From a virus, in the IMG/VR virus record IMGVR_UViG_3300042090_001013, positions 1 to 41,893 of that record: a DNA stretch of 41,893 nucleotides. One strand, written 5' to 3'. Under the pieces are notes generated by a model. That model had not been told where the DNA came from. It worked only from the letters and a program-made list of their open reading frames with translations, and made no database searches. How positions within the stretch are numbered: the first letter of the stretch is position 1; each line of letters starts with the position of its first letter. Shown here piece after piece: positions 1-41,893 of this stretch. Made by a program: the position numbers and the translations under genes.

Positions 1-203
1 GCATCAGTGCACCTTTAGAAGAGGTGCCAGGAGACGCCAGCATGGGGCAATCCGGGGTGAGAGCCAGGAGAGCCAGGGAATGACGCTATGACGGTCCCCC
101 GAACACTTATTCGCCTTTTTTTGCTCTCACCTGTACCATAATAAACCGAAAGGGAGTGGTCTAAACCTTTAGAACGGATTGGTCTAGAGAACACGTATTC
201 GCT

Positions 204-232
204 TTATAAGAAAAAGATCAGGATGCTATAAT
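204..232 (+). promoter_or_regulatory. Extended -10 promoter
   Basis: TGCTATAAT at 224-232 is a perfect extended -10 (TGnTATAAT). The hexamer 17 bp upstream (TTATAA, 204-209) is a poor -35, as is usual for extended -10 promoters. It points rightward toward the genes at 552-1245. Confidence 0.6.
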
Positions 233-344
233 TTCGAATAAACCTTCTATAGAACAGGCTAGCGATGATTCGAATGTTTTTTCGAATTTTTCGCGGGGGG
301 TCCGTCAGGCACCCTCAAATTTTTGCAAAGGTTTTCCCAGCTAA

Positions 345-386
345 GGCTTTTCACTCCCCGTGAGAAGCAAGCACGGAGAGTGAGCC
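345..386 (+). terminator. Strong stem-loop in leader (terminator or structured RNA)
   Basis: TCACTCCCCGTG (351-362) pairs with CACGGAGAGTGA (372-383) with one mismatch and a 9-nt loop. The outer GGC (345-347) and GCC (384-386) extend the stem. There is no clean U-run directly after it. It could stop or attenuate transcription from the promoter at 224-232, or be a structural element. Confidence 0.45.
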
Positions 387-533
387 TCAGATTTTAGAAA
401 AAAGTAACGCACGTACGTAGAGTCGGCAACCCCGGCTCGTATAAAAGATCTTAGGGTAGCACACATATTCGATTTTGTCTACAGTCCCTGACCTGCGAAT
501 TCTTGTTCTAACAGGAAACCTTCCCCGTGAGCA

Positions 534-557
534 AATCACCTTCCGTGGAAGGTGATT
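534..557. promoter_or_regulatory. Perfect 11-bp dyad, likely operator
   Basis: AATCACCTTCC (534-544) and GGAAGGTGATT (547-557) are exact reverse complements separated by two bases. The dyad covers the GTG that opens the following reading frame (552). This suggests a binding site for a dimeric regulator or a hairpin that hides the translation start. Confidence 0.5.
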
Positions 558-839
558 ACCATCACTTTTACGGGTTATGACTCTCTGTCACTTCTCGCAG
601 GTCAGGAGGATCATACTGCTCAGTGGTATAAACTGCTCTCCATGAGCAAGTTCGCCTTCTTCGGGGGCTTCACCGCTGTTGCCCTCGGTATCACCGGGTA
701 CTACATCACCGGCACCTGGGAGATCCTGCTGTGCGGGTGCCTCGGGCTCTTCGTGATCCTCGTCCTGTTCGCCGGCGGAGGGAATAAAAAAGCCTTTCCC
801 GTTGCTGGCAAGGGAAAGGCTGAGAAAAGGAGAAAGTAA
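552..839 (+). CDS. Small two-helix membrane protein
   Basis: A 95-aa frame opened by GTG. Two hydrophobic segments are visible (about residues 34-51, FAFFGGFTAVALGITGYY, and 57-76, around LLCGCLGLFVILVLF). A Lys/Arg-rich tail (KGKAEKRRK) follows and probably stays in the cytoplasm. The start is uncertain: GTG 552 lies inside a perfect dyad, and ATG 642 (MSKFAFFGG) is an in-frame alternative without a good ribosome site. The stop overlaps the next ATG by one base, so the two are translationally coupled. Two-helix topology would fit a small holin, but no lysis gene is adjacent and I do not assign that role. Confidence 0.6.
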   Translation: MITITFTGYDSLSLLAGQEDHTAQWYKLLSMSKFAFFGGFTAVALGITGYYITGTWEILLCGCLGLFVILVLFAGGGNKKAFPVAGKGKAEKRRK

Positions 840-1030
840 TGGGAATCCTCGGGATGATCACCCGCCGGGAGTACATGCGGGCTGTGCACAGGAGAGAGGC
901 AACCAGCCGGCAGCGCTGGGAAGCCCGGCTGCACCGGGAAGCCGAAGCCATCCGCCGCAAGAACTCAGCCCGCGTGATGTCTTCAGCGGAGCGAGCCCGT
1001 CAGGACAGGATCAAGCTCGGTCAGTACTGA
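839..1030 (+). CDS. Arg-rich small protein of unknown function
   Basis: 63 aa. The ATG overlaps the TAA of the membrane-protein gene (TAATG) and an AGGAG sits just upstream, so the start is well supported. The product is strongly basic and predicted helical (runs such as RREYMRAVHRREATSRQRW). No family is recognised. High charge would suit nucleic acid binding, but that is only inference. Confidence 0.65.
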   Translation: MGILGMITRREYMRAVHRREATSRQRWEARLHREAEAIRRKNSARVMSSAERARQDRIKLGQY

Positions 1031-1098
1031 GGAGTGACTTCTCTTCAGGAGGGAATACTAGTCCTCGGGGGGCGGTTGAACTCTCTGGAAGGAGAGAC

Positions 1099-1245
1099 AT
1101 GACGTTCCCCGAGGGATACGAGATCACCTTGCGTGACGGCGACGATGAGGAGACCACGGTGGTAGCCACCCCGGTTCCTGTCGGCAAGCCGTACGTGTAC
1201 AAGAACCGGGAGTGGCTGGTCACCGGGCTGGTGTTCTACCCCTAG
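1099..1245 (+). CDS. Small acidic protein, unknown
   Basis: 48 aa, starting MTFPEGYEITLRDGDDEE and ending in LVTGLVFYP. The start is chosen because AAGGAGAG lies five to nine bases before ATG 1099; the longer open frame upstream has no support. No domain is recognised. It is the last rightward gene before the convergent leftward operon. The 113 bp to the next gene hold only a weak imperfect inverted repeat. Confidence 0.6.
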   Translation: MTFPEGYEITLRDGDDEETTVVATPVPVGKPYVYKNREWLVTGLVFYP

Positions 1246-1358
1246 CCGATCCGCTTGGACCCGGCAGGACCTGCATCTGTGCACCATGTGAACCAGCTTG
1301 CGCCTCCTGCCGCAGACATGAACATGCTTAGCTGAGGTTTTCCAGAGGAACCCGCACA

Positions 1359-1703
1359 TCAGGCTTCAGCGGGACACTTGTCCCCGTGGGGAATGTAGCT
1401 GTCTGAGACAGCCAGCACCCGGTAGCCCCTGCCGCAGTCGGGACACGGGGTCCTGGCATCATCCAGCATTCCCGAGTCATCCAGCTGCCGGTAGGCGTCA
1501 GCAATCGCCTCCTGAGGGTTCGGTCCGAACCCTCGCTCGATGCTTACCCAGGACGCGTGCATCTTCTTCCTGGGCTCAGGTGATTCCGCCTGCCATATCT
1601 CAGGCCATGACTTCTCGGTCATCACGGACACGCTCTTCCCGGTCCGGCGGGTCAGGGCAAACGTCCTGCCATCGGACATGGTGACGATCATGCTCTCGTC
1701 CAC
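1359..1703 (-). CDS. Small protein with C-terminal zinc-binding motif
   Basis: 114 aa from GTG 1703, chosen because GAGGAG lies four bases before it. The C-terminus has CPDCGRGY and then H-x3-C near the end (PHGDKC), a CxxC...HxxxC zinc-site pattern. The middle is rich in charged residues. It is the last gene of the leftward operon. Its first 104 bases overlap the upstream gene in another frame, which is unusually long. Function unknown. Confidence 0.65.
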   Translation of the reverse strand: MDESMIVTMSDGRTFALTRRTGKSVSVMTEKSWPEIWQAESPEPRKKMHASWVSIERGFGPNPQEAIADAYRQLDDSGMLDDARTPCPDCGRGYRVLAVSDSYIPHGDKCPAEA

Positions 1704-1803
1704 TGATCTCCTCGGTGATAATCGTTTCCACGAGTGCCGCGTATCCCGGAACCAGGAGCCTGAACGCTCTGCGTACATATTCCTGGTTTTCCTCAGCGGT
1801 CAT
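1600..1803 (-). CDS. Small protein overlapping the next gene in another frame
   Basis: 67 aa starting MTAEENQEYVRRAFRLL. The start ATG overlaps the end of the preceding gene by 11 bases (ATGACCGCTGA), a typical coupling. The first 33 residues look like ordinary helical protein. The rest (HDRHHVRW, PDPPDREERVRDD) lies over the following gene and has the composition of a shadow frame. Either the gene really overlaps by 104 bases, or a frame change joins the two. Confidence 0.45.
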   Translation of the reverse strand: MTAEENQEYVRRAFRLLVPGYAALVETIITEEISGREHDRHHVRWQDVCPDPPDREERVRDDREVMA

Positions 1804-2053
1804 GCCGCAAACTCCGCAGGATCTTGATGATGTCCCTCCCGGAGAACTGCTTCAGCACATCTTTCATGTCCTGCTGAGCCTGCTCTTTCAGGTGCTCCAG
1901 GAGCACCGGAGCCAGATCAGCATACTGCACCGGGAACGGGCTTGTCCAGGTGAATTCCCCGCAGGTGCAGGTGATCACCAGCCATGGGTGAAGCGCAACG
2001 GGAGTGCTGTTCAACTGGCAGTCCAGCGTGATCTCGTGCCTGATGTCCGTCAC
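1793..2053 (-). CDS. Unknown protein with Cys pair
   Basis: 86 aa from GTG 2053, whose GTGA overlaps the stop of the upstream gene; a GGAG lies eight bases ahead. It begins MTDIRHEITLDCQLN, has a CTCGEFTW motif in the middle and a helical C-terminal half (LAPVLLEHLKEQAQQDMKDV). Family not recognised. The Cys pair may bind metal. Confidence 0.65.
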   Translation of the reverse strand: MTDIRHEITLDCQLNSTPVALHPWLVITCTCGEFTWTSPFPVQYADLAPVLLEHLKEQAQQDMKDVLKQFSGRDIIKILRSLRHDR

Positions 2054-2298
2054 TCGGTGATCTCCGTCGCATTCGGGAACCACTCCCGCAGGATCTCCAG
2101 GGTGTCACGGGTCCGCTGGGCATCCAGTTCTCCCTCAGCCGCCGGGACCTCGCTCAGCACCGCGTGCTGATGCACCGCCGGCACCAGGTGGATGGTCCCG
2201 TCCGGGTCCTCGGTACCCATGTAGTGCGTGTGATCCTGCCTCCGCCACCCGAGGGATGCCATCCCGTCAAGCCCGACGACCACCTCGTTATCTCTCAT
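2050..2298 (-). CDS. Hypothetical operon protein
   Basis: 82 aa starting MRDNEVVVGLDG. The ATG overlaps the preceding stop (ATGA), with GGAGGG just upstream. Composition is mixed and no motif or membrane segment is seen. The C-terminus (TRDTLEILREWFPNATEITE) is probably helical. Function unknown. Confidence 0.65.
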   Translation of the reverse strand: MRDNEVVVGLDGMASLGWRRQDHTHYMGTEDPDGTIHLVPAVHQHAVLSEVPAAEGELDAQRTRDTLEILREWFPNATEITE

Positions 2299-2549
2299 TT
2301 CCCTCCGCCTAGCGGCTTGTGCCCGTTCCCTGACGGCGGACCAGGACGGGGACCCCGCGTCCTGCCTTTCCTGAACAGCCTCTTGTTCCGCCGCTTCCTG
2401 CCCTTCCCGTTGGAGGGAGGCTCCTGCCCGGTGCGGATCGCCCTGCGCTCAGCCCTGCTCCTGATCCTGATCCTGTCTTTCGACAGCGCGAGGAAGGAAA
2501 TCGCCGTTACTATCACGATGATGATGACGATGACGACATCCCCGCTCAT
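2295..2549 (-). CDS. Single-pass membrane protein with basic tail
   Basis: 84 aa. Residues 4-22 (DVVIVIIIVIVTAISFLAL) form one clear transmembrane helix right after the start. A long, very basic, Gly/Pro-rich tail with many Arg/Lys follows. The predicted topology is N-out with the basic tail inside. ATGA couplings at both ends place it firmly in the leftward operon. Role unknown. Confidence 0.7.
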   Translation of the reverse strand: MSGDVVIVIIIVIVTAISFLALSKDRIRIRSRAERRAIRTGQEPPSNGKGRKRRNKRLFRKGRTRGPRPGPPSGNGHKPLGGGK

Positions 2550-2824
2550 CCTGCCATCCTCACGTTGATGTTCACGGTGCCCAGCTGCACGTCCTGGTCA
2601 TCAAAGGTCATGTCAACTCCCCAGGTTTTTACCTGGTAGATGACCTCCGGAGGCAGGAACAGGACACGCCCCGCGTGCTGGGCATAAGAAAGCCCGGAAC
2701 CGGACCAGACAACCACCTGGCAGTAAGGAACCAGGGTGCGGAGCATCTCGATGATGTCCCACCGGGGCTCACCCTTCTCGTCAAAAAGGGTCCCGTCCAC
2801 ATCGAATGCGACGACAGGCTTCAT
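2546..2824 (-). CDS. HAD-like phosphatase, compact
   Basis: 92 aa starting MKPVVAFDVDGTLFDE, which is the HAD motif I (DxDGT) with the nucleophile Asp at residue 8. Motif II is visible as VVVWSGSG (Ser/Thr position near residue 41). A late acidic pair (FDDQD) may serve as motif III. The protein is far shorter than usual HAD enzymes, so it has no cap and a minimal core. Such phage proteins are often called polynucleotide phosphatase-like, but the substrate is not visible here. Coupled to both neighbours by ATGA overlaps. Confidence 0.75.
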   Translation of the reverse strand: MKPVVAFDVDGTLFDEKGEPRWDIIEMLRTLVPYCQVVVWSGSGLSYAQHAGRVLFLPPEVIYQVKTWGVDMTFDDQDVQLGTVNINVRMAG

Positions 2825-2967
2825 TTCTTATCGTTTCTCCTCGCTGACTGCGGGGGAATGTAGGGGACCGGGAAGAGCATGGTCCCGATATGGGTCATGC
2901 ATCTTCTCCAGATCGCGGTTTTCAGTTTCTCCTGGCGCTGCCTGGTAAGGTTGCGCTTCTTCCTCAT
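2821..2967 (-). CDS. Small basic protein, unknown
   Basis: 48 aa, beginning MRKKRNLTRQRQEKLKTAIW and ending RRNDKK. ATG 2967 has GAGGAG eight bases ahead, and the stop overlaps the HAD gene start (ATGA). The protein is very rich in Arg/Lys. Its ribosome site is the complement of the -10/start region of the rightward gene at 2984, so the two genes share a 16-bp gap. Confidence 0.6.
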   Translation of the reverse strand: MRKKRNLTRQRQEKLKTAIWRRCMTHIGTMLFPVPYIPPQSARRNDKK

Positions 2968-2977
2968 CTAGTATACT
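2951..2977 (+). promoter_or_regulatory. Promoter of leaderless gene at 2984
   Basis: TTGCGC (2951-2956) and TATACT (2972-2977) with a short 15-bp spacer. TATACT is followed by exactly six bases and then ATG 2984, so transcription would begin at the start codon. AGTATACT is itself a palindrome. Confidence 0.5.
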
Positions 2978-2983
2978 CCTCGC

Positions 2984-3163
2984 ATGCCGCCGAAAAAGAA
3001 CCCTGAACCCTCTCCGGAGAAGAAGCCGGTCTCCCGTGAGCATGACAGCCACCGGGTGCATCCTCATGACCACAGCGGCAAGCCCGAGCAGTACCGTACC
3101 TGCTCGGGTCAGTGGTGGTGCCTGGACTGCAAGACCTGGTTCACCGGGGACATGTGCTGCTAG
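2984..3163 (+). CDS. Cys/His-rich small protein, leaderless, antisense to operon
   Basis: 59 aa. The N-terminal half is Pro/Lys/His-rich (PKKNPEPSPEKKP, HRVHPHDHSGKP). The C-terminus is a compact Cys cluster: CSGQWWCLDCKTWF then DMCC, probably a zinc site. No Shine-Dalgarno precedes ATG, but a -10 sits six bases upstream, as in leaderless actinobacterial genes. The gene occupies the gap between two leftward genes and its stop overlaps the end of the next by four bases. It is not a shadow: the opposite strand here has no gene-like frame. Confidence 0.6.
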   Translation: MPPKKNPEPSPEKKPVSREHDSHRVHPHDHSGKPEQYRTCSGQWWCLDCKTWFTGDMCC

Positions 3164-3372
3164 AAAATCTCGATCCTGCTCATGTTGCCGTTCTCGTCCT
3201 TGATGTAAAAGGACTTGCCTTCAGACTTCCCGTGCTCCATCCAGGCATAGAACTGAAGCGCCCGGTTGACAGTATCGGTCTTGCTGTCCCCGGTGAGCTG
3301 GACAGCCAGTTCCAGGGCGGCGTCAGCGCGGGGGGTCAGGTTCACGCTCAGTCGTGTCAGCGTCGTATTCAT
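3160..3372 (-). CDS. Ribbon-helix-helix DNA-binding regulator
   Basis: 70 aa starting MNTTLTRLSVNLTPRADAAL. A short beta strand (TRLSVNLT) is followed by two helices (PRADAALELAVQLTG; SKTDTVNRALQFYAWMEHG), the CopG/Arc-type ribbon-helix-helix pattern that binds DNA as a dimer. The last 20 residues are a polar tail. ATG 3372 is chosen because a -10 (TATGAT) ends exactly six bases ahead and there is no ribosome site; an upstream ATG at 3387 would lie before the predicted transcription start. A nested inverted repeat covers its promoter, so autoregulation is likely. Confidence 0.75.
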   Translation of the reverse strand: MNTTLTRLSVNLTPRADAALELAVQLTGDSKTDTVNRALQFYAWMEHGKSEGKSFYIKDENGNMSRIEIF

Positions 3373-3376
3373 GTAA

Positions 3377-3407
3377 GCATCATACATACATCATGCGTAT
3401 GATGCAA
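3377..3407 (-). promoter_or_regulatory. Leaderless promoter overlapped by inverted-repeat operator
   Basis: Read on the minus strand: -35 TTGCAT (3407-3402), 17-bp spacer, -10 TATGAT (3384-3379), six bases, then ATG 3372. GCATCATAC (3377-3385) and GTATGATGC (3397-3405) are exact inverted repeats, with a further CATCAT/ATGATG dyad inside. This is the layout expected for a site bound by the ribbon-helix-helix product itself. Confidence 0.65.
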
Positions 3408-3408
3408 A

Positions 3409-3588
3409 CTAGATCCCCGCCAGGGCTTTCAGCACCTCGCAGTTGCCGCACAGGCACTCGGTGTACGAGCGGCACTCCTGGCAGAACCAGATCTCCAGCC
3501 ATGCGTGGACGGTCTTCGACTTCCACCGCCTGATCTCCCCGCCGCACCGGGGACAGCCGTCCTCCTGGGTCAGGTGGCGAAAGCTCAT
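3409..3588 (-). CDS. Zinc-ribbon miniprotein
   Basis: 59 aa from ATG 3588, overlapping the previous stop (ATGA). It has CPRCGG early, CQEC in the middle and CLCGNC near the end, i.e. three Cys clusters able to hold one or two zinc ions. Tryptophan-rich core (RRWKSKTVHAWLEIWF). No enzymatic motif. The role could be nucleic-acid or protein binding; unknown. Confidence 0.65.
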   Translation of the reverse strand: MSFRHLTQEDGCPRCGGEIRRWKSKTVHAWLEIWFCQECRSYTECLCGNCEVLKALAGI

Positions 3589-3788
3589 GCCCGGAACACC
3601 GTGATCACGAGGATGACGATCGCGGCAGCGAAAGAGATCTTCTCCTGGAGAAGATCGTGATGATTCATGGTGAAGGCGATGCCCGCTATCAGGCAGCACA
3701 AGGCGGCTGCTCCTCCTAGCGCCAGGCGGTACGGATCTCCCCGGCGCGATATGCCAGGCTTGCGCTTCTTCATAGTTTTCATTCTCAT
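3585..3788 (-). CDS. Two-helix membrane protein
   Basis: 67 aa with a basic N-terminus (RMKTMKKRKPGISRRG). Two hydrophobic segments follow, about residues 22-41 (LALGGAAALCCLIAGIAF) and 51-66 (SFAAAIVILVITVF). ATGA couplings at both ends. The hairpin topology with a short loop (NHHDLLQEK) resembles small phage membrane proteins, but no specific function can be given. Confidence 0.7.
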   Translation of the reverse strand: MRMKTMKKRKPGISRRGDPYRLALGGAAALCCLIAGIAFTMNHHDLLQEKISFAAAIVILVITVFRA

Positions 3789-3973
3789 ATGTTCCCCAGG
3801 GCTTCCTGCGCGATCTGCATTAGCTCCGGCGGCAGGCAGTCGTCATGGAAATGGATGGCAAGCGGGATGCTGATATCCCCCGGCAGCCTCATCACCCCGA
3901 GGATCTCGATCAGCGAGCCGGGCTCGATATCCTTGTCGTAGCAGGAGTCGCAGTCATAGACGGTTCTTTTCAT
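3785..3973 (-). CDS. Small putative metal-binding protein
   Basis: 62 aa starting MKRTVYDCDSCYDKDIEPG. CDSC near the N-terminus and HFHDDC in the second half form a CxxC...HxHxxC pattern that suggests one zinc site. GGAGGAG precedes the ATG, and the start overlaps the preceding stop. Function unknown. Confidence 0.65.
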   Translation of the reverse strand: MKRTVYDCDSCYDKDIEPGSLIEILGVMRLPGDISIPLAIHFHDDCLPPELMQIAQEALGNI

Positions 3974-4812
3974 GGCATCTCCTCCGGGACGAAGAAATCC
4001 ATCGTCTTCGTGTCCAGGACTCCCCAGTTGAACCGGGTCCCGTCCATGTCCAGCGCGGTGTACTCATAAGAACCCCAGGGAGCCTGGACGATGCCCTGTT
4101 TCGCCATGTGGTAGTGCCCGTGAAAGATCCACGAGGGCTTCACTTCCGCGCAGATCCGCTCCACCCGCTCCCGGTGGGCTTCCGCCGCAGGGATCATCGG
4201 CAGCCATTCCAGCGGGGGAATCCCCAGCGGCAGCGGCTCGGAAGACGGCGCGTCGTGAGAGAGGATGACATCCGCAGGACCTCCGAGGATGGCTTCAGCT
4301 TCCTCCGCGTCGGTGATCTCTTCCTCAGGGAACCAGTCGAGCCCCGGCGTGCGCAGGTTCTTGTCTACCGAGACGGCTCCCCCGAGCGACAGCCAGGTTT
4401 TCCCGTGCCACTTCCACCGGGTTCCTGTCGGCAGCCACCGGACCCTCGGGGTGATCCACCCGTATTCCTTCGCGTCAGCCCCGAAGACGGCTTTCCCGAA
4501 AAGAAGGTCATGCTTCAGGGCAAGTTCAGCGATATAGGGGTGGTTCTCGTGATTCCCGTGAGTGAACCACAACTCGGCGTCCTCGGCTTCCAGTATTCCC
4601 GTCATCGCGTCCAGGAACGTCCGGGCTTGAAAAGTTTTCCCCATCCAGGTGTAAGTCTCTTCTTCCCGGTAGATCCCGAGATCACCCGCGTGCAAGATGA
4701 TCTTCGTCTTCTCCCCGGAAAGCTGCCTGGCTATCTTGGGGATGACCGCCAGCATCCACCGCTCGTTGCGGTGCCAGTCCCCGGCAACCCCGATAAGTTC
4801 AGGATCAGTCAT
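3970..4812 (-). CDS. Calcineurin-like metallophosphoesterase
   Basis: 280 aa from ATG 4812 (MTDPELIGVAGDWHRN), which overlaps the preceding stop by eight bases. All metal-binding motifs of the superfamily are present in order: GDWH, HAGDLG, GNHEN, SHDAP and GHYH. The enzyme should hydrolyse phosphoester bonds with two bound metals; candidates include nucleic-acid ends, cyclic nucleotides or dinucleotides. No extra domain is seen. It is the largest enzyme in the leftward operon and lies near the SLOG and HAD genes, which may suggest shared nucleotide-related work, but that is inference. Confidence 0.85.
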   Translation of the reverse strand: MTDPELIGVAGDWHRNERWMLAVIPKIARQLSGEKTKIILHAGDLGIYREEETYTWMGKTFQARTFLDAMTGILEAEDAELWFTHGNHENHPYIAELALKHDLLFGKAVFGADAKEYGWITPRVRWLPTGTRWKWHGKTWLSLGGAVSVDKNLRTPGLDWFPEEEITDAEEAEAILGGPADVILSHDAPSSEPLPLGIPPLEWLPMIPAAEAHRERVERICAEVKPSWIFHGHYHMAKQGIVQAPWGSYEYTALDMDGTRFNWGVLDTKTMDFFVPEEMP

Positions 4813-5002
4813 CAAAATCTCCGAACGTGTCGTGAAGATAGTCAAACCCCTTGGTCATGGCAGCCTGGTCGGCAGCTGCGAAAACCTCTCGCCACGTCCT
4901 GCCGTCCAGGATCGGGATCGGGCGGTCGTTAAGGTATTCTTCCTGATTTTCGGGAACAATCAGCTTAGCGACATATTCCCGCACTTCCTTTTCGGTGATC
5001 AC
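4805..5002 (-). CDS. Hypothetical small protein
   Basis: 65 aa from GTG 5002, which overlaps the SLOG stop (GTGA). It begins MITEKEVREYVAKLIVP, contains LNDRPIPILDGRTWREVF and ends in acidic residues (HDTFGDFDD). The sequence looks like an alpha/beta mini-domain. Family not recognised. Confidence 0.65.
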   Translation of the reverse strand: MITEKEVREYVAKLIVPENQEEYLNDRPIPILDGRTWREVFAAADQAAMTKGFDYLHDTFGDFDD

Positions 5003-5376
5003 GATATCTCGATCCTGGTGACGGGCTTCCCGAGCGATTTGGCATGCTTGGCGGTCCACCCGGACCCGTAGGTGGATGATTCCGGGTCCCTGATGCACAG
5101 CAGCTCATCGCAGGCTTCCGCGATCAGGATGTTACGCGGCTTGAAGCCGCCGATCCAGGTGCGGTCCGCTGCCGTGAAAATCCTGCATTCCCGCCCGGCG
5201 GCATCGCAGATCCTTTTCACCGCCGCGTCGATGCCGTCTTTATTGGACCCGGTGATATCCCCGGTGACAAACGAGTCCCAGTGCAAGTCGAGTACTTCGC
5301 TGGTGATGATCAGCTGCGCGTACCGCATGGCTTTCGGGCTGGAGAACCTCCGGGTCCCGATGATGGCAAGGATCAT
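4999..5376 (-). CDS. SLOG-family nucleotide-binding protein
   Basis: 125 aa from ATG 5376 with GAGGG upstream; it overlaps the preceding stop (ATGA). It opens MILAIIGTRRF, the first strand and Gly turn of the SLOG/DUF2493-like Rossmann fold. Conserved-looking elements follow: VTGD, GIDAAVKRICDAAG, RNILIAEACDELLCI and STYGSGWTAKHAKSLGKPV. SLOG proteins bind or process nucleotides and appear in defence signalling and in phage genomes. Whether this one is an enzyme, a sensor or an anti-defence protein cannot be told. Confidence 0.75.
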   Translation of the reverse strand: MILAIIGTRRFSSPKAMRYAQLIITSEVLDLHWDSFVTGDITGSNKDGIDAAVKRICDAAGRECRIFTAADRTWIGGFKPRNILIAEACDELLCIRDPESSTYGSGWTAKHAKSLGKPVTRIEIS

Positions 5377-5609
5377 ATTTCCCTCACGTACCTGGGTGCC
5401 CCGCAGAAAATGCACTTCCATTTCCCGAAGAGCATGACCGGGCGCAGGATGCTCTCCCAGCAGAACACGCAGAAGAACCCGCTGATCACCAGCCGTCGCA
5501 GCAAGAGGCGACCCGGTTCCCCGCAGGTGACTCCGGGGGCGATCGCAGCTTCGCACGGCGGGGTGCTGCCGGTGTCAACACCAAGGATTTCCTCAACGGT
5601 GACGCTCAT
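5373..5609 (-). CDS. Zinc-finger-like miniprotein, first gene of leftward operon
   Basis: 78 aa from ATG 5609, with AAGGAG five bases ahead. Cys residues occur as PPCEAA, VTCGEPG, CVFC and CIFCG, a plausible two-zinc arrangement. It is the promoter-proximal gene of the leftward operon; the promoter should lie in the 98-bp divergent gap to 5708. Confidence 0.65.
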   Translation of the reverse strand: MSVTVEEILGVDTGSTPPCEAAIAPGVTCGEPGRLLLRRLVISGFFCVFCWESILRPVMLFGKWKCIFCGAPRYVREI

Positions 5610-5632
5610 CCTTCTCCTTCCGCAGGCACCAC

Positions 5633-5677
5633 ATCCTACCACCCGGATTTGACAGCTTCTCCGCGATGCTGGAAACT
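5633..5677. promoter_or_regulatory. Divergent promoter region
   Basis: Leftward: an extended -10, TGGTAGGAT, on the minus strand (5641-5633) in front of the operon that begins at 5609. Rightward: a perfect -35 TTGACA at 5649-5654, with only a weak -10 (GAAACT, 5672-5677) 17 bp on. The two overlap within about 45 bp, so they may compete. Confidence 0.45.
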
Positions 5678-5707
5678 TGGCGTCCGGAACCCTGGTGAAG
5701 GAGCGAA

Positions 5708-6034
5708 GTGCCACAGAAGTCAGGCTCAAGCAAGAAGCCCCAGTCCGAGCGGAAGAAGATGTCCCGCGCGAAGTGCCGGCGGGACGCTGCCCAGCGGCAC
5801 GAGGAGCGCGGGCAGCAGCAGGAGCTGCGGCACCGGCATAACATCCGCCTCGCCGGCGACGGGGAGCTGACCCCGTGGCAGCAGGCTGAAGCTAAGCGCG
5901 CCGGGCGCAGGCTCCGCACCTGCGGTCAGTGTCGCATACCCTTCGGGGAAGACAAGGAAGGGCAGCTGCGGTGCCCGCAGTGTCACGGCACCGTCACCTT
6001 GAAAGCTGCCTGGGAGAAGCGCAAAGCCGCGTAA
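5708..6034 (+). CDS. Basic protein with zinc ribbon
   Basis: 108 aa from GTG 5708 with AAGGAG ahead. The N-terminal two thirds is highly basic and helical (KKPQSERKKMSRAKCRRD, RHEERGQQQELRHRHN). The C-terminal part carries CGQC and CPQCHG, a zinc ribbon. This combination suggests nucleic-acid binding. Transcribed away from the leftward operon. Confidence 0.7.
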   Translation: MPQKSGSSKKPQSERKKMSRAKCRRDAAQRHEERGQQQELRHRHNIRLAGDGELTPWQQAEAKRAGRRLRTCGQCRIPFGEDKEGQLRCPQCHGTVTLKAAWEKRKAA

Positions 6035-6044
6035 GAAGGAAACG

Positions 6045-6305
6045 ATGGAAAAGAAAGATGATTCCGCCCTCCCCGCCGTGCAGGTGAAGGAGGGTGCTGA
6101 CCTTGTGTACCAGGCGATCACCACGCGGAAGGCGCTGGAAAACGTGAGCAACAGCGAGCCGAGGAAGAACGTCGCGGATCTCGGATTGGCCAGGGTGACG
6201 TTCGTCTGCCTGGAGAACGGCATCCTGCGCACTTACATCAGGATCGTGAGCGCCCAGACGGTCCCGGCGGTGATCGCCCTCCTGGAAGACGGGGAAATCG
6301 GGTAA
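6045..6305 (+). CDS. Hypothetical protein
   Basis: 86 aa starting MEKKDDSALPAVQVKEG, with AAGGAAA seven bases ahead of the ATG. It appears to be a small alpha/beta domain (RVTFVCLENGILRTYIRIV, then VPAVIALLEDGEIG). No known family seen. Last protein gene before the tRNA region. Confidence 0.65.
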   Translation: MEKKDDSALPAVQVKEGADLVYQAITTRKALENVSNSEPRKNVADLGLARVTFVCLENGILRTYIRIVSAQTVPAVIALLEDGEIG

Positions 6306-6309
6306 GGGC

Positions 6310-6338
6310 TTGCGCTGACCGCAGGACGGTGCTAGTGT
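6310..6338 (+). promoter_or_regulatory. Promoter of the tRNA region, overlapping a hairpin
   Basis: -35 TTGCGC (6310-6315), 17-bp spacer and extended -10 TGCTAGTGT (6330-6338). The same -35 is used at 26884 and 2951. The site is also highly self-complementary: TTGCGCT (6310-6316) with AGCGCAA (6347-6353), ACC with GGT, and AGGAC (6323-6327) with GTCCT (6337-6341). The DNA could be an operator, or the RNA folded. No protein frame lies between 6306 and 6653. Confidence 0.5.
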
Positions 6339-6395
6339 CCTTGGTGAGCGCAAACTCAAACTCAGTCATCAAGCTGAACGTGACGCGAGCATCGC

Positions 6396-6463
6396 GGGAA
6401 GGTCTAGGTTCAACTCCTGGCGGCGGTACGTGCCGCTGTAGCTCATGGAGAGCATCCCCCTCG
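6396..6463 (+). tRNA. Circularly permuted tRNA-like gene A (3' half before 5' half)
   Basis: The 3' half comes first. T-stem CTAGG (6404-6408), T-loop TTCAACT, CCTGG (6416-6420), 3' acceptor strand CGGCGGT (6421-6427) and discriminator A. After three bases (CGT) the 5' half begins: GCCGCTG (6432-6438), TA, D-arm GCTC-ATGGA-GAGC (6441-6453), A, then TCCC. The acceptor strands pair 7/7 (two G-U). TCCC (6455-6458) pairs with GGGA (6396-6399) for a 4-bp anticodon stem, with a 4-nt variable loop AGGT. If the 5' half runs on, the loop would read CT-CGC (Ala-type), but the anticodon is not secure. No CCA is encoded. Flanking sequences also pair. Confidence 0.55.
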
Positions 6464-6520
6464 CACGTGAAACTATCGCTCGAAACTGAAACTTGAAAAG
6501 CCCTGTCGCAGATCTACCGG

Positions 6521-6601
6521 TTACGGTCAATGTCGTGAAGGCGCGGGTTCGAATCCCGCCGGGAGCGCAAAACCATGCTCCCGTAGCTTAGCGGAAGAGC
6601 G
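6521..6601 (+). tRNA. Circularly permuted tRNA-like gene B
   Basis: T-arm GCGGG-TTCGAAT-CCCGC (6543-6559) is canonical. The 3' acceptor strand CGGGAGC (6560-6566) and G73 follow. Nine bases (CAAAACCAT, containing CCA) separate it from the 5' strand GCTCCCG (6577-6583), which pairs 7/7 in perfect Watson-Crick fashion. TA and the D-arm GCTT-AGCGGAA-GAGC (6586-6600) follow. Upstream, TTACG-GTCAATGT-CGTGA (6521-6538) can form an anticodon arm with an 8-nt loop, followed by AGGC. U33-CAA would read as Leu. That would place the break between positions 26 and 27. The anticodon arm is the weak part of the model. Confidence 0.5.
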
Positions 6602-6653
6602 TCCTGCCTTAGAACTGAACCGTACCGACCGTCGCTGTGGCAGACGAGCACTC

Positions 6654-6726
6654 ACTAAGGTAGCTCAATGGATGAGCGCCGGTCTTCTAAACCGGAGGAT
6701 GCTGGCTTCGATACCAGCCCTTAAAA
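6654..6726 (+). tRNA. tRNA-Arg (TCT), imperfect
   Basis: Conventional order. D-arm GCTC-AATGGAT-GAGC (6663-6677), anticodon stem CCGGT/ACCGG with loop CTTCTAA (6684-6690), so anticodon TCT for AGA codons. Variable loop AGGAT. T-stem GCTGG/CCAGC encloses an 8-nt loop (CTTCGATA) instead of seven. The acceptor pairs at only five positions (ACTAAGG with CCTTAAA; the two outer pairs mismatch). CCA is not encoded. AGA is a rare codon in high-GC hosts, so a phage copy would make sense, but the defects raise the question whether it is functional or edited. Confidence 0.65.
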
Positions 6727-6731
6727 ACATC

Positions 6732-6762
6732 GCCCCCCCGGACAGGCTACGTCCGGGGGGGC
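6732..6762 (+). terminator. 12-bp GC hairpin terminator
   Basis: GCCCCCCCGGAC (6732-6743) and GTCCGGGGGGGC (6751-6762) pair perfectly around a 7-nt loop. No U-run follows, as is common for actinobacterial terminators. It closes the tRNA region just before the next gene. Confidence 0.7.
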
Positions 6763-6784
6763 ACCAATCTGAGAAGAGGAAAAG

Positions 6785-7552
6785 ATGGCGACGACTCTCG
6801 CGCAGCTGCTCGCGGTGGAGAAGGGAATCCGGCAGGATGACCACGATGCCACCACCGAGCTGTACAAGGGGCTTCAGCGGACCGGCGCGTTCAGCGGGGA
6901 GACCCGGAAGTACCGCGTGCTCACCGTGGACAGCACCGGGAAGCCTGCCGGGATCGCGCAGCCCGACAAGCAGGTCAACATCACGGCGAACACGAAGGAT
7001 TACCTGGACCTGTTCCGGGAATGCCGCGCCCGTACCATTGACGTGATCCTGACTAAGGACCTTGCCAACCGGGGTGCGTCGGCTGACCTCGTGGTCGATG
7101 GCGTTACCCTGGCGACCGGGATGCCATCGGTGACCTTGCTCTCGCTGGAGAAGACCGCTGATGACATCGTGGCTTTCATCAAGGCGCTTCCCACCCTGGA
7201 CCCCACCGAGAAGTGGACGTACGACGAGAATGTCGGCTGCTACCGCAGTGAGCCCGCCAAGACCCTCAGCACCAGCAAGGAAACGGTGCCGCTGATCCTC
7301 TGGCAGCCCGATGACCCGGCTACCTCCAAGCACGGTCCGGTTACCGACAAGGTTCAGAAGGATGTTCCTGTCGGTGAGTGGACGGTTACCAAGTTCTCTT
7401 CCGCGATTCCTGCCGGGCGCAAGCAGGTACTGCTTGCCCGCGCGGCGAAGTTCCGCGAGGCGGTCAAGTATGCCCGCGAGAAGGCGAACTACGCTCCGGT
7501 GACCGATGCGCACGCCGGGAAGACCATTTTCGACTGGCTGTTCGCGGAGTGA
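6785..7552 (+). CDS. Conserved actinophage-type hypothetical protein
   Basis: 255 aa starting MATTLAQLLAVEKGIRQDDH, with AGAGGAAAAG before the ATG. It has the look of a widespread, cytoplasmic, soluble protein of actinophages, but I cannot name a function. No membrane segment or catalytic motif is evident. The C-terminus is basic and helical (KQVLLARAAKFREAVKYARE) and ends FDWLFAE. It lies between two strong hairpins, so it is probably a single-gene transcript. Confidence 0.75.
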   Translation: MATTLAQLLAVEKGIRQDDHDATTELYKGLQRTGAFSGETRKYRVLTVDSTGKPAGIAQPDKQVNITANTKDYLDLFRECRARTIDVILTKDLANRGASADLVVDGVTLATGMPSVTLLSLEKTADDIVAFIKALPTLDPTEKWTYDENVGCYRSEPAKTLSTSKETVPLILWQPDDPATSKHGPVTDKVQKDVPVGEWTVTKFSSAIPAGRKQVLLARAAKFREAVKYAREKANYAPVTDAHAGKTIFDWLFAE

Positions 7553-7574
7553 TGATGACGGAGACGAGTGAACG

Positions 7575-7615
7575 AGCCGGTATCTGACCTTTTGGGGGTC
7601 GTGCAGATACCGGCT
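7575..7615 (+). terminator. Long stem-loop, probable terminator
   Basis: AGCCGGTATCTG (7575-7586) pairs with CAGATACCGGCT (7604-7615) without a mismatch. The 17-nt loop can pair further (ACC with GGT). No U-run. It directly follows the 255-aa gene. Confidence 0.6.
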
Positions 7616-7648
7616 TACTCCCCCTTCAGGAGAGGTGAGCGTGATCTT

Positions 7649-7756
7649 ATGATCAACGAGGAAGACGCTCTGCTCCTGAAGGGGGAGTCTGTATCCCTGA
7701 TTATCCTGGTTGAGATCGAGATTGAAGATGAAGGAAAAGCCTCTCGCTGTCTCTGA
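7649..7756 (+). CDS. Possible very small acidic protein
   Basis: 35 aa from ATG 7649: MINEEDALLLKGESVSLIIL, then VEIEIEDEGKASRCL. AGGAG lies unusually far upstream (about 17 bases), so the start is poorly supported. It overlaps the next gene by 29 bases. No family recognised. Confidence 0.35.
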   Translation: MINEEDALLLKGESVSLIILVEIEIEDEGKASRCL

Positions 7757-7925
7757 GAAAGACCTGATGCGGATTATCCGCTGCGCCATTTTCTACGACT
7801 CCGCGATGACCGAGCTGCCCCCGCAGGTTTTCATGCAGCTCTCCCTGGCAAACAAGGAGAAGCTTCGCCAGTGGCTGGAATACGAGCACAAGAACGGACC
7901 CTACCCTAGCGTCCCCTCGCCGTAA
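7728..7925 (+). CDS. Hypothetical small protein
   Basis: 65 aa from ATG 7728 (MKEKPLAVSEKDLMRIIRC). Largely helical with a Pro-rich tail (GPYPSVPSP). GAG seven bases ahead gives a modest ribosome site. No recognised domain. Confidence 0.55.
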   Translation: MKEKPLAVSEKDLMRIIRCAIFYDSAMTELPPQVFMQLSLANKEKLRQWLEYEHKNGPYPSVPSP

Positions 7926-7951
7926 ACGAATGTTTATTGTATTCTTTATCT

Positions 7952-8590
7952 GTGCCCGCTAAAGTACTCCCTCATGCTGCCATCCGCGCACGTCTTGCCA
8001 CCTCGATTGCCGAAGCTCTTGAACTGAGCGAGCGGCTTGAGCCCCTTATTGCCGAGAAGAGCCGTCAGCCTTCCGGTACCTTTCACGGCAAGGTGGATCA
8101 TTCCCAGCCGCCGTGGTGCGTTCCTGTCGCGTACGCGATTACCGGGCTGCATGCCCTTGCCCGCAGGATGGAATCTGAACTCCGGGATGACCTGGATTTC
8201 ACCCCGCTGGAGCGCGGTGGTTCCGATGCCAATACCCGCGAGGCTTTCAAGGCTGTCATGCGCCTTGCTGAAAGCGCCGATGATTTCATCATCCGGTCCT
8301 ATAACCGGGAGCTGGATAAGTGGTGGAAGACGGCGAAGATCGCGCTGGATGAGATTGATATCCCGAAAAGAATCCCCAGGGCTCCCGGTAAAGCCGAGCC
8401 TCCCTGCCCGTTCTGCAAGAACCACACCCTGCGGGTGAAAATCCTCGAAAACGAGATTTTCTGCATCAATCCCGCATGTCCTGGTGACGGTCAGGGAAAG
8501 AAACCTAAAGCGTACATGGATTATTCCGACGTGGTGGGCGGCTGGGTAGTCCGCTGGTCGGACGGGATCATCATGGGGGAGGCAGCATGA
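7952..8590 (+). CDS. Helical protein with C-terminal zinc ribbon, leaderless
   Basis: 212 aa from GTG 7952 (MPAKVLPHAAIRARLA). TATTCT at 7940-7945 lies exactly six bases ahead and there is no ribosome site, so a leaderless start is likely. The first 150 residues are mostly helical. The C-terminal part has CPFCKNHTLRV and, 14 residues on, CINPAC, i.e. a CxxC...CxxxxC zinc ribbon. This architecture is common in small actinophage DNA-associated proteins, but no function is known. Its stop overlaps the peptidase start (ATGA). Confidence 0.7.
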   Translation: MPAKVLPHAAIRARLATSIAEALELSERLEPLIAEKSRQPSGTFHGKVDHSQPPWCVPVAYAITGLHALARRMESELRDDLDFTPLERGGSDANTREAFKAVMRLAESADDFIIRSYNRELDKWWKTAKIALDEIDIPKRIPRAPGKAEPPCPFCKNHTLRVKILENEIFCINPACPGDGQGKKPKAYMDYSDVVGGWVVRWSDGIIMGEAA

Positions 8591-9120
8591 CACCGCAGCC
8601 AGGAGACTACGCCTGCCGTCAGATGGGCGGGGAAGCAGGCAAGCTCATCTCCATCGGGGAGTTCCTCGACGGGGACGGTTTCAGCATTTACGACCATGCC
8701 GAGATCTTCGTCGGGAGTCCGGATAAGAATGCCCCCTACGGGTACACGATGGGCGCGTACCCCGGAGGGGCAAAGCTCGTCCCGCTCCAGTTTGATCAGC
8801 TGAACAACGGGAACGGTTTCCTGTGGTCCGCCGGGCATATTCCTCTTACTGATGCCCAGCGCGCGGTCATCGTCTCTTTCACCGTCGCGTGCAAGGGCAT
8901 CCCGTATTCTGCCGCTGATTACTTCGCCCTGGTTGCGCACCGACTGCATATTCCCGTTCCGGGACTGAAGCAGTACATTGCCAGCTCCGGGCATATGATC
9001 TGCTCGCAGCTGGTGGATTACTGCTACATGCGTGCCGGGGTTCACCTGTTCACGGACGGACGCTGGCCTGGCTATGTCACCCCCGCAGACCTCGCGAACC
9101 TCCTGGAGAAAAATGCCTGA
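8587..9120 (+). CDS. Permuted papain-like (NlpC/P60-C92 type) peptidase/amidase
   Basis: 177 aa. The order of catalytic residues fits the YaeF/YiiX (C92) permuted papain fold: His first in SIYDHAEIFVG (about residue 37), Cys later in GHMICSQLVDYC (about residue 139). The protein starts MTPQPGDYACRQMGG and has no signal peptide. Such enzymes cleave amide or ester bonds in peptidoglycan or lipids. Beside the secreted transglycosylase-like gene it may belong to a lysis or entry module; a role in releasing the phage is inferred, not shown. Confidence 0.75.
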   Translation: MTPQPGDYACRQMGGEAGKLISIGEFLDGDGFSIYDHAEIFVGSPDKNAPYGYTMGAYPGGAKLVPLQFDQLNNGNGFLWSAGHIPLTDAQRAVIVSFTVACKGIPYSAADYFALVAHRLHIPVPGLKQYIASSGHMICSQLVDYCYMRAGVHLFTDGRWPGYVTPADLANLLEKNA

Positions 9121-9463
9121 GGGCATGCACCCGCTCCCGCCGGAACCGGACCCGCAGGCGGATCACCTGCCGCCTCGTTCCTGGGACTGGGCGGATGACC
9201 TTCCTCGCGGCAGGGGCTGGGCTGGTGTCCCTTTCGTGGAGATCGACGGGGTGAACTGGCCACTGGAGTTTGCCGCGAAGATGCTGGATATCCCCGTGAG
9301 AGACCTTACCGATCTGGTCCGGATTGTCAAGCTCCAGCCAGCCGGGGTGATCAGGTTCGCGGAGTTCCGCCGGCGAGGCAGGCAGCCCAGAGCTTACCCT
9401 GCGGAAAAACTGATCAAGGCTGCCGAGGCGGTCCGCAACCTCTCCGAGGAACTGGCAGCGTGA
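9113..9463 (+). CDS. Hypothetical protein, possible helix-turn-helix
   Basis: 116 aa from ATG 9113, overlapping the peptidase by eight bases, with GGAG upstream. The N-terminus is Pro/Asp-rich (LPPEPDPQADHLPPRSWDW). The C-terminal half (AAKMLDIPVRDLTDLVRI, then RRRGRQPRAYPAEKLIKAAE) looks like a winged or MerR-like DNA-binding domain, but the match is by eye. Next comes a promoter with an operator. Confidence 0.6.
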   Translation: MPEGMHPLPPEPDPQADHLPPRSWDWADDLPRGRGWAGVPFVEIDGVNWPLEFAAKMLDIPVRDLTDLVRIVKLQPAGVIRFAEFRRRGRQPRAYPAEKLIKAAEAVRNLSEELAA

Positions 9464-9489
9464 TTTTTTGCCGGATTCGGCTGACATGG

Positions 9490-9553
9490 TTGGACACAAG
9501 GTGTATTTTCCTGTATAAGTGACTCAAGGACAATTGTCTCCTAGGTCACTTAT
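9490..9553 (+). promoter_or_regulatory. Promoter with nested palindromic operator
   Basis: -35 TTGGAC (9490-9495), 18-bp spacer and -10 TATAAG (9514-9519). ATAAGTGAC (9515-9523) and GTCACTTAT (9545-9553) are exact inverted repeats; GACAATTGTC between them is a second palindrome. The -10 lies in the left arm, so a bound repressor would block the promoter. It drives the transglycosylase-like gene that starts at 9609. Confidence 0.6.
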
Positions 9554-9608
9554 CAGGCTCACCGCCTTTATGTTCAGGCACCGAGCGAACTCCGGATTCA
9601 GGAGCTTT

Positions 9609-10214
9609 ATGTCTTCGGGCAGACACTGCCGCACGCCCTATAAGGGCACACGCCGTAAGCCTAGCAGGACTAAGCAGTATGCAGTAACAGCAGGCACGAC
9701 AGCTGCCGCCGGGATGATCGCGGCTGGGATGACCGCAGGACCCGCAGGAGCATCCGAGGTAACAGCACACTCCGGGCAGGTGACTGTGGCGCAGGTGATG
9801 ACCACCGCAGGCCAGCGGGTCATCCTGCACGAGCACCATCTCCGTCACCTGGAGCACCTGGCTCATGAAGAGCTGATGCACCAGGAGCGCGCTCAGACCG
9901 CCTGGAACGCCCCGGCGCAGACGGAGGCTGTCTCCTACGGTATTTACTCCCCGAGCCAGCTGGGAGCCCTCTGGCTCCAGGCTGGGGGCAGCCCGGCGGC
10001 AGAGGGTACCGCCGAGTGCATCGCGCACTTCGAGTCCGGGGGGAACGCGAACGCGATCTCCCCGACAGATGACTTCGGGCTCTGGCAGATCAACGGGTCT
10101 CACGGCGCGCTCGCCACGCTGAACCCGGCGAGCAATGCCAGGGCTGCGGTGATCATCTCCGATGACGGGACAGACTGGGGTCCCTGGACTACCGCCCCGG
10201 ACTGCGGGGTGTGA
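9609..10214 (+). CDS. Secreted Rpf/SLT-like lytic transglycosylase
   Basis: 201 aa from ATG 9609, chosen for AGGAG four bases ahead; a longer frame from GTG 9519 would begin upstream of the likely transcript. A basic n-region (GTRRKPSRTKQ) and an Ala/Gly hydrophobic stretch (about residues 24-46) ending in AGASE look like a signal peptide. The C-terminal domain has ECIAHFESGG and DDFGLWQINGSHG, the catalytic-Glu region and following motif of the Rpf/SLT lysozyme fold. It should cut the glycan strand of peptidoglycan and fits an endolysin exported by the host. Confidence 0.75.
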   Translation: MSSGRHCRTPYKGTRRKPSRTKQYAVTAGTTAAAGMIAAGMTAGPAGASEVTAHSGQVTVAQVMTTAGQRVILHEHHLRHLEHLAHEELMHQERAQTAWNAPAQTEAVSYGIYSPSQLGALWLQAGGSPAAEGTAECIAHFESGGNANAISPTDDFGLWQINGSHGALATLNPASNARAAVIISDDGTDWGPWTTAPDCGV

Positions 10215-10253
10215 TAGGGTCAGCCTGACCTTTCTACAGAGGGTCTTGAGGAA

Positions 10254-10282
10254 GAGCCCCGGTGGTCGGCGCACCGGGGCTC
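10254..10282 (+). terminator. 10-bp GC hairpin
   Basis: GAGCCCCGGT (10254-10263) and ACCGGGGCTC (10273-10282) pair perfectly around a 9-nt loop. No U-run. It lies after the lysis-type gene and 17 bases before the terminase start. Confidence 0.6.
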
Positions 10283-10299
10283 ACTCATGTCTGGAGTGT

Positions 10300-12030
10300 G
10301 TGGATTATAACCTTAACAAGTTCTCTGAGGAGAACCGCAAGCGCCTCATGAAAGAGGTGCTGGCACGCAAGTCGGCACGCGAGCCGCGTCCGTGGGAGAC
10401 TCTCGAACCAGGCTACGGCGGCGCGCGTCCCAAGCAGCTGCCCCCGGATCATCCTCGTCATCATGAGCCCTGGACCCACCCGGTAACCGGTGATGTCTAC
10501 GCGTGCCACGATTACAACGAGCATTGCACCGGGGAGTCTAATGACTGGACCACCTGGATTTTCCTCGCCGGGCGAGGGACCGGCAAGACGATGGCAGGAT
10601 CGCAGTGGGTTCTCGCGATGGCCCTTTCCGAGCCGGAAATCTACGTCGGAGTGTGCGCCCCCACGTACGCGCATGTCCAGCGGACCTGCTTCGAGGATCT
10701 TCAGTCCGGGATCAGGGCGCTTGCTCTCCCCGGCGAGATCGTTGACTACAACCGGAACAACCTTGCGCTGACAATGCGCAACGGCAGCATCATCCAGGGA
10801 TATACCGCAGAAAAGGAAGACGGCATCCGTGGTGCCAACCTGAGCTACTGCTGGTTTGACGAGCTGGCGATGATCAAGTATCACCGGTTCTTTGACTACG
10901 GGCTCAAGCCGGCTTTGCGGGTCAAGCCGAAAAATAACGATCCCCGGCTGATGATCACCACGACCCCGAAAAAGATGCGGCTGCTGCGTGAGCAGCTGAA
11001 GCAAGCAGGAATCCACCCGGATAAGATCCACGTCACCAGGGCTCGCTCGGAAGAGAACCCGCAATTCGCGACCGGGGCTCTGGAGGACCTGCGCAGGACA
11101 TACCGTGGCACCTACCTGGAGCGCCAGGAACTTGAAGGCGAGCTGATCGAGGAAGCGGATGGCGCTCTGTTCCGGGTGGAGGATTTCTCTGAATACCGGA
11201 TCGAGCCTGGCGAGGAGCCGAAATTCCGCCGGATCGTCGTTGCCATCGACCCTGCGACAACTTCGTCGGACGCTTCTGATGAAACGGGAATCGTCGTCGC
11301 CGCAGAAGGCATCGACCATCATTTCTACACACTGGAAGACTGCTCCCTGCGAGCAAATCCCGATAGGTGCATGCAGGCTGCTGCGGCAGCTTACCACAGA
11401 TGGGACGCTGACCTCATCATCGGGGAAAAGCAAGGTGTCGGGGACTACATGCGGGAAGCTCTCGCCAAGGTGGACCCGAATATCCCCTTCCGCTCGATCC
11501 CGGTCATGAAAGGCAAGCTGATCCGGGCGCAGTCTGTGTCCATCCTTGCCGCCCAGGGCAGGATTCACATGGTAGGCGCGGATTTCGACGCGCTGGAAGA
11601 GCAGCTCGCCTCCATGACCCCCGATGATGACCGGGGTCAGATGCACGATGACCGGGCGGACGCCTGGGTGTGGGCAATGCGGGAACTCACCGGGCAGAGC
11701 GCCGGATCTTTCAAGGAGATGTACGGGTTTTTCGCCTGCCCGCAATGCGGCGAGGATATCAACGAGCAGCTGGAGAAAAAGTGCCGGCACTGCGGTTACG
11801 TACCTCCGGAAAGAGCGCCCCTGAAAGTACGGGATCGTTCTACCAGGTGGTCTTCGGCGTATATGAAAATCTGCGATCAGGGGCATGAGTTCCCGATGCG
11901 GCTGACCTCCTGCCCGCAGTGCAGCACGGACCCGAACACTTATCTTCAGCAAGCCCTTGCTCTTTCCGGGGATAAGGGCTGGATATCGTATAATGGCGGC
12001 AAGAACCCGTTCGCCGGGAGGCGCATATGA
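10300..12030 (+). CDS. terL: Terminase large subunit with zinc-ribbon tail
   Basis: 576 aa from GTG 10300, with GGAG three bases ahead; the longer frame upstream crosses the hairpin. ATPase motor: Walker A GRGTGKT (about residue 96) and Walker B CWFDELA. Nuclease: VAIDPATTS, then IIGEKQGVGD, then HDDRADAWVWAM, the acidic metal-binding set of the RNase H-like domain. After about residue 475 comes an extra C-terminal segment with CPQCGED, CRHCGY and CDQGH...CPQC, i.e. two zinc ribbons. It cuts and packages the genome with the portal at 21177. I see no small-terminase candidate next to it. Confidence 0.9.
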   Translation: MDYNLNKFSEENRKRLMKEVLARKSAREPRPWETLEPGYGGARPKQLPPDHPRHHEPWTHPVTGDVYACHDYNEHCTGESNDWTTWIFLAGRGTGKTMAGSQWVLAMALSEPEIYVGVCAPTYAHVQRTCFEDLQSGIRALALPGEIVDYNRNNLALTMRNGSIIQGYTAEKEDGIRGANLSYCWFDELAMIKYHRFFDYGLKPALRVKPKNNDPRLMITTTPKKMRLLREQLKQAGIHPDKIHVTRARSEENPQFATGALEDLRRTYRGTYLERQELEGELIEEADGALFRVEDFSEYRIEPGEEPKFRRIVVAIDPATTSSDASDETGIVVAAEGIDHHFYTLEDCSLRANPDRCMQAAAAAYHRWDADLIIGEKQGVGDYMREALAKVDPNIPFRSIPVMKGKLIRAQSVSILAAQGRIHMVGADFDALEEQLASMTPDDDRGQMHDDRADAWVWAMRELTGQSAGSFKEMYGFFACPQCGEDINEQLEKKCRHCGYVPPERAPLKVRDRSTRWSSAYMKICDQGHEFPMRLTSCPQCSTDPNTYLQQALALSGDKGWISYNGGKNPFAGRRI

Positions 12031-12191
12031 ACTATGAGTACTCAGGTGTCGTTGCTACAGGCGGCTGGATTCCTGCTGGCACGGCTAGCGCCAAATCGTG
12101 CCCGAACTGCGGGTACTGCCCGTGCTGCGGGAAAGCAGACGTCCCCGGAAAACTCACTCAGGTGCAATCAGACAGCACAGGTGGTGACTGA
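12027..12191 (+). CDS. Gly/Cys-rich miniprotein
   Basis: 54 aa starting MNYEYSGVVATGGWIPAG, then CPNCGYCPCCGK and a polar tail. ATG overlaps the terminase stop (ATGA). Five Cys in eleven residues suggest a zinc knot. Function unknown. Confidence 0.65.
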   Translation: MNYEYSGVVATGGWIPAGTASAKSCPNCGYCPCCGKADVPGKLTQVQSDSTGGD

Positions 12192-12291
12192 AGCCTCGGT
12201 GATCACCGTCGTCTGCACCCTGGACCCGCATGAAGGCGGGCAGCATTACGATGATGCCTTCTGCCTGGGATGGACAAAAGTACATGACTAA
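12184..12291 (+). CDS. Very small Cys/His protein
   Basis: 35 aa from GTG 12184: MTEASVITVVCTLDPHEGGQ, then HYDDAFCLGWTKVHD. The spacing of C, H, H, C and W resembles a family of tiny actinophage proteins that bind metal. It overlaps the previous gene by eight bases. GTG 12181 is an alternative start; there is no strong ribosome site. Confidence 0.5.
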   Translation: MTEASVITVVCTLDPHEGGQHYDDAFCLGWTKVHD

Positions 12292-12517
12292 ACTGACCTC
12301 GGACGAGAGAGAGCATCTCCGGAACACCGTTTTCCGGGAGCGCCCCGAGGAACTCTGCGAGGACTGCGGCGGGTTTCACCTTCGAGCCTGTCCCCGGATC
12401 AAGCGCCAGGTATGGATAGGCAACGGGAACAGGACCGAAGTCGAGTACTGGCGGCATGATGAGTACGACGACGAGGAAGTTATCTTCCCCGAGGATGTAT
12501 GGAGTGATGATGAGTGA
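12284..12517 (+). CDS. Zinc-knuckle-containing small protein
   Basis: 77 aa from ATG 12284, overlapping the preceding stop by eight bases. CEDCGGFHLRAC is a C-x2-C-x3-H-x3-C knuckle (about residues 27-38), of the kind found in single-strand nucleic-acid binders. The C-terminus is strongly acidic (DEYDDEEVIFPEDVWSDDE). Located between terminase and head genes. Confidence 0.65.
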   Translation: MTKLTSDEREHLRNTVFRERPEELCEDCGGFHLRACPRIKRQVWIGNGNRTEVEYWRHDEYDDEEVIFPEDVWSDDE

Positions 12518-12704
12518 GCAGCCGGAGATGCCCGCTGACCCTTTCCTTCCCCCGGAGGAAATAGTAGCCATCATGACCGGGCTTAATCAGGTCCGCCAGG
12601 CTGGAGTCACAGCAGGGATGACCGAGAAAGCCGCCTCGGAATTCATCGCGGATGTCTTCGTCCGGCTGATGGCAAATGTACAAGTTGCCAATCCCGGTGT
12701 ATGA
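12510..12704 (+). CDS. Hypothetical small protein
   Basis: 64 aa from ATG 12510 (MSEQPEMPADPFLPPEE), with GGAG upstream and an eight-base overlap with the previous gene. Acidic/Pro-rich start, then a helical part (AGMTEKAASEFIADVFVRLM). Unknown function; last gene before the promoter at 12773. Confidence 0.6.
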   Translation: MSEQPEMPADPFLPPEEIVAIMTGLNQVRQAGVTAGMTEKAASEFIADVFVRLMANVQVANPGV

Positions 12705-12772
12705 TGAGGATGTGTCATTCGCGGACGTCCCAGGAAACTTTCGCAGAGCTGGGCATACGACCGCAGTGACGC

Positions 12773-12801
12773 TTGACTTTATATACCGCTTATGGTAAAT
12801 A
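12773..12801 (+). promoter_or_regulatory. Promoter ahead of virion genes
   Basis: -35 TTGACT (12773-12778), 17-bp spacer, -10 TAAATA (12796-12801) in an AT-rich patch. The predicted start (about 12808) is only some ten bases before an intrinsic terminator. The stretch 12705-12863 has no gene. Confidence 0.5.
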
Positions 12802-12818
12802 GTTTATAGGAAGAATTG

Positions 12819-12847
12819 TGCCTGCATCTCAATTGCGGGCATTTTTT
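12819..12847 (+). terminator. Intrinsic terminator / attenuator
   Basis: TGCCTGC (12819-12825) and GCGGGCA (12835-12841) pair with one G-U around a 9-nt loop and are followed by six T. It lies just after the promoter and before the virion operon, so readthrough or antitermination would set late expression. Confidence 0.65.
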
Positions 12848-12863
12848 ATGCCCTGGGAGCATC

Positions 12864-13001
12864 ATGAGTTTCAAGGATCTCATTAGCTGGCTGGAGAAGA
12901 AAAGTAATGAGAATCCTGCCGAGGACGCTCCGCAGGAAGTTACCAGCTCTGGCGGCGTGAAGCTGCCCCCGATCAGCGGAGGAGTTCCCGTTGGCGAATA
13001 A
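12864..13001 (+). CDS. Small acidic protein before virion genes
   Basis: 45 aa starting MSFKDLISWLEKKSNENPAE, ending LPPISGGVPVGE; GGGAG seven bases ahead of ATG 12864. The stop overlaps the next gene by 11 bases. Amphipathic N-terminal helix, Gly/Pro-rich tail. Unknown. Confidence 0.6.
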   Translation: MSFKDLISWLEKKSNENPAEDAPQEVTSSGGVKLPPISGGVPVGE

Positions 13002-13398
13002 CCCGCTGCCTTATGACGCTTCCGTCATCGCGGCTGTCAATGCATTCACCGCGCTGCTGAACGGCGGCACCCTGGTGATCTACACCGGGTCCCAGCCCGC
13101 GCTGAACGGGTCGCTGACCGGAACCCTTCTCGCCACCCTGACATTTTCCGCGACTGCATTTCCCACGGCAACCGCTGCCACAGGCACTGTTACCGCGACC
13201 GCGAACGCCATCACCAACGGCATCGCAGGCAACACCGGCACCGCAGGCTACTTCGCGCTGGTCAGCAGCGGCTCGGCTACCGTCGCCACCGGCTCCGTGG
13301 GCACGTCCGGCGCAGATCTGAACCTGTCCACGCTGAGCATCACCTCCGGTCAGACGGTGAGCTGCTCCAGCTTCCTGGTCACCATGGCGGAGAGCTAA
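12991..13398 (+). CDS. Virion-type beta protein (paralogue of 20470)
   Basis: 135 aa from TTG 12991, supported by GGAGGAG upstream. Rich in Thr, Ser, Ala and Gly with alternating hydrophobics (GTLVIYTGSQPALNG, LLATLTFSATAF, TAGYFALVSSGSA, GADLNLSTLSI). The same order of motifs occurs in the protein at 20470, so the two are paralogues. Such proteins are usually phage particle components. No enzymatic motif. Its end overlaps the convergent leftward gene by four bases. Confidence 0.7.
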   Translation: MANNPLPYDASVIAAVNAFTALLNGGTLVIYTGSQPALNGSLTGTLLATLTFSATAFPTATAATGTVTATANAITNGIAGNTGTAGYFALVSSGSATVATGSVGTSGADLNLSTLSITSGQTVSCSSFLVTMAES

Positions 13399-13910
13399 AA
13401 TACAGATTCTTTCGCGCGGGCAAAGAAAGCTGCATTTAACTCCATCCTCAGGTGCCTGATCTGCGGCGTGTGCTCGTGAACGGAAAGACCCGCGATCTCC
13501 AGTGCGGCGGAAATCCGGGAATCCATGTGCCGCCAGCACAGGACAGCGCACTCCGGGCATTCCCCGATATCGGGGACCGGGTATCTCAGGGCATCAACCG
13601 GGACGATCTGCTGGGCTTCCAGGGACAGCTTCCGGCAGCCGCCCCCTTTGAGGCAGATGTAGGACCCGACCTGGTACCCGAAGGCGCACCAGGGCTCCGT
13701 GCAGTCCCGGAACTGCGGGATCACCTCCTCGTGAATCCCGTTGTCCTGCTCGATGGTCACCAGGTCATCTTTACCCCAGCGCGAGATCGTCTCCTGCCAG
13801 TAATGGTACTCATTCGCCCCGGTCCACACGATTTCCGCTGACGGGGCGTGCTGAGCTACCAGCTGGCGAGCCTCAGGCCAGTCTGCGGAATAAAAGTAAC
13901 AGATGCGCAT
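13395..13910 (-). CDS. Glycosyltransferase-like protein, antisense to virion operon
   Basis: 171 aa starting MRICYFYSADWPEARQLV; AAGGAG eight bases ahead of ATG 13910. VTIEQDNGIHEEVIPQF resembles the D-x-D-type nucleotide-sugar segment of GT-A phage enzymes, and CTEPWCAFGYQVG is the EPWC-Y motif seen with it. Two further Cys clusters follow (LKGGGC; CPECAVLC). It is oriented against all neighbours. It may add sugar to particle proteins like the enzymes at 34687-38743, but the assignment is by motif only. Confidence 0.55.
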   Translation of the reverse strand: MRICYFYSADWPEARQLVAQHAPSAEIVWTGANEYHYWQETISRWGKDDLVTIEQDNGIHEEVIPQFRDCTEPWCAFGYQVGSYICLKGGGCRKLSLEAQQIVPVDALRYPVPDIGECPECAVLCWRHMDSRISAALEIAGLSVHEHTPQIRHLRMELNAAFFARAKESVF

Positions 13911-13922
13911 CTAAGGATCTCC

Positions 13923-14165
13923 TTGACTGACATTCCCCTGTACGACGAAGGCAACAAGCTTCTCGGGGAACTCCCTGCCCAGCTTACCACCGACGTGATC
14001 GACACAGCCGCAGGACAGCGCCTGGCGATGACCATCAGGACCCCGACGACGACGCTGACCGTGTTCCTCCAGGGCGCGGACGCGAAAAACTGGGCGAAAC
14101 AGCTGACCGCCGAGAGCGCCGTCATGTCTGATTCAGGACTCATCACAGGAAAGGCTCCGGCATGA
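13923..14165 (+). CDS. Conserved small phage protein
   Basis: 80 aa from TTG 13923 with AAGGA seven bases ahead (MTDIPLYDEGNKLLGELPA). It contains TAAGQRLAMTIRTPTTTLTV and QGADAKNWAKQLTAE, a type frequent in actinophages beside head or tail genes. Function unknown. It starts 12 bp from the divergent start at 13910, and the two ribosome sites share one palindrome. Confidence 0.65.
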   Translation: MTDIPLYDEGNKLLGELPAQLTTDVIDTAAGQRLAMTIRTPTTTLTVFLQGADAKNWAKQLTAESAVMSDSGLITGKAPA

Positions 14166-14311
14166 TGCCCGTCCGTTACCCCCGGCACGCGGATGACCTG
14201 TCCATCTGCCTGGATCATTCCATCTGCGATAAGCCTCATATCGGCAAAGCCGAAGACTACCCAGTCCCGCCAAGGGAAGAAAACACAGCATCCCCCCAGG
14301 AGGGACCATGA
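14162..14311 (+). CDS. Small Cys/His protein
   Basis: 49 aa starting MMPVRYPRHADDLSICLDH, then SICDKPHIG and an acidic tail. The C-x2-H-x2-C-x3-H spacing may bind metal. ATGA overlaps with both neighbours make it a firm operon member despite its size. Unknown function. Confidence 0.65.
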   Translation: MMPVRYPRHADDLSICLDHSICDKPHIGKAEDYPVPPREENTASPQEGP

Positions 14312-14910
14312 GCTGGACCACGGGCACCCAGACAGAATGCCTGGGTGCTAACAACGCAGTCGGGAGTGCTCTTTCTTCTTTCACTACCGCTGCTGTCATG
14401 TCTCCGGTTACAGGCGCGGCTTATCTCCCGGCGAACTTCTTCCTGCCGTCCTACGGTATCGGCAAGTCGCTCTGGGTCAAGGCATCCGGGGTGCTGTCCA
14501 CCACTTCCACCCCGACTTTCGGCTGGGCGGTATTCGCGGACAGCGCGCTGGGTACGGCAAGCCCGGCGAACCTGACCTCCGGCACTGCCGGGGTTCTCGC
14601 CACCACGGGACTGATCACCCAGGCAACCGGCACCAACATGCCGTGGGAGCTGGAAGTCGTGATCACCTGCATCACGACCGGCACATCCGCGACATTCCTG
14701 TCGGACGGAACGGTGAAAGTCTATACCGCGAGCACGTCAATCCAGAGCCTGCGGATGAGTTCTTCAGCATCCAACCCGAATACCACGAACACGATCGGCA
14801 CCGGCGGCACTACGGCTGCCTGGTACATCGAGCTGGCGGCAGCCTGCGGTACATCCAGTTCCTCGAACTCGATTCAGTGCTATTCCTACATTTGCATGGG
14901 TCTCAACTAG
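14308..14910 (+). CDS. Virion surface-type protein, copy 1 of tandem pair
   Basis: 200 aa starting MSWTTGTQTECLGANNAVG; AGGAGGGA ahead of ATG. Beta-rich, Ser/Thr/Ala/Gly-dominated. Shared with the next gene: PANFFLPSYGIGKSLWVKAS, GVLSTTSTP, TVKVYTAS and YIELAA. This points to a trimeric spike, fibre or decoration protein, although no named family is recognised. Confidence 0.7.
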   Translation: MSWTTGTQTECLGANNAVGSALSSFTTAAVMSPVTGAAYLPANFFLPSYGIGKSLWVKASGVLSTTSTPTFGWAVFADSALGTASPANLTSGTAGVLATTGLITQATGTNMPWELEVVITCITTGTSATFLSDGTVKVYTASTSIQSLRMSSSASNPNTTNTIGTGGTTAAWYIELAAACGTSSSSNSIQCYSYICMGLN

Positions 14911-14937
14911 CCCCGCGCCCTTCTTTAGGAGAAATTA

Positions 14938-15510
14938 ATGTCCTGGACTACAGGCACGCAGACCGAAGCGCTGGGCGTCGGCACCGCTAACGGCTCTGCA
15001 TACAACACCTCAACCACGCTCACCACGATCAGCCCGCTGACCGGCGGCGGTTACTGCCCCGCAAACTTCTGGCTGCCTTCTTACGGCATTTCCAAGTCGC
15101 TGCTGGTGAAGGCATCCGGAGTGCTGAGCACCACTTCCACCCCGAACCTGACCCTTGCCATTTACGGTGACACCGCGCAGAACACCCCGAGCGGTACCCC
15201 GCTGGCGACCACGGGCGCAGTTGCCCAGGCATCCTCGGTGACGAACGTCCCCTGGGAGCTGGACTGCGTGATCTCCAACGTGACCACCGGCTCCTCGGGC
15301 ACGTTCCTGGCAATGGGCATCGTGAAGGTCTACACCGCGAGCACCACGATCCAGAGCATCCGGATTTCCTCCAGCTCCGCGAACCCGAACACCACCACCA
15401 CTCTTTCCACCCTCAGCGCGTACTACATCGAGCTGGCGGCAACCTGGGGCTCTAACAGCTCCAGCAACTCCATCCAGGTGTACAGCTACGCAGTTCTCGG
15501 GCTGAACTAA
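14938..15510 (+). CDS. Virion surface-type protein, copy 2 of tandem pair
   Basis: 190 aa starting MSWTTGTQTEALGVGTANG; TAGGAG ahead of ATG. Clearly homologous to the preceding gene from end to end, with a shorter middle region. Tandem duplication with divergence suggests different binding or stoichiometric roles on the particle. Confidence 0.7.
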   Translation: MSWTTGTQTEALGVGTANGSAYNTSTTLTTISPLTGGGYCPANFWLPSYGISKSLLVKASGVLSTTSTPNLTLAIYGDTAQNTPSGTPLATTGAVAQASSVTNVPWELDCVISNVTTGSSGTFLAMGIVKVYTASTTIQSIRISSSSANPNTTTTLSTLSAYYIELAATWGSNSSSNSIQVYSYAVLGLN

Positions 15511-15544
15511 AAAGAGGGGTTTACATTCTGGGAAAGGCGGTTTC

Positions 15545-16942
15545 ATGCCTACCCAGACGTTCACCACCAGCGGCAGCTGGACCTTCCCGAGTAACTACGT
15601 CTCAGGATCGCTTACTGTCCAGGCCTGGGGCGAAGGCGGCAACGGAGCGAACGGGGCATCCGTCCACCACGGCGGCGCGGCGGGCGGCGGCGGTGAATTC
15701 GCCCAGGACACCCCGGACGGCACTGCCGGCACCACCGTCCTGACGATCACTATCGGCACAGGCGGCACCGGGACCGCTACCACAGTGACCGGCGGCACTC
15801 TCACCGTCACTGCGCACGCCGGGGCATCCGGCACCGGCACCACGGGCGGCGGGGCTGGCGGGAGCGGCAGCTCCAATACCGCTCACCTGAACGGCGGCAA
15901 CGGCGGTAACGGCGGCAGTGCATCCTCGGGCAATGAAGGCGGCGGCGGCGGCGGCGGGTCCGGAGGTTCCGGCAGCGCCGGGGGCACAGGCGGAACCGGC
16001 TCCTCATCCGACGGCGGCACTGGCGGCTCGGCAGGAACAGGCACCCCCGGCGGGGCGGCAGGCGGTTCCGGCGGCTTGTCCGCGAACGCTGCGAACAACG
16101 GCAGCGCTCCTGGCGGCGGCGGTGGCGGGGGTGCCGGCAACAGCGGCGGCACTACTTCAGGTGCATCAGGTGCTGCCGGTCAGGTTATCCTCACCTGGTC
16201 GGTGGTCACCACTGACACCAGCACCGGGTCTCTCGCGCTTGCCCCGCTGGCGTTCAGCGCCACGGGCAGCGTCGTCACTGTCGTCACGGCAACCGGGAGT
16301 ACCGCTCTCGCCCCGGTGAAGTTTTCCGGTACTGGCACTGTCGCGAACTTTGCCACCGTTTCCGGCGGTCTTCTCGCTATCGCGCCAGGACCCACCTGGT
16401 TTGATCTTTTCAAGCCAGGATTCCCCCGACCTCGCCCGCCGACGCCGCAGCTGGCGACAAAGCCGGTTCTCGGGTCTCTTGCTCTCGCACCGCTGGCGTT
16501 CAGCGGGGCAGGTAAAGTCCAGAACCTTTTCATTTTCGTCGGGCACTATGCGGTCAGCTACCCGGATTACGCGGATTTCAGCACCCTGGAGATGCTTCGC
16601 TGCGTCCCAGGCGGATCATATGACATGTACGTGGTCTCCTTCCGCGCAGGCTTGCTGGACCCGCCTCATGACGGGCGATGGCAGGGTGTTCCAGGTCTCG
16701 GGGATGAGGTCATCTTCGTCCCGGATCATTCGGAGGCGATGGCTGTCGCCCGGTCACTGAACGCGGATCTCCAGGCAGTGAGCGCCAGGGCTGTATACCA
16801 GCTGATCCAGGGAACCCCGGAAGTGAAAGAAGTCCAGCCGCAGCCACCGACAGAAGCCTCGGTGATGACTGCGCAAGCCAGGAACCTTAATGCTGAGCTG
16901 CAAGCCCGGATGTCTCGCGGGGAAAAAATCGGAGGATCATAA
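15545..16942 (+). CDS. Glycine-rich tail/fibre protein with LFKPG motif
   Basis: 465 aa. The first 30 residues (TFTTSGSWTFPSNYVSGSL) and a very long Gly/Ala/Ser region (about 40-215) match the glycine-rich domain type of phage fibre proteins. Then come two GSLALAPLAFS-type units and one PGPTWFDLFKPGFPRPRPP unit, the same elements that repeat in the 1026-aa protein. The C-terminal 130 residues are a different, globular domain (FVGHYAVSYPDYADF, then VIFVPDHSEAMAVARSLN). Probably exposed on the particle. Confidence 0.7.
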   Translation: MPTQTFTTSGSWTFPSNYVSGSLTVQAWGEGGNGANGASVHHGGAAGGGGEFAQDTPDGTAGTTVLTITIGTGGTGTATTVTGGTLTVTAHAGASGTGTTGGGAGGSGSSNTAHLNGGNGGNGGSASSGNEGGGGGGGSGGSGSAGGTGGTGSSSDGGTGGSAGTGTPGGAAGGSGGLSANAANNGSAPGGGGGGGAGNSGGTTSGASGAAGQVILTWSVVTTDTSTGSLALAPLAFSATGSVVTVVTATGSTALAPVKFSGTGTVANFATVSGGLLAIAPGPTWFDLFKPGFPRPRPPTPQLATKPVLGSLALAPLAFSGAGKVQNLFIFVGHYAVSYPDYADFSTLEMLRCVPGGSYDMYVVSFRAGLLDPPHDGRWQGVPGLGDEVIFVPDHSEAMAVARSLNADLQAVSARAVYQLIQGTPEVKEVQPQPPTEASVMTAQARNLNAELQARMSRGEKIGGS

Positions 16943-16944
16943 GT

Positions 16945-17256
16945 GTGGCTATTTTCTCTGCCGGCATCACCGAGGCGTACGTTACCAACAATGCCCAGAG
17001 CAAGCTGGTCGCGCTCCGGGACGCCCTGGAGGACGTGGAGAACTTCTATCTCTGGCTGTCCGCGTACACACTGAGCGACCTGGAGAGTCTCGGGTTCAGT
17101 TCTAACGACGGGCAGGCGATCCTTAATGCCTTCGCAGACGCTAATGCCATGTACCAGATCTACATGACAGGACAGCCCCCCGGAAGCTATCCGCAGCCGG
17201 CTTCTGACTATGTTTACGCTACCAGCCAGCGCGTGGTCATCGGTCCCCTTTCGTAA
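16945..17256 (+). CDS. Small helical phage protein
   Basis: 103 aa from GTG 16945, GGAGGA ahead. Mostly helical (NNAQSKLVALRDALEDVENFY, SDLESLGFSSNDGQAILNAF), ending in VYATSQRVVIGPLS. Looks like a conserved small virion or assembly protein, function unknown. Embedded in the fibre gene group. Confidence 0.65.
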   Translation: MAIFSAGITEAYVTNNAQSKLVALRDALEDVENFYLWLSAYTLSDLESLGFSSNDGQAILNAFADANAMYQIYMTGQPPGSYPQPASDYVYATSQRVVIGPLS

Positions 17257-17265
17257 CGAGGGGGT

Positions 17266-17292
17266 TACCCGGAAAAGGAGGAGGACCGGGTA
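17266..17292 (+). repeat. Inverted repeat before the repeat protein
   Basis: TACCCGG (17266-17272) and CCGGGTA (17286-17292) flank a GGAGGAGGA loop. Folding would place an SD-like run in the loop; the true SD (AGGAGG) lies just downstream. Possible translational control. Confidence 0.35.
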
Positions 17293-17314
17293 GCGCTAAA
17301 GGAGGCGGGTTAGC

Positions 17315-20300
17315 GTGGCTTGGTCTTTCGTCCAGTCAATCGGCAGCGCTGCCCTTGCCAGCAGCCACGGCGTCACGTTCGCCAACAACGTTGCTTCCGG
17401 CAACAAGATCATCGTCGTCGTCACCGTTGCCAGCTCCTCCACCAGCGCGGTTACCACCAGCTCTGTCAAAGACGGTGCCAGCAACTCCTGGACGGCGATC
17501 GCCAACGAGCCGTTCACTGACACCCAGACCGGCGACAAGGGCAACGTCTCCATCTGGGCGCTGGATGTCCCCGCAGGGGACGTAGGCACCAAGCCGACGA
17601 TCACCGCGACCGGCGGCAGCGGGACTGTCGTCATCGGCGTCCTGGCCTGCGAGGTCTCGGGGCTGCTCGCGGGCAACACCACCGCGATGGCGGACGGGAC
17701 CGCAGGGGTATCCACCGGGGGCGGCGGGCAGGCGTCCACCACCAGCCCGACGTATTCCAGTACCGCAGCCAATGAGTTCCTGATCGCGGTCTACGGTGAC
17801 TACGGCAACGGGACCACCTGGACGAACCCCTCGGGGTACCAGGGTGCCACCGCCGGACCGGGCAGCAGCGGCGCGGCAGAAGGCGTCAACGACAGCACCG
17901 ACTGCAACATCGAGCTGGCGTACAAGAACTCCACGGACGGGTCCGAGACCGCTTCTTTCACCACCACGGGCTCCTCCAGCGGCTACGGCGAGCTTCTGGT
18001 CGCGTTCAAGCTGGCGAGTGCCGCCGCCCAGCCGTTCGACATCCCCAAGTTCGAGCCCGGTCCTTTCTGGCTCCAGCTGTTCAAGCCGGGACTGCCCAAG
18101 CCGAACATCCGGATGACCCCTCCGGGGGCACCTTCGATCGGCGCGACAGGCAGTTTCACGCTTGCCCCGCTGGCTTTTTCTTCCAGCGGGAGCCAGACCT
18201 CACCTGACGTACCGCAGATCTTTCCGGGTAATACCTGGTTCAGCCTGTTCAAGCCGTGGGCACCGACCCCTCCCCCGGTTCCCCCTGCGGTGCAGCAGGT
18301 CACCGCGAACGGCTCGTTCTCGCTGGCTCCTCTTGCTTTCGCGGGAACGGGAAGCCAGAGCAGCCCGGACGTTACCCAGATCAACCCCGGAACGACCTGG
18401 CTCTCCCTTTTCAAGGGCTGGGTGCCGAGACCTTTCCCGGTACCTCCTGCCGTCCAGGGCGTTAACGGGACAGCCAGCTTCTCGCTTTCCCCGGTAGCAT
18501 TCTCCTCCCAGGGATCGCAGACTTCCCCGGACGTTCCGCAGTTCCAGCCGGGACCTTTCTGGCTTCAGCTGTTCAAGCCCGGAGTCTACAAGCCGGTCCC
18601 GCCGCCGCCTGCGGTCCAGAGCGTCAGCGCGACAGCAAGCTTCAGCCTTGCGCCGTTTGCGTTCAGCGCGCAGGGTAACCAGACCAGCCCCGACGTACCC
18701 CAGATTTTCCCCGGTACGACATGGTTTGACCTGTTCAAGCCGGGGCTTCCCCGGCAGCGCCCGCAGACTGCCACCCAGCAGGTCCTCGGGATCACATCCT
18801 CGGGGAACTTCGCCCTCGCCCCGCTGGCATTTTCGGCACAGGGTTCCTCAACTTCCCCGGACATGCCTCAGGTTCAGCCCGGTCCCTACTGGCTGAGCTG
18901 GTTCAAGCCGGGGCTGTACAAGCCGCTGCCGCCCGTTCCTGCGGTCCAGGGTGTCAGTGCCACGGGCAGCTTCACGCTGGCTGTGCTGGCGTTCCAGGCG
19001 CAGGGGAACCAGACTTCCCCGGACGTTCCGCAGGTCAATCCAGGCACTACCTGGATGGCGCTGTTCAAAGGCTGGGTTCCCAGGCCTTTCCCGGCTCCCC
19101 CGGCGTATCAGTCAGTTTCCGGGACCGGCAGTTTCTCCCTGGCAGCACTGAAATTCGCTGCCCAGGGGAACCAGACTTCACCCGATGTACCGCAGATCAA
19201 TCCCGGCACGACCTGGCTTGGTCTTTTCAAGCCCGGACTGCCCAGGCAGCGCCCGGTACCTCCCGTTGCCCCGCCGGCGAGCGCATCGGCAAGCTTCGCT
19301 CTCGCGCCTCTTGCTTTCTCCGCGAGAGGCGCGCAGACTTCCCCGGACGTTCCGCAGGTAAATCCCGGGCCTTTCTGGCTGAGCATCTTCAAGCCGGGAA
19401 TACCCAAGCCGCCTCCGGTTCCCCCGGCGGTCCAGAGCGTCCACGCGACGGGCAGCTTCTCCCTTGCCCCGCTGGCATTCCTGGCGAACGGCAGCGTTTT
19501 CACCCCGCTGGATGACCAGCCGCAGATCAATCCCGGTCCCCGCTGGCTGGCGTTGTTCAAGCACCGGCAGCGCCCGGTCCCCCCGGCGGTGCCGGCGGCC
19601 AGGACTGAATCGGGACCGTTCAGCATCTACCTGCCCGGCGGGTGCATCAAGTTCGGTCCTTTCAGGATCGGCATCCCGGCACCGCAGGTAGCCCTTCAGG
19701 GTTACGCCGGGCGTTTCGGCCCGCTGACGGTAGCACTGCCGTCTGCGGTGGTGTCGCTCACCGGGGTTCACACCCCGCCGTGGGCGGGCTTTGCCATCCC
19801 GCCGCTGCGGGTGTCCCTCACCGGGAAAATCCAGGGCGGCGCGTTCAATATCACGCTGCCGCCGCCGAAGACAGCGCTGACCGGGACGACGCTCCATGTT
19901 CATTCCGGGGCATTCAACATCTCGATGACCTGCCTGGGCGGCGGTGTCGGGCGTGTCTTCATCGCACTGGACCCCCCTCCGGACGCAGAGCCCGCGAACT
20001 GGACGCTCAGCCAGCCGGTCACCACCTGGAAGACTTACCTGCCATGGGAGGCGTGGAACGTGGGATATGCGACAGTAACTCTCTCGCACCTGAGCACGCA
20101 GTATGTGCTGATTCCCGTTTCCGCGACCAAGAACGGCAGTTCCTACAACCCTACATCCGATACCGTCCAGTTCGCTTTCGCGCCTACTCCGACGTATGTC
20201 CCGCAGAATTCAGACTGGGTGAGCGGGTCCTGGATCACTAACTCCAGTAACATTCTCTATCCTTATTCGGCGCAGTGCCTGGTGGGTCCGGGCGGCACGA

Positions 20301-20395
20301 CGAGTCTCGGTCTGGGGACCTATCAGATTTACATCAAGATTTCCGATTCCCCCGAGACCCCGGTTCTCGTCGCCGGGCAGCTGGTGGTAACGTAA
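17315..20395 (+). CDS. Large repeat protein, putative fibre/adhesin
   Basis: 1026 aa from GTG 17315 with AGGAGG ahead. N-terminal domain (about 1-235) is a beta-rich Ser/Thr/Gly domain (AWSFVQSIGSAALASSHGVT). Residues about 245-760 hold nine to ten repeats of about 54 aa built as PG-x2-W-x2-LFKPG, a Pro-rich linker, GSFSLAPLAFSAQG and QTSPDVPQI. About 765-870 is a second repeat type (G-x-F-x-I-x-LP...LTG). The last 150 residues are an Ig-like terminal domain. No signal peptide. It is most likely a particle surface protein that contacts the host; binding partner unknown. Confidence 0.75.
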   Translation: MAWSFVQSIGSAALASSHGVTFANNVASGNKIIVVVTVASSSTSAVTTSSVKDGASNSWTAIANEPFTDTQTGDKGNVSIWALDVPAGDVGTKPTITATGGSGTVVIGVLACEVSGLLAGNTTAMADGTAGVSTGGGGQASTTSPTYSSTAANEFLIAVYGDYGNGTTWTNPSGYQGATAGPGSSGAAEGVNDSTDCNIELAYKNSTDGSETASFTTTGSSSGYGELLVAFKLASAAAQPFDIPKFEPGPFWLQLFKPGLPKPNIRMTPPGAPSIGATGSFTLAPLAFSSSGSQTSPDVPQIFPGNTWFSLFKPWAPTPPPVPPAVQQVTANGSFSLAPLAFAGTGSQSSPDVTQINPGTTWLSLFKGWVPRPFPVPPAVQGVNGTASFSLSPVAFSSQGSQTSPDVPQFQPGPFWLQLFKPGVYKPVPPPPAVQSVSATASFSLAPFAFSAQGNQTSPDVPQIFPGTTWFDLFKPGLPRQRPQTATQQVLGITSSGNFALAPLAFSAQGSSTSPDMPQVQPGPYWLSWFKPGLYKPLPPVPAVQGVSATGSFTLAVLAFQAQGNQTSPDVPQVNPGTTWMALFKGWVPRPFPAPPAYQSVSGTGSFSLAALKFAAQGNQTSPDVPQINPGTTWLGLFKPGLPRQRPVPPVAPPASASASFALAPLAFSARGAQTSPDVPQVNPGPFWLSIFKPGIPKPPPVPPAVQSVHATGSFSLAPLAFLANGSVFTPLDDQPQINPGPRWLALFKHRQRPVPPAVPAARTESGPFSIYLPGGCIKFGPFRIGIPAPQVALQGYAGRFGPLTVALPSAVVSLTGVHTPPWAGFAIPPLRVSLTGKIQGGAFNITLPPPKTALTGTTLHVHSGAFNISMTCLGGGVGRVFIALDPPPDAEPANWTLSQPVTTWKTYLPWEAWNVGYATVTLSHLSTQYVLIPVSATKNGSSYNPTSDTVQFAFAPTPTYVPQNSDWVSGSWITNSSNILYPYSAQCLVGPGGTTSLGLGTYQIYIKISDSPETPVLVAGQLVVT
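18047..19600 (+). repeat. Tandem 54-aa (about 162-bp) coding repeats
   Basis: Nine full units and a partial one. Constant positions: PG..W..LFK, PxPxPPAVQ, SFxLAPLAF and QTSPDVPQ. Units alternate in their sub-motifs (PGPFW, PGTTW; KPGLP, KGWVPRP), as if two ancestral units were duplicated together. Confidence 0.8.
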
Positions 20396-20470
20396 ATGGA
20401 AGTCACACTGGGCGAGGTTTACCTTTCCTGGATCGCGGCGGAACCAGAGACCGCCTGGGAGGCTGGGTAA
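20396..20470 (+). CDS. Possible 24-aa coupling peptide
   Basis: ATG follows the previous TAA directly, and its own TAA overlaps the next ATG (TAATG). It encodes MEVTLGEVYLSWIAAEPETA and four more residues. It contains the GGGAGG used by the next gene. It may only keep ribosomes loaded across the junction. Confidence 0.35.
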   Translation: MEVTLGEVYLSWIAAEPETAWEAG

Positions 20471-20892
20471 TGTCTATCACCCTTTCCTCGACGTTTACTG
20501 ACAACCTGCTCGGGACTTCGAGTACTGCGGGAGTCGCGGAGCAGATCGGGGCTGGCACGCTGGTGCTGTACGCCAGCGGCGGTTCTCCTCCTGCGGGACC
20601 TAATGAATCTGCTACCGGGACCGTCCTGGCAACATTTACGTTCAGCTCCGCTGGCAGCCAGGGATCTCCTTCAGCCGGCGCGATGACCATTGTCTTCAAT
20701 GCGACCTCGGTGACCGCGACAGGTACCGGGACTGCCGATTACTTCCGCATCCTGAACTCCGGGAGCACTGCGCTGATCCAGGGCTCAGTGTCAACAACCG
20801 GGGCGGACTGGAACCTGTCCAGCGTCACCGTCAACAGCGGGGATAGTGTCGCGATCACCGGTACCCCGAGCATCAGCTGGGTCGTTACCTGA
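20470..20892 (+). CDS. Virion-type beta protein (paralogue of 12991)
   Basis: 140 aa starting MSITLSSTFTDNLLG, GGGAGG ahead of ATG 20470. Shares with the protein at 12991: G-x-LVLYASGG, GTVLATFTFSSAG, TADYFRILNSGSTALIQGSV and TTGADWNLSSVTV. Likely a small particle component. Confidence 0.7.
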   Translation: MSITLSSTFTDNLLGTSSTAGVAEQIGAGTLVLYASGGSPPAGPNESATGTVLATFTFSSAGSQGSPSAGAMTIVFNATSVTATGTGTADYFRILNSGSTALIQGSVSTTGADWNLSSVTVNSGDSVAITGTPSISWVVT

Positions 20893-20927
20893 TCCTTCGC
20901 AGCAGGAATTTTTTGCTTTGCAGGAGA

Positions 20928-21077
20928 GTGAACAGCTTCCGGAGACTGAAACTGGCTGACGACATGGGGTGCTCATCAGCGGACGGGACGTTCCTCGCGT
21001 TCGGGCCTGACAAGAAGCTGCCGCAATTGCTCTCCTGGCTGCATCTCCTGGAAACGCAACCGTCCCTGTTCAGCTAG
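20928..21077 (+). CDS. Possible small protein
   Basis: 49 aa from GTG 20928 (MNSFRRLKLADDMGCSSADG), containing FLAFGPDKKLPQLLSWLHLL. AGGAG lies directly before GTG, which is tight; ATG 20964 is an alternative. Codon choice and composition look gene-like. Unknown. Confidence 0.45.
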   Translation: MNSFRRLKLADDMGCSSADGTFLAFGPDKKLPQLLSWLHLLETQPSLFS

Positions 21078-21082
21078 CGGAC

Positions 21083-21175
21083 ATGCCATTGCTTCACATC
21101 ATGGGCCGGCTCGAAGAACACCGTCCTCCGAAAATCCTCCCGCAGTTCCAGCAATCTATCATTATCAAAGGATAA
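21083..21175 (+). CDS. Doubtful 30-aa ORF
   Basis: Encodes MPLLHIMGRLEEHRPPKILP and ten more residues. No ribosome site; it ends one base before the portal ATG. It may simply be leader sequence. Confidence 0.2.
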   Translation: MPLLHIMGRLEEHRPPKILPQFQQSIIIKG

Positions 21176-21176
21176 C

Positions 21177-24100
21177 ATGGCTCGTCCGGGCGCGATCGTC
21201 AACGCACTGAAAGCTATTCCCCCGAGTTCCGGCAGGTATTCCGCCGGTCCGGGAATCGGGGGAACGGGCAGGCTCAGCCCCGCTATGCTCGAATCTTACG
21301 GGAACAGCTATCTTCAGGCGTACGGACCCTACCTGGACCGTCCTGCGCAGATCTTCTCTGACGGCGCTTTCGCTCCCTCGCCGCCGATTATCCCCACTCC
21401 GGTGGATCAGCCCTATCCGGGAGCTACGTATCCTTCTCCCAGGTACTGGCCGTACCGTCCGGCATGGAACCTGCCCACTCCTCCGGGTACCGAGGGGCTG
21501 AAACTCGCCTCCTTCGACCAGCTCCGGACTCTCGCGCAGAAATATTCTGTCGCGCGGGCATGCATAGAGCTTCGCATGGAGGAGATCCGTGGACTGGAAT
21601 GGAAAATCGACCTCACCACCGACGCAGCGAAAGCATACAGGGACGATCTGGGTAAGCGGAAGGAACTCGGGGAGAAAATCGGCAAGTTCACCCGCTTTTT
21701 CCGCCGCCCGGACCCTGATTTCTGGAATTTCGACTCCTTTCTCAACGCCTTCCTTGAGGAAATCTTCGTCTATGATGCCCTGAGCATCATTTTCCGCCCC
21801 AAGTTCGGCGCTTCTTTCGGGATGGGCGGCAGGGGACTCCTCGGAAGCGACCTGGACAGCCTCAGACTCATCTCGGGACCCACGATCCGTCCCCTGATCG
21901 ATCTGCACGGCGGCAAGCCGGTGCCCCCGGCTCCTGCTTACCAGCAGTTCCTCTACGGGGTACCCAGAAGTGATTACATGACGATCGCGATGGGTACCGA
22001 TATCGATGACGCAGGGCTGCTCGGGGCGGAAGTGAACGATTTCAACGCCGACATCATGCTGTACGCTCCCTACTGGGCGACACGAGAGACCCCGTACGGG
22101 TTCCCCCCGGTGGAAAGGGCTCTGCTCCCGATCATCGCCGGGCTCCAGAAGCAGGAATTCCAGCTGGATTTCTTCTCTGAGGGGTCAGTTCCCGCTGTCT
22201 ACATCTCGCCGGGGGATAACAACATCTCCCCGACGCAGATTTCCGAGCTTCAGAGCGCCCTGAATGCCATCGCGGGCGATCCGGCGTATCATCTGAAGGT
22301 GGTTGTCCTCCCGCCGGGCAGCAAAGTCGAGCCGCAGAAGCCGATTGACCTTTCTGATGGCTTCGACCTGCTTGTCCAGACTCAGGTGTGCTGCGTGCCT
22401 GGTACAGAAGTCATCACCAAGCGCGGGCTGGTGAAGATCGAAGACATCAGGCGCGGCGATATCGTCCTGACTCATCGAGGGAACTGGCGTCCCGTCCTGA
22501 AGCGGATGATTAATCCTGTGCACGAGCCAGTGCGGCGCATCAAGGCGAATGGCTTTGATGCTCTTGAGGTCACGGGAAACCATCCGGTACATTCGGCTCA
22601 TTATAACCAGACCGCTGCTCATCGGCAAGTACTGGACGAGGCTCGCTGGGTCGCTGCGCGCGACTTGCTCCCGAAGCGCTCTCGCGGGGAATTTGACGCA
22701 CAGACGCTCCCGGTTCCCGCTTTCGGCCCGATCGGCGGTTCATTGCGCATCGCGGATCACGTTAAGGGTAATCGTTATCATGTCTGCGAGAATAACGACC
22801 GCCTTGAGCATGGCCGCAGTGACGTTCACTCTCTCCCGGCGCAGGTTCCTTTTGATGCCGCCTTCGGCAGGCTGCTCGGCTTCTATATGGCTGAAGGAAG
22901 TTCCTGCAATGGGGAGATCGCCTGGTATTTCAATGAGAATGAGACGACCTATCACGAGCAGGTTATCACTGACCTGATGGCGGTTTTCGGAGTTCCCGCT
23001 AAGCTGCGGCATCGTCCTGAGCATCATGTTACTGCCGTGGAATGCCAGAATGCGATGCTTGCCGAGCTATTCTCGTGCGGAACCGCGAAAAACAAGCACC
23101 TGCCAGAGTGGGCATGGAAAGGATCACGAGAGTTTTTCGGGCAGTTGCTGTGGGCATGGGTTGCCGGAGACGGGAATCTTACTCAGAAGGGATGGCGCGG
23201 CAGGACCGCTAGCCGCACCCTTGCCTGGCAGATGCGCCTGGTAGCCCTGATGTGCGGATTGAAGCCCCAGCTGCGACGGGACCGCCAGCCTGCCTCGTTC
23301 ATTCAGGGGCGTGAGATTTCCAGAGGGGAAATCTATACAGTCGAGGTAATTCTCGACCCGCAGCGCCCTGGGACGTACCGTGTTGAGACTGAGGGAACGG
23401 ACGCATTCCTTACTTCCCCCGTCCGATTGAACGAGCCGTCCTCTTACGATGGAGATGTTGTCTATAACCTTGAGATCGAAGGTGACAACTCGTATGTTAC
23501 GACCGGCGGCACTGTGCATAACTGCATGGCATTTGACGTGCAGCCGATCGAGCTGGGAATTCTCCCCAACATCGGCAGCGCCGGCACCGGAGGGGGAGCC
23601 AATGCCTCCGCTGTTCGCGCCGCCGGACAGGAAGCGCGTGATATCAAGTCACGCAAGTCCACCAAGCCGCTCCTCAAGTTCATCTGCGACATTTTCAATT
23701 ACGTCATCCAGGACATCTGCAAGGAGCCGGACCTTCAGTTCTCCTTTGAAGGTCTTGTCGATGACGATGACAAGCAGCAGATCACCGAGCTGGGCGTCCA
23801 GCAGGTGCAGAACGCCATTTCCTCCATCGATGAGATCCGGGAGCGTCTCGACCTGCCGCCGTGGGGGCTGAACGAGACCCAGGAGCCCGTTGTCTTCACT
23901 GCGCAGGGTCCCATCCCGCTGTCGATGGCACCGCAGCTGATCGCGGCGGCGATGCAGGGTCCCGCCGGGGGTCAGGGCACCAACAGCGGGCAGAAGACCG
24001 GGAACACCTCCAGCAGTACCTCCAGGCAGCCCAGGGTGCGCCAGGGGGGTCAGACGAAGCCGAACGGCTCTCATCCCGCCCCGATCACAGGACACCGGGA

Positions 24101-26108
24101 GAATCCCACTGGAGCCCATGCGGCGGCATCCGGGGCGGTGCAGTCCCCCACCCCGAGGACCGGCGGCACCACCTCAAGGTCTTCTGTCGCCGGGAGCCGC
24201 AAGAAGGCTGTTGACTCCGAGCTGGAGGCGCTGAAGCGTCATCTCCGCAAGGGGCGCTCCATCACCACCTGGGAACCGTTCAACATCGGTAACGGTGCCC
24301 TGGGGATGATCGCGGAGGATATCGCTAAAGGTGTTCTTCTCGACACCGCGATCGAGCGTGCTCGCGACATTTCCCTCAGGGATGAGGAATTCATCACCCG
24401 CAGGATGGGGTCCGGCGGCAGCGGGGATTCCGTTATTGCCAGGGATGAGCTGAGAACCAGGCAGTTCCCCGGCTGGGAGAGAGACCTCGGTCTGGTCGGT
24501 GCCTATACCGAGGAGATCAGCCAGGCATTCCAGGACGCTGAGATCAGGGGCAGGGAACTCCGGGCGAAGGCAGCATCCGGGAACATGTTCGTCTCCGCCG
24601 GCACGCTTCACGGTCTCATCAGCGATACCATCAAGGACACGTTCCTGAAGACGATGACCCCGCTCTGGGAAAAGGGGTGGTCGCTCGGCTACGAGTCTGC
24701 GGTCCAGGTGATGGGAACTACTGCTACCCGCTCCAACCCGTCAGCCCTCCAGGGGTTCCTGGACACCGAGGGCACGCACTGGCTGGAGCAGATCGCGAGA
24801 ACGGGTCTCGGCAACTCCAATGCGCGCAGCGAGGTTATCGCCAGGACCGAGGTGGCAAGGGCGATGAACGCCGCTGCCATCCAGGCCTACCGGGACAACG
24901 GGGTCCAGTACAAGCACCTCCTTGTTGCCCCCGATGATCTCTGTGATATCTGCGTGGCAGCCAAGGAAGAGGGAGATATCCCGCTCGATGCCATCTTCCC
25001 CGGAGGGGGACTCGGCGGGCCTTTCCACCCGAACTGCCGGTGCATGCCAGCACCTTCCGGTTTTACCGCAGAACCTCCCCAGGCGCACATCGGGAAGCGT
25101 TACATTACCGAGGATGAAGCTCGCAAGAAGGCACGGGAAGACCCGGACCGTCTTGGCTGGCTGCTTCTCCGCGCGAAAGATGAAGACGGGAAGTATCGGT
25201 TCCTTCTCCAGCAGCGCAATGACGGCACCTGGGGCATGCCCGGAGGCGGTCTTCATGTTGGCGAAGATCCCTGGCTGGGTGCCCTGCGGGAAACCGAAGA
25301 GGAAATCGGGGATCTCCCGGTCCAGCTGGAGTGCGTCGGGACTTTCCATCACCTGGAAGAAGGTCAGAAGATCCAGGCGTACGTTTACCTGTGCGATGTT
25401 CCTTACTTCAGCCCCGCGATGAACGGGTCCACTCCCGAGGAGACCCAGGGTGCCGCCTGGTTCAGGAAGAAAGAAGTCGGTCACCTGAACCTGACTCCCA
25501 AATTCAAGGATGACTGGGAAGATTCGGTTCACCTGAAGGATAACGCCACCAAATCCCTTCAGCGGATGGCAACCGAGAACGGGGAGATTGTCGTCCGGGA
25601 ACCGTACGGAGCGGGCACCGGGTCCAACTGGCCGTACCCGAGAAGATCAGATGGCTCTCCAGCCCTGGACGGACCTGACGGGCGTCCCGTCCCGCAGAAC
25701 AACCGTCCTGGCGGCGGTCAGGTCCAGGGGGAAATGGGTGCTATCGAGCCCCCGTTCATCCAGGATGACCTTTCCAGCAGGGTCTCGGGGTCTGTTTACC
25801 CTCGGGGCAGCAACGATGAATCTCAGCCTCGCCGCAGAGGCAAGGGAACTCCCGCCAGGAAGCTGCCGCATGGTCCCGGTGAGCAGTGGCCGGAGCACGA
25901 ACAGCCTGATTCTCCTGGAATCGGTGCCCAGATCGTTCCCGGCGGCAATATCAAGCAGTCAATGAAGCCGGTCACCGGGTCAGTCCCGGCGCAGGCTCCG
26001 AAACCTTACAGTCCCCGCGCGGGACAGCCGGAAGTTTTCGACCCGGCAGATACCGTTGAGCAGCTTACCGAAGAAGGAAACGTTTCACCTCCGCCGCAGA
26101 AGAAGTGA
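21177..26108 (+). CDS. Portal-MuF-Nudix fusion interrupted by an intein
   Basis: 1643-aa precursor; 1265 aa after removal of a 378-aa intein (residues 405-782). Residues about 95-404 plus 783-910 are the portal domain, continuous across the splice point (LLVQTQV then CMAFDVQPIELG). A Gly/Ser/Pro linker follows. About 1005-1295 is the Mu gpF-like domain, with ARSEVIARTEVARAMN, DDLCDICVAAKEEGD and PFHPNCRC. About 1300-1445 is a Nudix domain with GGLHVGEDPWLGALRETEEE (G-x5-E-x7-REx-EE-x-G pattern complete). The last 200 residues are disordered. The portal is the DNA channel of the head; the MuF and Nudix parts probably lie inside the capsid and could be ejected. Start: ATG after AAAGGATAAC. Confidence 0.85.
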   Translation: MARPGAIVNALKAIPPSSGRYSAGPGIGGTGRLSPAMLESYGNSYLQAYGPYLDRPAQIFSDGAFAPSPPIIPTPVDQPYPGATYPSPRYWPYRPAWNLPTPPGTEGLKLASFDQLRTLAQKYSVARACIELRMEEIRGLEWKIDLTTDAAKAYRDDLGKRKELGEKIGKFTRFFRRPDPDFWNFDSFLNAFLEEIFVYDALSIIFRPKFGASFGMGGRGLLGSDLDSLRLISGPTIRPLIDLHGGKPVPPAPAYQQFLYGVPRSDYMTIAMGTDIDDAGLLGAEVNDFNADIMLYAPYWATRETPYGFPPVERALLPIIAGLQKQEFQLDFFSEGSVPAVYISPGDNNISPTQISELQSALNAIAGDPAYHLKVVVLPPGSKVEPQKPIDLSDGFDLLVQTQVCCVPGTEVITKRGLVKIEDIRRGDIVLTHRGNWRPVLKRMINPVHEPVRRIKANGFDALEVTGNHPVHSAHYNQTAAHRQVLDEARWVAARDLLPKRSRGEFDAQTLPVPAFGPIGGSLRIADHVKGNRYHVCENNDRLEHGRSDVHSLPAQVPFDAAFGRLLGFYMAEGSSCNGEIAWYFNENETTYHEQVITDLMAVFGVPAKLRHRPEHHVTAVECQNAMLAELFSCGTAKNKHLPEWAWKGSREFFGQLLWAWVAGDGNLTQKGWRGRTASRTLAWQMRLVALMCGLKPQLRRDRQPASFIQGREISRGEIYTVEVILDPQRPGTYRVETEGTDAFLTSPVRLNEPSSYDGDVVYNLEIEGDNSYVTTGGTVHNCMAFDVQPIELGILPNIGSAGTGGGANASAVRAAGQEARDIKSRKSTKPLLKFICDIFNYVIQDICKEPDLQFSFEGLVDDDDKQQITELGVQQVQNAISSIDEIRERLDLPPWGLNETQEPVVFTAQGPIPLSMAPQLIAAAMQGPAGGQGTNSGQKTGNTSSSTSRQPRVRQGGQTKPNGSHPAPITGHRENPTGAHAAASGAVQSPTPRTGGTTSRSSVAGSRKKAVDSELEALKRHLRKGRSITTWEPFNIGNGALGMIAEDIAKGVLLDTAIERARDISLRDEEFITRRMGSGGSGDSVIARDELRTRQFPGWERDLGLVGAYTEEISQAFQDAEIRGRELRAKAASGNMFVSAGTLHGLISDTIKDTFLKTMTPLWEKGWSLGYESAVQVMGTTATRSNPSALQGFLDTEGTHWLEQIARTGLGNSNARSEVIARTEVARAMNAAAIQAYRDNGVQYKHLLVAPDDLCDICVAAKEEGDIPLDAIFPGGGLGGPFHPNCRCMPAPSGFTAEPPQAHIGKRYITEDEARKKAREDPDRLGWLLLRAKDEDGKYRFLLQQRNDGTWGMPGGGLHVGEDPWLGALRETEEEIGDLPVQLECVGTFHHLEEGQKIQAYVYLCDVPYFSPAMNGSTPEETQGAAWFRKKEVGHLNLTPKFKDDWEDSVHLKDNATKSLQRMATENGEIVVREPYGAGTGSNWPYPRRSDGSPALDGPDGRPVPQNNRPGGGQVQGEMGAIEPPFIQDDLSSRVSGSVYPRGSNDESQPRRRGKGTPARKLPHGPGEQWPEHEQPDSPGIGAQIVPGGNIKQSMKPVTGSVPAQAPKPYSPRAGQPEVFDPADTVEQLTEEGNVSPPPQKK
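22389..23522 (+). other. LAGLIDADG homing-endonuclease intein
   Basis: 378 aa, Cys1 (CCVPGTEVITKRGLVKIEDI, G5-T6 block) to the terminal HN, followed by Cys+1 (CMAF). Block B is VTGNHPVHS. Two LAGLIDADG-type motifs are present (LLGFYMAEGSS and LLWAWVAGDGN, each with its acidic residue). The C-terminal block is VYNLEIEGDNSYVTTGGTVHN less its last residues. All splice and endonuclease residues seem intact. It is inserted at a conserved portal segment. Confidence 0.9.
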
Positions 26109-26114
26109 GGCATC

Positions 26115-26867
26115 GTGGATGATCTCATGCTCATGATGAACCTCTCCAGGTGGCATGACATCTACCTGACCAAATCCAACCGGGTGGATATCTTCCGGCT
26201 GCTGGGTACCCAGGATCAGGAACTGAAAACCCTGGAATGGGACTGCTGGATGCTGCGCAGGGATGCGTACCGCACCCTGGTGAAGCTTTACGACGGCGGC
26301 GGTGATGAAAGCTATGCCCGGTTCTGGGCAGAGAAATTCGGCTGGCGTTTCGATCAGCTCCGCAGTCCCAGCATCCGGGACTGGCTGTGCAAGAATGATG
26401 ATGCTGCGCTAGCCGACCCCGCCAAGCCCGGCGGTCCCTCTGACTACAGCGACCCTAACCCGGTAGATGCTGAGCACGTAATGAACATGATGCGCTCCAA
26501 CTTCCCCGAGGATGCTGTCGAGTGGGTTATGCGCGCAAAGTGGACCGGTCCCGTGCAGGTTCCCTGGGAGCGCATCGACAAGGATGATATCGAAGGCTGG
26601 GCGGCTTCCCACCAGCCTGATGCAGTGAACCGGTTCGCGAAGGACATCAAGGCGGGCACCGGGCATACCAACCCCTCGGTTCTCATCCAGGATAACAATA
26701 CCCCGAAGGCGATCATCATCGACGGGCATCACCGGGCACTGGCGCACCACAAGCTGGGGCAGCCGGTGCTGGCATACCTGGGGCAGATAGATGCCCGGGA
26801 TCGTCAAGCGGCTGAGGAAACGCATTCCAAGCAGGTTCACAGCGGTGCCGATCCGGGAAATGTATAA
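26115..26867 (+). CDS. ParB/Srx-like domain protein
   Basis: 250 aa from GTG 26115 (ATG 26127 possible). The C-terminal half has VPWERID near its start and AIIIDGHHRALAHHKLG, the ParB-like nuclease/sulfiredoxin-fold motif (DGxHR). The N-terminal half is helical (LMMNLSRWHDIYLTKSNR). Such domains occur in phage head operons beside or fused to portal and MuF proteins, where they may be ejected or act on DNA. Enzyme activity is not proven by the motif. Confidence 0.75.
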   Translation: MDDLMLMMNLSRWHDIYLTKSNRVDIFRLLGTQDQELKTLEWDCWMLRRDAYRTLVKLYDGGGDESYARFWAEKFGWRFDQLRSPSIRDWLCKNDDAALADPAKPGGPSDYSDPNPVDAEHVMNMMRSNFPEDAVEWVMRAKWTGPVQVPWERIDKDDIEGWAASHQPDAVNRFAKDIKAGTGHTNPSVLIQDNNTPKAIIIDGHHRALAHHKLGQPVLAYLGQIDARDRQAAEETHSKQVHSGADPGNV

Positions 26868-26883
26868 TAAATGAGCTTGCCGC

Positions 26884-26912
26884 TTGCGCAATTGAAAAGA
26901 GTGTATTAAAAT
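26884..26912 (+). promoter_or_regulatory. Promoter
   Basis: -35 TTGCGC (26884-26889), 17-bp spacer, -10 TAAAAT (26907-26912), predicted start near 26919 and CAGGAGG before GTG 26949. The same -35 is used at 6310 and 2951. Confidence 0.65.
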
Positions 26913-26948
26913 GCGCATAGGGGACTCTTGTCTTGACCAGGAGGTTTC

Positions 26949-27290
26949 GTGAAGCTGTGGGAATTCGAACGGCTCTGCAAGACTGAATGGGAAAACGGCA
27001 ACGGTGATGTCCGGGCGCTGTGGCTTCTCGAAGACAGCCTGAAAGAACTCCAGGCAGATATCACCAGGTATTCCCTCAAGGGCGGCGGTCAGGCTCTTCC
27101 CATTCACGTTGAGGACCTTCCCAGGCTCCGTGAAGGCGGCTACCCGATGTACGTGGTCAACCCGTACACCCGCATTGATCCCAAGCGCCGGGGCGAGTGC
27201 AAGCTGCACATCTGCCGGGATCAGGACATGGCGGATGTCTTCTTCCCTGACGGGAAGTTCGAAGCCCACGTCCTGAGCCGCAATGGCTAA
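26949..27290 (+). CDS. Hypothetical protein
   Basis: 113 aa from GTG 26949 (CAGGAGG ahead), starting MKLWEFERLCKTEWENGNGD. Alpha/beta composition, VEDLPRLREGGYPMYVVNPY in the middle. No known family seen. First gene after the promoter at 26884. Confidence 0.65.
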   Translation: MKLWEFERLCKTEWENGNGDVRALWLLEDSLKELQADITRYSLKGGGQALPIHVEDLPRLREGGYPMYVVNPYTRIDPKRRGECKLHICRDQDMADVFFPDGKFEAHVLSRNG

Positions 27291-27381
27291 GTGGCACATC
27301 TGTTCCCGCTGCAAGCTCGGCTTTTGCAGTATCTGCACCAGCAGGGCATGTCAGTGCAGCCATAAAGACAGACGAAAATGA
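27283..27381 (+). CDS. Cys-rich 32-aa miniprotein
   Basis: MAKWHICSRCKLGFCSICTS followed by RACQCSHKDRRK. Six Cys in C-x2-C-x4-C-x2-C-x4-C-x-C spacing plus His suggest zinc binding. It overlaps both neighbours by four to eight bases. Too regular to be chance; function unknown. Confidence 0.6.
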   Translation: MAKWHICSRCKLGFCSICTSRACQCSHKDRRK

Positions 27382-27815
27382 ATGATAACGAGAAAGCTCC
27401 TGAGCATATCAGGAAACTCCTCAGGAAGCCGGTCCGTATTACCAGAGGCAGTTGCCCCTGGGACGGCACGCTGTCTGCTTATCACGAGGGACCGGTCGTC
27501 GTCGTTTCCGGGTGCATTTACCGTGGCACCGGGGGCGGCATGAATGAGGGCATCCAGATTTTCCCTGCTGACTGGCAGATCGAGGAGCGGGAAGTTCCCC
27601 CGCCGCCGCAGCCGTGCCCTCATTGCGGGCAGACCCCGTGGAAACTTGTTCTGCGGTTAACTACGGGAGGCGTGTGGATAAGTCCGCGCAGACCCCCGAG
27701 CTTGCTTCTCATCACGCCCCGATCGGGCACGAGGGACTCTGGCATACCCCGAGCAAGAAAGTCCCGGAAAAACAGCAGCTCCCGGCGTATATCCAGAATA
27801 TACGTAATGCCCTGA
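27378..27815 (+). CDS. Hypothetical protein with CPHC motif, overlong overlap
   Basis: 145 aa from ATG 27378. The first 95 residues look real (IRKLLRKPVRITRGSCPW, VVVVSGCIYRGTGGG, PCPHCGQTPWKLVLR). The last 50 (PRRPPSLLLITPRSGTRDSG) have shadow-frame composition and lie over the next gene. A stop (TAA, 27658-27660) in another frame suggests that the original gene ended there and a one-base change extended it. Confidence 0.6.
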   Translation: MNDNEKAPEHIRKLLRKPVRITRGSCPWDGTLSAYHEGPVVVVSGCIYRGTGGGMNEGIQIFPADWQIEEREVPPPPQPCPHCGQTPWKLVLRLTTGGVWISPRRPPSLLLITPRSGTRDSGIPRARKSRKNSSSRRISRIYVMP

Positions 27816-27970
27816 TGCGCAGCGGGCATGACGAGCAGTCTGCGCACGCCCTGGCAGTAGGCGCAGTGCAAAGGTGGGCAAGTGGCAAAGGGAAAGTCCA
27901 CCCCGAAGTCAGGCAAGCAGCACAGGCAGCCCTCGAAGAATGGGAAAGGCTCAAAGCCTCCCACCACTGA
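27674..27970 (+). CDS. Conserved small actinophage protein
   Basis: 98 aa from GTG 27674, GGGAGG ahead. Typical segments: LPAYIQNIRNALMRSGHDEQ, AHALAVGAVQRWASG, GKVHPEVRQAAQAALEEWE. This pattern is frequent near head genes of actinophages; function unknown. The C-terminus is a helical bundle of Ala/Glu/Gln. Confidence 0.7.
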   Translation: MDKSAQTPELASHHAPIGHEGLWHTPSKKVPEKQQLPAYIQNIRNALMRSGHDEQSAHALAVGAVQRWASGKGKVHPEVRQAAQAALEEWERLKASHH

Positions 27971-28133
27971 CCCCGTGGTAACGCTTCTCGTCCTTGCCCG
28001 GTGCCTGAATGAGCTGGAGAAAGCCGGGCTGCGCCCCAGACTGAAGCACGGGATCGTGTTTACGGATGCAGGATATGTCCTGGATATTAAGGATCGATGG
28101 GTTGCGCGTCCGCTGAAGAAGCTAGGTAAATGA
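27882..28133 (+). CDS. Basic small protein
   Basis: 83 aa from GTG 27882 (MAKGKSTPKSGKQHRQPSKN). The Lys-rich N-terminus overlaps the previous gene by 89 bases; GTG 27975 is a shorter alternative without a ribosome site. The C-terminal half (VVTLLVLARCLNELEKAGLR, IVFTDAGYVLDI) is a plausible folded part. Its end overlaps the antisense HNH gene by 47 bases. Confidence 0.55.
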   Translation: MAKGKSTPKSGKQHRQPSKNGKGSKPPTTDPVVTLLVLARCLNELEKAGLRPRLKHGIVFTDAGYVLDIKDRWVARPLKKLGK

Positions 28134-28908
28134 TCGCAGCGGCGAGCAGCTCAGGATCATCTCTGAAGTGCCCGAGACCAACATTGCAGCTGTGACAACA
28201 GAGCCCTCTCATTCTCCGGGCTTTGTGGTCGTGATCGAGCATCAGCAAACTCCGTGATGCATCTTTCTCTAGACATTTACATATGGCGCACTTACCATCC
28301 TGTGCCTGATAAAAGTATTCGGTAAGTTCCTTATGATGCCTGTAACATACTCCGGCTTTATATACTCGCCTGCTGCACCCATCTTGGATACAGGTAATGG
28401 TTACCGGCTTCAGTTTGGTGGCAAGCGGATCACCGTATTTTTGCCAGCGCAGGTAGTGAGCTGTGCACCATCCGCGTGAATTTACGATCTTGCCGCAGTC
28501 TTCGACGGCACATTGGGCTGGTGGCTTAAGCTGGCGCTCACTTACGTCGGTAGTACCTGTTCTCAGCCAGCGACCGTAATGAGTAGAACACAGGCCGCGT
28601 GCTTTACAAAGTTCTACACAGTCTGCCACAGAGCATATCTGCCCGAGATTCTTATGAAATTCGTCAGGATTACGCACCCTGATATTAGGATCACCGTGCC
28701 TGCGCCAACGCTGCCAGTGCATATCGCATAGCCCGCGACCCATGACGATCCGGTCACAATCTTCGATGGTGCAGATCTTTGGCGGCTGAAAATAAGTTGT
28801 GCGATTCGGATCACCATTGCGCTTCCAGCGCTGATAGTGCTTTCCGCAGAAACCCCTGCCGGCAACCTTACCGTCACAATCATCGACGGTACACGTTTTG
28901 CCTGTCAT
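28087..28908 (-). CDS. HNH endonuclease VII-type with five zinc modules
   Basis: 273 aa from ATG 28908, leaderless. Five repeats of C-x4-C-x9-C-x2-H (first CTVDDCDGKVAGRGFCGKHY; fifth CIQDGCSRRVYKAGVCYRHH), each followed by a Trp/Arg linker (QRWKRNGDPN), form a DNA-reading array. The C-terminus is the recombination-endonuclease-VII HNH fold: CAICKC, LDHDHKARRMRGLCCHSCNV, then GHFRDDPELL. Antisense in the head operon, with its own promoter and somewhat higher A/T than its neighbours, it looks like a free-standing homing endonuclease. The target is unknown. Confidence 0.85.
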   Translation of the reverse strand: MTGKTCTVDDCDGKVAGRGFCGKHYQRWKRNGDPNRTTYFQPPKICTIEDCDRIVMGRGLCDMHWQRWRRHGDPNIRVRNPDEFHKNLGQICSVADCVELCKARGLCSTHYGRWLRTGTTDVSERQLKPPAQCAVEDCGKIVNSRGWCTAHYLRWQKYGDPLATKLKPVTITCIQDGCSRRVYKAGVCYRHHKELTEYFYQAQDGKCAICKCLEKDASRSLLMLDHDHKARRMRGLCCHSCNVGLGHFRDDPELLAAAIIYLASSADAQPIDP

Positions 28909-28914
28909 ATTCCA

Positions 28915-28943
28915 AGAATACATCAGGAGATTTGTGGCTGCAA
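28915..28943 (-). promoter_or_regulatory. Leaderless promoter of the HNH gene
   Basis: Minus strand: -35 TTGCAG (28943-28938), 17-bp spacer, -10 TATTCT (28920-28915), six bases, ATG 28908. It lies over the ribosome site and start (28934) of the protease gene, so the two compete. Confidence 0.65.
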
Positions 28944-31717
28944 CCCTTACCGACTCAGGTGAGCTGACTTACTTCTCGTTTGGTATCGAGAAAATAGAGA
29001 GCACCCCTGACGGCGACCTGATGGTTTTTGGTCGTGCTTCGGATGGCTCCGTCGATTCAGATCAGCAGATCGTGGATCCCAAGTGGATGGCGAAAGCTAT
29101 CCAGGAATGGATTTCCACCGGCCCGAATCTCAGGGTTCAGCATAACCCCCAGCGCGATCCCGCTGGTGTCGGACTTACCGCAAGCACTGATGCAGACGGT
29201 GCCACCTGGGTGAAGGCTCTCGTGGTGGAACCCGTCGCCAAGCGCCTCGTCTCCAAGGGCGCTCTTCGTGCGTACTCCGTCGGGATCTCCCGCCCCACTA
29301 TCGAGCGCGATGTAACGGGCAAAGCTCGTGGCGGGATCATCACCGCCGGCTCGCTGGCAGAGGTCAGTCTGGTCGATCGGCCTGCAAACAAGAACTGCGG
29401 AGTTCAGCTGGTCAAGAACGCGGGGACCGAGTACGTGAACGAGGTCTTCGGGGACCAGGACACCATCCAGAAGATGCTGGGCAGCACCCTGGATCAGGTT
29501 CCGATCGTCCCGGACATCGACCAGTTTGAGGCGCCCATGACCGACTTCAAGTTCACCCCGAATGATCTCGCCAAGATTGTCCGCGACAAGATCATCGAGG
29601 AGCACTACTCCGATCTCGCGATCAAGGCGATCATCGAGGCTGAGTCTGCCGTCTACAAGCGTGACGTCAACACCGCCGAGCGGCGTTCTCTCGCTTCTTC
29701 AGGACGTGCGCTCCCGGACGGGAGCTACCCGATCGCGAATGCCGGTGACCTGCACAACGCTGCGCATCTCGCGGCAACAGGTCACGGCAATGCGGAAGCG
29801 GCGAAGCGCCTTATCGCCAGAAGGGCACAGGAACTCGGTGTGGCAAACCCGCTCGATGAGCAGACAAAGGCAGAAGAGACTATCTCCGATGTCGCTGTCC
29901 CGGATGCCGTGAAGGATCAGAACGGCGAGTCAGGTCCCAGCGTGCCCCCGAAGATCCCTGGCAGCGGCGCAGTCGGGGAGCCCCCGGAAAGCCCGGCTCC
30001 GGAGAGCGCGGAGAGTGCCTGCAAGGCTGACGATGAGGCTGTCAAGGCTGCCAAGCCGATGGCAAAGCCGAAGAAGGGCAAGAAGGGCAAGTCCCTCCCG
30101 CCGTGGCTGAACAAGCCGTCTTCGGACGCCGATGACTGCAAGGTCGATCACGTTCACACCGAGAAGTGCCACACCGATCCTAAGACTGCTTCCGGCGCAC
30201 GCGAGGCTGCCGATATGCAGCCTGCTCCTGTCGGTGAGCTGATGGAGTCGCCCGCGAAGCCGCACATGAAGTTCGAGGCTGAGACGGCGCTGATGCGGTT
30301 CAAGACGATCGGGATCGATGCCGACATGGGCATCCTGCATGATCTCACCTGCCCCGCGTTCCACCCGGATGAGGTATCCAAGTACTTCCCGTACGCGGAC
30401 TTCTCCATGATCGATGAGAATGTCTGGTCGCAGAAGGCACTCACCGCCGCTGCCGGCAAGTCTCTTTCCCAGGCAATGGAGGCACAGCAGGCGTGGCAGG
30501 CTGCCACCGTCCTGAAGAATGCCGAGCCCGCCGATCTCTACGAGTTCCGGATCTTCCAGTACAAGGCATTCCGGGATGCCAATCCTGGTCCTACTTCTTT
30601 CCCGACACCGGGCGCGATGAGCGCTCAGCGGTTCTGCCGTCCTAACCTCGGCGGCGGATCGGGACACTCCCAGGATTCCTCCGGTTACGGTTCCCCGAAC
30701 AGCGCCCCGCAGGTGGCAGCGAGCGCTCCCAACGCGCAGCATTTCGACCGCCCGCCGCTGGGTTCCGGGCACCAGTCCCCGAGCCCGAGCTTCATGAAAG
30801 GCGGCTTCGAGTACCCCGCAGAGCAGGGCACTCCGGTTCGTCTCACCTACTCCCAGCTGGAGAACGACAAGGCGCGCAGGGCACTGGTCATGATGCACGA
30901 TCACCTTCAGCACCAGTTCCCGCAGGGCTGCCCGATGGTCGAGCAGGACGCCTACCGCGTGGAGCAGCCCGCTCCCCAGGTGCCTGCCGTCGTCGGGATC
31001 GGCAAGTCCGAGACCGCCGCGATGGACCCCGAGATCATTCTCGGGGACGTGCAGCGGTATATCGCCAAGCTGGAGAAGAAGGTCCGTGCCGGACTGATCA
31101 CCGAGGACCAGGCTCGCGCCAAGCTGTCCAAGAGGACCGCCGAGAAGTACGCCGCTTCTGTCTCCGCTCAGGTGCAGAAAGGCATTACCTCCCGCGACGA
31201 GATCCTCAAGGCGCTCGGGCTGCCGCCGGAACTCATCATGCAGAAGGCGCAGCCTGCGGAGGCGCAGGTTCCCGTGCCTGAAACATTCGGTGCCCGTCAG
31301 GGTGACGACGTGACCAAGGGGCTCAGCCCTGAGGTCATGAAGACCATGATGTCCGAGATCCTGGAGCCTTTCCAGGCGAAGATCTCGGCTCAGGAAGAAA
31401 CCATCAACGCCTATCAGCAGCGTGAAGCTGAGCGGGATGCCCAGATCGCGCAGCTGCTGGAAAACAACAACCGGAACAACCAGCGCTGGGAAGACCTCGC
31501 CAACAAGGCAGATCCCAGCACTGAGGCGTTCCACGGACTGGCGCTCAATCCGCTTGTCTCGCGCCCGGCGGGCGTAGTGAAGCAGGCGGAGGCGCACAAG
31601 GCACGTGCCGACGAGATGATGCGGCGCGAGCTGGAGCACTCAGCGCGGACTAGCGAGAATCCTGCGGAGCGGGAAGCTGCCTGGACCGCCCTTTACAAAT
31701 TGCAGGGAAACCAGTAA
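28934..31717 (+). CDS. Prohead protease-scaffold fusion
   Basis: 927 aa from GTG 28934, AGGAG five bases ahead. Residues about 15-165 are an HK97-type (S78) prohead protease: His in RVQHNPQRDP, Ser in AYSVGISRP and acidic LAEVSLVDRPAN. About 240-310 resembles a domain often found after it (RRSLASSGRALPDGSYPIAN). A long middle contains a KPKKGKKGK patch and CKVDHVHTEKCH, a possible metal site. The end (ILEPFQAKISAQEETINAYQ) is coiled-coil scaffold. The protease should trim the scaffold and capsid after assembly. Much longer than a usual protease. Confidence 0.8.
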   Translation: MAATLTDSGELTYFSFGIEKIESTPDGDLMVFGRASDGSVDSDQQIVDPKWMAKAIQEWISTGPNLRVQHNPQRDPAGVGLTASTDADGATWVKALVVEPVAKRLVSKGALRAYSVGISRPTIERDVTGKARGGIITAGSLAEVSLVDRPANKNCGVQLVKNAGTEYVNEVFGDQDTIQKMLGSTLDQVPIVPDIDQFEAPMTDFKFTPNDLAKIVRDKIIEEHYSDLAIKAIIEAESAVYKRDVNTAERRSLASSGRALPDGSYPIANAGDLHNAAHLAATGHGNAEAAKRLIARRAQELGVANPLDEQTKAEETISDVAVPDAVKDQNGESGPSVPPKIPGSGAVGEPPESPAPESAESACKADDEAVKAAKPMAKPKKGKKGKSLPPWLNKPSSDADDCKVDHVHTEKCHTDPKTASGAREAADMQPAPVGELMESPAKPHMKFEAETALMRFKTIGIDADMGILHDLTCPAFHPDEVSKYFPYADFSMIDENVWSQKALTAAAGKSLSQAMEAQQAWQAATVLKNAEPADLYEFRIFQYKAFRDANPGPTSFPTPGAMSAQRFCRPNLGGGSGHSQDSSGYGSPNSAPQVAASAPNAQHFDRPPLGSGHQSPSPSFMKGGFEYPAEQGTPVRLTYSQLENDKARRALVMMHDHLQHQFPQGCPMVEQDAYRVEQPAPQVPAVVGIGKSETAAMDPEIILGDVQRYIAKLEKKVRAGLITEDQARAKLSKRTAEKYAASVSAQVQKGITSRDEILKALGLPPELIMQKAQPAEAQVPVPETFGARQGDDVTKGLSPEVMKTMMSEILEPFQAKISAQEETINAYQQREAERDAQIAQLLENNNRNNQRWEDLANKADPSTEAFHGLALNPLVSRPAGVVKQAEAHKARADEMMRRELEHSARTSENPAEREAAWTALYKLQGNQ

Positions 31718-31747
31718 AAAACAGCTTTCTCGAACAGGAGAAATTGT

Positions 31748-33655
31748 ATGGCGGATATCCTTACCGCTACTGAGGATGTTTCGGCTCCTCAGATGGGTGC
31801 AGGCGCACCCGTAGGCGCAGTGAATGCCCAGATGGGGCAGGCTGCCCGCAGAAGCGACTACGAAGCCCTCTTCAAGACCAAGGCGAAAGACCTGGTTAAG
31901 GGTGTCGGTCATGTCACCAACCGGGGCGTTCCCCTGCGCGATGACATCGACACCGGGGAGATCATCACCAAGGCAACCCAGGCGGCTCTTGACGTCCGCA
32001 CCGCGACCATGCGGGGTACCCGTGACACCGACGCGGTGATGGCGGGGTTCTCGACGGACTTCATGCAGCATTCCCGGTTCGCCCCGATCAGCTACCAGCT
32101 GAAGCGCTCGTCTGACATCCAGAAGAGCTTCACCGCCGGGAACCAGGGGTTTTCGGGTACTCCGTACGGTTTGGTACCCTTTGACCTGCTTGCGCCCTCG
32201 CGTCTGATTTACCCGGTTTATACCCTTTTCCGCAACAAGTTCCCCCGTCCTGCGGGTCAGGGTGCCTCTCGCCAGGTCTACGGCCTGCTCGGGATTTCCG
32301 GTTCCCAGACCGGCGGTCAGGGCATCGTGGACATCTCGATGGCCGAGGTGGTCAGCACTTCGAACAACAACTTCAGCACCCAGGGCAACTGGCCGCTGAA
32401 CCTGCCGAAGACCGGTTCCCAGACCGAGTTCAAGCTGAACGTTCCCTACCGGTTCTTCGGGCTCACTGAGTCCCTCAGCTGGCTTGCCCAGTTCGAAGGG
32501 CAGGGCTTCGAGGACATTTCCGCGCTGGCGAACCTGGTTCTCCTCCAGGAAATGATGCTCGGTGAGGAATACCAGCTGATGGCTGGTTCTTCACAGAACC
32601 TCCCGTCTGTTCCTGCTGCTACCGTCAGCACCCGTACCGCCGGCTCTAACGAGACCGCGATCACCGGGTACACCACCAACGTCTCCGTCTGGGTGACCGC
32701 GCTGAACTTCTTCGGTGAGAGCGTCGGCACCAACAGCTCGGCGGCGACCATTTCCGCCGGGCAGGTCGCGGACGTGACCATTACCCCCGTCGCGGGTGCC
32801 CAGCAGTACAACATCTACGTCGGGACCAGCTCTGCCGGTTCCACCCGGACGAGTTACTACCTCCAGGCTGGAACCTCAGTCCAGTCTTCAGTCTCTTACA
32901 GCGGCTCCCAGACCGCGAACGCCATCGGCGGGCTTCGGTTCACCATCCAGGGTGCGCTGGCGACTGCCACTAACCCCCCGTCCGCAGACTCCGGGACTGG
33001 CGGCGCTAACCGGATGGAAGGGCTGATCCCCACCCTGACCGGGCTTTCCTCCACCGGTTCCGGTCCCTATGCCAACGTTGGCTTCGAATCCAGCAACGTA
33101 TGGAAGGGCGGGTATGTCAACCAGGCTGTCGGGACCCATCTGAGCACCAACGCGATTTTCACCGCACTGGATGCCCTGTGGGAGAACAACGGCCTGAACA
33201 ACGTCGCTCCCGGCGTTTACAAGGCTGACCCGACTGAGATCGTTGCCGATGGCGGCGACCTCATGCGGCTGGCAAACGACATGCTGCTCCAGGGCAACTC
33301 CCTGAACTACCTGCTGAACATCTCCCAGGACCAGATCAGCGGAATCCGTGCCGGCGCGGCTGTCGCGGAATTCGTCAACCCGGTCACCCGGAGCACCGTG
33401 AAGCTGACTGTTCACCCCTGGATGAGCCAGGGTACTGCGCTGCTGATGAGCTACCAGCTCCCGCAGACCTGGAGCCACGTGGATAACGCGTGGGAGATGA
33501 CCGTGGTTCAGGACTACATCTCCGTAGCCTGGCCGGTCATTGACGCGACCTTCCGTTACTCCATCTTCCTGCTCGGAACCCTCGTTGCGCACGCGCCGAT
33601 GTACTCCGGAATTCTCCAGGGTCTTCAGGTAAGCGACGTCACGCCTTACAGCTGA
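31748..33655 (+). CDS. Major capsid protein with Fn3-like insertion
   Basis: 635 aa, AGGAG before ATG. Position after protease/scaffold, abundance-type codon use and long HK97-like body (YQLKRSSDIQKSFTAGNQGF, FRNKFPRPAGQGASRQVYGL, LMRLANDMLLQGNSLNYLLN) support the call. Residues about 295-400 are a separate beta domain with VWVTALNFFGESVGTNSSAA and GAQQYNIYVGTSSAG, as in fibronectin-III modules, which would project from the shell. A strong terminator follows. Confidence 0.8.
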   Translation: MADILTATEDVSAPQMGAGAPVGAVNAQMGQAARRSDYEALFKTKAKDLVKGVGHVTNRGVPLRDDIDTGEIITKATQAALDVRTATMRGTRDTDAVMAGFSTDFMQHSRFAPISYQLKRSSDIQKSFTAGNQGFSGTPYGLVPFDLLAPSRLIYPVYTLFRNKFPRPAGQGASRQVYGLLGISGSQTGGQGIVDISMAEVVSTSNNNFSTQGNWPLNLPKTGSQTEFKLNVPYRFFGLTESLSWLAQFEGQGFEDISALANLVLLQEMMLGEEYQLMAGSSQNLPSVPAATVSTRTAGSNETAITGYTTNVSVWVTALNFFGESVGTNSSAATISAGQVADVTITPVAGAQQYNIYVGTSSAGSTRTSYYLQAGTSVQSSVSYSGSQTANAIGGLRFTIQGALATATNPPSADSGTGGANRMEGLIPTLTGLSSTGSGPYANVGFESSNVWKGGYVNQAVGTHLSTNAIFTALDALWENNGLNNVAPGVYKADPTEIVADGGDLMRLANDMLLQGNSLNYLLNISQDQISGIRAGAAVAEFVNPVTRSTVKLTVHPWMSQGTALLMSYQLPQTWSHVDNAWEMTVVQDYISVAWPVIDATFRYSIFLLGTLVAHAPMYSGILQGLQVSDVTPYS

Positions 33656-33663
33656 TCACCGGA

Positions 33664-33693
33664 AGCAGGGTGCCTTTCCCGGCACCCTGCTTT
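33664..33693 (+). terminator. Intrinsic terminator after capsid gene
   Basis: AGCAGGGTGCC (33664-33674) and GGCACCCTGCT (33681-33691) pair perfectly around a 6-nt loop, with TTT at the end. It would keep capsid mRNA more abundant than downstream genes. Confidence 0.75.
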
Positions 33694-33747
33694 CCTTCCC
33701 GGCAGCGGCAATGCCGCACATTTCATCACAGAGAAAACAGGAGACAT

Positions 33748-34071
33748 GTGGCAATTTCCGTTGCCTGGCAGACCACTGCTACGTTTACCACCACCACCTC
33801 GCTGTGGACGGTCCCGAGTTCCGGTAACTTCGGTACCTATGCCCGCGACCTGGCGATCACCAACTCCGGGACGGCGGTTTGCTATGTCTCGTGCGGATCG
33901 GCAGTAACTTCTGCCGTTACCACGAGCAGCTTCGTGCTTCCCGCCGGGGGGACTATCCTGCTCACCCAGTGCCAGGTTCCCGCCGGCTCGATCATTTTCG
34001 GGTGCCAGTACGTGGCGACCACCACTTCCCAGGTGTCCATCGGTTTCGCGACTAACGTCGCGTACATCTGA
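33748..34071 (+). CDS. Small decoration/cement-type protein
   Basis: 107 aa from GTG 33748, CAGGAG ahead. Beta-rich and Thr/Ser-dominated: WQTTATFTTTTSLWTVPSSG, AVCYVSCGSAVTSA, VPAGSIIFGCQYVATTTSQV. Distantly like the proteins at 34116, 38751 and 39032. Position beside the capsid gene suggests a capsid-bound protein. Confidence 0.65.
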   Translation: MAISVAWQTTATFTTTTSLWTVPSSGNFGTYARDLAITNSGTAVCYVSCGSAVTSAVTTSSFVLPAGGTILLTQCQVPAGSIIFGCQYVATTTSQVSIGFATNVAYI

Positions 34072-34115
34072 TTCTCCAGGCTGAAGAGAGAATCCTTCAC
34101 CTTTAAGGAGAACAT

Positions 34116-34637
34116 ATGCCAACCCTGCCTCCGGGTTCTGCCAACACGGTAGCGCCCGCAGTCAACGCCACCTGGGTGTTCACGCCGACCCCGAATGTCA
34201 CCGCCTCGGTGAGCATCTGGAATAACGGCACCCACAATGTCTACGTCGGCAAGTCCGGGGTCAACCAGGCAGACGGGATGCCGCTCGCGCCTGGCAACAG
34301 GCCGATGCGGCTCCAGAACATCCTGTTCCCCCTGTACGTGTGCAGCGACGTGACGGTGGGTTCCTCGATCTCCACCACGAACGCCGCTTACACTGCCGGC
34401 ACGACCACGATCGTCACCGCCTCGTCCATCGCCACCGCGACGTACGGCGCGGGCGCGGTCCTGATCATCGGCAGCACGGTGAACACCAGCTGGGAATCCG
34501 TCCTGGTAACCAGCATCAGCGCCAGCGGGACCACCGTGGTCACCTCGGCGCTGGTCAGTGACCACGTGAGCGGTCAGCCTGTCTACGCGGGTACCGCCCT
34601 GCCCGGCGCGGTTGTCGTGCAGGCGGGAGTTGTCTGA
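34116..34637 (+). CDS. Decoration-type beta protein
   Basis: 173 aa, AAGGAG before ATG. The N-terminal part SVSIWNNGTHNVYVGKSGVN matches the fold motif of the proteins at 38751 and 39032. The second half is Ala/Thr/Val-rich beta (TTTIVTASSIATATYGAGAV). Probably on the capsid surface. Closed by an intrinsic terminator. Confidence 0.65.
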   Translation: MPTLPPGSANTVAPAVNATWVFTPTPNVTASVSIWNNGTHNVYVGKSGVNQADGMPLAPGNRPMRLQNILFPLYVCSDVTVGSSISTTNAAYTAGTTTIVTASSIATATYGAGAVLIIGSTVNTSWESVLVTSISASGTTVVTSALVSDHVSGQPVYAGTALPGAVVVQAGVV

Positions 34638-34640
34638 TCA

Positions 34641-34674
34641 AAGCCTGGCGGCCTGAAAAACCGCCAGGCTTTTT
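34641..34674 (+). terminator. Intrinsic terminator
   Basis: AAGCCTGGCGG (34641-34651) and CCGCCAGGCTT (34661-34671) form a perfect stem with TTTTT at its foot. It separates capsid genes from the sugar module, whose first ribosome site follows directly. Confidence 0.85.
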
Positions 34675-34686
34675 CAGGAGGTTCAA

Positions 34687-35325
34687 GTGAGCAAGCTGGT
34701 CACGGTGGTCACCCCCACCTGGAGGCGTCCCCGGACCCTTGCGGAATACACGATCCCGAGTGTCGCGTGCCAGACTTACTCTCCCGTTGAGCACCTTATC
34801 GTCATCGACGGGAAAGATCCCGACTCGGAAAGAGTTCTCCAGGAGAACGGATACTCTTTCGACGGTGAGTTCCGCCGCATTACCTACCTGGGGCGGAACT
34901 GGACCAGCTATGCCACCGAGAAGAATTTCGGCGTGGCTGCCCGCCTGGTGGGCAGTTTCATGGCTGCCGGGGATTACATCGCCTACCTGGACGATGACAA
35001 TGCCTGGATGCCGCATCACCTGGAAACCCTCATAGGCATTCTCGAATCCGAGAACGTAGATTTCGTCACCACCTCCTGGTATATGCACCAGGAAGGCGGC
35101 GAGCGCTGCGGCTGGGCACCTCCGGGCGGGACTAATACCGACGCCTCGGCAATCCTCTGCCGTGCCGATATCCTGAAGAAAGGACCGTCCTGCTCCTGGC
35201 AGTTTGACGGGACCTGCTTCGAGGGAAAGCTCATGGAGCGGTGGATAGCAGCCGGCTGCACCTGGCGGCACCGGGATGAGCCCACGTACATTTACCCTAG
35301 AGGTCGCTTTGGCGCTCCGGATTAG
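34687..35325 (+). CDS. Family 2-type glycosyltransferase
   Basis: 212 aa from GTG 34687. GT-A fold signatures: VTVVTPTWRRPRTLAEYTIP at the start, IVIDGKDPDSER, then YLDDDNAWMPHHLE with the metal-binding DxD-type acidic run. No membrane segment. It should transfer a sugar from a nucleotide donor; the acceptor is probably a particle protein, given the place in the head operon. First of five sugar genes. Confidence 0.8.
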   Translation: MSKLVTVVTPTWRRPRTLAEYTIPSVACQTYSPVEHLIVIDGKDPDSERVLQENGYSFDGEFRRITYLGRNWTSYATEKNFGVAARLVGSFMAAGDYIAYLDDDNAWMPHHLETLIGILESENVDFVTTSWYMHQEGGERCGWAPPGGTNTDASAILCRADILKKGPSCSWQFDGTCFEGKLMERWIAAGCTWRHRDEPTYIYPRGRFGAPD

Positions 35326-35327
35326 TG

Positions 35328-35333
35328 TAGAAT
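35328..35333 (+). promoter_or_regulatory. -10 box of a leaderless start
   Basis: TAGAAT (five of six consensus bases), preceded by TG, six bases before GTG 35340. No good -35 and no ribosome site. Confidence 0.4.
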
Positions 35334-35339
35334 TGTCAC

Positions 35340-36086
35340 GTGATCTGGGATTGCTTTCTTTTCAGCGGCGAGCTGGACATGCTGGAATGCCGGCTGACGG
35401 AACTGGACAGCCTGGACTGCAAGTTCATCATCGCTGAGTCGGATGTTACCTTCCAGGGCAAACCCAAGCCCTTGTATTTCCTGGAGAACCAGGAGCGGTT
35501 CGGTCCCTGGAAAGACCGGATCATCTACGGGATAGCCGGCGTTCCCGAGACGGATAACCCCTGGGAGCGTGAATACGCGCAGCGGGGTTCTCTTCTCCTC
35601 TCGGCACTCGGGCACGCGAAACCTGACGACCTGATCATCTTCGGGGACGTGGACGAGATTCCCCGGCAGAAGGCTTTCACTCCGGGAACTGCCCTGGAGA
35701 TGCGTCACCACCTGTTCGCTGCCGACTGGGTTCACCCTCAGCCGTGGCGCGGCAGCGTGATTACCAAGCCGCTGGGGCTCAAGCCCGAGTACGGCAGGTG
35801 GCTCCGCGACCGCAGATGGGCTTGGCCTGTGGTTCCTGATGCCGGATGGCACCTATCCTGGTTCGGCGGGACCGAGGCAGCGAAAGAGAAAGCGCGCTCG
35901 TTCTCCCACACTGAGTTCACGGGCAAGGTGTGCAGATGGCTGGATGAAGGTCACTGCCTCGAAGACGGGCTCGTCTGGGATGATCATCAGAACCTGGCAG
36001 TTCAGCAGGCAAGAGCAGATATCACGGAAGCCCCGCGCTGGATCCGTGAAGGCAAGTGCCCGGAAAGCTGGCGGAAGAAGGCATGA
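35340..36086 (+). CDS. GT17-like glycosyltransferase
   Basis: 248 aa from GTG 35340. It opens MIWDCFLFSGELDMLECRLT and has IIAESDVTFQGKPKPLYF and FGDVDEIPR, matching family 17 (beta-1,4-N-acetylglucosaminyltransferase-like) order, with DVD as the metal motif. Start is likely leaderless. Donor and acceptor unknown. Confidence 0.8.
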   Translation: MIWDCFLFSGELDMLECRLTELDSLDCKFIIAESDVTFQGKPKPLYFLENQERFGPWKDRIIYGIAGVPETDNPWEREYAQRGSLLLSALGHAKPDDLIIFGDVDEIPRQKAFTPGTALEMRHHLFAADWVHPQPWRGSVITKPLGLKPEYGRWLRDRRWAWPVVPDAGWHLSWFGGTEAAKEKARSFSHTEFTGKVCRWLDEGHCLEDGLVWDDHQNLAVQQARADITEAPRWIREGKCPESWRKKA

Positions 36087-36205
36087 TGTGGCGGAGACGA
36101 GCACGCCGGCGGCATACCGAGAGAGCCCGCAAGAGTAATACTTGCAGTCATTACAGATGTTCCCGTAAAGGCTTTCCCTACTGCGACAGGCATGATGCAC
36201 CATGA
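36083..36205 (+). CDS. Arg-rich protein with single zinc module
   Basis: 40 aa, MMWRRRARRRHTERARKSN then CSHYRCSRKGFPYCDRH. The C-x4-C-x7-C-x2-H module is like those repeated in the HNH enzyme at 28087. ATGA overlaps on both sides show it belongs to the operon. Probably binds nucleic acid. Confidence 0.6.
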   Translation: MMWRRRARRRHTERARKSNTCSHYRCSRKGFPYCDRHDAP

Positions 36206-37092
36206 AGATTCTGGTTACCGGAGGAGCAGGGTTCATCGGATCCGGGGTATGCGCGGAGCTGAGGGCGCGAGGTCACGAGCCGGTTATCTTCGGCAGGACT
36301 CAGCGCCCGGAGACAGAATCGATCCTGGGGGACATACGTGACGCTACAGCGGTCACAGAAGCCGTGGCGCACGCGGATGCATGTATTCACCTCGCCGGGG
36401 TGCTGGGGACCTCTGAGACGATCTGGAACCCGCACCCGGCCGCGGAAACGAACATTCTCGGGGGACTTAACGTCCTGGAAGCCTGCGCCCAGTACCAGAC
36501 GCCCCTGGTGAACATCGCGGTGGGCAACCATTTCGAGAACTCCACCTACTCGATCACGAAGACCACGGTGGAACGGTTCACGAAGATGTACGCGAAGTAC
36601 CGCGATCTCCCGGTGTGCAGCGTCCGGTGCTATAACGTCTACGGTCCGGGGCAGTCTGTTGCCCAGCCGTACGGGCACTCACGGGTCCGCAAGATCATCC
36701 CCAGCTTCACCGCCAGAGCGCTGCATGGTGAGCCGATCCAGGTCTACGGGGACGGCAATCAGGTGATGGACATGATCTACATCACCGATGCCGCGAGGTG
36801 CCTGGTGACCGCCCTGGAAAGAGGGCAGCCGGGCGAAGTTTACCAGGCGGGTACCGGGCGCAGGACGACGGTGAAGGAAATCGCGATAGCAGCTCGCGAA
36901 CAGGTTCAGTTGCAAACCGGGATCTGGGTTCCTGTTGAGCATCTGCCCATGCGTTCCGGTGAGACTCCGGGTTCGGAAGTCCTGGCTGATCCCGAGGAAG
37001 TGCAGAAGCTGCATGACCCGGATGATTTCCTGCTGCTGGAAGACGGGCTGCATGAAACGGTCGTGTTCTACCGGAAGCTGTTCAGCAAGTGA
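36202..37092 (+). CDS. NAD-dependent sugar epimerase/dehydratase (SDR)
   Basis: 296 aa. MKILVTGGAGFIGSGV gives the NAD-binding GxxGxxG; YSITK is the catalytic Tyr-x3-Lys; CYNVYGPGQS follows, as in UDP/dTDP-sugar epimerases. It would remodel a nucleotide sugar for the transferases around it. Substrate unknown. Confidence 0.85.
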   Translation: MKILVTGGAGFIGSGVCAELRARGHEPVIFGRTQRPETESILGDIRDATAVTEAVAHADACIHLAGVLGTSETIWNPHPAAETNILGGLNVLEACAQYQTPLVNIAVGNHFENSTYSITKTTVERFTKMYAKYRDLPVCSVRCYNVYGPGQSVAQPYGHSRVRKIIPSFTARALHGEPIQVYGDGNQVMDMIYITDAARCLVTALERGQPGEVYQAGTGRRTTVKEIAIAAREQVQLQTGIWVPVEHLPMRSGETPGSEVLADPEEVQKLHDPDDFLLLEDGLHETVVFYRKLFSK

Positions 37093-38033
37093 AAATCCTG
37101 GTTACCGGGAGCGCCGGCTTCATCGGAAGTCATTTTGTCACCCGACTGGAGAACGACGGGCACCAGGTTACCGGGGTGGACCTGAACGGGTTTCCTAAAC
37201 AGGATGCCCGGAACTGGTTCCGCAATGATGAGTACCAGGTTACTTTCGATCTGGTTATCCACTGCGCCGCTCTCGTCGGGGGGCGGGGGCTTGTTACTTC
37301 CTCTCCTGTCGCGTACGCACGCAACCTGTCAATCGACGCGGAGCTGTTCAGCTGGGCGGAATACGCCAGGCCGGGACGGATCATCTACGTATCCTCGGTA
37401 GCTGCTTACCCGGTGTCTCTCTCGCGCGATATCATCAGACGGCAGGAATTGCAGGATGCCCTGAACGCCCTGGCGGGAGATCCCCTCTTCCGTCACAAGA
37501 TCACGGTTCTTCCTCCAAGAGGACCGCTGCGCAGGTTCCAGGAGACGGACATAAACCTGGACAAGCCCGGCATGCCTGACCAGCTCTACGGCTGGGCGAA
37601 GCTCACCGGGGAACTCCTCGCGTCAAAATCCGGCGTTCCCGTCTCGGTGATCCGCCCGTTCACTGTCTACGGTCCCGGACAGCTTCCCGTGCACCCGGTG
37701 GCTAACTTCCTCTGGCAGGTGCAGAGTCACCGCGATCCGGTCACCGTCTGGGGCTCCGGGAATCAGGTCCGGGATTTCATTCATGTCGATGACGTGGTGA
37801 ACGCGACCCTGATCATGGCAGAAAAAGGCATCGGCGGTCCCGTTAACCTGTGCACCGGGGTCGAGACCACCCTGCGGGATGTCATCCGGATGCTCGCTGC
37901 TTATGATCCGGAGATCGTATCGCTCCCGGATAAGCCCGAGGGACTGCCTTATCTCGCCGGGAACCCGGAGAAGCTGCACGAGTTCTACGTACCTCAGATA
38001 TCTCTTGAAGATGGCTTGAAAGGACTGCGGTGA
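37089..38033 (+). CDS. NAD-dependent sugar epimerase/dehydratase, second
   Basis: 314 aa from GTG 37089 (GTGA overlap). MKILVTGSAGFIGSHF, YGWAK as the Tyr-x3-Lys, and RPFTVYGPGQLPVHPV. Related to but diverged from the preceding gene. Residues about 125-165 hold an extra segment before YGWAK. The pair may carry out successive steps on one sugar. Confidence 0.85.
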   Translation: MKILVTGSAGFIGSHFVTRLENDGHQVTGVDLNGFPKQDARNWFRNDEYQVTFDLVIHCAALVGGRGLVTSSPVAYARNLSIDAELFSWAEYARPGRIIYVSSVAAYPVSLSRDIIRRQELQDALNALAGDPLFRHKITVLPPRGPLRRFQETDINLDKPGMPDQLYGWAKLTGELLASKSGVPVSVIRPFTVYGPGQLPVHPVANFLWQVQSHRDPVTVWGSGNQVRDFIHVDDVVNATLIMAEKGIGGPVNLCTGVETTLRDVIRMLAAYDPEIVSLPDKPEGLPYLAGNPEKLHEFYVPQISLEDGLKGLR

Positions 38034-38743
38034 CCCTTTCGCTCCTGGTGATGACCCCGACAAGATGGCGCAGGGAAAACTGCGAGCGGTTCCTGAAATC
38101 TTTCAAGGACGCTACCGACAGCGCGCACCTGGTTTTCATCACCGATGCGGATGATGACTCTTACGATGACATGGACTGGGATATCGCCGGTCACGCCATC
38201 CTGGACACCGGGGACGAGAGAGTCGGCACCACCGCGAAGGTGAATCATATCGCGCGGGTGACAGCTGACAGCTATGACGCGCTGATGTACATCGGGGACG
38301 ACCACCTGTTTTCCACTCCGCACTGGGACACGATCCTGATGGAGAAACTGGAAGGCATGGGCGGCACCGGGATGCTCTACGGGGATGACAAGCGCCGCAC
38401 CGATATCCCGGAGATGGTGATCATCTCCACGGATGTCGTGCGGGCTCTCGGGCATTTCGCTGAGCCTGCGCTTACTCATTATTACATCGACAACTGCTGG
38501 GCGGAGCTGGGCAAGCGTGCCGGGTTCCTCCGGTTCTGCCCTGAAGTGGTGTTCGAGCACCTGCATTACCAGGTGCAGCCTCAGGTGGAACATGATCAGA
38601 CCTACCGCTCAGCAGAAGAGCTGTGGGGGCAGAAGGATGCCCGCGCTTTCCAGGAATGGTACGGGATGGCGATGGCGCGGCAAGTATCCCTGCTGCGGAG
38701 GAATTTCAATCCTGATGTCCAGTGGATTACGAGCGTTATCTAG
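38030..38743 (+). CDS. Glycosyltransferase, GT-A type
   Basis: 237 aa from GTG 38030 (GTGA overlap). LSLLVMTPTRWRRENCERFL, HLVFITDADDDSYDDMDW, ALMYIGDDHLFSTPHWDTIL with the acidic metal motif. Similar in plan to the protein at 34687. Ends the sugar module. Confidence 0.75.
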   Translation: MTLSLLVMTPTRWRRENCERFLKSFKDATDSAHLVFITDADDDSYDDMDWDIAGHAILDTGDERVGTTAKVNHIARVTADSYDALMYIGDDHLFSTPHWDTILMEKLEGMGGTGMLYGDDKRRTDIPEMVIISTDVVRALGHFAEPALTHYYIDNCWAELGKRAGFLRFCPEVVFEHLHYQVQPQVEHDQTYRSAEELWGQKDARAFQEWYGMAMARQVSLLRRNFNPDVQWITSVI

Positions 38744-38750
38744 GAGGCAT

Positions 38751-39032
38751 GTGACTTACGTGATGGGGCAGGTGGTCATGTCCACCGCAGCCACGATCCA
38801 GTCGCTGTTCCGCATGCCTGCCGGATTGTGCAATGTCACTTTCTGGAACAACACCGCTGCTGCCACCGTCTACGTCGGGTCCTCCACGAGCGTCACGTCA
38901 GCTAACGGCCTTGTCTGTCACAGCATCCCGACGAGCTTCTTCCAGTACGTCTCCAGCGGCGGTACCCAGTTCTACGGGACGGTCGCCAGCGGTCCCGCGA
39001 CGGTTTCTTACATTATCGTCACGGATCAGTGA
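38751..39032 (+). CDS. Small decoration-type protein
   Basis: 93 aa from GTG 38751, TAGGAGG ahead. NVTFWNNTAAATVYVGSSTS and FYGTVASGPATVSYIIVT define a beta fold shared with the next gene and 34116. Likely a particle surface protein and a possible glycan acceptor. Confidence 0.65.
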   Translation: MTYVMGQVVMSTAATIQSLFRMPAGLCNVTFWNNTAAATVYVGSSTSVTSANGLVCHSIPTSFFQYVSSGGTQFYGTVASGPATVSYIIVTDQ

Positions 39033-39313
39033 TGGCTGTCTCCCTCGGCAGCGTCACGGTCCCCTCAAGCTCGACGGTGACTGCTTTCATTCTTCCGCCT
39101 GGATACAGCAATATGACGTTGTTCCAGACGGCGGCGTCACCGCTTGTTTTTGTCGGTACCAGTCCTCATGTGTCAGCAACGAACGGGATGTATGTCCCGA
39201 ACACCCCGCTGAACCAGGAGACCTATACCGGTTCAGCGGGAGCGACGATGTATGCCACCACGGGAAATGCCACTGCCTCGTCTTTCAGTTTCATACTTTC
39301 CACGACACATTGA
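39032..39313 (+). CDS. Small decoration-type protein, paralogue
   Basis: 93 aa from ATG 39032, overlapping the preceding stop (TGATG). NMTLFQTAASPLVFVGTSPH aligns with the matching segment of the previous protein. Thr/Ser/Ala-rich. Tandem duplicate. Confidence 0.65.
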   Translation: MAVSLGSVTVPSSSTVTAFILPPGYSNMTLFQTAASPLVFVGTSPHVSATNGMYVPNTPLNQETYTGSAGATMYATTGNATASSFSFILSTTH

Positions 39314-39320
39314 GGAAGAA

Positions 39321-39647
39321 ATGGTCAAGGTTAACCTTCCGCCAGGCTGCGTCGGTTTCAAGGCAGATGACGGAACCAGGTACATGGCCAAGCCGGGAAC
39401 TCACGTTGATGTCGCTGAGCATCACATGGCGGCACTGAAAAACCAGGACTATGCCTCAGCCGGGCTGGTTGACGCAGGCGCGGAGAAGATCGTGGTGCAC
39501 GGAGGACCTGAAGGCAGATGGTGCCCGGAATGCCCGTGCAACACTATCTATCACTCCTGGACGAAGAGCTGCCCGCGCTGCGGTGCGGAGACCGTCCCGG
39601 AATCTGAGATGACCCGCGAAAGGCTCCCTGGGCAGTACATGCCTTAA
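39321..39647 (+). CDS. Zinc-ribbon protein of head operon
   Basis: 108 aa from ATG 39321, GAGGAAG ahead. N-terminal beta part (VKVNLPPGCVGFKADDGTRY), then WCPECPCNTIYHSW and CPRCGAE, a zinc ribbon. Possibly a head-assembly factor; unknown. Confidence 0.65.
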   Translation: MVKVNLPPGCVGFKADDGTRYMAKPGTHVDVAEHHMAALKNQDYASAGLVDAGAEKIVVHGGPEGRWCPECPCNTIYHSWTKSCPRCGAETVPESEMTRERLPGQYMP

Positions 39648-39931
39648 TAGAGTCCCTCTCCCCGGATTTCCCCGGTGTAAATCTCATCTTCCGGGTCCGG
39701 CGGATACCACGCATTAAAGCATTCGTCATGCATCCCGGTAAGGAAAACCTCCCGGTCGGCAGGGGACAATTCAGGGAAAGCGTCCTGAATGAAATCACCC
39801 TGACCGAGATTCCACCGGTCCAGGGCTCCTTTGCGCAGCCCTTTTACTTCAGCGGGCTTCTCGCACCGGGGGCAGATCGCGCGGTATGTGTACGTCCCGT
39901 GCGAGTCCCGGATGATCTCTCTTCTCATCAT
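39644..39931 (-). CDS. Conserved small protein, antisense with own promoter
   Basis: 95 aa from ATG 39931, GAGGACGAG ahead. CPRCEKPAEVKGL, then FPELSPADREVFLTGMHDEC, a pattern frequent in small actinophage proteins of unknown role. Convergent with 39321 (four-base overlap). A promoter with operator-like repeat lies in front, so it is independently controlled. Confidence 0.65.
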   Translation of the reverse strand: MMRREIIRDSHGTYTYRAICPRCEKPAEVKGLRKGALDRWNLGQGDFIQDAFPELSPADREVFLTGMHDECFNAWYPPDPEDEIYTGEIRGEGLY

Positions 39932-39948
39932 CTCTCGTCCTCTCAATC

Positions 39949-39983
39949 CCGCTGATCTTATCAGGTCAGCGGTTATCAGTCAA
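39949..39983 (-). promoter_or_regulatory. Antisense promoter with inverted-repeat operator
   Basis: Minus strand: -35 TTGACT (39983-39978), 17-bp spacer, -10 TAAGAT (39960-39955). CCGCTGA (39949-39955) and TCAGCGG (39966-39972) are inverted repeats over the -10 and spacer; CTGAT/ATCAG lies within. Looks like a regulated promoter. Confidence 0.6.
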
Positions 39984-39991
39984 GGAGAACA

Positions 39992-40687
39992 ATGAGTCTT
40001 TACGCGCGCTCAGACATGATGAGCGTCTCCATCCCCGCGACGAGCGGAGGGTGCGGAGATATCCACACCCGACCCGTGAGCCACGGAGCCCCGGTCAGGA
40101 CATGGGAACTGAAATGCGACCCGTGTGAATCCTATCTTCGCGGCGACAAGAAGCCTAAGGTCATCCGGTCCACTCCGGGTGACAAGGACAAGGGCATTCC
40201 CGCGAAGCTGAATCATGTTGCGGACTGCGATCCTTTCTGGTCCTCGACTCCCGAGGGAATCCCGCTTACCCCGGACGAAGAGAACATCCACAAGATCCGC
40301 GCGGAGCAGGGGCAGCGCCAGCTGGACCGGCTGACCGCGTTCGCCGCGCTGAAGCAGAGCGGCATGGCAATCCCCCCGCAGGCGCAGTGGCTGATCAACA
40401 GCACTCTGGAAGAAATCGCTCTCCAGGAGAGAGTCAGCGCACCCCTGAACGGGACCGTCCTGTGCGCCTACGGGCACGACAACGCGCCGGGCATGAACTT
40501 CTGCGGTGAATGCGGCATTGCCATGTCAGTGCGGGGCACGATCGCCCCCGATCCGCCCGCTAGCCTCACCGACGTGATCCCGCTGAAAACCCTGCATATC
40601 GCCACTCTCCGCAAGAAGTGCCGGGAGAAGGGGCTTGATGACAAGGGAACCAAAGACCAGCTGATCTCCAGGCTGGAGACAACTTAA
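39992..40687 (+). CDS. Zinc-ribbon and SAP-domain protein
   Basis: 231 aa, AAGGAG before ATG. Early CDPCESYLRG; later CAYGHDNAPGMNFCGECGI, a zinc ribbon (about residues 157-175). The C-terminus, IPLKTLHIATLRKKCREKGL then GTKDQLISRLE, is a SAP-type DNA-binding helix pair. Such proteins often follow the capsid gene in actinophages. Confidence 0.75.
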   Translation: MSLYARSDMMSVSIPATSGGCGDIHTRPVSHGAPVRTWELKCDPCESYLRGDKKPKVIRSTPGDKDKGIPAKLNHVADCDPFWSSTPEGIPLTPDEENIHKIRAEQGQRQLDRLTAFAALKQSGMAIPPQAQWLINSTLEEIALQERVSAPLNGTVLCAYGHDNAPGMNFCGECGIAMSVRGTIAPDPPASLTDVIPLKTLHIATLRKKCREKGLDDKGTKDQLISRLETT

Positions 40688-40697
40688 CCGGAGTCCT

Positions 40698-40892
40698 ATG
40701 AGCAGAGCAGCCGGGCTGTGTAAATCCTGCGGAGGTCCCAAGCGCGGTCGCGCGGCGCGGCAGGCTTCCCCTTCGGGGCAGTGCATGCGATGCGGGGATG
40801 ACGTCTGCTGGCCCAAGCACAGCGACTGGCGTTCTGAGGAAAACGGCTACGTATGCCATTCCTGCATCCGCAAAGAGAGCAAGGGGAGGTAG
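40698..40892 (+). CDS. Multi-Cys miniprotein
   Basis: 64 aa, GGAG before ATG. CKSCGGPKRGR, CMRCGDDVC and CHSC give seven Cys in three clusters, i.e. probably two zinc sites. Basic. Unknown role. Confidence 0.65.
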   Translation: MSRAAGLCKSCGGPKRGRAARQASPSGQCMRCGDDVCWPKHSDWRSEENGYVCHSCIRKESKGR

Positions 40893-40894
40893 CT

Positions 40895-41119
40895 GTGGCG
40901 GTACTACTTGATAAGGTCCAGAAGCCCATCAGTGCCAAGGTCTGGCAGAGATTGATCGAAAAAGTCCGCAAAGGCAGCGCGGAAGAATTGCGCAGGTTTG
41001 CTGCCTGGATCACTAAAGCATTCCCCGAGGAGGTGATGCCCAGTGACTACCCCGATGCCACTCGGAAGTGCCCCTTATATTTCGCCGCAAACCTTGCTTT
41101 CCGCGCCTACGGGTATTGA
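40895..41119 (+). CDS. Hypothetical helical protein
   Basis: 74 aa from GTG 40895, GGGGAGG ahead. MAVLLDKVQKPISAKVWQRL, then RKGSAEELRRFAAWITKAF. Its end overlaps the next gene start by 77 bases. Unknown. Confidence 0.6.
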   Translation: MAVLLDKVQKPISAKVWQRLIEKVRKGSAEELRRFAAWITKAFPEEVMPSDYPDATRKCPLYFAANLAFRAYGY

Positions 41120-41893
41120 TTTAGGGCTGGAACACCATCCCGCCGGGGCGGAATACTTCCCCGCAGGCGAAAGCCGCCGAGCAGTGGAACATCTGCAACC
41201 GGGTCACCGACCGGGTGAACGGGTACTGCAACCAGGTGCTTGCCGCCACCCTGGATACCGAGCTGCTGCACGGACCTGATTTCCGGGTGACCGTTGGTCC
41301 CGCCGGCGGCGGTTCTTCCAAGAGTCCCTACTGGGGTAATACCGGTTACAACGCCAGGGCTCTGATGTCCCGCTGGCCTATCCTGAATGTCAGCGCGATC
41401 ACCTACTGCCCGAATAATCTCTGGCCGAGATCATGGTCAACGGTTCCCACCGGGTATTACGAGGCGGAAACCCCCCCGATCGGGATCTACAACTCGATTG
41501 CCCCCTCGGGCTCGGCTTTCGGCGGGCAGGCAGTCCTTGTCGCTCCTGGTTACATCGACTGGCGCTACGGGCGCAACGGCTATGCCATCCAGGTGACGTA
41601 CACCAACGGCTGGCCTCACGCGGAAATCACCACGAACGCCACAGCGGGCTCGACAAGCGTGCTGGTGTCAGATACCACCGGCTGGGCTCTGACCAGCTAC
41701 CAGGGGCAGCTGGGAGCCAGCGGGGTGATCAAGGACGGCGGCAGCCAGGAAGTCGCGCACTGCACCGCTGCCACCACGACCGCAGGACCGGGAACTCTCC
41801 TGCTTTCCTCGCCGCTGACTTATCCGCATGAGCAGGGCACCATCATCACCACGCTGCCTGCCAACGTGGAAGAGGCATGCATTCTCTTCGGGG
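41043..41893 (+). pseudogene. Head-tail connector-type gene with apparent frameshift, cut by window end
   Basis: Starts at GTG 41043 with GAGGAGG nine bases ahead: MTTPMPLGSAPYISPQTLLS then APTGIDLG. From 41128 the good frame is another one: WNTIPPGRNTSPQAKAAEQW, NICNRVTDRVNGYCNQVLAA, GYIDWRYGRNGYAIQVTYTN, open to the window end. A stop (TAG 41122-41124) precedes it in that frame and no start codon fits. The two parts together match a conserved structural protein type of actinophages, placed like a head-tail connector. Either a seven-base insertion (TTAGGGC, 41121-41127) broke it, or recoding joins the frames. Confidence 0.7.

Follow-up and report, generated by a model that had tools for sequence, protein, structure and literature searches.

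The window analysed here is the whole 41,893-nt stretch of viral record IMGVR_UViG_3300042090_001013, and the features of interest lie close together on its forward strand (Table 1). Two tRNA-like units, A and B, are arranged in tandem and are followed by a normal-order tRNA-Arg(TCT) and a GC-rich terminator-like hairpin. In the tRNA-Arg(TCT) the acceptor stem carries two mismatches at its top and the T-loop is 8 nt long, so that this gene may be non-functional; the next gene in the window (6785-7549) encodes a DUF7873 protein (E 3e-67).

Table 1. Positions of the RNA features at the locus, numbered along the window.
Feature	Position	Strand	Evidence
Unit A, YrlA-like permuted tRNA-mimic RNA, probable extent	6362-6490	+	R1 25.9 bits, full length; RF02553 19.5 bits at 6375-6485
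Unit A T-arm, CTAGG-TTCAACT-CCTGG (loop TTCAACT)	6404-6420	+	sequence, scan
Unit A acceptor-like hairpin: 3′ acceptor CGGCGGT (6421-6427), loop ACGT (6428-6431), 5′ acceptor GCCGCTG (6432-6438)	6421-6438	+	7/7 pairs; acceptor pair identical in L524, on a Y-type stem
Unit A D-arm, GCTC-ATGGA-GAGC	6441-6453	+	sequence; folds in natural order
Unit B, YrlA-like permuted tRNA-mimic RNA, probable extent	6497-6639	+	R1 39.6 bits, full length; RF02553 29.8 bits, E 1e-4, at 6523-6626
Unit B 5′ basal-strand motif GTCGCAG-N6-CGGTTAC, candidate Ro-protein binding strand	6505-6524	+	one copy in the window; none in 100 shuffles
Unit B T-arm, GCGGG-TTCGAAT-CCCGC (loop TTCGAAT)	6543-6559	+	sequence
Unit B acceptor-like hairpin: 3′ acceptor CGGGAGC (6560-6566), loop GCAAAACCAT (6567-6576), 5′ acceptor GCTCCCG (6577-6583)	6560-6583	+	7/7 Watson-Crick
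Unit B D-arm, GCTT-AGCGGAA-GAGC	6586-6600	+	sequence
Normal-order tRNA-Arg(TCT), downstream of the pair	6654-6726	+	ARAGORN; Rfam 45.2 bits
GC-rich terminator-like hairpin after the RNA genes	6732-6763	+	folds as long hairpin; sequence

In each unit a T-arm and 3′ acceptor strand come first; a loop (4 nt in unit A, 10 nt in unit B) separates them from the complementary 5′ acceptor strand, after which a D-arm follows. The acceptor strands pair at 7/7 positions in both units, with two G-U pairs in unit A and Watson-Crick pairs throughout in unit B. Permuted cores (7/7 acceptor plus 5/5 T-stem) were found twice in the real window and in none of 60 dinucleotide-shuffled windows, and the minimum-energy fold of the sequence in its natural order has all three hairpins. 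Sequence, pairing and shuffles thus confirm the permuted order described in the initial annotation, whose label "circularly permuted tRNA-like" describes both units correctly. ARAGORN called only the tRNA-Arg(TCT) in this region and neither of the units. The sole fit of the two units to the Rfam tRNA model (RF00005), which fused the 5′ half of unit A with the 3′ half of unit B across 136 nt (31.6 bits), was rejected as an artefact that skips 80 nt.

YrlA is an RNA of 90-150 nt, the end-to-end stem of which binds Rsr and the head of which resembles the D, T and acceptor arms; the head is modified by DusA and TruB and is able to bind PNPase (PMC8394870). YrlA is present in several phages (PMC7765460), and a single tRNA-damage operon links Rsr and YrlA with the RNA ligase RtcB (PMC7790460). 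The consensus of the YrlA family RF02553 runs from a T-arm hairpin through a loop-closed acceptor hairpin to a D-arm hairpin, with a basal stem around them. The alignments of A and B each span the full length of this model (positions 1-114), and the model also matches permuted units outside the window. Neither reached the gathering score of 69, which is a curation threshold and not a biological feature, and which was passed by 0 of the 50 records searched, TROVE-bearing ones included. As their scores (Table 1) lie under this cutoff, we filed the units as YrlA-like and not as members of RF02553. A further covariance model, R1, was built from 15 other permuted units with the window excluded, and it recovered both A and B. 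Within those 15 units, 16 pairs are changed on both sides, in the T-stem, the acceptor hairpin and the basal stem. Ordinary tandem tRNAs score 45-49 bits on R1 and 31.8 bits on RF02553 by chance pairing, and the R1 or RF02553 score alone is not decisive because such tandem genes reach comparable or higher values.

Many contigs of viruses and bacteria were picked up by pattern scans whose sole requirements were a T-loop, a short gap and a D-arm, and 130 distinct permuted units were left after removal of overlaps with ordinary tRNAs. These come from metagenomic phages and from Streptomyces, Nocardiopsis, Rhodococcus, Nonomuraea and Lachnospiraceae genomes. Covariance-model matches were obtained in Gordonia phage Cashline, Microbacterium phage SM23, Brevundimonas phage Gurke and Mycobacterium phages Lumos and Phabba, and in the records that we inspected the permuted units were mostly without annotation or misannotated as tRNA. 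One phage contig has a GOLLD RNA (207 bits, L069:5852-6267) near its permuted units. Megablast with the window gave no phage match. No permuted unit was found in the terminase relatives of the window phage, and the closest of these (L003, with a 58% identical terminase) carries about 40 normal tRNAs. The initial annotation had proposed that related phages be searched for a conserved permutation with compensatory changes; compensatory changes are there in the 15 aligned units.

TROVE (Ro60) genes occurred in 27/50 viral records with permuted units vs. 3/38 control records, in which nothing but ordinary tandem tRNAs had been picked up. Where TROVE was absent, DUF2828 was found in 13 of the 23 permuted records vs. 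3 of 24 controls. The Cashline unit adjoins a gene for a Ro-like RNA-binding protein (TROVE by Pfam), TROVE domains were detected by Pfam beside the units in Nocardiopsis, Streptomyces and Rhodococcus loci, and in Phabba some 37 kb separate the unit from a TROVE gene. In Lumos (L510) DUF2828 is located next to the permuted unit. In phages with ACAGCAA-type units (for example G010, G025, G034 and Lumos) the place of TROVE is taken by DUF2828 (PF11443), which often comes with a vWA domain and is a candidate Ro60-like partner. Three loci from Lachnospiraceae or Clostridia (L274, L310, L343) have permuted units beside proteins of 680-720 aa without a Pfam match, which are possible diverged Ro-type partners. 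No TROVE or DUF2828 gene was found in the 41.9-kb window, a linear record that is probably a fragment.

The 5′ basal-strand motif of unit B also recurs in this company. Outside the window, the form GTCG(A/C)AG-N5-7-CGGTTA(C/T) was found among 4.8 Mb of loci only in a TROVE record (L030), in a locus of a genome that has TROVE (L309) and in a TROVE phage (L517), all of them Y-like; the motif was picked after comparing unit B with L030 and L309, and L517 is the independent match. A Ro-type motif profile gave p 0.035 for unit B, and none was recognisable in unit A (p 0.74). For unit A the likeness lies in the acceptor hairpin: a pattern scan with CGGCGGT...GCCGCTG gave 62 matches, the sole tRNA-like one being L524, in which the same two strands are placed on a textbook Y stem. 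The corresponding scan with CGGGAGC...GCTCCCG gave 15 matches which, besides L030, were mostly ordinary hairpins and two normal tRNAs. When the flanks were shuffled, the basal stems folded as well as the real ones (z 0.5 for A and −0.5 for B).

We interpret units A and B as divergent YrlA-type Y RNAs, non-coding tRNA mimics of about 130-140 nt, and give this reading a probability of roughly 0.7, unit A being the weaker case of the pair. As computed from the sequence, each transcript can form the T-arm, the loop-closed acceptor-like hairpin and the D-arm in permuted order. Like YrlA, the units have a permuted T-arm/acceptor-hairpin/D-arm head and a similar length, and YrlA RNAs also occur in phages, frequently as runs of several copies close to tRNA genes; the likeness in the 5′ motif is limited to unit B. 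Unlike YrlA, both units fall below the Rfam cutoff, their basal stem is not demonstrable by energy alone, unit A is without a recognisable Ro motif and the window fragment is without a Ro60 or DUF2828 gene. Both ends of the transcript would pair into a basal stem that may be bound by a Ro60-type ring protein, which either the host or phage sequence missing from the record would supply. By analogy with known YrlA, the tRNA-like head might be modified by tRNA enzymes such as TruB and DusA and might tether or gate an effector such as PNPase. The transcript would stay whole, with its ends neither cut nor rejoined, and decoding of codons would not be expected. The puzzle of how a bacterial phage could join tRNA halves would then disappear.

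An alternative raised in the initial annotation is that the units are what is left of tandem tRNA genes after loss of the outer halves; such remnants would be without function. The units adjoin a tRNA gene, and ordinary tandem tRNAs do give permuted signatures between them. Such an origin, however, requires two independent identical tandem pairs, each losing exactly its outer halves, and A and B are two different units, each with a full acceptor match. In relatives the hairpin is kept by compensatory changes, and arrays of several permuted units are found in other phages (L116, L118, L207 and L513). We consider this explanation unlikely.

The other explanation in the initial annotation was that these are true circularly permuted tRNA genes. 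In that case RNase P and 3′ processing would open the acceptor loop, the anticodon-stem junction would be cut and the halves joined into a working tRNA. Like the permuted tRNA genes of Cyanidioschyzon and archaea, units A and B have the 3′ half before the 5′ half and a short inter-acceptor loop (PMC3978253, PMC3218864). Unlike those genes, they are without a demonstrated splice junction or bulge-helix-bulge, unit B is without a restorable anticodon arm, and an unspliced RNA class explains them. No bulge-helix-bulge was obvious in the computed folds, and no report of permuted tRNA in phages or bacteria was found in the literature searched. The anticodon arms had been called the weak part, which holds for unit B. 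When the halves of unit A are joined at one point, a full arm TCCCC-CTCGCAC-GGGGA with a CGC anticodon is rebuilt, and 3.5% of mismatched half-pairs equal it. The joined halves of unit B give at best a 4/5 anticodon stem with an ambiguous loop, equalled by 59% of mismatched pairs, so for the pair as a whole joining does not yield complete cloverleaves with canonical anticodon arms. Near-perfect arms were rebuilt from their own halves in 42/130 units vs. 9.6% of mismatched pairs. This could reflect fuller tRNA mimicry, decoys or a minority of real spliced tRNAs. Against spliced tRNAs, 6 of the 20 loci with at least 3 normal tRNAs already have an ordinary gene for the anticodon in question, no splicing enzyme is known here and such cores accompany Ro60-type genes. 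End-joining is thus unsupported for this pair: the nested order is the consensus of RF02553, a family of unspliced tRNA mimics, relatives with such cores travel with TROVE or the TROVE-like DUF2828, and the arm of unit B is not rebuilt. We regard true permuted tRNA genes as improbable.

Normal-order tRNA-Asn genes with insertions share the ACAGCAA/ACAGCAG motif, which speaks for true permuted tRNA genes, but the insertion could just as well be an additional arm that stays in the RNA. Two such tRNA-Asn(GTT) genes (L115:2154 on the + strand, and L504:4037 in reverse-complement coordinates, in phage records of 412 kb and 410 kb) carry an insertion of 51-54 nt in the anticodon stem, on its 5′ strand. 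As in the permuted units, the insertion contains a hairpin with CC-ACAGCAA or CC-ACAGCAG after it; it may be a mini-intron or an extra protein-binding arm. A more far-reaching reading invokes a small intron-like element of about 40-75 nt, which would lie within the tRNA-Asn genes of huge phages in normal order and would surround whole tRNAs where the order is permuted. Some permuted units, including unit A with its CGC anticodon arm, might then be tRNA genes from which such an element is removed and the halves joined, although we think this very unlikely; if true, removal of a small intron-like element would be a bacterial route to permuted tRNAs. A mini-intron class had first been favoured on account of the joined arms and the tRNA-Asn insertions and was downgraded by the Ro-protein neighbours and the YrlA matches. 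Cassettes of about 60 nt with the pattern AGGAAAC-NN-ACAGCAA...GTTTCC were also seen in tRNA arrays (L472, L426, L441, L450, L455 and L504). They enclose only an anticodon-like stem-loop, with loops CTTTTAA, CTGTAAA, CTGTGAA and CTGCTAA, and resemble Y RNAs whose head is an anticodon arm.

It is still less probable, indeed barely credible, that the units are permuted two-piece tmRNA-like or other tRNA-like RNAs unrelated to Y RNA. Permuted tmRNA has the order T-arm, acceptor, acceptor, D-arm, with acceptor strands reversed and joined by a loop as in units A and B. Unlike it, however, the units have no tag-coding region between the arms, and tmRNA families were unmatched at E up to 10 in 6200-6760. 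A permuted group I intron (PIE) was rejected, since intron families were unmatched and the space is too small.

Reading units A and B as YrlA-type Y RNAs would remove apparent permuted tRNA genes from this bacteriophage and trace their signature to Y RNA tRNA mimics, which escape ordinary tRNA finders and Rfam thresholds. Our survey suggests that actinobacterial and huge phages widely carry such RNAs, in many cases without annotation, and that they are tied to DUF2828 besides TROVE.
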